Of a stretch of DNA of 33,888 bases, positions 1 to 33,888 are shown in pieces. A program made the translations under genes and the position numbers. Under the pieces are notes generated by a model that saw only the letters and a list, made by a program, of their open reading frames with translations, did not search any database and had not been told where the DNA came from. The DNA comes from Treponema sp. (GTDB lineage Bacteria > Spirochaetota > Spirochaetia > Treponematales > Breznakiellaceae), in contig JAISSH010000038.1 in NCBI GenBank assembly GCA_031273265.1, positions 1 through 33,888 of the forward strand, given 5' to 3'. Within the stretch, counting starts at the first letter, position 1, and each line of letters begins with the position of its first letter.

Positions 1-23
1 AGAGGAGAGAAGGTAAGTGTAAA

Positions 24-46
24 TGCAGGGGCGTAACCGTCCCTGC
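24..46 (+). other. Hairpin in the leader of the first lipoprotein gene
   Basis: A six-base stem GCAGGG (25-30) pairs with CCCTGC (41-46) around a ten-base loop. It lies 21 bases upstream of the ATG at 68 and no T-run follows, so a leader structure or REP-like repeat fits better than a terminator. The window starts only 23 bases before it, so its link to an upstream gene cannot be judged. Confidence 0.35.
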
Positions 47-67
47 TAAAAATATTAAGGAGAAAAA

Positions 68-1195
68 ATGAAGATAACCAAAAAAGCGCTGGCAGTATTA
101 GTCATCATTACATTATTGATGATCGCGGGAAGCTGCGGTTCAAAACCTTCTGCGCCCAAAGTTGACGATTTGGACACCGCAATTCGGGACACATCGGATT
201 ATCTTAACAGTAAAATACCAAAGGGAAACAAGATTGTTATACTGAACATTCAGTCCAGTTCTCCCAACCTTTCGGATTACATTATTGACGAACTTATCGC
301 CAATGCTGTAAACGACAGTATTTTTTCTGTGGTAGACAGACAGCAGTTAGACGCAATCCGCGCCGAACAGAATTTTCAGTTTTCCGGCGAAGTGGACGAC
401 AACTCCGCTATGGAAATTGGTAAATTTTTCGGCGCACAGACCATTGTATCCGGCGCGGTGAGCAGTCTGGGCGATGGTTACCGTATAAGAATCCGCGCTC
501 TTGAAGTGCAGACGGCGCAGGTGCAGGGACAGTACAACAGGAACATCGCCGCAAGCCCGATAATAACCGATCTTGTTAAGAGCGGCGGCTCCACAGCGGG
601 AACAGCGACAGCGGCGGCAAGCCGACCGGCTCAGACAACGCAGACGACTCCTGCTCAGGCTTCCGCACCCGCAACGCCTGCCGCACCTGCAACTCCCGCT
701 ACTCCACCGGCACAAGTATACAAAATCGGCGATACCGGTCCCGCAGGCGGTTTGATTTTCTACGACAAGGGAAACACTTCCGGCGGTTGGCGTTATCTGG
801 AAGCCGCGCCTGTGGAAGCAGAATTTCAGGCTGTATGGAGCGTACGCGATACAGTGGTGGAAAACACACAGCCAACTATTGGAAGTGGCAGGCGAAACAC
901 TCAACTCATTGTTGAAAAATTCAGACAAACTTCCGGGGAATGGGATACTGCGGCGCAGAAAGCTGACGATCTTGTTTTTGGTGGATTTGATGATTGGTTT
1001 TTACCAAGCAAGGCTGAGTTGGATCAAATGTATGGAAACCTGAAGCGACGAAACTTGGGTGATTTCAAGAATGCTAACTATTCTTGTTCTACATTAATTG
1101 ATAGAGCTGCACAATATCAACATTTTGAATCTGGAAATATGGGTGGGGCAAGTAAAACTAATAGATGGTACGTCCGCCCTATCAGGCAGTTTTAA
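68..1195 (+). CDS. Lipoprotein with CsgG/LpoB-like domain and C-terminal Lcl (DUF1566-like) domain
   Basis: 375-residue predicted outer-surface or periplasmic lipoprotein. The signal peptide ends in a lipobox-like stretch with Cys at residue 23 (IAGSCGS). Residues about 38-175 resemble the CsgG/LpoB/curli-assembly fold: KIVILNIQ opening strand, SVVDRQQLDAIRAEQ, then GAQTIVSGAV. A low-complexity Ala/Pro/Thr linker (about 178-217) leads to a C-terminal domain with GPAGGLIFYDKG, GGWRYLEAAP and DDWFLPSKAEL, typical of the Lcl/DUF1566 domain common in Treponema surface proteins. The start is fixed by AAGGAG seven bases upstream of ATG. The last 200 bases are visibly more AT-rich than the first 800, so the end domain may have been acquired or exchanged. 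Function is unknown; binding or adhesion is inferred from domain type only. Confidence 0.8.
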   Translation: MKITKKALAVLVIITLLMIAGSCGSKPSAPKVDDLDTAIRDTSDYLNSKIPKGNKIVILNIQSSSPNLSDYIIDELIANAVNDSIFSVVDRQQLDAIRAEQNFQFSGEVDDNSAMEIGKFFGAQTIVSGAVSSLGDGYRIRIRALEVQTAQVQGQYNRNIAASPIITDLVKSGGSTAGTATAAASRPAQTTQTTPAQASAPATPAAPATPATPPAQVYKIGDTGPAGGLIFYDKGNTSGGWRYLEAAPVEAEFQAVWSVRDTVVENTQPTIGSGRRNTQLIVEKFRQTSGEWDTAAQKADDLVFGGFDDWFLPSKAELDQMYGNLKRRNLGDFKNANYSCSTLIDRAAQYQHFESGNMGGASKTNRWYVRPIRQF

Positions 1196-1211
1196 TTTCT
1201 TGATGTTTAAT

Positions 1212-1248
1212 TCCCCGCCCTTTAGGGAAAAAACTAAGGGCGCGGGGA
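1212..1248 (+). terminator. GC-rich hairpin after the lipoprotein gene
   Basis: CCCCGCCCTT pairs with AAGGGCGCGGGG around an A-rich loop, with a two-base bulge. It begins 17 bases after the stop codon and is the first of two consecutive hairpins. It lacks a T-run of its own. Confidence 0.55.
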
Positions 1249-1255
1249 TTAATTA

Positions 1256-1281
1256 AACGCTCAGTTTGAGCGTTGATTTTT
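1256..1281 (+). terminator. Rho-independent terminator
   Basis: AACGCTCA (1256-1263), loop GTT, TGAGCGTT (1267-1274), then GATTTTT. The eight-base perfect stem plus T-run is a conventional intrinsic terminator for the lipoprotein gene ending at 1195. Confidence 0.7.
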
Positions 1282-1304
1282 AATTAGTTTAGTCTGGGCA
1301 ATTA

Positions 1305-1338
1305 CACGGTGAGTTTCACCATTTTCTGAATTGACTTG
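1305..1338. repeat. 34-base dispersed repeat, copy 1
   Basis: Starts CACGGTGAGTTTCACC and ends CTGAATTGACTTG. It is identical over 34 bases to 23556-23589. It contains a small hairpin, GGTGA (1308-1312) / TCACC (1316-1320). It follows the Lcl-domain lipoprotein gene just as copy 2 follows the BspA-like gene. Both copies continue with A-G-G-C-G-G-G after one or two variable bases. Confidence 0.8.
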
Positions 1339-1350
1339 TAGGCGGGTGCG

Positions 1351-1380
1351 TTCTTTGCGCTTTTGCGCCTCTGCGTGAGA
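1351..1380. repeat. TTTGCG-type repeat, copy A
   Basis: A run of TTTGCG/CTGCGTG units (CTTTGCGCTTTTGCGCC then TCTGCGTGAGA). CGCCTCTGCGTGAGA (1366-1380) is identical to the reverse complement of a segment near 33347-33361, and the whole resembles 33531-33573. It starts about 12 bases after the 34-base repeat, so the spacer between the lipoprotein gene and aroF holds two repeat types in a row. Confidence 0.6.
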
Positions 1381-1407
1381 TCTTCTCCAGTAATTCCCCC
1401 GGCGGGC

Positions 1408-1435
1408 TTGTTGATTTTCTTCTTGTTGGTATAAT
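1408..1435 (+). promoter_or_regulatory. Candidate sigma-70 promoter for aroF-tyrA
   Basis: TTGTTG (1408-1413), 16-base spacer, perfect TATAAT (1430-1435). Transcription would start near 1442, leaving about a ten-base leader with AAGGAG before the ATG at 1453. The promoter sits directly downstream of the two repeats. Confidence 0.55.
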
Positions 1436-1452
1436 ACAGCAAGGAGTTCTCC

Positions 1453-2475
1453 ATGATAATTGCGTTGAAACCCGGCGTTAGTCAGGAAGACATAAAAAAA
1501 CTGGCGTCCGATCTTGAAAAGCTTGGCGTAAAGATAGATTATTCGCAGGGGTCGAACCAGACCGTGCTTGGGCTTGTCGGCGATACTACCGTTGTTGACG
1601 ACGAGGCGTTGAAAGCCAACCATCTTGTTGAAAAAGTGATCCGCGTACAGGAGCCGTACAAACGGGTGAATCGCATGTTTCATCCGCTTGATACTGTTCT
1701 GGATTTTCAGGCGGGCGGGTCAAAAGCGAAAATCGGCGGCGGCGTTTTCAGCGTCATCGCGGGACCATGTTCGGTGGAAAGCAGAGAACAGATTATCGAG
1801 GTCGCGTCTGCGGTGAAAAAAGCGGGAGCGGCTTTTCTGCGGGGCGGGGCGTTCAAACCGCGCACAAGCCCCTACAGTTTTCAAGGAATGGGATGCGTGG
1901 GACTCGACATTTTGCTGGAAGCAAAAAAAGAGTGCGCCCTTCCGATAGTTACCGAGCTAATGGAAATTAGCCAGCTTGAGCTGTTTGAAGATGTGGACGT
2001 GATACAAGTTGGAGCGCGTAACATGCAGAATTTCAACCTGTTGAAAGAACTTGGACGCTGTCGGAAACCTGTGCTGCTCAAACGCGGGATGGCGTCTACC
2101 ATGACGGAACTTTTAATGGCAGCCGAGTATGTCATGGCGGGCGGTAACGATAAAATTGTGTTATGTGAAAGAGGAATACGCGGGTTTGATAATTTTACGC
2201 GCAACATTTTAGACCTCGCTATTGTTCCCGCTCTCAAGAAAAAGACGCACCTTCCAGTCATTGTCGATCCGAGCCACGCTACGGGTCTTTCGTGGATGGT
2301 TCCCGCCATGTCAAAAGCCGCCATTGCCGCCGGAGCGGACGGCATAATTGTAGAAGTTCACAACGACCCGGAACACGCCCTCTGCGACGGAGAACAGTCG
2401 CTAACGCCGGCGGTCTTTTCCGGTCTAATGGACACACTGCGTAAATACGCCGCCCTTGAAGGCAAGGTGATTTAG
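1453..2475 (+). CDS. aroF: 3-deoxy-7-phosphoheptulonate (DAHP) synthase, type I-beta with N-terminal regulatory domain
   Basis: Catalyses the first shikimate-pathway step, phosphoenolpyruvate plus erythrose 4-phosphate to DAHP, in the cytosol. Residues 1-70 form the ferredoxin-like domain seen in Thermotoga-type enzymes, where it mediates feedback inhibition by aromatic amino acids. The barrel follows: AGPCSVES with metal-ligand Cys106, KPRTSPYSFQG with Lys135 and Arg137 for substrate phosphates, then LKRG and VDPSHATG. The 340-residue length fits this subfamily. ATG is preceded by AAGGAG. The stop overlaps the GTG of tyrA by one base, so the two genes are co-translated. Symbol usage varies (aroF or aroG) for this subfamily. 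Confidence 0.93.
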   Translation: MIIALKPGVSQEDIKKLASDLEKLGVKIDYSQGSNQTVLGLVGDTTVVDDEALKANHLVEKVIRVQEPYKRVNRMFHPLDTVLDFQAGGSKAKIGGGVFSVIAGPCSVESREQIIEVASAVKKAGAAFLRGGAFKPRTSPYSFQGMGCVGLDILLEAKKECALPIVTELMEISQLELFEDVDVIQVGARNMQNFNLLKELGRCRKPVLLKRGMASTMTELLMAAEYVMAGGNDKIVLCERGIRGFDNFTRNILDLAIVPALKKKTHLPVIVDPSHATGLSWMVPAMSKAAIAAGADGIIVEVHNDPEHALCDGEQSLTPAVFSGLMDTLRKYAALEGKVI

Positions 2476-3344
2476 TGAGACGCAATCTTGAGGACTGTAC
2501 TGTTGGCATAGCCGGGCTTGGGCTTATGGGCGGCGCGATAGCGCGTTCCCTGCGGAACAACTGCGGCGTTGAGCAAGAGCGGCTCTTCGCCTGCGACAAA
2601 GACAGCGAAACACTGAATGCGGCGAAAGAGGCGGGTCTTATCGCGCAAGGTTTTGAAGCGGAAAAAGCAGGCGAAATGCTAAAATCCTGCGATCTTGTTT
2701 TCCTCTGCCTGAACCCGTCAACCATAATCGGTTTTTTGGAAAAATGGGAAGGCGCTTTTAAGACCGGATGCCTTATCACCGACATAGCCGGAACTAAGGG
2801 AAGCATTGCCGCCGCCGCCGAAAAATTCCGCAAAGACGTGGATTTCATTCCCGGACATCCAATGGCGGGCGCGGAAAAAGGCGGTTTCGCAAATTCACAG
2901 CTCTGCAACTTTAACGGAAAAAATTATATTCTTACGCCTCTTTCGCGTAACAAAAGCGAAAACCTTCAGTTCCTTAAAGACCTGATTTACAAAATGGGAT
3001 TTGGTCGCATAACGGAAGTAACTCCCGGCGAACACGACCGCAAAATCGCCTTCACAAGCCAGCTCTGCCATGTAATAGCCTCGGCTCTTATCGACTGCGA
3101 AGAAGACACCGCAATCACACGTTTCGGCGGCGGCAGTTTCGAAGACCTCACACGTATCGCCATGCTGAACGCTCCCATGTGGACGGAACTTTTTATCGAA
3201 AATCGCGGCGCGCTTCTTGACCGCATCGAACAATTTGAAAAAAGCCTCGACGCCCTAAAATCGCTGATAAGCGGCGCACAAGCCGCCGAACTGGAAAAAA
3301 GACTCGAACTGGTTAGAGACCGCCGAACAGTGATGAGCATTTAA
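2475..3344 (+). CDS. tyrA: Prephenate dehydrogenase
   Basis: NAD(P)-dependent oxidative decarboxylation of prephenate to 4-hydroxyphenylpyruvate, the tyrosine branch. The N-terminal Rossmann motif GIAGLGLMGGAIARSLR starts near residue 12. Later motifs are DIAGTKG and PGHPMAGAEKGGF, the latter with the catalytic-type His, and CHVIASAL in the helical dimerisation domain. At 289 residues it is monofunctional, without a fused chorismate mutase or ACT domain. Start is GTG at 2475, overlapping the aroF stop (TAGTG). With aroF it indicates tyrosine synthesis, absent from T. pallidum. Confidence 0.92.
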   Translation: MRRNLEDCTVGIAGLGLMGGAIARSLRNNCGVEQERLFACDKDSETLNAAKEAGLIAQGFEAEKAGEMLKSCDLVFLCLNPSTIIGFLEKWEGAFKTGCLITDIAGTKGSIAAAAEKFRKDVDFIPGHPMAGAEKGGFANSQLCNFNGKNYILTPLSRNKSENLQFLKDLIYKMGFGRITEVTPGEHDRKIAFTSQLCHVIASALIDCEEDTAITRFGGGSFEDLTRIAMLNAPMWTELFIENRGALLDRIEQFEKSLDALKSLISGAQAAELEKRLELVRDRRTVMSI

Positions 3345-3347
3345 AAG

Positions 3348-3364
3348 AGTAACAGTTACTTTTT
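3348..3364. terminator. Small bidirectional terminator between convergent genes
   Basis: AGTAA (3348-3352), loop CAG, TTACT (3356-3360), flanked by AAAAG on the left and TTTT on the right, so it reads as hairpin plus T-run from both strands. It separates tyrA from the minus-strand gene ending at 3363. The stem is only five bases, so efficiency is uncertain. Confidence 0.5.
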
Positions 3365-3746
3365 ACGCTGCAATGTTAAACAGCGCGCCCGTTGCAGGAG
3401 CTGCCGGAGGATAGAAGCTTACTGCTTGGGCGGCTTTGATTTGTTTCTGGTACTGTTCAATCAGCGCGTTGATGCGTTTTTCATCGGTTTCGTTTACTGC
3501 GCCAAAATCAACGGAAGACTGTTTTTTCATTTTTGAAAGCTGTTCAATAAGAGTGTCAAGGATTTTCAATTTGGAGATATTTACACCCTGAGTACCTTCC
3601 GGCGCGGGAGTGCCGGAAACATGCTTAAAGTGCGAATAAATTACCAGACCCGGGGCAACCGGAAGGGACATCCTGCCCGCCCCAGCCGCGCTAAGAGCGT
3701 AGCCAATACTTGGGAAAGCCTGATGTGGAATAGACCCGATATTCAT
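3363..3746 (-). CDS. Unknown 127-residue protein
   Basis: I do not recognise a named family. The first 50 residues are glycine/alanine/proline-rich (PSIGYALSAAGAGRMSLPVAPG) without a clear signal peptide. Residues about 55-110 are predicted helical with heptad-like spacing (KLKILDTLIEQLSKMKKQ and KRINALIEQYQKQIKAAQ), suggesting a coiled-coil hairpin. The tail is proline/alanine-rich. Start is supported by AGGAGATT upstream of ATG. Same strand as, and 76 bases downstream of, the solute-binding-like lipoprotein, but a terminator hairpin lies between them. Likely a genus-restricted protein. Confidence 0.65.
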   Translation of the reverse strand: MNIGSIPHQAFPSIGYALSAAGAGRMSLPVAPGLVIYSHFKHVSGTPAPEGTQGVNISKLKILDTLIEQLSKMKKQSSVDFGAVNETDEKRINALIEQYQKQIKAAQAVSFYPPAAPATGALFNIAA

Positions 3747-3802
3747 TCTCGATAATCTCCTATTTAAAATATCGGAAAAAAAACAGGTTTTTTTAGGAAA
3801 AA

Positions 3803-3830
3803 AGGGAAAAAGAGATTACCGCCTAGCGGT
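3803..3830 (-). terminator. Terminator whose loop is the stop codon
   Basis: Read on the minus strand, ACCGC-TAG-GCGGT (3830-3818) is a five-base stem whose three-base loop is the TAG stop of the lipoprotein gene, followed by AATCTCTTTTTCCC. Translation termination and the terminator hairpin therefore overlap physically. Confidence 0.5.
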
Positions 3831-5055
3831 TAGTCCGCGTCCAGTCGGAAAGACGCTTTTCCAAAGGGTAAATTTCCTGCGCGTTTTCTTTGCGGGCGCG
3901 GTCGTGAAGGTAGGGCAGAACGACGCGTTCCTTAATGACAGCCCAGTTTCCGGGGAGGATTTCAGGCGGCGTGAGAAATTCGGAAGGGGGCATTCGTCCC
4001 AAAAGTTCTGGATAGAAAAGGGGGAAAATTTGCTCGGTAACGTAGCTTAACGCCGAAAAACCGCCGCAAATGCCAAAAACAGTTTCGTTAACCCTGTTCG
4101 CCTTGCTGTACTCCAGAAGCTTCCTCTGGTTTTCTGTTTGGAAAAACCACTGAACAAAAGCTTTTGCCGCCTTTTGGGATTTCCCTTTTTTCGGGATTCC
4201 AAGATATACGGCGTTTTCTGTAATGGGAATCATGTTCTGTTCCATGAGCCAGCGGAAGTCCAGATTGTTCTTGCTGTCCTCTCCAAGAGTAAAAAGACGG
4301 TCGCTTTCCATGTATGAAAAAAAGATGCGCCCGGATTGAACCAATTTTTCGGGAGGGTTGAAAAAGTATTTGAATGTAAAATCATCAACAGCCTGATTGT
4401 TGTTATTCACCTGACGCGTCCACTGTGAAATAAAGTCCATAGAACTTTCCAGCGCGACGGCGTCCCACGCGAGAGGAGTTTCTTCCCGGAATGACGCGCC
4501 GAAAAGCACGGCGGTGATAAGCAGAAAATTATCGTCCCATAACGGAGAAAATCCCATCCGCGTATACGCGCCGCGGACTTCGGCATTATAGCCGTTGGTC
4601 AGCTCTTTTATTTCGTCAAACTCTATCGTAAAAGGATTCGACATTCTCTGTTCTTTGTCTTTTTGAAAAATCATCGCGGGAATATTAAACGATACAGGAA
4701 GCAGATATTGATGGCGGTCTATTCTGCCGACGGCAAGCAGGCGCGGTGAAAAAACACTCCTTGAAAGTTTTTTCGCGCCGAACAAATTGTCAAGAGACTT
4801 GAAGTATGTCCCGGTTGAGGCATTTTTCAGCCAGCTTCCCGCGATTATATCGGGATTGAAATTCGCCTTCCCGAATTCCGCCGACGGAAAATCAACATAC
4901 CTTACCGAAACCTTGTACTGACTCTGTGAATTGTTAAAATATTCGCCGTAAAGCGCGAATTCGGGACGATCTGTCCAAAGAAACGCGGTTTTACCGCCCC
5001 CGCAGGAGAGTAACACGACAGCCGCAAAACAGACAAAACCGGTGTAAAAACGCAT
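3823..5055 (-). CDS. Extracellular solute-binding-like lipoprotein (family 1 type)
   Basis: 410-residue lipoprotein with signal peptide and lipobox VLLSC (Cys 18). The layout matches family 1 (sugar or polyamine type) ABC solute-binding proteins: an early strand with FALYGEYFNNSQSQYKVSVRYVDF, NPDIIAGSW, a central NPFTIEFDEIKEL segment, NAVYLGIPKKGKSQKAAKAFVQWFFQTENQRKLLEYSK near the C-terminal third. The last motif is the usual end-of-domain helix of these proteins. No permease or ATPase gene is adjacent, so it is an orphan receptor or uses a distant transporter. No Shine-Dalgarno precedes the ATG, and a good promoter places the start of transcription almost on the ATG (see promoter at 5061-5089). 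Confidence 0.8.
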   Translation of the reverse strand: MRFYTGFVCFAAVVLLSCGGGKTAFLWTDRPEFALYGEYFNNSQSQYKVSVRYVDFPSAEFGKANFNPDIIAGSWLKNASTGTYFKSLDNLFGAKKLSRSVFSPRLLAVGRIDRHQYLLPVSFNIPAMIFQKDKEQRMSNPFTIEFDEIKELTNGYNAEVRGAYTRMGFSPLWDDNFLLITAVLFGASFREETPLAWDAVALESSMDFISQWTRQVNNNNQAVDDFTFKYFFNPPEKLVQSGRIFFSYMESDRLFTLGEDSKNNLDFRWLMEQNMIPITENAVYLGIPKKGKSQKAAKAFVQWFFQTENQRKLLEYSKANRVNETVFGICGGFSALSYVTEQIFPLFYPELLGRMPPSEFLTPPEILPGNWAVIKERVVLPYLHDRARKENAQEIYPLEKRLSDWTRTNR

Positions 5056-5060
5056 GAAAC

Positions 5061-5089
5061 ACTATACCCTGTAGAATTAACTTTGTCAG
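5061..5089 (-). promoter_or_regulatory. Promoter of the solute-binding-like lipoprotein
   Basis: On the minus strand CTGACA (5089-5084), 17-base spacer, TATAGT (5066-5061). Seven bases downstream is 5054, that is the ATG itself (5055-5053). With no purine-rich ribosome site present, this implies a leaderless or nearly leaderless mRNA. Confidence 0.55.
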
Positions 5090-5131
5090 TCCCAAAAAAT
5101 GTTACAAAATCGCCTTTTTTCCTTAAATTGC

Positions 5132-5160
5132 TTGTCAATCCGTACAAGGAATGATAAAAT
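5132..5160 (+). promoter_or_regulatory. Promoter of the 159-residue protein gene
   Basis: TTGTCA (5132-5137), 17-base spacer, TAAAAT (5155-5160) with an extended-minus-10 TG at 5152-5153. The ATG at 5179 follows with CGGAGG as ribosome site. Confidence 0.6.
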
Positions 5161-5178
5161 AACACACGGAGGCTGTTC

Positions 5179-5658
5179 ATGGAACGTATTAAAGATCCTC
5201 ATATAGTCAGGCTTATTGAACAGATTGGCGAGCATTACCGGACAAATATTTCCAACCGGTTTATGCGTCCTGTCCTTCTACAGCTTCAAATTGACAAAAA
5301 CACGTGGGATCAAATTGAAGTTTTAACCGAAAAAATGGAGTTATTCCGCTATCACGGCTTTCATTTGGACGAATTGTACAGGCAGATTGCCGCCTGCGCC
5401 CGTTTTGTGGAGATTGCCCGCAATAAATCCACAATAAAGAGCAAAATGAGCGCTATTCCCGCCACTTCCGATAAAATTCTAAGCGATATGGCGGTAAATA
5501 ACTTTGCCTCAAATTTAAAGGTTTTTTCCGATCTTTTGAACGAGTTATATATAAGTTTAGCCGAAATGGATAAAAAAGAGGCTGGGGAACAGGGAAAACC
5601 CATTTATTCGCAAATACCTGAACTTTACAATATAGGCAGACTGCTTGTCGGTTCATAA
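5179..5658 (+). CDS. Unknown 159-residue cytosolic helical protein
   Basis: No recognised family. No signal peptide or membrane segment. The sequence is amphipathic and mostly helical: HIVRLIEQIGEHYRTNISNR at the start, DQIEVLTEKMELFRYHGFH in the middle, NNFASNLKVFSDLLNELY near the end. It is divergently transcribed from the solute-binding-like lipoprotein across a 123-base region with a promoter for each. Start supported by CGGAGG eight bases before ATG. It stands alone before the rplU promoter. Probably a spirochaete-specific conserved protein; function unknown. Confidence 0.7.
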   Translation: MERIKDPHIVRLIEQIGEHYRTNISNRFMRPVLLQLQIDKNTWDQIEVLTEKMELFRYHGFHLDELYRQIAACARFVEIARNKSTIKSKMSAIPATSDKILSDMAVNNFASNLKVFSDLLNELYISLAEMDKKEAGEQGKPIYSQIPELYNIGRLLVGS

Positions 5659-5674
5659 CATCAATTTCTGATAC

Positions 5675-5703
5675 TTGACTTTTTTTTCAATTTGGGTTAA
5701 AAA
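5675..5703 (+). promoter_or_regulatory. Candidate promoter for rplU-prp-rpmA
   Basis: TTGACT (5675-5680), 17-base spacer, TAAAAA (5698-5703). A TATAAT at 5713-5718 is also present but lacks a well-spaced minus-35 and would give a leader of only about eight bases. Confidence 0.45.
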
Positions 5704-5732
5704 TCAATACCATATAATTATTGGAGAAGGAA

Positions 5733-6041
5733 ATGTACGCGCTGGTTGAATTTAAAGGGAAACAGTATAAAGCTGAAAAAGGTTCCCTGCTTAAAGTTGA
5801 TAAAATTGACGCCGAACCCGGAACCGCCGTCAGTATTGATACGGTACTGCTTGTTTCGGGTGATCAGGTGAAAGTGGGCAGTCCATATATTGAGGGCGCG
5901 AAAGTGTCCGCAACGGTAGAGTCTCACGGGAAAGACGAGAAAATCATAGTTTTCAAGTACAAGCCGAAAAAGGACTACCGCCGTAAACAGGGGCACAGGC
6001 AGCAATACTCAATTATTAAAATTGGTGAGATTTCGGCTTAA
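5733..6041 (+). CDS. rplU: 50S ribosomal protein bL21
   Basis: 102 residues, the usual length. Begins MYALVEFKGKQYKAEKG and contains the family signature KIIVFKYKPKKDYRRKQGHRQQYSIIKI near the C-terminus, where it contacts 23S rRNA. ATG at 5733 is chosen over the in-frame TTG at 5721 because GGAGAAGG lies between them as ribosome site and L21 proteins start at this Met-Tyr/Phe. First gene of the rplU-prp-rpmA cluster conserved across bacteria. Confidence 0.96.
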   Translation: MYALVEFKGKQYKAEKGSLLKVDKIDAEPGTAVSIDTVLLVSGDQVKVGSPYIEGAKVSATVESHGKDEKIIVFKYKPKKDYRRKQGHRQQYSIIKIGEISA

Positions 6042-6048
6042 AAGTTGA

Positions 6049-6381
6049 ATGATAAAAATTGAAGCGGTTCTGGAAACAGACGGGACTTTGAGGGCGTGTA
6101 AAGCCGAAGGTCATGCTGGAGCCGGTAAAACCGGAACAGACATTGTCTGCGCCGCCGTTTCAGTCCTGATGAGGACGGCTTTAAGCGTCCTTTCCGGCAG
6201 GAAAGGAATAACAGTACGCGGCGGCGCGCCTGAGCGCGGTCAGTTGTGGCTTGAGGTTGATTATGAGGCGGAAGGAAGGGATTTCCTTTTCACCGCCGGG
6301 ATTTTTCTGATTGAGGGATTAAAATCCATAGCTCAGGAATTCCCAAAAAATTGCAGTATATCGATATTGACGGAGGATTAG
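6049..6381 (+). CDS. prp: Ribosomal-processing cysteine protease Prp (YsxB/DUF464)
   Basis: 110 residues between the L21 and L27 genes, the classic place for Prp. In Firmicutes and Fusobacteria Prp cleaves an N-terminal extension from L27. The catalytic pair is visible: His in EGHAGAG (residue 22) and Cys in TDIVCAAVS (residue 34). Start ATG is seven bases after the rplU stop; rpmA starts two bases after the prp stop, so the three are co-transcribed. The L27 encoded next has no extension to cleave, so the substrate here is unclear. Confidence 0.88.
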
Positions 6382-6382
6382 C

Positions 6383-6637
6383 ATGGCACGGAAACGCGGC
6401 GGAAGCGGCGCAAAAAACGGACGGGATTCAAACCCCCAGTACCTAGGAATAAAATCATCGGACGGCTCATTTGTCAGGGCGGGAACGATTATCGCCCGTC
6501 AGCGGGGAACAAAAATCCATCCGGGAGCCAACGTAGGCTGCGGCGGCGATTTTACGCTTTTCGCCCTCGCGGACGGAAAAGTCAACTTCCACCAGCGCCG
6601 AGGACGCAAACTCGCCTCGGTAATTCAGGAAAATTAA
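6383..6637 (+). CDS. rpmA: 50S ribosomal protein bL27
   Basis: 84 residues. [22 protein letters not shown] is the mature-type N-terminus that reaches the peptidyl-transferase centre, followed by [17 protein letters not shown] and the RRGRKLASV tail. GGAGG is placed seven bases before ATG. An in-frame TGA at 6368-6370 excludes any longer N-terminus, so L27 is made without the cleavable leader known from Firmicutes. Confidence 0.96.
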
Positions 6638-6686
6638 GTATTCTGTTTCAAAGATATTTTACCGCGAACTTGTACCTGCGGTACGG

Positions 6687-6755
6687 GCACGAACACTCAC
6701 GAACAAACGAAAAATGTTGTAGTATAAGTTCGTGGCGTTTGTGTTTGTTCGTGGT
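6687..6755. repeat. Inverted GTTCGTG-type repeats upstream of obg
   Basis: CACGAACAAAC (6698-6708) is a perfect inverted match to GTTTGTTCGTG (6743-6753). Each arm holds a second unit (GCACGAAC at 6688-6695; GTTCGTGG at 6728-6735), giving four GTTCGTG units, two in each orientation. It fills most of the 151-base rpmA-obg spacer and could fold as a long imperfect hairpin ending rpmA transcription, or be a dispersed repeat. Confidence 0.55.
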
Positions 6756-6788
6756 TAATTTATCAGAATAAACCTCTAACGGTTTTTT

Positions 6789-7835
6789 ATGGAAAAGTTT
6801 GCCGATGAAGCGTTAATCGAAGTTTCCTCCGGTTCAGGCGGTAATGGCTGCGCGGCTTTCCGGCGGGAAAAGTACGTTCCCAAAGGCGGTCCCTCAGGCG
6901 GGGACGGCGGCAGGGGAGGGAATGTGGTATTCACCGTCAGGCGCAATTTACGCACCCTTGCCCATCTGCGTTATAAGCATACCTTCAAAGCCGAAAACGG
7001 ACGCGACGGCGAAAATGCCGGGCGTTACGGTCATCACGGAGCCGATATAGTTATCCCCCTGCCGCCCGGCTCTCTTATCCGCGACGCCGAATCGAACAGC
7101 CTCATCCGGGACTTTTCGCGTAACAGAGAAGATTTTTTGTTCTTAAAAGGCGGGAACGGAGGCTGGGGCAATATCCATTTTAAGTCGTCCGTGAATCAAG
7201 CGCCGCGGAAAGCCCTCGGCGGAAAGCCGGGACAGACCGTAAAGCTGAAAGTTGAATTGCAGATAATGGCTGACATCGGTCTTGTAGGTTTTCCCAACGC
7301 GGGAAAGTCCAGCCTCCTTGATCGCTTTACCAACGCAAGACCAAAAATAGCCGCGTATCCTTTTACGACCAAAATTCCTAATCTGGGAGTTTTAACCGTT
7401 GGGGAGAGGGATATAATAATCGCCGATATTCCGGGACTCATCGAAGGCGCTTCCGCCGGAGCGGGTCTTGGGATTCGTTTCTTAAAACATATTTCGCGCA
7501 CTCAGGCATTGGCGTTTCTTATCGATCTTTGCGACAGCAATTACCTCGAAGCCTTTGATATTTTGCTCAATGAACTAAAATCTTTCTCCGTTGAGTTAAC
7601 AAAAAAAAAGCGGCTGCTTGTCGGCACAAAAACCGATTTGGAAGAAAGTTCAGGGCGGCTTGCCGAACTTGCGGCAAAGTATCCGGCGGAAGAAGTTATG
7701 GGCATTTCGGTTTTTTCCAACGACGGCATTAAAGAACTGTCGCAGGCTTTTCTGCGCCTGACGGAAAATACTCAGGATGAGACTGAAGAAGAATTGTCAG
7801 CTAACGCTGATGTTCTTGAAGGAGGAGAAGAGTGA
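6789..7835 (+). CDS. obg: Obg-family GTPase (CgtA)
   Basis: 348-residue GTPase that binds the 50S subunit and acts in late ribosome assembly and stringent-type control. The glycine-rich Obg fold is residues 1-159 (SGSGGNGCAAFRREKYVPKGGPSGGDGG). The G domain follows: GFPNAGKSS at 167, ADIPGLIEGA switch II, TKTD as the G4 motif. The acidic tail replaces the OCT domain found in Bacillus-type Obg. No clear ribosome site precedes ATG. The stop overlaps the GTG of nadD by four bases. Confidence 0.94.
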   Translation: MEKFADEALIEVSSGSGGNGCAAFRREKYVPKGGPSGGDGGRGGNVVFTVRRNLRTLAHLRYKHTFKAENGRDGENAGRYGHHGADIVIPLPPGSLIRDAESNSLIRDFSRNREDFLFLKGGNGGWGNIHFKSSVNQAPRKALGGKPGQTVKLKVELQIMADIGLVGFPNAGKSSLLDRFTNARPKIAAYPFTTKIPNLGVLTVGERDIIIADIPGLIEGASAGAGLGIRFLKHISRTQALAFLIDLCDSNYLEAFDILLNELKSFSVELTKKKRLLVGTKTDLEESSGRLAELAAKYPAEEVMGISVFSNDGIKELSQAFLRLTENTQDETEEELSANADVLEGGEE

Positions 7836-9004
7836 AACTCGGTATTTTAGGCGGAAGTTTTAATCCTGTTCACCTTGGTCATCTTTTTCTGGCGGACACG
7901 GCTCTTTGCGCGCTAAAACTCGACAGGGTGGTGATGATTCCTGCCTGCCGCTCCCCCTTCAAGCCGGACGCGGAAGGTATGGAAAATTCAGCCGGCACAA
8001 GAGTTGAAATGCTCGCGGCGGCGATAGCGGGCGACAGCCGCCTTGTGATTGACGCCTGTGAAATCAAGCGCGAAGGAATTTCCTATACCGTAGATACGCT
8101 GGAAGACATCATTGCGCGTTACATCCCCGACGGAAAACCGGCTCTCATAATCGGCGACGACCTTGCCGTCGATTTTCCTAAATGGCGCGACAGTGAAAAA
8201 ATTTTAAAGCTGGCGGATGTGGTTATCGCCCGCCGGCTCAACTCCGCCGCAGTTGACTATCCCTTTCCACATACATTGATCAACAACGAAGTGATGAATA
8301 TTTCCTCGCACGCGATAAGAAAAAAAATAAGCGAAGGCAAAGATTGGCGCTCTCTTGTGCCCGCTGGAGCGGCAGTTATAATCGAAGACAGGCGGCTTTA
8401 CGGCTTTTCCGGCGCGGGCGCGGGCGAAGAGTGTAGCCATGCTCTTATTTTGCGGGTTGAAGCCGCGGCAAGGGAAACCCTCAGCATCGAACGTTTTATC
8501 CATTCCAGAAATACCGCTATTCTCGCGCATGATCTCTGCCGCCGCTTCAACATTAACCCGATGTCCGGCTATCTTGCCGGAATCGCCCACGATTTGGCAA
8601 AACAGCTCGATTCCGAACAAATGATGAAACTCGCGAAAAAGGATAAGGCGGCAATTACGGAACTTGAAAAAGAAAAGCCAAACCTTCTTCACGGCAGGGC
8701 GGCGGCGGTCTTGCTCAGAGAGCGATTCTGCGTTCATAATGAAGATGTGCTGGAAGCGGTGGCGGTTCATACTTCCGGGAGAGAAAACATGTGCTCTCTG
8801 GCGAAGATCATTTACATAGCGGACAAGCTCGAATTTTCCAGAAATATCGATCCTGCCGCAAGGAAAATTTGCAATGGGGACGATTTAGACAACATCTTTT
8901 TTACGGTGTTTGGGAAAACCGTCAGCAAACTGCAATCAAGAGATTTGAATCTGACCGAAGAAACATTGCGCCTGCTGGACAGGATGAAGGAAAAAAACCG
9001 TTGA
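7832..9004 (+). CDS. nadD: Fusion of nicotinate-nucleotide adenylyltransferase (NadD) and HD-domain YqeK
   Basis: 390 residues. Residues 1-195 are NadD, which adenylylates nicotinate mononucleotide: GGSFNPVHLGHLFLAD (nucleotide-binding HxGH) and ISSHAIRKKI (a variant of ISSTxIR). Residues about 205-390 are YqeK-like, an HD-domain hydrolase reported to split diadenosine tetraphosphate symmetrically in Firmicutes: His at HSRNTAILAH and AHDLAK with His253-Asp254, then HGRAAA and VAVHTSG. In most Firmicutes nadD and yqeK are separate neighbours. GTG at 7832 has GGAGGAG six bases upstream within obg. Confidence 0.9.
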   Translation: MKLGILGGSFNPVHLGHLFLADTALCALKLDRVVMIPACRSPFKPDAEGMENSAGTRVEMLAAAIAGDSRLVIDACEIKREGISYTVDTLEDIIARYIPDGKPALIIGDDLAVDFPKWRDSEKILKLADVVIARRLNSAAVDYPFPHTLINNEVMNISSHAIRKKISEGKDWRSLVPAGAAVIIEDRRLYGFSGAGAGEECSHALILRVEAAARETLSIERFIHSRNTAILAHDLCRRFNINPMSGYLAGIAHDLAKQLDSEQMMKLAKKDKAAITELEKEKPNLLHGRAAAVLLRERFCVHNEDVLEAVAVHTSGRENMCSLAKIIYIADKLEFSRNIDPAARKICNGDDLDNIFFTVFGKTVSKLQSRDLNLTEETLRLLDRMKEKNR

Positions 9005-10209
9005 GAATAAAAATTAACGCTTCATTTTTACTGCTTGTTCTGATAATCGTTTTGCTTGTTACGGGAATAATTCTTGCCGTGTATTCCCTGCGTACCAACC
9101 CAGTAGATGACGCGCTTTCCGCCAACCGCGTAATAAACATGCTGTTTGTCATTGAAGACGAAAAAAAACCCGTAAGCACTTATGTGTTAATGTACTATCC
9201 TCCTACCAAACGCGCCGCCGTTTTTGATATTCCCGGCGAATTGGGACTGTTGATTTCAAGAATCAACCGGGTTGATAGAATCGACAGGGTGTACGATCCT
9301 TCCAGAATTGGAAGTTATGAAAATGAAATTGAACAACTGTTGAGCATTGATATTAATTTTACGATTGTCGTTACAAAAGAAAAACTTGTGTCGCTGGTTG
9401 ACTTTCTTGAAGGAGTAAGAATTTTTATTCCTTCGCCAGTGTCGCAAAGAGACGATTCCGGTTTTATCATGTTTCCTTCCGGCATGACCGTTCTGGACGG
9501 CGACAAGGCGGGAGTTTACGCGACATATTCGCTCCCAGATGAAGACAGGGAAATGGAAATGTTCAGAAGGCAGCGTTTTTTCATCGGACTGCTCGACCGC
9601 TGGATCAGGGTAAACGATACGCTGAAAACTCCGCAGGCAGCCAAATTCTACTATTCATTTTTCAGAACAGGCATGAACCAGCGCACATTGATCAGGCTCT
9701 TTGATGAATTCGCGTACATGGATACAGGGCGCATAAACATTCAATCTGTTATGGGAAATTTGCGCGAAGTATCCGGGCAGATGCTGGTTATTCCGCACTG
9801 GGACGGGAATCTTGTAAAAGAAGTCGTGCGCCAGACTCTGGGAACGCTGACGCGCCAGATTGAGGACCCTTTCAACGAAAGGTCAATAACAGTGGAAGTG
9901 CTGAACGGAACGGCTGTTAACGGACTTGCCGGAAGAACGGCGGAAGTGCTTCGCAGTTTCGGTTATGACGTAATTTCAATTGCCAACGCCGACCGCACAG
10001 ATTATGAGAGAACCGTGATCATCCATCGTTCGGATGATGAAAACATGGTGAAGGCTTTTGCCGACGTTATCCGCTGTACAAATATCCGCCATGAACTTGC
10101 AGCTAACGATCAGGATACCGAATTTGGCTTGGAAGATTTTGAATATAAAGCCGAGCTTACATTGATCATCGGAAGGAATTTTAATGGGAGATATGTTACG
10201 GAAAACTGA
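9001..10209 (+). CDS. LCP (LytR-CpsA-Psr)-family membrane protein with LytR_C domain
   Basis: 402 residues from a TTG start at 9001 overlapping the nadD stop by four bases, with GAAGGA about ten bases upstream. One N-terminal membrane segment (SFLLLVLIIVLLVTGIILAVY) places the rest outside the cytoplasm. The LCP-like region (about 40-215) keeps the overall pattern, including INFTIVVTKEKLVSLVDFLEGVRIFIP, but lacks the PRD-type and R-x-R motifs used to hold pyrophosphate. The C-terminal 110 residues match the LytR_C domain (ITVEVLNGTAVNGLAGRTAEVLR). LCP enzymes attach polymers to peptidoglycan; this one may have only a structural role. Confidence 0.8.
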   Translation: MRIKINASFLLLVLIIVLLVTGIILAVYSLRTNPVDDALSANRVINMLFVIEDEKKPVSTYVLMYYPPTKRAAVFDIPGELGLLISRINRVDRIDRVYDPSRIGSYENEIEQLLSIDINFTIVVTKEKLVSLVDFLEGVRIFIPSPVSQRDDSGFIMFPSGMTVLDGDKAGVYATYSLPDEDREMEMFRRQRFFIGLLDRWIRVNDTLKTPQAAKFYYSFFRTGMNQRTLIRLFDEFAYMDTGRINIQSVMGNLREVSGQMLVIPHWDGNLVKEVVRQTLGTLTRQIEDPFNERSITVEVLNGTAVNGLAGRTAEVLRSFGYDVISIANADRTDYERTVIIHRSDDENMVKAFADVIRCTNIRHELAANDQDTEFGLEDFEYKAELTLIIGRNFNGRYVTEN

Positions 10210-10555
10210 TATGACGGAAACTCAAAGCGGCATTCTTGGCGCATTATTAAAAGAACATAACGGACAGGATGTCTGCGTGCTGGATCTTCGCGGCATTAAC
10301 AACTGGACGGATTTTTTTATCATTGCCACCGTTTCCAGCAAGACGCATATGGACGGACTGGAGAAACATATAAAAGAATACTGCCGCGAGAATGACATAG
10401 CGATATTCGGCAGCTCCCGCAGAAACGCGGACGACGAATGGCGGCTTATCGATCTGGGACAGATAATCATCCACTTGATGAACAAGCAGGCGCGGGAATT
10501 CTACGAACTGGAAAGACTCTGGGTACCTATTCCGGCGTCTCATTCAAAAAAATGA
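10184..10555 (+). CDS. rsfS: Ribosomal silencing factor RsfS
   Basis: 123 residues. Binds uL14 on the 50S subunit and blocks subunit joining when nutrients run low. Family motifs are LDLRGINNWTDFFIIATVSSKTHM, GSSRRNADDEWRLIDLGQIIIHLMNKQAREFYELERLW. Start at 10184 is preferred because GGAAGGA lies six bases upstream, giving 26 bases of overlap with the LCP gene; ATG at 10193 or 10211 is possible. The order nadD/yqeK, rsfS is conserved widely, as in Bacillus. Confidence 0.93.
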   Translation: MGDMLRKTDMTETQSGILGALLKEHNGQDVCVLDLRGINNWTDFFIIATVSSKTHMDGLEKHIKEYCRENDIAIFGSSRRNADDEWRLIDLGQIIIHLMNKQAREFYELERLWVPIPASHSKK

Positions 10556-10564
10556 TAAAGAAGA

Positions 10565-10951
10565 TCACTCGTCGAAGTCGTCGTAATCTACGTCTTCTTC
10601 TTCTTCGAAGTCATCATCCTCATCTTCGTCAAAATCGTCGTCCTCGTCTTCATCATCATCGTCGTCTTCATCTTCTAGTTCGTCTTCATAATCATCTTCG
10701 TCTTCGTAGTCGTCATCTTCATCTTCAAAGTCGTCATCATCTTCAAAGTCGTCATCGTCTCCAAAAATGAAAACCGGCAATGAACTGCCTTCTTCGCCGC
10801 AGACGGCATCGTAACCGTCAACAGGCATCAACACTAGCTCCTCTTGTTCCGTAGCTCCGTTCAGAACCATAAACGCTCTCCCTTGAAATTGGTCTTTTCT
10901 CTTGAATCTAAACTGAGTGGTGAAGTCATAAAGACCTCCCACTAGAAACAT
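10565..10951 (-). CDS. Small protein with an almost pure Asp/Glu tail
   Basis: 128 residues if started at 10951. The first half (FRFKRKDQFQGRAFMVLNG, EQEELVLMPVDGYDAV) looks like a small beta-rich domain; the last 64 residues are nearly all Asp and Glu with a few Phe and Tyr. Not assigned to a family. The start is doubtful: the minus-10 of the best promoter covers the ATG at 10951, no ribosome site precedes it, and an in-frame ATG at 10870 has AAGGGAG seven bases upstream, giving a 101-residue version. The long tract of near-identical GAN codons is a slippage-prone DNA repeat. Ends ten bases from rsfS, convergent. Confidence 0.65.
   Translation of the reverse strand: MFLVGGLYDFTTQFRFKRKDQFQGRAFMVLNGATEQEELVLMPVDGYDAVCGEEGSSLPVFIFGDDDDFEDDDDFEDEDDDYEDEDDYEDELEDEDDDDDEDEDDDFDEDEDDDFEEEEDVDYDDFDE
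10861..10929 (-). CDS. Possible 22-residue leader peptide
   Basis: ATG at 10929 is preceded by GGGAGG at a five-base spacing. The frame runs 22 codons and its TGA ends ten bases inside the downstream in-frame ATG (10870) of the acidic protein. This arrangement is typical of translational coupling. It is short and could be chance, so it is offered as an alternative reading of the same transcript. Confidence 0.3.
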   Translation of the reverse strand: MTSPLSLDSREKTNFKGERLWF

Positions 10952-10976
10952 AAGGGAAGATAAATATAATTGTCAA
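10947..10976 (-). promoter_or_regulatory. Promoter for the acidic-protein transcript
   Basis: On the minus strand a perfect TTGACA (10976-10971), 18-base spacer, TATGTT (10952-10947). Transcription would start near 10940, inside the longest reading frame of the acidic protein. Confidence 0.45.
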
Positions 10977-11012
10977 CTGGTATTTTTTTTATTTTATGAT
11001 AATCTGAATTAA

Positions 11013-11897
11013 ATGCCGATGATTTTACCCAAGCTCACTGTTACAGCCCCTGCCAAGCTAAACATACATTTAGCGGTTTTGGACAGGCGCAAAGACGGTT
11101 TTCATAACATTGAAAGCGTCTTTTTCGCGCTGGATTTTGGCGATACCCTCCATTTTGAGCTTGTTTCCGGTGAAAATACGGCGGAAATAACAATGGAAGG
11201 ACTGAATTTTTCCCTTCCTGTGGAAGAAAACATCATTTTTCAAGCTCTGTCCCTCTTTAGGGCAAAAACGGGCTTTTCAGAAGGAGCAAAAATAAGGGTA
11301 GAAAAGCGCATCCCCATTGGCGGCGGGCTTGGCGGCGGTTCTTCGGACGCGGCGGCGGCGCTTTTGGCTCTTAACAGGCTTGCCGGAAGCCCGTTAAGCC
11401 GCGAAGTTCTTTTAGAAATGGGAGCTTCACTGGGCAGCGACGTTCCTTTTTTCCTTTACGAGACCCCTGCCGCATGGGTAACCGGACGCGGTGAGCGTGT
11501 TACCCCGATAGAAGCGACGCTTTTGTATTTTGTACTGGTCAACCCCGGTTTCCCCAGCGATACCGCCGCCGCCTTTCGTCTGCTTGATAAATACAGGGAA
11601 GGAAGGAAGGAATTTACCACAATGTCTCAGACCGCAACTTTACCGCAAAAGCCCGCGGAATGGACATTTTCTAACGATTTTTTGCCGGTTTTTGAAGAAC
11701 GGGAAAAATCCGTGTACAACGGGCTAATTTCCCAACTGCGGGAATTGGGCGCCGATTTCGCCGGGCTTTCCGGGGCGGGTTCCACCTGTTTTGGGGTTTT
11801 TAAGGAGCAAAAGTGCGCGGAAAAAGCGGCGGCGTCTTTGCGGAATCAGTGGAATTTTGTGGAAAGTTGTCGTTCGGGGGGGTCGGAAGAAAGGTGA
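11013..11897 (+). CDS. ispE: 4-diphosphocytidyl-2-C-methyl-D-erythritol kinase
   Basis: 294 residues. GHMP-superfamily kinase of the MEP isoprenoid pathway, ATP-dependent 2-phosphorylation of CDP-methylerythritol. Motif 1 is APAKLNIHLAVLDRRKDGFHNIES; the ATP loop is PIGGGLGGGSSDAAAAL; motif 3 is FAGLSGAGSTCFGVF. The ATG at 11013 has no strong ribosome site. A large deletion or frame problem is not apparent. The 146 bases after it contain a direct repeat TCTTTAGAAAA and a small GGCTT/AAGCC hairpin. Confidence 0.94.
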   Translation: MPMILPKLTVTAPAKLNIHLAVLDRRKDGFHNIESVFFALDFGDTLHFELVSGENTAEITMEGLNFSLPVEENIIFQALSLFRAKTGFSEGAKIRVEKRIPIGGGLGGGSSDAAAALLALNRLAGSPLSREVLLEMGASLGSDVPFFLYETPAAWVTGRGERVTPIEATLLYFVLVNPGFPSDTAAAFRLLDKYREGRKEFTTMSQTATLPQKPAEWTFSNDFLPVFEEREKSVYNGLISQLRELGADFAGLSGAGSTCFGVFKEQKCAEKAAASLRNQWNFVESCRSGGSEER

Positions 11898-11996
11898 TAC
11901 CGCGGCGCAACATCTCTTTAGAAAATGGCTTAAAAAGCCGATCTTTAGAAAAGAGGTCTTAAATAACGATTTTCTGCGAAAAGTTATCCTTTCTAC

Positions 11997-12025
11997 TTGG
12001 GATTCCAGTGAAAATGCGTTAAATT
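11997..12025 (+). promoter_or_regulatory. Candidate promoter for the barrel-type lipoprotein gene
   Basis: TTGGGA (11997-12002), 17-base spacer, TAAATT (12020-12025), 18 bases ahead of the ATG at 12044. Consensus match is moderate. Confidence 0.4.
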
Positions 12026-12043
12026 TAAATATAGAGGGTGATT

Positions 12044-13498
12044 ATGATCTGTAAAAATTTTGGAAGAATGCAAAAGATAGTTATTCTAGTTCTCATGTCG
12101 TCGTTCCTGTTTGGGTGCGCGTCTTCCAAGAATGTAACCGATGACGATGCTCAATGGCAGCCGTCGCAGACATATTATCCCCCCAAAGTAGAAGATACGC
12201 CTTATTTTCAACGATTGAGAAAACTTGTTGAAGCTGACGGCTTTACTTATAACCGGTATGAAACCGGGGCAGGGTTGATTGTCTGGGGTTCCAGAGCCAG
12301 AGCAAGCAAAGGATACGGAAACAAGGATGAGGGAATTAAACGATTACCGTCGGGAGACGCCAGTAGAGCGTATTATATAAGCTGGACGCAGTATTTCACG
12401 GCTTTTTCGGAACTGCATAAAATTTCCTTTGAGGATGAAACCGTAAGAGAGATAAAAAGAGCAGTAGACAAGATTGTTCTTGAGACCGATTACGATTATG
12501 CCAGTTTGTACACGTTGCCAGGCGGTAGTAAATGGGTATTTAGTCCCGGTGTTTTGCTGGGTACAGACGATGATTATACAAACTCTGTAATTGAAAAAGT
12601 GTCCGCCATTCCCGGCGTGAAAGAGGTAAAAAAAGTTTCATCTTCCTCTGGAAATCATTCATGGAATGAAGTTGTGTTGAATGACAACCGCGTCTTATTT
12701 ATAGACGCGGCATGGTACGACACAAACGGCTATTCTGTCGATTCGAGCACCGGAAATTATATTGTTGACAATACTCCCCATTATTTCCCGACAATGTTCA
12801 CTTTTGATAAAGAATTATTCTCCCTTGGCAGAACTCATTACGGTTGGGGAGACGCGCTTGTAATGTCGGGAAAAGCATCTGCCGCGCAGACTGTCGCCTC
12901 AACCAAAGCCGCCAAAACAACCAAGACAGCTAAAGCCGAAAAACCAAAGAAGGCGGCAAAGGCGCCCAAAGATGACAGCGAAGATAAAGACATAGATTTC
13001 GATGTAGATTTTGTTTTAAATCTTGGCAAGATATATATAAACGGATGGTCGGGAAATGCGGAAGGTGAGGAAACTGCGGTAAATAAAGTATCGCTTGGAA
13101 TACCGGTTCAGATAGGGGCTGAATTTACTTTTAAGAAATTCGCGTTTTCCGTCCTTGCCGAGGGCGGAGCGGGGATTGGTTTTACATCTGTTGAGGAACT
13201 TACTAACCCTGTGGTTGAGTGGTATTACGGCGGATTGGGCGAATTCTATGTTTTGAACAAAAGAATTGGGGTCGCGTTTGGCGGCGGAATGATCGATTCC
13301 TATGTCTGGAAACTTTTCAGTATGGATCTTCCGGGCGCATTAAGTTTTATGTCTATTCCTGAAGTGCCAACTCCCGATAAGTTTTTTATGTACTACTTGC
13401 GCGCCGGTGTTATACTGAGGGGTAAAAAACACAAACTGACCGTTTATACTCAGTATTTTGAAAATAAGGATATTGGTTTGGGCTTAATGTGGAATTAG
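12044..13498 (+). CDS. Lipoprotein with transglutaminase-like region and C-terminal predicted beta-barrel
   Basis: 484 residues from ATG 12044, chosen over GTG 12038 because GAGGG sits just before it; ATG 12068 also possible. The signal peptide ends SSFLFGC, a lipobox. Around residues 205-222, NHSWNEVVLNDNRVLFIDAAWYDT matches the His/Asp part of the transglutaminase-like fold (His205, Asp221). No cysteine exists outside the signal region, so the nucleophile is missing. A Lys/Ala-rich linker (about 286-318) follows, then alternating strands (VSLGIPVQIGAEFTFKKFAFSVLAEGGAGIGF, YYGGLGEFYVLNKRIGVAFGGG) like an outer-membrane barrel. It sits between ispE and spoVG and looks like an accessory insertion. 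Confidence 0.65.
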   Translation: MICKNFGRMQKIVILVLMSSFLFGCASSKNVTDDDAQWQPSQTYYPPKVEDTPYFQRLRKLVEADGFTYNRYETGAGLIVWGSRARASKGYGNKDEGIKRLPSGDASRAYYISWTQYFTAFSELHKISFEDETVREIKRAVDKIVLETDYDYASLYTLPGGSKWVFSPGVLLGTDDDYTNSVIEKVSAIPGVKEVKKVSSSSGNHSWNEVVLNDNRVLFIDAAWYDTNGYSVDSSTGNYIVDNTPHYFPTMFTFDKELFSLGRTHYGWGDALVMSGKASAAQTVASTKAAKTTKTAKAEKPKKAAKAPKDDSEDKDIDFDVDFVLNLGKIYINGWSGNAEGEETAVNKVSLGIPVQIGAEFTFKKFAFSVLAEGGAGIGFTSVEELTNPVVEWYYGGLGEFYVLNKRIGVAFGGGMIDSYVWKLFSMDLPGALSFMSIPEVPTPDKFFMYYLRAGVILRGKKHKLTVYTQYFENKDIGLGLMWN

Positions 13499-13598
13499 TT
13501 TTTGTTTTGCCGGAAAATACACTAACATTGTGAGTGTTTTCATTTCAAAGACAGAAAATACCTTATATACAATAAATAATAAATAAATAATTTTTCCC

Positions 13599-13627
13599 TT
13601 GCTTTCATGACAAAATAGTGTTACAAT
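13599..13627 (+). promoter_or_regulatory. Promoter of spoVG
   Basis: TTGCTT (13599-13604), 17-base spacer, TACAAT (13622-13627), in an AT-rich region. Transcription would start near 13634, 32 bases before the ATG, leaving room for GGAGGAG at 13647-13653. Confidence 0.55.
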
Positions 13628-13665
13628 GTAAAATAAATCAGGACTCGGAGGAGAGAAGAAGCGCA

Positions 13666-13959
13666 ATGGAAATAACAGATATTAGGGTCCGCAAGGTGAC
13701 TGGCGGGGGCAAGCCAAAAGCTTATGTTACGGTAACATTTGATGACTGCTTTGTTGTACACAATATTAAGATCATCGAGGGTAAGACCGGAATATTTATA
13801 GCGATGCCGAGCCGGAAAACGCGGGCAGGTGAGTACAAAGACGTAGCCCATCCCATTCATCCGGAATTCCGTGCGGAACTTCAGAAACGTATTCTGGAAA
13901 AGTACGATTCCGGTGATGTCCAGGAAGATGGGATAGATGACCCGTCGGATGATGTCTGA
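13666..13959 (+). CDS. spoVG: SpoVG-family nucleic-acid-binding regulator
   Basis: 97 residues. [11 protein letters not shown] start, [21 protein letters not shown], then the SpoVG hallmark [22 protein letters not shown] and [13 protein letters not shown]. SpoVG proteins bind DNA and RNA and regulate translation and gene expression; in Borrelia and Listeria this is shown for homologues. The start at 13666 matches family N-termini, with GGAGGAG twelve bases upstream; an upstream ATG at 13618 would overlap the promoter. A weak hairpin ends the gene. Confidence 0.93.
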
Positions 13960-13965
13960 TTCGTC

Positions 13966-13984
13966 ATAAGGTCTCCTTATTTAC
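13966..13984 (+). terminator. Weak terminator after spoVG
   Basis: ATAAGG (13966-13971), loop TCT, CCTTAT (13975-13980), then TTAC. The six-base stem has only a short T-run. Confidence 0.35.
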
Positions 13985-14041
13985 AAATTTGCATCCCCTT
14001 GTTGATTAATTCCCATGTTTTTGGTAGGCTGTTACCTTAAA

Positions 14042-14113
14042 TGGGACGTCGGCAAGCGGTAAGCCACCGGTCTTTGGAGCCGGTATTCACAGGTTCGAAT
14101 CCTGTCGTCCCAG
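14042..14113 (+). tRNA. tRNA-Gln (anticodon UUG)
   Basis: 72 bases. The acceptor stem TGGGACG (14042-14048) pairs with CGTCCCA (14106-14112), discriminator G113. Anticodon stem CCGGT/GCCGG encloses the loop CTTTGGA with anticodon TTG at 14074-14076. T arm ACAGG-TTCGAAT-CCTGT. The U1-A72 type weak first pair is a glutamine tRNA identity feature. CCA is not encoded. It lies between spoVG and rplY. Confidence 0.95.
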
Positions 14114-14150
14114 CTAGGGACAATCCCGATATTAATTCATTGAGGTATAT

Positions 14151-14852
14151 ATGAGCAAGGTTGTATTACAGGCGAAAAATCGTCAAAAAGCGGGTTCTGC
14201 GGAATCCCGCCGTATCAGGCACAGCGGCCGCATTCCGGCGGTAATCTACGGAAGAGCGGGCAAGTCCGTTTCCATCGATCTGGATGCTTTTGAATTCGTT
14301 AAAGAGACAAAAGGTATTTCAGAAAGTACCATTGTCAAGGTAGAAGTGGACGGTAAATCTTATGACGCGTTTGTAAAGGATACGCAGAGGAATATTATTG
14401 ATGGTAAAATTCTTCACATAGATTTTTATGAAGTTGAAAGCGGCGTTGCCCTGCGCGCCAAAGTTTCCCTTGTTTTTCACGGGAATCCGGTCGGAGTTCG
14501 CGAAGGCGGTATGCTTGAAACTCCTCTTCACGAAATTGAAATTGAATGTCTGCCCAAAGACCTTCCTGAGCGGATTGACGTTGATATAACAAATCTGAAA
14601 GTTAATCAGTCTATACACGTGCGGGATATTCACCTTGGCGCCGGCGTCAAGCTTCATTCCAATCCGGATCAGGTTGTCGCCCTTGTTAAATTCGCGAAGA
14701 TCGAAGTTGTTGCCGCGCCTGTGGAAGCCGAAGCGCCCGCGGCAGGAGCCGTGCCTGGAGCAGCTCCCGGAGCCGCGCCCGCAGCCGGAGCCGCCGCCGC
14801 TCCCGCGACGGACAAGAAAGCCGCGCCGTCCGCCGGGGAGAAAAAAGCTTAA
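14151..14852 (+). CDS. rplY: 50S ribosomal protein bL25, long (CTC) form
   Basis: 233 residues. The N-terminal 5S-rRNA-binding domain (RRIRHSGRIPAVIYGRAG) is followed by the CTC-type beta domain (ETPLHEIEIECLPKDLPERIDVDITNL, VNQSIHVRDI). The last 45 residues are an Ala/Pro/Gly-rich extension ending in lysines, longer than usual and probably disordered. Start has GAGG ten bases upstream. In many bacteria pth follows rplY; here tilS does, with no pth in the window. Confidence 0.93.
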   Translation: MSKVVLQAKNRQKAGSAESRRIRHSGRIPAVIYGRAGKSVSIDLDAFEFVKETKGISESTIVKVEVDGKSYDAFVKDTQRNIIDGKILHIDFYEVESGVALRAKVSLVFHGNPVGVREGGMLETPLHEIEIECLPKDLPERIDVDITNLKVNQSIHVRDIHLGAGVKLHSNPDQVVALVKFAKIEVVAAPVEAEAPAAGAVPGAAPGAAPAAGAAAAPATDKKAAPSAGEKKA

Positions 14853-14911
14853 TCGTAAAAAATTTTACGGAACAGATCCGCTCCAGATTCGAAAATACCG
14901 TCGCCGCTGTC

Positions 14912-16228
14912 TTGAAAGAGGCGCAGTTGTCTCCCGGCATATTTCTTGCCGCTGTTTCAGGCGGCGCGGACTCAATGGCTCTGCTTGCCGCTCTTTGCGC
15001 CGTTACGCAAAAAGAAAACATTTTTTGCCTTCACGTTGAACACGGACTGCGCCCGGCGGAAGAAAGTTCAGGCGATGCCGAATTTGTCCGCGATTTTTGC
15101 CGTGAAGCGGGAATAAACTGCGATGTTGTTTCAATTCCGCCGGGAAAAATCGCGTCCTTAGCGCGGCGCAGGGGCATCGGCATAGAAGCCGCCGCCCGTT
15201 TTTTCCGCCGCAGAGCGCTCTTCAGGCAAGCCGCGCGATTAGGCGAAAACGTTGTCATTTTAACCGCCCACACAAAAGACGATATGCTGGAAACGGCGCT
15301 TATGCGCGTCCTGCGCGGCGCGGGTCCCGCCGGTCTTGCCGCCATGCCTGTCAGCCGTGGAAGCCATCCCCGCCGGATACTGCGCCCACTGCTCTCCATA
15401 ACCCGCGCCGATGTTATTTCGTATTTACAGGAAAGAAAAATCCCCTGGCGCGAAGACTCCACAAACAAAGACGAAAAATTCCTGCGTAACCGCGTCCGCC
15501 GCCGCCTTATTCCCCTCTTGAACGAATCTTTTCCTTCATGGAAAACCGCGCTTTCCGGCATGTCGCAAACTCAGTCTCTGGCGGCGGCTTTCATCGGCGA
15601 AGAAGCTTGCCTTCGTATAGTTTGGAATTTGAAGAAGATACAACCACAGAGTTCACTTTCCACAGACGCGGAGAACTTTTTCGCCCAGCCGCAGATAATC
15701 CGCGAAGAGGCGCTTTTTCTGGCTGTTGACCGCCTGTTGGCAGGCAGGAAAAGCTCTGTCCCCGTGAAGCGTTCCGTAATCAGGCGTTTTTGCTCAGGCG
15801 CGGTGTCAGCCGCGGATTTGGGACCGGCGCGGGTCAGTCGAAAAGACGGTAAAATCGTCCTGTCCGCCGGAAAAAAAGGTTTTTCAGAAACCGGTTTTTC
15901 ACTGTTGATTAAAGAGCCGGGCTTATATAATCTAAAGAATATAAACATTGAGGTACTGCAAAACAGGGAGCGTCCGTCGTCCGCGCCGGAAGACGGCGGG
16001 TTTTTCGCCGCTTTGCCGCTGGTTTTCAGGCGGAGCTTCAAGGACGATTTTCTTGTCCGCGGGGGCAGAAAAACGGAAAAGCGTGATTTGGCGAAAAACT
16101 TGATCAGCGCGGTTGACAGTTTTGGAACGGCGGCGTTTATCGACTCTTCCGGAGTCTTGGTGGAAAGAGACGAACCGCAGGAGAGAAGTAATCAGATGTT
16201 TTATTTTGTTATGGTGAAAAGAGGTTAG
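14912..16228 (+). CDS. tilS: tRNA(Ile)-lysidine synthase
   Basis: 438 residues. Uses ATP and lysine to convert C34 of the CAU-anticodon tRNA-Ile to lysidine. The PP-loop SGGADSMALL is at residues 16-25, then HVEHGLRP, AHTKDDMLETALMRVLRGAGPAGLAAM and the arginine-rich RNRVRRRLIPLL. The C-terminal domain is recognisable from LPLVFRRSFKDDF. The TTG start at 14912 is the first recognised start codon in frame after rplY, but the same frame stays open back to 14853 with protein-like sequence, so a rare start codon further upstream cannot be excluded. No strong ribosome site is visible for TTG. Confidence 0.9.
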   Translation: MKEAQLSPGIFLAAVSGGADSMALLAALCAVTQKENIFCLHVEHGLRPAEESSGDAEFVRDFCREAGINCDVVSIPPGKIASLARRRGIGIEAAARFFRRRALFRQAARLGENVVILTAHTKDDMLETALMRVLRGAGPAGLAAMPVSRGSHPRRILRPLLSITRADVISYLQERKIPWREDSTNKDEKFLRNRVRRRLIPLLNESFPSWKTALSGMSQTQSLAAAFIGEEACLRIVWNLKKIQPQSSLSTDAENFFAQPQIIREEALFLAVDRLLAGRKSSVPVKRSVIRRFCSGAVSAADLGPARVSRKDGKIVLSAGKKGFSETGFSLLIKEPGLYNLKNINIEVLQNRERPSSAPEDGGFFAALPLVFRRSFKDDFLVRGGRKTEKRDLAKNLISAVDSFGTAAFIDSSGVLVERDEPQERSNQMFYFVMVKRG

Positions 16229-16231
16229 CCG

Positions 16232-18118
16232 ATGTTTAACAATCCTAACGACAAACTGCCGGACAGAGGTCCAGCGCAATCAAAACGACCCAGCGGCTTT
16301 GCCCTCGTTTTTTTTCTGATAATGTCGGTCATTTTTATCGCCTTTTTCTTCAAGGGAGATTCGACTCCTGTAAGAGAAGTTCCGTATTCGGACTTTACGC
16401 GCTTTTTGGAGCAGAATCAAATTGAGTCGGTAACAATACACGATAACAACACGATGGATATTTTTCTGAAAGGCACTGCCGGCGGTTCGGCTCAGCTTAA
16501 AACGCGCATTCCCTATTCAGATCCAAATCTTTTAACCAGCCTGCAAAATAAAAACATCAATATTTCCGGGGCAAGCGCGAAGATGGGTCCGTGGCGTTTT
16601 ATCGCCGATCTGTTTCCTTGGATTATAGGTTTCGGCATTATCTGGTTTATGATGAGGAATATGCAGGGCGTGGGAAGCAGAACTTTTCAATTTGGGAAAA
16701 GCAGGGCAAAGCGTTATCAAGACGAAGGGAAGAAGGTGAGCTTTACCGATGTGGCGGGGCAGAAGGACGCCAAGTACGAACTTGAAGAGGTAGTTGAGTT
16801 TTTAAAAAATCCGCAGAAGTTTACCAAGATGGGAGCGCGTATTCCAAAAGGAGTGCTTCTTGTCGGAATGCCCGGAACCGGAAAAACGCTGATGGCGCGT
16901 TCTGTCGCGGGCGAAGCCGGAGTCGCTTTCTTTCACATGTCAGGCTCGGACTTTGTCGAGATGTTTGTCGGAGTCGGGGCAAGCCGCGTAAGAGACCTTT
17001 TTGAACAGGGAAGAAAAAACGCTCCCTGTATAATTTTTATTGACGAATTGGACGCTGTCGGGCGCACACGCGGCGCGGGCTACGGCGGCGGTCATGACGA
17101 GCGCGAACAGACGCTTAACCAGTTGTTAGTTGAAATGGACGGCTTTGACTCAAAAGACGGCGTAATTATTTTAGCCGCCACAAACCGTCCCGATGTTCTT
17201 GACCCCGCGCTTCTGCGTCCCGGACGTTTCGACAGGCAGGTGGTAGTGGCGATGCCGGATATTAAAGAGCGCGAGGCTATCCTGCAGATTCACGCCGCGA
17301 AAATTCCGAAGGACAAGGAAATCGATCTTGTCCGTATCGCCAGAGCTACGCCCGGAATGAGCGGCGCGGATATAGCCAACCTTGTAAACGAAGCGGCTCT
17401 GTTTGCCGCCCGCAGGGATAAACCCGAAGTGCAGATGTCGGACTTTGAGGAAGCAAGGGACAAGGTATTGATGGGAGTCGCGCGAAAAACGCTTGTGGTG
17501 TCCGATAAAGAGCGCAGAATGACCGCAATTCACGAGGCGGGTCATGCCCTTCTGCATTATTTTTTGAAGAACGCCGACCCTCTGCACAAGGTTACGATTG
17601 TTCCGCACGGACGCGCTCTGGGCATGGCGCTTTCACTTCCCGAAGAAGACAGCTACAGCCGCGCTAAGGGCTGGATAGAGGATCGCATCGCTATCTGCTA
17701 CGGCGGCTGGCTTGCGGAAAAACTTTTCTACAACGAGACAACCACCGGAACCAAAAACGACATCCAACAGGCGACTGAAATGGCGCGTAACATGGTGTGC
17801 GAATGGGGCATGGCGGAAGAGCTTGGTCCTGTCGCCTACGGTCAGGAGGACGAGCCTATTTTCCTCGGTAAAGAAATAGCGCGTCACAAAGATTATTCCG
17901 AAGATACCGCGCAGCGCATAGACAGGGCGGTGAGGGAAATTCTTGACGGCGCGAGAGACAGAGCCGCGCAAATTATCGAAAGCAAAAAAAAGGAAGTTGA
18001 AAATCTTGCGGACGCTCTGCTTGCGCGGGAAACTCTTATTGACGAAGAAGTGCGCGAAATACTGGGTCTGCCTCCAAAAGAGAGTTCGGTACCTTTTAGC
18101 GCGGGGGAGACGCCCTGA
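16232..18118 (+). CDS. ftsH: ATP-dependent zinc metalloprotease FtsH
   Basis: 628 residues, membrane-bound AAA+ protease that degrades misassembled membrane and regulatory proteins. Two membrane segments (about 25-40 and 125-145) flank a periplasmic domain. AAA module: Walker A GMPGTGKT from 212, Walker [15 protein letters not shown] motif [19 protein letters not shown]. The zinc site HEAGH is at 434-438, with the third ligand region downstream. The second Walker A residue is Met rather than the usual Pro. Starts three bases after tilS; the next gene begins two bases after its stop. Confidence 0.96.
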
Positions 18119-18120
18119 AT

Positions 18121-19890
18121 ATGAAAGTCCGCGCTGTTCTTTTCATATTACTCGCGGCTCTTGTTTTTTCCGGTCTTTACGCGCAGTCTCAGGAAAGGGA
18201 GTGGACAGACGCGGAACTTGCGCGGCAATACGCGCAGTGGGCGCGCAAGGCAATCGAAGAAGATCGCTGGGCAGAAGCCTTAGCCGCGCTGGAACGCGCC
18301 GCGGATTTCGCCGGCGTTTCTTCGGATATTTCCTATCTTTTGGCGGTTGCCCGTTCCCACGAGGGAAAAAGCAGAAAAACCGTGCTGGAATCCCTTGATA
18401 CGGCTCTTCAAACGAACCGCTGGCTCTTTTACAGCGAAAACCACGCGCTGTTATTAAAATCGGAACAACTTATCGCGATGCGCGAATATGCAAGCGCGCT
18501 TTCTGTTCTTGAACAGACAGCGGAAAGCGCCGACGCGGTAATGCGGCGTCTTGCGGCTTTACGGGGGCTTGCGTTGGGAAAAGCGCCGAATTCCGACCCC
18601 GCTCAGGCATTGGCGCGTTTTCGCAGTCTGATGTTAAGCGCCATGGACAGATACCCGCGCGATACGCGCCCCCTTCGGATTTTTTTTGATTATGCGCGTA
18701 ACAGAAAACCTCAACCCTCTGATTTACCGTCAGGCGATCTTGACCTGCTTGAGCTTGCCCTGCGCCGCCTTCCGTTCCTTTTGGAAACCGATCCCGATCT
18801 TGCGTGGATAGCCGCTCCTTTTATGAGAGATACGGAAGCCGCGCGGCGTTATGTGTCATCTTACAGGGCGGGAGGCTTAAGCAACAATAAAGATTCTTTC
18901 GAGCCAAATGTCGCCTCTATTCCGTCTGCTCTTAACCTCGGTCTTATCAGCGACATTGACGCTGTTGAAGAACTGTTATATGGCGATAGTTTTATTTTAA
19001 ATAAAAATGTAATAACTGATGTTTATAATTTGCTTCGCAGTGAAGAAGGGCGGAATTTGTTTACCCAAAAACTGCTTTCTTCTTCTTTAGCTTTTATAAG
19101 TTCAGATGAAGACAGTGACGGATTTATGGACAGTCTTACCCAATACTATTCGGGCGTGATTCAGGACTTTGGGTATGACAGTAATCAGTCCAATTATTTT
19201 GATCTGCGGATTCTTATGGATAAAAACGGTGTTCCTGTTTCGGCTGGATTTCCCCTTGCCGGAGAATCGTCTTTAATTGTGTCTGTATTTTGGGAGCGTT
19301 ATCCTTCAGTAGAGATGGTAACGCTGGACGCGGAAGTTTTTGAATTCCGTCCGGCGGATTTTCAATTCGCGCCTGTTACGTTCACTGAACTTGGCGGCAG
19401 TCAGAATTATGCGGGTCTCGCGTATCCGGTTCTGTCGTATCAATACAAGGACATTACGCGCCGGTCTCTTGTTTCATTCTGCGTGAGCATGACCCGCCCA
19501 AGCGCCGAGTTTGACGGCGCAGAGGAGCAAATATTTTTTGAGCGCGGAATGCCTCTGCGTTCCGTTGAAACATTGGACGGAAAACAGATTTCGGTTACGG
19601 AGTTTGAAAACGGATTTCCCGTCGTACAGCGCGTTGATATGGACTTGGACGGCAGAATGGAAACAGTACGCCATTTTCGCCGTCCGTCTCCTGATCTTCC
19701 GCCGCCTGACACAGACGGGACATTTGACTTCCGCCGTATGATTGAATCTTCCGAGAGCGACTGGTCGGGGGACGGGAAGCATAAAACGCGCGAAGTGTAT
19801 TTGCAGGACGGCTCCGTTGTTTATTCATGGGATATGGACGGCAGCGGAGTTATGAATTATTCTGAAACTAAAACCGGAAAAGAACAATGA
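18121..19890 (+). CDS. Secreted TPR-like protein of unknown function
   Basis: 589 residues with a cleavable signal peptide ending around LYAQSQE. Residues 28-160 hold TPR-like helical pairs (RQYAQWARKAIEEDRWAEALAALERAADF, AMREYASALSVLEQTAES). The C-terminal half is beta-rich and contains Asp-rich turns (SSDEDSDGF, DMDLDGRME, DMDGSGVMN) that resemble dockerin or EF-hand-like calcium loops. The centre (19000-19220) is AT-richer than its surroundings. Placed between ftsH and the HtrA-type protease with two-base and minus-four-base spacing, so it is probably a periplasmic partner in protein quality control. No named family recognised. Confidence 0.75.
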   Translation: MKVRAVLFILLAALVFSGLYAQSQEREWTDAELARQYAQWARKAIEEDRWAEALAALERAADFAGVSSDISYLLAVARSHEGKSRKTVLESLDTALQTNRWLFYSENHALLLKSEQLIAMREYASALSVLEQTAESADAVMRRLAALRGLALGKAPNSDPAQALARFRSLMLSAMDRYPRDTRPLRIFFDYARNRKPQPSDLPSGDLDLLELALRRLPFLLETDPDLAWIAAPFMRDTEAARRYVSSYRAGGLSNNKDSFEPNVASIPSALNLGLISDIDAVEELLYGDSFILNKNVITDVYNLLRSEEGRNLFTQKLLSSSLAFISSDEDSDGFMDSLTQYYSGVIQDFGYDSNQSNYFDLRILMDKNGVPVSAGFPLAGESSLIVSVFWERYPSVEMVTLDAEVFEFRPADFQFAPVTFTELGGSQNYAGLAYPVLSYQYKDITRRSLVSFCVSMTRPSAEFDGAEEQIFFERGMPLRSVETLDGKQISVTEFENGFPVVQRVDMDLDGRMETVRHFRRPSPDLPPPDTDGTFDFRRMIESSESDWSGDGKHKTREVYLQDGSVVYSWDMDGSGVMNYSETKTGKEQ

Positions 19891-21719
19891 AAAAAACCAG
19901 ATGGCTTGTTTTTATTCTTTTTTTACCGCTTTTTTCCTGCGCGTCAAGGAAAGACATGGAAGATCAGGAGGGAATGCCAATTCCTCCTCCGCGCTCGACA
20001 AGTTCAATCAGGCTTGAGGATATCGAAAAACAAGTTCATGAAAATCCTGTCGCGGCTTTGAATCTAATCTATATCTACAATGAAGTGTATGATGTTAAAA
20101 AAAATGAAGAAGACGAACGATGGAAAAAAATATCAAAATATGAAGAAGATGCGATAGAAAACCTTCGCATATTGCAGAAAATCGCCATAGAAGAAGAACG
20201 ATTCGACGACGCGGTATCTTTTGGCAATTCTTTGGCAAACCTCGACATAGCCGTAGAGAATACCGGGCTTGAACCGGATTTGATTCTTGCCGACGCCAAA
20301 AAAAAATTATCACAGGGGGATACACTCGGCGCTTTTCTTGCGGCAGTCAGATCACATGAAGCAAAACCAATGGATAGAGCAAGCGCGCTTTTGTTCCTTC
20401 AAAAAGCCGTCGATGTAAAACAGCGAAGGGCGGCTGCTTTTTTCTTTTCCGCCGCCTCAGCCGCTGGCGGGAACATTCCCGCTGATTTGCGGGAATTCGC
20501 GCAGGGACGCGACAGCGCTTCCGACATGATAAAGGGCGTCGCTACGGTTTTGGTGGACAGGGGAATAAAAATTGAAAAGGGACTGGGTTTTCCCGACAGG
20601 GTGCTGGGCTCGGCTTTTTTTGTAGACGCTTCGGGACTGTTGATTACAAATTATCATGTTATAGCCAGCGAAGTTGATCCAAAATACAAGGGCTATTCCA
20701 GATTGTATATCCGCATGGGGGACTCTACAAGCCCGCGCGTTCCGGCGCGCGTTATCGGCTGGGACAAGGCTTTGGATTTGGCGTTGATCAAAACCGAGAT
20801 TGAAAGCGAATATGTTTTTTCGCTGGTTGATCGCGTAATTCCCCGCGTGGGAGACACGGTGCTTGCTATCGGGTCTCCAGTGGGGCTTGAAAAGACCGTA
20901 ACTTCGGGAATTGTTTCCGCTCTTGGCAGGCGTTTTTTACAGATAGGCGACGTTTATCAAATTGACGCCGCCGTGAACCACGGCAATTCAGGCGGACCTG
21001 TCGTGGATAACGAAGGGCGGCTGGTCGGGATTGTTTTCGCGGGTATTGAATCTCATCAAGGATTGAATTTTGCGGTTCCGGCGGAAAGGCTTGCCGCCGC
21101 TCTTCCGGCGATGATCAAAGGCGGAAAAGCCCAGCGCCCCTGGCTCGGAATGACGTTATGCGAAACTTATTCAGGCGCGGAAATTATTTACACATCACCG
21201 AATACTCCCGCCGCCATGCACCGCGTGGCGGAAGGTTCATTTATCAAGAAAATCAACGGAAAGACGATAACAGCCGCGCAGGGAGACCTTATTCCCGCCC
21301 TGCAGGACGCGATTTTTCAAACCAGACCCGGAGAACTCATAGCTCTGGAGACTGCGGATTCCGAAGGCGTAATCACAAAAAAAATAATAATGACAGTCCC
21401 CAGACCCGAACTTCCCCTGCTGGACGCCGCGAAAGTGGATAAACGCGAAAGAATCGCCGCCCCGCTTTTCGGCATGATCCTTACGCCATTAAACAGCGGT
21501 TTTTTCTCATCAAATTTTCTTGTAAAAAAAGTAGTGCGCGGCTCCATTGCCGACGAAGCCGGCATTTCAGATAACGATCCGATCTCTATTATGCGGCTGC
21601 GCATATTGGAAAATGACGGATATGCCCTGATGGAAATTTCCGTAAAAAAACGCCGTACAGGTTATATGGAAACGAATATGCAGCTTCCGGTCTGGCTCGA
21701 TTCGCCTGATACTCTCTGA
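19887..21719 (+). CDS. HtrA/Deg-type trypsin-like serine protease lipoprotein
   Basis: 610 residues. The signal peptide carries a lipobox (LPLFSC). Residues 35-205 are helical and TPR-like, without counterpart in classic HtrA. The protease domain follows with a complete triad: His257 in TNYHVI, Asp297 in ALDLALIK, Ser368 in HGNSGGPV. PDZ-like segments come after: PWLGMTLCETYSG with GSFIKKINGKTI and a second in the last 100 residues (VRGSIADEAGISDNDPI). Start ATG overlaps the previous stop as ATGA. A membrane-anchored periplasmic protease co-expressed with FtsH is the natural reading. Confidence 0.88.
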   Translation: MKKTRWLVFILFLPLFSCASRKDMEDQEGMPIPPPRSTSSIRLEDIEKQVHENPVAALNLIYIYNEVYDVKKNEEDERWKKISKYEEDAIENLRILQKIAIEEERFDDAVSFGNSLANLDIAVENTGLEPDLILADAKKKLSQGDTLGAFLAAVRSHEAKPMDRASALLFLQKAVDVKQRRAAAFFFSAASAAGGNIPADLREFAQGRDSASDMIKGVATVLVDRGIKIEKGLGFPDRVLGSAFFVDASGLLITNYHVIASEVDPKYKGYSRLYIRMGDSTSPRVPARVIGWDKALDLALIKTEIESEYVFSLVDRVIPRVGDTVLAIGSPVGLEKTVTSGIVSALGRRFLQIGDVYQIDAAVNHGNSGGPVVDNEGRLVGIVFAGIESHQGLNFAVPAERLAAALPAMIKGGKAQRPWLGMTLCETYSGAEIIYTSPNTPAAMHRVAEGSFIKKINGKTITAAQGDLIPALQDAIFQTRPGELIALETADSEGVITKKIIMTVPRPELPLLDAAKVDKRERIAAPLFGMILTPLNSGFFSSNFLVKKVVRGSIADEAGISDNDPISIMRLRILENDGYALMEISVKKRRTGYMETNMQLPVWLDSPDTL

Positions 21720-21724
21720 AAAAT

Positions 21725-22216
21725 ATGCGCGTTTACACAAAAACAGGCGATTTTGGAGAAACTTCCTGCGTTAACGGACAGAAAATGTCAAAAAACAGCG
21801 TTTTAATTCATTTTATCGGCACGGCGGACGAACTCAATTCTCATCTGGGACTGGTAAAAACTTTGCTTACAAATGAAGACACCCGGCGGTTTATTGAAAA
21901 CATACAAAAGAACCTTATAAAGTTGATGGCTCACGCTTCAGATGTTTCCGATGAAAAATATCTATTTTCCGAAGAAGAAGTCAATGTTCTGGAAAAAGAA
22001 ATTGACAGGCTTTCGGAAAAAATAAATGAAAAGCTTAAATTTGTTCTGCCGGGGAAGAATGCGACTGAAGCCCAAATCCACATAGCCAGAACCGTCGCAA
22101 GGAGAGCGGAACGTCTGTTTGTTGCCGCCGTCAATGAAGAACGGTCGCTATGCCCCAAAGCCGGAGCGTATCTGAACCGCCTGTCCGATTACCTGTTTGT
22201 ATTGTCGCTAAGTTAA
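21725..22216 (+). CDS. PduO-type ATP:cob(I)alamin adenosyltransferase
   Basis: 163 residues. Makes adenosylcobalamin from cob(I)alamin and ATP. Motifs are the N-terminal ATP loop VYTKTGDFGETS, FIGTADELNSHLG, ARTVARRAERL (the conserved arginines) and LNRLSDYLFVLS. Length is somewhat short of the usual 180-190. It starts five bases after the protease gene stop with no separate promoter visible. Its co-location with protein quality control genes has no obvious functional reason. The cobamide-dependent enzymes it serves are outside the window. Confidence 0.9.
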   Translation: MRVYTKTGDFGETSCVNGQKMSKNSVLIHFIGTADELNSHLGLVKTLLTNEDTRRFIENIQKNLIKLMAHASDVSDEKYLFSEEEVNVLEKEIDRLSEKINEKLKFVLPGKNATEAQIHIARTVARRAERLFVAAVNEERSLCPKAGAYLNRLSDYLFVLSLS

Positions 22217-22253
22217 ACTTACTTCACAAATTTTCTACAAAAAACGCTTAAAG

Positions 22254-22411
22254 AAAACGACCGTTTAAATTGTTAAACACGTCTTCCAAATAAACGTACA
22301 TCTACAGGAATAATATCCCTTTTTTTGACATTTGTCAATAAAAAACAAGCTTTTTTTAAAATATCAACGCATACGGAAGAATGTGGAATTGCTAAAAAAA
22401 ACGGTCGTTTT
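22254..22411. repeat. 13-base inverted repeats enclosing an AT-rich segment
   Basis: AAAACGACCGTTT (22254-22266) and its exact reverse complement (22399-22411) flank 132 bases. Inside are GTTTAA-ATTG-TTAAAC (22263-22278) and TTGACA-TT-TGTCAA (22325-22338). No coding sequence is convincing. This covers the first half of the gene-free 22217-22614 stretch. Confidence 0.55.
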
Positions 22412-22423
22412 TTTGAACACCTA

Positions 22424-22437
22424 GAAAGGAGTATAGG
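22424..22437 (+). other. Ribosome-site-like sequence without a start codon
   Basis: GAAAGGAGTATAGG is nearly the flgE ribosome site (AAGGAGTATAGG at 26249-26260) and shares AAGGAGTAT with the bspA-like gene's own site, but is followed by TTTCCGCG rather than ATG. It may be a relic of a former gene start or a duplicated leader end. Confidence 0.3.
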
Positions 22438-22462
22438 TTTCCGCGTTGCACACCAAAACAAG

Positions 22463-22597
22463 CACCGCGTTGCGGTGTAGATAAATAGATTAGCGCGGTG
22501 TGGCGCTAAAAAAAGTTGCAGTGGCGAAAAATGCGCGAGGACTTTAGTCCGAGTAGCGCGCCCTCAACTTCGATTAACATCGCCGCTAAAAGCGGCG
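22463..22597 (+). other. Leader with four consecutive hairpins
   Basis: Hairpins are CACCGC-GTT-GCGGTG (22463-22477), AGCGC-GGTGTG-GCGCT (22492-22507), a two-part one with GCGCG/CGCGC (22533-22537/22557-22561) around GGAC-TTTA-GTCC (22539-22550), and CGCCGCT-AAA-AGCGGCG (22581-22597). The last ends four bases before the AAAGGAG ribosome site of the BspA-like gene. This covers the second half of the 398-base gene-free stretch. Confidence 0.6.
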
Positions 22598-22614
22598 TAA
22601 AAAGGAGTATTACA

Positions 22615-23535
22615 ATGAAAAAGACGATTTTTAAGGTAGTAATCGCATTTTGCGTTGCTATCGCCGTGATTCTTGGCTCATGCGAAGACGAGGACAATAA
22701 CGATAACAACGTGAATAATAACAACGGCACGGAAAAGGTTCTCGGACAAGGCACTTACGGCGATTTAGAATACGATTACACAGCTTCAACAATTACCATT
22801 ACCGGCTACACCGGAAACGGAGACGCTGTATCCATACCGTCAACAATTGACGGGAAACCGGTTGTATCCATTGGGAACAGTGCGTTTGACGGCAACCAAC
22901 TGACCAGCGTTACCATACCCAACAGCGTCACCACCATTGGGAACAGTGCGTTTGACGGCAACAAACTGACCAGCGTTACCATTCCAAACAGCGTCACCAC
23001 CATTGGGCACCATGCGTTTTACAACAACCAACTGACCAGCGTTACCATTGGCAACAGCGTCACCACCATTGGGAAAAGTGCGTTTTACAACAACCAACTG
23101 ACCAGCGTTGTCATTCCAAACAGCGTCACCACCATTGGGGACTATGCGTTTGACGGCAACCAACTGGCGACCAGCGTTGTCATTCCAAACAGCGTCACCA
23201 CCATTGGGAAATATGCGTTTTTCGGCAACCAACTGACCAGCGTTACCATTGGCAACAGCGTCACCACCATTGGGAGCTATGCGTTTTCCAACAACAAACT
23301 GACCAGCGTTACTATTGTCAACAGCGTCACCACCATTGGGGACTATGCGTTTTACTTGAACCAACTGACCAGCGTTACCATTGGGGCAAATGTGTCGCTT
23401 GGTGATCGTGCGTTTAACGACAATTATAATAGTGGTAGTGGTTTTGAAACTGCATATAATAATGGGGGCAAACAATCGGGAAGATATACACGCCCAAATA
23501 TTAGTAGCACGACTTGGACTAAACAAGTGAGTTAG
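22615..23535 (+). CDS. BspA-like leucine-rich-repeat surface lipoprotein
   Basis: 306 residues. The signal peptide ends VILGSC, a lipobox, followed by an Asp/Asn-rich spacer ([15 protein letters not shown]). A short domain leads to BspA-type LRR_5 repeats: seven full units and one partial unit from residue 96, each 22 residues (one has 23) on the pattern [17 protein letters not shown]. The unit core is almost invariant in DNA, with changes confined to a few codons. The C-terminal tail ([13 protein letters not shown]) resembles other treponemal BspA proteins. These proteins are surface-exposed and in oral spirochaetes bind fibronectin or partner bacteria; here the ligand is unknown. ATG with AAAGGAG eight bases upstream. 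Confidence 0.88.
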
Positions 23536-23555
23536 GAGAGAGGTTTTGGCGTTTG

Positions 23556-23589
23556 CACGGTGAGTTTCACCATTTTCTGAATTGACTTG
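23556..23589. repeat. 34-base dispersed repeat, copy 2
   Basis: Identical to 1305-1338. Begins 20 bases after the stop of the BspA-like gene and runs straight into a terminator hairpin. Confidence 0.8.
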
Positions 23590-23591
23590 CA

Positions 23592-23640
23592 AGGCGGGCT
23601 GGGCACAGCCCGCCTGAAAGCCATTTCAGTATTATTTTTA
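23592..23640 (+). terminator. Terminator after the BspA-like gene
   Basis: A ten-base perfect stem AGGCGGGCTG (23592-23601) / CAGCCCGCCT (23606-23615) with loop GGCA, followed by a second small TGAAA/TTTCA hairpin and then TATTATTTTTA. Confidence 0.6.
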
Positions 23641-23707
23641 GCTCAATTTTAGCCCAAGCGCGGGGGTATTTCTTTCAAGATTCTTCCCATTTATCCGAAA
23701 TTTATAG

Positions 23708-23713
23708 TATAAT
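23708..23713 (+). promoter_or_regulatory. Minus-10 box upstream of flbB
   Basis: Perfect TATAAT 24 bases before the ATG at 23737. No good minus-35 at 16-18 bases, and no sigma-28 consensus is apparent, so the operon promoter is only partly defined. Confidence 0.4.
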
Positions 23714-23736
23714 ATCTGTGATTTGGGGGATATAAA

Positions 23737-24351
23737 ATGTTAGGCAGAGCTATAGTTCTATTGCTGCTCATAGCGATTTTGGCTTTTGGCGGCGTTATTT
23801 GGTTTGATTATTTAAATGTCATAGACGCGAAAACCGTCCTTGCTCCTTTTTACAAATACGTTCCCTTTTTGCCCGGCGCGGGCAGAACCCAGCCCAAAAT
23901 AGAGCCGGATGAGCTTCTCAATCTGGACGCTGAAAGGCTGGCAATAAGGCTGGAAGCGCTGGATTTGCGTAATATGGAGATGGACACCCGCCAGAGGGAC
24001 ATTGACAACCGCTACGGCGAAATTGAGCAAATGTCGCAGGAACTGGAAGAAAGACAAAAAGCGCTGGATGAACGGGAAAAATCTCTCAGAGCTCAAGCTT
24101 TAGATGCCGAAAATAAAAATAGGAATGTCGAGCAGAATGCCCGGTATCTGACAGGCATGCCGCCGCAAAACGCGGTTGGCATAATTGCAGCGCTGGATGA
24201 TCAGGACGCTATCGACGTTCTCCGGAAGACCGAGGAAATAGCGCAAGCCGAAGGAACAACATCAGTTGTTGCCTATTGGTTCTCACTGATGGACCCGGCT
24301 AGGGCGGCGGAACTGCAGAGAAAAATGGCAGGAAGACCCCCTAACCTGTAA
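23737..24351 (+). CDS. flbB: Periplasmic flagellar collar protein FlbB (MotE-like)
   Basis: 204 residues. One N-terminal membrane segment (RAIVLLLLIAILAFGGVIWFDY), then a long coiled coil (about 65-130: RLAIRLEALDLRNMEMDTRQRDIDNRYGEIEQMSQELEERQ) and a compact end domain with YLTGMPPQNAVGIIAALDDQDAIDVLR, the MotE/MgtE-N-like segment. In Borrelia FlbB is the base of the periplasmic collar that positions the stators. ATG preceded by GGGGGATA. First gene of the flagellar operon in this window. Confidence 0.85.
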   Translation: MLGRAIVLLLLIAILAFGGVIWFDYLNVIDAKTVLAPFYKYVPFLPGAGRTQPKIEPDELLNLDAERLAIRLEALDLRNMEMDTRQRDIDNRYGEIEQMSQELEERQKALDEREKSLRAQALDAENKNRNVEQNARYLTGMPPQNAVGIIAALDDQDAIDVLRKTEEIAQAEGTTSVVAYWFSLMDPARAAELQRKMAGRPPNL

Positions 24352-24405
24352 ATCACGAGGTTATTACACTTGCCGGTCGCCGGAACTTCATTGTGAGGAG
24401 GCAGG

Positions 24406-25782
24406 ATGGTGATAACCTTATCCGCCTATACAGAACCGCAGCCGGTAGTTACTGCAGTTAGTGAGCCGCCGCAATCGCGGGAACCCGAAGAAGACGCGGA
24501 GCCGGGAGCTTTTGCGAAACTTCTGGCGGGATTGTTTCAGAAAACTGAAATCGAAACGGCTGATGAAACATTAGCCAATTTGTCCGGAGACGATTCTATC
24601 GACATTCTTGCCGGAGAAAAAGCCAATCAAGGGAAAGAAAGCGGTCTTTTTGAAGCCGTGAGCAAAACCGCGGGAGAGGAAAAAGAACTTTCCGATGCCG
24701 ATCTTTGCGAAGATCAGGCGTATATCCTGCTGGGAGCGCAGCGGCTGTTGACAAGCGCGGAGCTTAAAACAGACGCCGATCCCAATGACGGATTTTTAAC
24801 GGAAGGCGCGGAAGTAAAAGTCGATTTCCGTGTTGACATTGAGTCTGGGCTGAACGCGGATTTTTCTTCCGAATTAACCGAAGCAATGACCGATACGGCT
24901 GAAACCGTCTCTTTTGCTCCATTTGCCGAAGAACTGCCGCGCTCTGATACCGAAGGCAAAAAAGAAAAAGCCGGTTTAAAAGCCGAAAAAACGGAAAATA
25001 ATTTTCCTGCGGAAAGCCGCGGCGGAGAACTTTCCTCTTTACAAAAGGGACAGGAAAAAGAAGGGCTGAACAAGCTTGAATCTTCACGCGGCAAATCAAA
25101 AAAAGACAAAGTTACTTTTGACATTCACGACCAGCGAACCGGAGCGGAAGGCGTAAAAAACGCGCAGACGCGCATTAACGCCGGAGCGGAAATTAGATCA
25201 CTGCGTCCTCAGGGCGAAGCGCCTGTTCGTGAAATTACTCTGGAACTGCGGCTGCCTGTGGAAAGCCCCGCAAACGCGGCGGACTCATCCCGAATGAGCT
25301 GGGAGGTGAAAGCCGGCAGCGCTCTTGAGAATATGCTCGCGAGGGAGCTTCACCAGAATTTCAACGGCGATATAGTCCGCCACGCTTCAATGGCGCTGAG
25401 AGACGGCGGAGAGGGCACGATACGGCTTGCCCTGAAACCCGAAAGTCTTGGGAATGTAAAGATACACCTTGAATTAACCGAAAACAAGATCACGGGGCAT
25501 ATTGTCGTTGAAAGCGAAGAAGCCTTGAACGCTTTCAAGAAGGAAATTTCTTCGTTGGAGCAGGCTTTCAGGGATTCCGGCTTTACAAACGCGGACTTGA
25601 ACCTATCGCTGACTGCCGACGGCAAAAACGCGGAAAACGCTGAACAGGAAGCGGAAGCCAGGGCAATGCGGAATGTCGCGTCACTGTACGACGATTATTC
25701 ACGCGACGAGGATCAGGGTTTGTTTTCCGTGATTGACGTCTATTTTGGACGGAGACACGGTTCAGTCAATATGCTTGCTTAA
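24406..25782 (+). CDS. fliK: Flagellar hook-length control protein FliK
   Basis: 458 residues. The N-terminal 270 are low-complexity, acidic and unstructured in appearance, as expected of a molecular ruler. The C-terminal Flg_hook domain is clear: GEGTIRLALKPESLGNVKIHLELTENKITGHIVVESEEALNAFKKEISSLEQAFRDSGF. It switches export from hook to filament once the hook is complete. GAGGAGG precedes ATG. In spirochaete literature it is also called FlbC or Tap1. Confidence 0.9.
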   Translation: MVITLSAYTEPQPVVTAVSEPPQSREPEEDAEPGAFAKLLAGLFQKTEIETADETLANLSGDDSIDILAGEKANQGKESGLFEAVSKTAGEEKELSDADLCEDQAYILLGAQRLLTSAELKTDADPNDGFLTEGAEVKVDFRVDIESGLNADFSSELTEAMTDTAETVSFAPFAEELPRSDTEGKKEKAGLKAEKTENNFPAESRGGELSSLQKGQEKEGLNKLESSRGKSKKDKVTFDIHDQRTGAEGVKNAQTRINAGAEIRSLRPQGEAPVREITLELRLPVESPANAADSSRMSWEVKAGSALENMLARELHQNFNGDIVRHASMALRDGGEGTIRLALKPESLGNVKIHLELTENKITGHIVVESEEALNAFKKEISSLEQAFRDSGFTNADLNLSLTADGKNAENAEQEAEARAMRNVASLYDDYSRDEDQGLFSVIDVYFGRRHGSVNMLA

Positions 25783-25800
25783 AAATTATAGGAGAGTGTT

Positions 25801-26244
25801 ATGGATGTAAGTAAACCGATCATGTTAAGTTCAGAAGAAAGAACCAAACTTGATCAATTAGTTCGCGATCATAATTTAAAAACAAATCCCACCCGGCAGC
25901 CTCAGCAAAATCTGGGCAGGGATGACTTCTTGAAAATTCTTATCAAACAGCTTTCCTATCAGGACCCGATGGCTCCCATGCAGGACAAAGAATTCATCGC
26001 GCAGATGGCGCAATTCTCATCGCTGGAGCAGATGACCGCGATGGCAAAGGACTTTGCCAAACTTACCGCGATAATCAGCGGGAGCGAGGCTTCTTCATCG
26101 CTGGGGAAAAATGTTGAACTTCTCGATAGAGAGCAGACAATTCAAGGTACGGTTCAGGCGGTAACAAGGGGAGAAGTTCCCCAAGTGCTGGTAAACGGAA
26201 ATTTTTATAATTGGGATCAGATCAGCAAGGTTTTTGCTGAATAA
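25801..26244 (+). CDS. flgD: Flagellar hook-capping protein FlgD
   Basis: 147 residues, shorter than enteric FlgD (about 230), lacking the large C-terminal domains. The N-terminal signature LGRDDFLKILIKQLSYQDPMAPMQDKEFIAQMAQFSSLEQM is complete; a small strand-rich end (GKNVELLDREQTIQGTVQAV, VLVNGNFYNWDQISKV) follows. It caps the growing hook and is then discarded. GGAGAG precedes ATG; flgE begins 18 bases after the stop. Confidence 0.94.
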   Translation: MDVSKPIMLSSEERTKLDQLVRDHNLKTNPTRQPQQNLGRDDFLKILIKQLSYQDPMAPMQDKEFIAQMAQFSSLEQMTAMAKDFAKLTAIISGSEASSSLGKNVELLDREQTIQGTVQAVTRGEVPQVLVNGNFYNWDQISKVFAE

Positions 26245-26262
26245 TGTAAGGAGTATAGGCTT

Positions 26263-27663
26263 ATGATGCGATCATTGTTTTCCGGCGTTTCCGGACTTCA
26301 GAATCACCAGACCAGGATGGATGTTATCGGTAATAACATTTCCAATATCAACACAACGGGCTTTAAACGCAACCGTGTCAATTTTCAGGATATTATCTAC
26401 CAACAGCTTGCCGGCGCTGCGCGTCCCACCGAGGACTTGGGCGGCGTAAACCCCAAGGAAGTCGGTCTTGGAATGTCTGTCGCGTCGATTGACACCCTCC
26501 ACATTCAGGGCGCTTTTCAGGCAACCGGCGTAGCCACCGACCTTGCCCTTCAGGGACAGGGCTTTTTCATTCTTGACGACACCGGCAAACAGCTCTTTAC
26601 AAGGGCAGGCGCTTTTTCGGTTGACTCCGAAGGCGTCATGGTAAACCCGGCGAACGGTATGAGAGTGCAGGGTTGGATGGCAAGGGAAGTTGAAGGTTAC
26701 ACGATACTTGATGTTTCCCGCCCTGTGGAAGAACTCGTTATTCCGGTGGGCGGCAAAGACCCCGCCAGAGAAACCAGCATAGTCAACTTTGCCTGTAACC
26801 TTGACAAACGGATTGCCGAACTGCCGGAAAATCCCACAGGCGCGCAGATCATTCAATCAACATGGGCTACAACCATTTCCATTTATGACAGCTTCGGCGA
26901 CAAGCACGATTTGCAGGTTGAATTTACAAGAGTTCCGGGAACAGCGAACAGTTGGAACGCCACCGTAGCCGTCGATCCTCAAAATGAAACAGCAACAAAC
27001 GCCACAATCGGTTTCGGCGAAGACGCTCCCGCGGCAGGCGGACCTACAACCTTTATCGTGAACTTTTCCAATAACGGGACTTTGCTTTCCGCCGAAGACG
27101 GAGCGGGCAACGTGTCAGGCGCCGGCGGACAGGTGCAGATGAATGTCGCCTACGACGTGCAGACAGCAACCCCCAATGAAGACGGGACTCCTGTCAGGCA
27201 GGAATTTGTTCTCAATCTTGGCACAGTCGGCGGCTTTACCAATTCAATCACACAGTACGCCGAATCCAGTTCAACCAAAGCGGTAGAGCAGAACGGACGC
27301 ACAATGGGCTACCTTGACGACTTCAAAATTGACAGTTCCGGCATTATCACCGGCGTTTTTTCCAACGGCACTACCAGAATTTTAGGACAGGTAGCCATTG
27401 CCACCTTCCCCAATCAGGGAGGTCTTGAAAAAGCCGGCGACAATACATTCCGTGTGTCGAACAACTCAGGCATGGCGAACATCGGTCCTTCGGGAATTGC
27501 CGGAAAGGGGAAGATTATCTCAGGAACGCTGGAAATGTCCAACGTTGACATGGCGGATCAGTTTGTAGACATGATCGTCACTCAGCGCGGTTTCCAGGCT
27601 AACTCAAGAACGATACAAACCGCGGATCAGCTTTTGCAGGAACTTTTATCCTTAAAGCGGTAA
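26263..27663 (+). CDS. flgE: Flagellar hook protein FlgE
   Basis: 466 residues. Typical rod/hook N-terminus ([36 protein letters not shown]) and C-terminus ([40 protein letters not shown]). Lys165 (codon 26755) and Cys178 (codon 26794, in NFACNLDKR) fall at the positions that form the inter-subunit lysinoalanine cross-link in Treponema FlgE, so a covalently stabilised hook is expected. TAAGGAG before ATG. A hairpin terminator follows within 50 bases. Confidence 0.96.
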
Positions 27664-27683
27664 AATAAAAGGAGCAGGGGATA

Positions 27684-27722
27684 GTCCGTCCGCTTAAAGC
27701 GGTCGGACATTTCCGTTTTTTA
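27684..27722 (+). terminator. Intrinsic terminator between flgE and flbD
   Basis: GTCCG-T-CCGCTT pairs with AAGCGG-T-CGGAC (27684-27708) in an 11-pair stem with one T-T mismatch, followed by ATTTCCGTTTTTTAT. It lies in the middle of an operon and ends five bases before the flbD ATG. Confidence 0.75.
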
Positions 27723-27726
27723 TGGT

Positions 27727-27924
27727 ATGATAAAAGTTACCAGACTTGATGGGACAGAGTATTACATAAATCCTCATCAGATTGAATGTATAGAAATCCG
27801 TCCCGATACAACGCTGATGATGCTGTCTGGCAAGAATCTTATTGTGCGTGAAGAGGTTGACACTGTGCTGGAAAGAATCCTTGCTTACCGCAATCTTTTA
27901 AGTCCCTATATAGTTCAGGAGTGA
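27727..27924 (+). CDS. flbD: FlbD-family flagellar protein
   Basis: 65 residues. MIKVTRLDGTEYYINPHQIECIEIRPDTTLMMLSGKNLIVREEVDTVLERI is the full FlbD pattern. The protein is a small conserved member of the flgE-flbD-motA-motB operon, role unclear. No ribosome site is present upstream because the terminator hairpin occupies that space. The stop is four bases before motA. Confidence 0.9.
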   Translation: MIKVTRLDGTEYYINPHQIECIEIRPDTTLMMLSGKNLIVREEVDTVLERILAYRNLLSPYIVQE

Positions 27925-27928
27925 ATGT

Positions 27929-28726
27929 ATGAATAAAAGTAGTGTAGATACAGCAACCTATATCGGTGTTGTCGGCGCTATGGTTATGGTTCTTGGCTCT
28001 ATCGTAGTCAGCGGCGGCGATATTATGAATTTCGTTGATATCCCTTCTCTAATGCTTGTTGTTATTGGTTCATATATGTCCCTTTGGATTGCGTTTCCCG
28101 GCAAGGACGCGTGGGGGGTTTTTCCCGCTATTGCCCTTACGTTCAAAAAGCCCAATTTTAACCAGTCGGGCATTATTCAAAAGATGGTTTCGTTTTCCGA
28201 GAAAGCGAGGCGCGAAGGACTTTTGGCTCTTGAAGACGAACTGGAAGACCTTGACGATGAATTTATGAAGAAGGGTCTGCGCCTTGTCGTAGACGGAACC
28301 GACGCCGGTATTATCCGTGACCTTATGGAACTGGAAATGTCCCAAATGCAGCAACGGCACGCCACAAAGATTAAAGGTATAGGTATGTGGTCGGCTCTTG
28401 CTCCCGGTCTTGGAATGTTGGGTACGGTTATGGGACTTGTAGCTATGTTGTCGAACATGGAAGATAAGTCTAAGATTGGTCCTAACATGGCGCTGGCTCT
28501 TATCACCACGTTCTACGGATCGTTGTTTTCAAACGTATACTTCCTGTCATGGGCTTGCAAACTTACGTATAATGATTCTCTTGAAGCCGGCGTTAAGGAA
28601 ATGATTATTGAGGGAGTTCTTTCAATACAGTCCGGCGACAATACCCGTATTCTTGCGTTGAAACTTCTTTCATATCTTGATCCTGAAACGCGCAAGGGAC
28701 TGGAAAAAGAACTGATAAAGGACTAA
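27929..28726 (+). CDS. motA: Flagellar stator protein MotA
   Basis: 265 residues, four membrane segments (about 10-28, 36-54, 150-172, 186-206) with the large cytoplasmic loop between the second and third that contacts the rotor (LALEDELEDLDDEFMKKGLRLVVDG). WSALAPGLGMLGTVMGLV in the third segment holds the conserved prolines. CAGGAG before ATG. With MotB it forms the proton or sodium channel of the motor. Confidence 0.95.
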   Translation: MNKSSVDTATYIGVVGAMVMVLGSIVVSGGDIMNFVDIPSLMLVVIGSYMSLWIAFPGKDAWGVFPAIALTFKKPNFNQSGIIQKMVSFSEKARREGLLALEDELEDLDDEFMKKGLRLVVDGTDAGIIRDLMELEMSQMQQRHATKIKGIGMWSALAPGLGMLGTVMGLVAMLSNMEDKSKIGPNMALALITTFYGSLFSNVYFLSWACKLTYNDSLEAGVKEMIIEGVLSIQSGDNTRILALKLLSYLDPETRKGLEKELIKD

Positions 28727-28743
28727 TAGATTAAGGGTTAAAA

Positions 28744-29511
28744 ATGGCGAGAAAAAAGAGAAAAGAAGCAGACCCGCCTCCATCCGGTACATGGCTTGCC
28801 ACATACGGCGACATGATTACGCTGATGATGTGCTTCTTCGTCATTTTGTTCAATCCAGACGAAGCCCCCTCTCAGGCGACGTTGAATGCGCTGTCCGCAG
28901 CCATGCAGCAGGGCGGCATCGGCTCCATGGCAGGAGGGCTTACTCTCTCCGCCGGACGCAACGCCGATTTGGGAAATACAATCATGTCCCTGCCGTCAAT
29001 GGAACGCGGCAGAGTTATGGGAACCGCTCTTCGCAGGGCAACGTCCGTCTTTTCTCCCGAAATCCGCTCCAATAAAATCAAAATAACGCAAGATGAGCGC
29101 GGACTTGTTATCACTCTTGCAGCCGACGCTTTTTTCAATCCCGCCAGCGCGCGCATAAACATTGAAGCGACCAGAGACACTCTTTTGCGGCTTGGGACAT
29201 ACCTCTCTTCGCCTGAACTGGCGGACAGAAGGGAAAGAGATGGAAGCGAAAGAAAATTCAAATTCAGAATTGAAGGTCATACGGACGATATTGACGTAGA
29301 CCCCACAGGTCCGTGGGAAGACAACTGGCAATTGTCGGTTGAACGCTCCAGATCGATACTGCGCTACCTCGCGGCTCTCGGCATTGACGAGCGCCGTTTC
29401 CAAATAGCCGGCTTCGCCGACACCATGCCCGTTTCCAGCAACGACACCCCCGAAGGACGCAGAAACAACCGCCGCGTCGATGTGATTATTGTAAACGACG
29501 GACATCTGTAA
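28744..29511 (+). CDS. motB: Flagellar stator protein MotB
   Basis: 255 residues. One membrane segment (LATYGDMITLMMCFFVILF) with the ion-binding aspartate at residue 23, a plug/linker region, then an OmpA-like peptidoglycan-binding domain (FKFRIEGHTDDIDV, NWQLSVERSRSILRYL, TPEGRRNNRRVDVII). AAGGG before ATG. It is the last flagellar gene here; fliL and fliM, which follow motB in many spirochaetes, are absent. Confidence 0.95.
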   Translation: MARKKRKEADPPPSGTWLATYGDMITLMMCFFVILFNPDEAPSQATLNALSAAMQQGGIGSMAGGLTLSAGRNADLGNTIMSLPSMERGRVMGTALRRATSVFSPEIRSNKIKITQDERGLVITLAADAFFNPASARINIEATRDTLLRLGTYLSSPELADRRERDGSERKFKFRIEGHTDDIDVDPTGPWEDNWQLSVERSRSILRYLAALGIDERRFQIAGFADTMPVSSNDTPEGRRNNRRVDVIIVNDGHL

Positions 29512-29553
29512 TTAACCGCCCTCAAAAACTGTCTTACTAGAAATTTATCTTTA

Positions 29554-30180
29554 TTAAGGAAGATTCACTATTTGATACATGTCAATTTCGTAAATAAGCT
29601 CGCCGGTGCTTACATCGTAAACCCTCTTTTTAAAACAAGAGGGGACTTGAATCCTTCCTACTTTTTCTTCGCTGAATTCATCTACAATTATCAACACTTT
29701 TACAACTAAATATTCAACCGCCAGTCTTCTGGTTTCATTTTCTGTTTTCAGCCATTCAACTCTGTTTAAGTTGGGCGTCTGCGGCCAGATATTGGCGATG
29801 AAAAAAGTTAAGACGGCGTTTTCGTGAGTGTCGTTGAAATCTCCGTTAGGAGCCATGTGTCCCCTGTCGTAGCCGGAATTGGTATAATCCCTGTGAAGGG
29901 GCAGTGAATAGCCGTTCTCTTTTAAAAGATTTTTTAATACTCCGCCGTCTCTATCCTGCGTAAAACTTACCGAAGGGCGTCTTACTCCCTTAGCCTGTAC
30001 GCGCTCTTTTGTTAAAATATACTCTATCGTATGAGGTCCCCAATTAACCGCGTCATAACAGCCGTGGTAGAGTACTTCCTCTCCGTTTGAAACGTCAAAT
30101 TCAAAATGTTCAGGCAAGTCGCAGGCAAAAACCGCTGTTATGCGTAAAAATATTAATAATAAAAAAAGTTTTCTAATCAT
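29554..30180 (-). CDS. Secreted DNA/RNA non-specific endonuclease (NUC1/EndA type)
   Basis: 208 residues with a signal peptide ending at FACDLPEH, where the Cys could also act as lipobox. The catalytic DRGH motif is at 105-108 in YDRGHMAPNGDF, followed by FFIANIWPQTPNLNRVEW, the Asn/metal-binding helix region. These enzymes cut DNA and RNA without sequence preference, using Mg2+. Likely nutritional or for competing DNA in the periplasm or outside. It is 19 bases downstream of thrC on the same strand and convergent with motB. Confidence 0.88.
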   Translation of the reverse strand: MIRKLFLLLIFLRITAVFACDLPEHFEFDVSNGEEVLYHGCYDAVNWGPHTIEYILTKERVQAKGVRRPSVSFTQDRDGGVLKNLLKENGYSLPLHRDYTNSGYDRGHMAPNGDFNDTHENAVLTFFIANIWPQTPNLNRVEWLKTENETRRLAVEYLVVKVLIIVDEFSEEKVGRIQVPSCFKKRVYDVSTGELIYEIDMYQIVNLP

Positions 30181-30199
30181 TTATTTTTCCGTAATTGAA

Positions 30200-31567
30200 T
30201 TACATACTGATATTATGCAGAACATCAATTAATACCGCAATGTCCGCCGGAATTGTCCGCGCGTTCACTGTCCTCTCCATAGCGCGGGCAAGGGAAGCCG
30301 GAACAGGCGGCGCTCCGACCAGAGGTTCGACGGTTTCTGAAAATTTCGCGGGGTGCGCGGTACACAGTACGCCGGCAGGACCTTCGGCAATTTTATTTTC
30401 CGCGCGGAGTTTGTCCACGCCCTTCCAGCCTACCGCGCTGTGCGGATCAAGGATATAGCCGGCTTGTTCATGAACCCGCACAATCGTTTCCCGCGTTTCA
30501 TCGTCGGTAACGGAGACGCCTAAGATAAGCCGGCGCATCTCTTCCCATGAAAAATGCGCCGCCATGCGCTCAAAATTACTGGGCGCGCCCACATCCATCG
30601 CGTTGGAAATTGTCGCCTGTGAAAGACGCGCTTTGTAATCGCCCGACTCAAGAAAATCGGGAACGGTTTTATTAACGTTGGTCGCCGCGATAAATTGATT
30701 TACCGGCGCGCCCATTTTCATCGCGTAAAGACCCGCTGTAAGGTTGCCAAAGTTGCCGGAAGGAACGCAGAGGGTGACGGGCTGACCGGGGCGCATTGCC
30801 GTCTCCGTTGATAAATTTTTTACCCGCGGCGTAGCGTCTCCGTCCGGGTCGGTGCGTCCGGCGAACGCCCTGCCCGCTGCGGCGGCATAGTAGACCGCCT
30901 GCGGAATAAGGCGGCTGATGTTAATTGAGTTAGCCGATGAAAGAGCCGTTTTCTTTTTAAGACCGTCATCGGCAAGAGCGGCTTTTACCAGCCTCTGGCA
31001 GTCGTCAAAACTGCCTTCCACGGCAAGAGCGGAAATATTACCGCCAAGACCGGCGATCTGCCGCTCTTGCAGGGGCGTTACCCGTCCCTTTGGGTACAGT
31101 ACGGTAACAAAAATGCCCGGAATATCGAAAAAACCGTCCGCCACCGCCCCTCCGGTGTCGCCGGACGTGGCGACAAGAATCCTCAAGGGACGCGCCTCTC
31201 CCCGGCGCAGGTACGAAAAAGCGCGCGCCATAAAACGGGCTCCAAAATCCTTAAAAGCGGCGGTCGGTCCGTGAAACAGTTCCAGCGCGAAACGGTCTGC
31301 CGCTGGCACCAGCGGGGCTGTGAAAGTGTACGCCGACTGGACAATGTCAGCTAACGCGCCGTCAGGTATTTCGTCCCGCACATAAGGCTTTATTGTTTCA
31401 AAGGCAATGTCGCGGAAATCCATTGTCCCCAGCGAAGAGCGAACCGCTTCGGGGTAAGACGGTATTTCCTCCGGTACAAAAAGCCCGCCGTCCGGGGCAA
31501 GACCGGTAAGAGCCGCAGCCGCAAAATTGACATTTTCATTCCTGTTTCTGGTACTATAGTAGCGCAT
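30200..31567 (-). CDS. thrC: Threonine synthase
   Basis: 455 residues. PLP-dependent conversion of O-phosphohomoserine to threonine. MRYYSTRNRNENVNFAAAALTGLAPDGGLFVPEE is the standard N-terminus and fixes the start at 31567, although in-frame Met codons exist upstream. The PLP lysine is Lys106 in AAFKDFGARF. LVATSGDTGGAVADGF and VPSGNFGNLTAGLYA are the phosphate- and substrate-loop motifs. No clear ribosome site. Divergent from infA; together with aroF/tyrA it indicates amino-acid biosynthesis. Confidence 0.94.
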   Translation of the reverse strand: MRYYSTRNRNENVNFAAAALTGLAPDGGLFVPEEIPSYPEAVRSSLGTMDFRDIAFETIKPYVRDEIPDGALADIVQSAYTFTAPLVPAADRFALELFHGPTAAFKDFGARFMARAFSYLRRGEARPLRILVATSGDTGGAVADGFFDIPGIFVTVLYPKGRVTPLQERQIAGLGGNISALAVEGSFDDCQRLVKAALADDGLKKKTALSSANSINISRLIPQAVYYAAAAGRAFAGRTDPDGDATPRVKNLSTETAMRPGQPVTLCVPSGNFGNLTAGLYAMKMGAPVNQFIAATNVNKTVPDFLESGDYKARLSQATISNAMDVGAPSNFERMAAHFSWEEMRRLILGVSVTDDETRETIVRVHEQAGYILDPHSAVGWKGVDKLRAENKIAEGPAGVLCTAHPAKFSETVEPLVGAPPVPASLARAMERTVNARTIPADIAVLIDVLHNISM

Positions 31568-31581
31568 GGCATATTTTAACA

Positions 31582-31609
31582 TTGACACAAATCGCTGTAA
31601 ACTATACCA
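31582..31609 (+). promoter_or_regulatory. Candidate promoter for infA-HPt-REC/HD-GYP
   Basis: TTGACA (31582-31587), 16-base spacer, TACCAT (31604-31609). It overlaps the region just upstream of the divergent thrC start. Confidence 0.45.
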
Positions 31610-31627
31610 TGTACCTAAGGAGTTTAA

Positions 31628-31852
31628 GTGGCTAAAGAAGAGGCTATAGAGGTAGAAGGGGTTGTCAGGGAAGCCCTTCCCAATACCATGTTTCGTGTAG
31701 AACTGGACAACCAAAACGGGCATCTTATTCTGGCGCATCTTTCCGGTAAAATGCGAAAACATTATATCCGTATTGTTCCCGGCGACCGTGTAAGAGTCGC
31801 CCTTTCACCGTACGATCTGAGCAGGGGTCGGATCATCTATCGTGAGCGATAA
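31628..31852 (+). CDS. infA: Translation initiation factor IF-1
   Basis: 74 residues, GTG start with AAGGAG five bases upstream. The S1-type OB fold is evident in [65 protein letters not shown]. It binds the 30S A site during initiation. It is the first gene of a transcript that continues into a signalling pair after a 23-base gap. Confidence 0.97.
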
Positions 31853-31875
31853 CACGAGTATAAAGAGAGGTTTGT

Positions 31876-32220
31876 ATGGCTGATGACATAATATACGTCA
31901 ATGTGGAAGAAGGCGTAAAGCGGGTTATGAATAATACGAAACTTTATGCGAAATTACTTGGCAAATTTAAGGACGACACGAATTTAAATGATGCGGAGTC
32001 CTTTCTGGAAGCCGGAGATATGGAAAAGGCTCAGGTTTCCATTCATACCCTAAAAGGTCTTGCCGCCAATTTGTCTCTTGTCGAGCTTTTCAAACAGACT
32101 CTGGAACTGGAAACCCAGATAAAAGCCAGATCGGTAAATCCGGATCAGCTTTCAATATTAAAGAAAGTTTATGATCAAACTATAGCGGAAACGGATAAGG
32201 TGATAGCGCAATATGGTTGA
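31876..32220 (+). CDS. HPt-domain phosphotransfer protein
   Basis: 114 residues, single four-helix HPt domain. The phosphorylatable histidine is His57 in SIHTLKGLAANLS, the conserved HxLKG motif. Carries a phosphoryl group between a sensor kinase and a response regulator in a phosphorelay. Ribosome site AGAGAGG precedes ATG. Its stop overlaps the next gene by eight bases, so the pair is translated together. Confidence 0.9.
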   Translation: MADDIIYVNVEEGVKRVMNNTKLYAKLLGKFKDDTNLNDAESFLEAGDMEKAQVSIHTLKGLAANLSLVELFKQTLELETQIKARSVNPDQLSILKKVYDQTIAETDKVIAQYG

Positions 32221-33268
32221 TAAAATTTCAACAGTTTTTGTCGTTGACGATGTCGATATGAACGTCATGATTCTCGAAGAAATTCTAAAGGACGATTACC
32301 ATGTCGTAACCGCCTTTAACGGCAAAGAAGCGCTGGAAAAGCTTAACAATTCAACCGAGCTTCCTAAACTCATTCTTCTTGATGTCATGATGCCCCAAAT
32401 GAACGGCAAGGAATTATTTGAATTTTTAAAAACCGACGAATCCTTCAGGAGAATCCCCGTTATTTTTATCACCGCGGAAAACGATTCCGAAACAGAACTT
32501 TTAGCCGCCGGCGCGGTGGATTTTATCAATAAACCGTTCCTGCCGGAAATTGTAAAACTGCGCGTTAAAAATCAGATAGAGTTGAAAAATTACAGCGACA
32601 GTCTTGAAGAAATGGTCGCGGAAAAAACCGCCGAAGCCACAAAGACGCTTGAAAGCGCGCTGCAGGGGCTTGCGAACGTAATTGAACACCGCGATTTGGA
32701 GTCTGGTGAGCATGTAAAGAGGACTCAGCTTTTTGTAAAGGCGCTGGTCGATCATCTTATAGAAACCGGATCTGTTTATGCCGAAGAGTTGTTAAAACTT
32801 CAACCCGATATAATTATGAAATCCATGGCGTTACATGACGTCGGTAAGATCGCAATTCCCGACAGAATCCTTCTTAAGCCCGGCAAGCTTACTCCCGAAG
32901 AATACGAAATAATGAAAACCCATACCACGCGGGGTAAGGAAATTATCGGCGAACTGGGCGATGTGAATTCTTCTCTCTATCTGAAACATTGCGAAGACAT
33001 CTGTTACGGTCACCATGAGCGCTGGGACGGCAAGGGCTATCCGCGCCAGCTCAAGGAAAACGAAATCCCACTGACCGCCCGTCTTGCGGCTCTTGCCGAT
33101 GTATATGACGCTCTGGTTTGCGCCCGCGTTTACAAAGCCGCCATGCCCTACGAAGAAGCGATGGGAATAATCATTGACGGAAGAGGAACCCAATTCGATC
33201 CTATTATCACCGACGCGGTAGTAGAGATTCAGGATCAATTCAAAGAAATAGCGCAAAAGTACCAATAA
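32213..33268 (+). CDS. Response regulator with HD-GYP (cyclic-di-GMP phosphodiesterase) output
   Basis: 351 residues. The REC domain (1-120) has phospho-acceptor Asp57 in LLDVMMP and Lys at INKPF. A short coiled coil (NYSDSLEEMVAEKTAEATKTLESAL) leads to an HD-GYP domain with all signature residues: EHRDLESGEHV, His208-Asp209 in HDVGKIAIPD, HHERWDGKGYP, LAALADVYDAL. RpfG-type enzymes of this kind hydrolyse cyclic-di-GMP. With the adjoining HPt protein it forms the two lower steps of a phosphorelay; the kinase is elsewhere. Confidence 0.94.
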   Translation: MVDKISTVFVVDDVDMNVMILEEILKDDYHVVTAFNGKEALEKLNNSTELPKLILLDVMMPQMNGKELFEFLKTDESFRRIPVIFITAENDSETELLAAGAVDFINKPFLPEIVKLRVKNQIELKNYSDSLEEMVAEKTAEATKTLESALQGLANVIEHRDLESGEHVKRTQLFVKALVDHLIETGSVYAEELLKLQPDIIMKSMALHDVGKIAIPDRILLKPGKLTPEEYEIMKTHTTRGKEIIGELGDVNSSLYLKHCEDICYGHHERWDGKGYPRQLKENEIPLTARLAALADVYDALVCARVYKAAMPYEEAMGIIIDGRGTQFDPIITDAVVEIQDQFKEIAQKYQ

Positions 33269-33269
33269 T

Positions 33270-33288
33270 TTGGAGATGGCGGGAGTCG
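33270..33288. repeat. Direct repeat of the ssrA 3' end (att-like site, distal copy)
   Basis: TTGGAGATGGCGGGAGTCG is identical to 33587-33605, which is the 3' end of the tmRNA gene. The copy starts one base after the HD-GYP gene's stop codon. It covers acceptor 3' strand, T-stem 3' strand and part of the T loop, the portion typically duplicated when integrases insert at tRNA-like genes. Confidence 0.85.
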
Positions 33289-33586
33289 CCTTCCAGTCGC
33301 AAAAGACCTCACACAAAACCACGTAAAATGTGGAGTTCGAGGATTCTCACGCAGAGGCGTCGTTTGCAAGCAAACAGAGGTACAAAGGACGCAGAGTCGT
33401 TGTTTGAAAAATCTTTGTATTACCTCTGAATTTATATGTAAGACAATTTTTGATGTAGAAATTTTAAATTCCCTATATCCTAGTCCATTGAAAATCATGA
33501 AAGTACGACAATAATATCAGAAACAACAACTTTGCGCCCTTTGCGTTCTTGGCGTCTTTGCGTGAACCTCTTTTTCTAGTAAAGTC
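33289..33586. mobile_element. Small gene-free insert between the ssrA direct repeats
   Basis: 298 bases between the two 19-base repeats, with no convincing coding sequence. It contains TTTGCG-type repeats in opposite orientations: 33347-33394 (CTCACGCAGAGGCG, ACAAAGGACGCAGAG) and 33531-33573 (CTTTGCGCCCTTTGCG, CGTCTTTGCGTGAAC), and GTTTGC-AA-GCAAAC near 33370. The middle is AT-rich. Best read as a remnant or minimal non-autonomous element inserted at the tmRNA gene; a chance combination is less likely. Confidence 0.5.
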
Positions 33587-33605
33587 TTGGAGATGGCGGG
33601 AGTCG
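33587..33605. repeat. Direct repeat of the ssrA 3' end (copy within ssrA)
   Basis: The copy that belongs to the functional tmRNA. Identical over 19 bases to 33270-33288, a spacing of 317 bases. Confidence 0.85.
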
Positions 33606-33888
33606 AACCCGCGTCCCAATACGCGAAACATAGACCTCTACAGATTTAGCCGTTTATTAAATTGTCGGGACAGGCATTGCTAAACGGCGCGCGTCCTGTC
33701 CGTATTCCGGGAAATCTCGCCATACCGTCTCCGGAAGCGGCGGCATAACCAGCTCTGATTGCGACGCGGAAGCTGTCCCTCAGAGCGGCGGGGCAGTTCC
33801 ACGCGGTTACGCAGCTAAGGCGTAATCGTAACTGTCGTAGTTGGCAGTTAAATTTTTGCCCAATCAGGAGATGGGCGCTCCATCTGCA
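33588..33888 (-). ncRNA. ssrA: tmRNA, 5' end outside the window
   Basis: The minus strand ends in the tRNA-like T arm GCGGG-TTCGACT-CCCGC and acceptor strand CATCTCC plus A, with no encoded CCA. The tag reading frame is 33845-33807, GCC AAC ... GCG TAA, giving ANYDSYDYALAA, ending in the Ala-Leu-Ala-Ala proteolysis signal and close to treponemal tags. tmRNA rescues stalled ribosomes by trans-translation with SmpB. About 301 bases are inside the window; the 5' tRNA-like half is missing because the window stops. Confidence 0.95.

Follow-up and report, generated by a model that had tools for sequence, protein, structure and literature searches.

Hairpin units that end in a copy of the adjoining tRNA 3' end in spirochaete genomes, and a probable remnant behind a Treponema tmRNA gene

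We describe a family of hairpin-forming units of about 200 nt that lie behind tRNA or tmRNA genes across Spirochaetia, have no gene of their own, and carry at their far end a copy of the 3' end of the gene that they follow. A repeat of the tmRNA 3' end in the window (the whole 33,888-nt stretch of Treponema sp. DNA that was analysed) is probably what is left of a dead member of this family and not an intact unit; this estimate covers the explanation as a whole, including the family, spread by template switching and a putative small RNA, the last two of which are also graded separately below. The window copy is assigned to the family because an exact 22-mer of family sequence is joined to the tmRNA copy and because intact units stand at the tmRNA gene in congeners.

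The duplicated tmRNA end in the window

The sequence TTGGAGATGGCGGGAGTCG occurs at 33270-33288 and again 317 bases away at 33587-33605, and comparison within the window finds the two copies identical at 19 of 19 positions. An exact 19-mer would recur by chance within a few hundred bases with odds of about 1e-9, and the 17-mer core has exact matches only at these two sites in the whole 2.0-Mb assembly. The repeat of the tmRNA end is real, and chance is not a serious option. The proximal copy (33587-33605, minus strand) is the genuine end of the tmRNA, running from C56 to one base past the discriminator base, and belongs to the 3' part of the ssrA gene (33587-33888, minus strand), which was identified with Rfam model RF00023 (103.1 bits, E 1.8e-39) and whose 5' part lies beyond the contig end. 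ARAGORN did not report the tmRNA gene in the window, presumably because it is truncated at the contig end. The distal copy (33270-33288, minus strand) corresponds to the right end of a hairpin unit and agrees with intact units in position and border. It begins one base after the stop codon of an HD-GYP response-regulator gene (32213-33268, plus strand, an open reading frame of 351 aa), which serves as a flanking marker outside the unit and the end of which lies near the tmRNA in several congeners. No convincing gene was found among the window's open reading frames between the two copies. The first-pass annotation had described a tmRNA 3' end duplicated around an insert without an integrase, and on both points, given the 19/19 identity, the RF00023 match and the lack of any open reading frame of note, we agree with it.

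Most of the insert is foreign to the unit. The surviving 3' end of the unit, TTTGCGACTGGAAGGCGACTCC (33282-33303, minus strand), overlaps the distal copy and is an exact 22-mer of family sequence, with 0 mismatches and 0 such matches expected in shuffles; the stretch 33271-33303 is 91% identical to an intact congener unit (E 2.4e-6). On the tmRNA strand, the sequence that adjoins the distal copy and lies outside the dispersed repeat described next is TTTGCGACTGGAAGGCGACTCCCGCCATCTCCA. About 33 nt of the unit thus remain, consisting of the 3' hairpin end and the tmRNA copy, with the left arm and the greater part of the body lost. The following stretch, 33304-33340, gave no convincing match and is perhaps, to judge from its position between the remnant and the dispersed repeat, the unit's body in a decayed state. 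Everything else in the unit has given way to a dispersed intergenic repeat (33341-33570, borders approximate) with the ends ACGCAGAGGCG...CTTTGCGTGAA. When the insert was used as query, this repeat (ACGCAGAGGCG / CTTTGCG ends) was found in more copies and many fragments in the same genome (contig C110, 13762-13946; C79, 6288-6380; C31, 7367-7419; and others), and in fragments in congeners. The TTTGCG motifs of the insert are part of the dispersed repeat, which is unrelated to the hairpin unit. In genome G033, a different repeat (GGCGCGCTACTCGGGCTAAAGCCC...) lies inside several unit bodies and lengthens them to about 250 nt (L130, 749-1002 and 1383-1635; L132, 614-866; L136, 471-722; L016, 2298-2553), which resembles the replacement seen in the window.

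The locus had been interpreted earlier as either the scar of an excised integrase island or a minimal element of 317 bases bounded by the 19-mers. An exact 19-nt repeat at a tmRNA 3' end does fit the att repeats of islands, and the insert shows a displaced fragment in the correct orientation, but it contains no integrase gene, which the Islander definition of a tRNA island requires (PMC4383910). We rejected a plain island scar on account of the intact units that occupy the same place in congeners, and the family 3' end beside the distal copy also speaks against the remains of an island. The insert as one element was likewise rejected, since most of it is a dispersed repeat that occurs at unrelated sites; the inverted TTTGCG repeats, earlier taken as a sign of a self-contained element, belong to that repeat and do not define an element ended by the 19-mers. 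Both forms of the earlier interpretation are therefore very improbable, although the notion of a short self-contained element survives to the extent that a hairpin unit of about 200 nt is involved.

Behind the tmRNA gene, congener Treponema MAGs have an intact unit, about 200 nt long, that closes with the family sequence seen in the window and a copy of the tmRNA 3' end. The annotation had set against its own reading the possibility that all relatives carry the same 317-base arrangement, and this is not the case: the tmRNA site holds intact units in several relatives, a triple array in G033, remnants in others and nothing in many. The window copy itself lies downstream of its host gene, on the same strand, and has the terminal sequence of the family joined to a repeat of that gene's 3' end; it lacks the full body and left arm, and the family covariance model (R1) did not report it at E<=5 in its own genome, nor in locus L012.

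Anatomy and distribution of the unit

Read in the sense of the tRNA, the order is tRNA, spacer, complementary left arm, a body of about 110 nt, and the copy of the tRNA 3' end. The spacer is about 61 nt long (56-67 nt in most first copies), A+T-rich and variable in sequence, with no clear positional consensus beyond A+T richness that would indicate a conserved promoter. A terminator-like hairpin lies between the tRNA and the unit at 10 of 61 loci, and at 19 of the 61 the spacer is duplicated too. The left arm is complementary to the 3' half of the T-stem and the T-loop of its own tRNA, TTC included. The body consists of a stem around two hairpins, the second with a CANGGANG loop, and then the hairpin CTGGAAG...ACAGGANGT...CTGGAAGG.

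The right end is a copy of the tRNA that begins at C56 and stops at the discriminator base, and it is exact at 49 of 68 loci. Over these 68 loci the mismatches amount to 33 of 1257 bases (2.6%) and fall both in the paired T-stem part and in the acceptor part, the latter being without a partner in the left arm in most units. The two T's before C56, which are invariant in tRNAs, were almost never copied at the 68 loci, so that the copy has a sharp upstream border. A few units (L076, L078) have a left arm that keeps one base misfitting the host tRNA and a right copy that fits exactly. A variant right end was seen behind tmRNA (L055, L016, L021, L022 and L032), where a small hairpin, for example TTGCCGCTTTCGCGGCACTG, splits the copy between T-stem and acceptor. 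Counted from the tRNA side, in regions fetched from three genomes that were chosen for holding units (the rate is therefore not genome-wide), the tRNA's own 3' end recurs downstream as an exact 15-nt copy in 31 of 50 tRNAs, compared to 0 upstream and 1.4 after the tails had been shuffled between the tRNAs.

With a single intact unit as query, 27 of 60 related genomes gave matches, most of them elsewhere than at the tmRNA, and ARAGORN found a tRNA or tmRNA gene at all but two of 29 fetched loci; both exceptions lie at contig ends, and one of them (L057) is a tmRNA at the same place as in L021, the other being L084. The covariance model R1 detects units in 49 of the 60 genomes of the relatives sample and, at E<=1e-7, in 82 of 393 genomes of the phylum, single-contig genomes included. 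Three genomes were searched in full and hold 20-25 units each. In these genomes a tRNA or tmRNA gene on the same strand precedes 59 of 65 units, and 45 of 138 tRNA and tmRNA genes, about a third, carry a unit. The six remaining units all belong to G022, and the four stronger ones, to which the check covered, each have a contig end no more than about 500 nt away. Units also occur in tandem arrays. In other genera and classes, which were not used for the model, the spacing is similar and the copies are mostly exact. The complete chromosome of Treponema ruminis RU1 (CP031518.1) is among the carriers by pattern search, with a partial unit behind tRNA-Pro, and R1 gives two partial or weak matches there. 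Besides the remnant in the window, the genome that the window comes from has an intact unit behind tRNA-Ala (contig C35) and an interrupted one (C114). About 700 nt behind the tmRNA in genome G020 (L038), we noticed the end of a gene like those of formylglycine-generating-enzyme-like variable proteins, followed by a possible template repeat, an arrangement that by eye is reminiscent of a diversity-generating retroelement.

Folding, putative function and spread

The folded structure of the unit is real. Compensatory changes occur in 31 of 34 pairs of the unit body. In the alignment of 107 units (A2), standard pairs fill 94.6% of the paired cells, compared to 65.1% in shuffles, and double changes number 961 against 291; this alignment was fitted to the model, and the size of the effect leans towards the model accordingly. 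When the structure is slid along the alignment, standard pairs fall to about 40%. RNAalifold applied to a MAFFT alignment of 25 units found compensatory changes in 28 of 34 pairs. G-U pairs are rare (91 of 3287 cells, or 2.8%, against 46 A-C) despite the many double changes, and the strand test of G-U against A-C, at 91 to 46, at most leans to the tRNA-sense strand. Such rarity is unusual for RNA and may reflect replacement of stems as blocks or pairing in (single-stranded) DNA.

At least two apical loops with GGA are present in 74 of 82 bodies, compared to about 22 of 82 when shuffled, and a CsrA gene was found in 5 of 5 genomes tested. The consensus of CsrA sites fits the ACAGGANGT and CANGGANG loops. 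Intact bodies might accordingly be kept as a putative small RNA that could, for example, bind CsrA through the GGA loops, a suggestion that we consider possible but somewhat doubtful. It is a lead, not a result, and caution is in order, as some units have a terminator in front of them and G-U pairs are rare.

In a rival explanation, the units would be permanent regulatory elements within tRNA transcripts, a role ascribed to RtT RNA in E. coli, inherited vertically and with ends kept matching the tRNA by selection on pairing. The strong covariation and the exact tRNA-end copies are compatible with this explanation, as is the small RNA, annotated rttR, that arises from the analogue in E. coli, and bodies that share a tRNA in different genomes show a weak excess of similarity (P 0.021; His 0.874, Glu 0.841). 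However, bodies at the same tRNA in different genomes, although sometimes as close as those for His and Glu, are often dissimilar (0.38-0.69), and 56 of 82 bodies have their nearest neighbour in another genome and at a different tRNA. Given the weak signal and these neighbours, vertical inheritance according to tRNA identity was rejected. Moreover, the copy retains its acceptor part, which has no partner in the left arm of most units, units are absent from most tRNAs and from many genomes, and some are preceded by terminators. We consider a fixed regulatory part quite unlikely.

The units seem instead to be gained at new tRNAs with their ends changing as a block, because bodies 84-90% alike are found behind different tRNAs with arms fitted to each. 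Examples are Arg and Trp within the single genome G022 (86.6%), tmRNA of G013 and Lys of G006 (87.7%), and Gly of G019 and Leu of G028 (86.6%). One way in which such gains could arise is movement of the units as tiny cassettes, in the form of circles of about 205 bp. A tyrosine recombinase, working in trans, would make the crossover within the T-loop, and the right copy would be the displaced tRNA end. A block of identity from the T-loop to the tRNA end together with a displaced fragment is what tRNA islands leave (PMC4383910). A T-loop crossover with a circle would explain both the sharp border and the displaced copy, and tandem arrays and patchy presence fit as well. Yet a circle that jumped to another tRNA would swap the host's acceptor end for the donor's, whereas similar bodies at different tRNAs have host-exact ends, and the complementary left arm is left unexplained. 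No recombinase gene was found in or beside the window copy in a search of the window, and searches of phages, plasmids and viral contigs, made with one pattern and a single unit, found no copies. Movement as circles appears unlikely to us.

We tentatively propose, from the end products, that units may reach a new tRNA by template switching during replication through the T-arm sequence that tRNAs share, a proposal to which we give appreciable but not preponderant weight. The strand copying a tRNA gene would fold back on its own T-arm, which would yield the complementary arm with GAA, would switch to an existing unit at the shared TCGAA and copy its body, and would then return to its own tRNA at CGANTCC, a T-arm sequence common to most tRNAs. 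As an outcome, the tRNA 3' end and the spacer behind it would each be present twice; later recombination between the direct repeats could produce tandem copies. Template switching predicts the C56 border, the duplicated spacer and a right copy derived from the host, all of which are seen, but the model was built on these observations and they do not test it. The near-constant spacing of +61 is unexplained by template switching. In its most comprehensive form, the proposal would be that of a mobile unit without genes, which refits its two ends to each new tRNA by hairpin-primed template switching or other copying, which has come to occupy tRNA genes in many spirochaetes and which encodes a putative CsrA-binding small RNA, with E. 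coli tyrT/RtT as an independent case; we think it rather unlikely that this combination holds in full.

Relation to known systems

Integrase islands in tRNA and tmRNA genes (Islander type) resemble the unit in that their far side carries a displaced copy of the end of the tRNA gene and that the border lies in the T-loop. The unit differs in its size of about 200 nt, the lack of an integrase, the complementary arm, the conserved structured body and the host-exact ends at different tRNAs. This carries a warning, as the tRNA-fragment repeats that are used to call genomic islands can stem from units without an integrase. REP/BIME and other palindromic intergenic repeats are, like the unit, short, dispersed, hairpin-forming and gene-less, but the unit is bound to tRNA 3' ends and has its ends fitted to each tRNA. 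CsrB/RsmZ-type CsrA-binding small RNAs resemble the unit in having several hairpin loops with GGA, including ACAGGANGT in the unit; unlike them, the spirochaete units are short, present in many copies and linked to tRNAs.

The closest known system is that of the 178-bp repeats behind E. coli tyrT, the source of RtT RNA (RF00391, rttR), which has its architecture in common with the spirochaete units: tRNA-Tyr is followed by about 60 nt, an arm (GGGGAAGGAT) that is complementary to the tRNA 3' end, a structured body and an exact AATCCTTCCCCCACCACCA. There is no match by sequence in either direction, and homology with RtT was rejected for this reason: RF00391 has matches in 0 of 60 genomes of the class, at its gathering threshold it reports none in L171, L128 and L016 and four in the E. 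coli locus (L179), and R1 does not match E. coli tyrT. No other known RNA family gave a match reaching threshold for the unit, and a search of the open-access literature (subscription papers lay outside it) found no report of such units in spirochaetes. By these comparisons the unit is built like RtT without being a member of RF00391, and the hairpin-unit family appears to be undescribed. A link between RtT-like sequences of enterobacteria and BIME repeats has been described (PMC2965389).

The tyrT repeats follow one another at 178-bp steps, also between two tRNA-Tyr genes, and thus form tandem copies as in spirochaetes. The E. coli copy includes the encoded CCA, whereas the spirochaete copy stops at the discriminator base, and Rfam places RtT at one E. 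coli locus here, whereas the spirochaete family occurs at many tRNAs per genome. What was a curiosity of E. coli, a repeat behind tyrT with the tRNA's own 3' end, thereby becomes a general phenomenon that involves about a third of the tRNA and tmRNA genes in the spirochaete genomes fully examined, and it raises the question of what copies the 3' end of a tRNA and its complement into an adjoining hairpin for so many different tRNAs.
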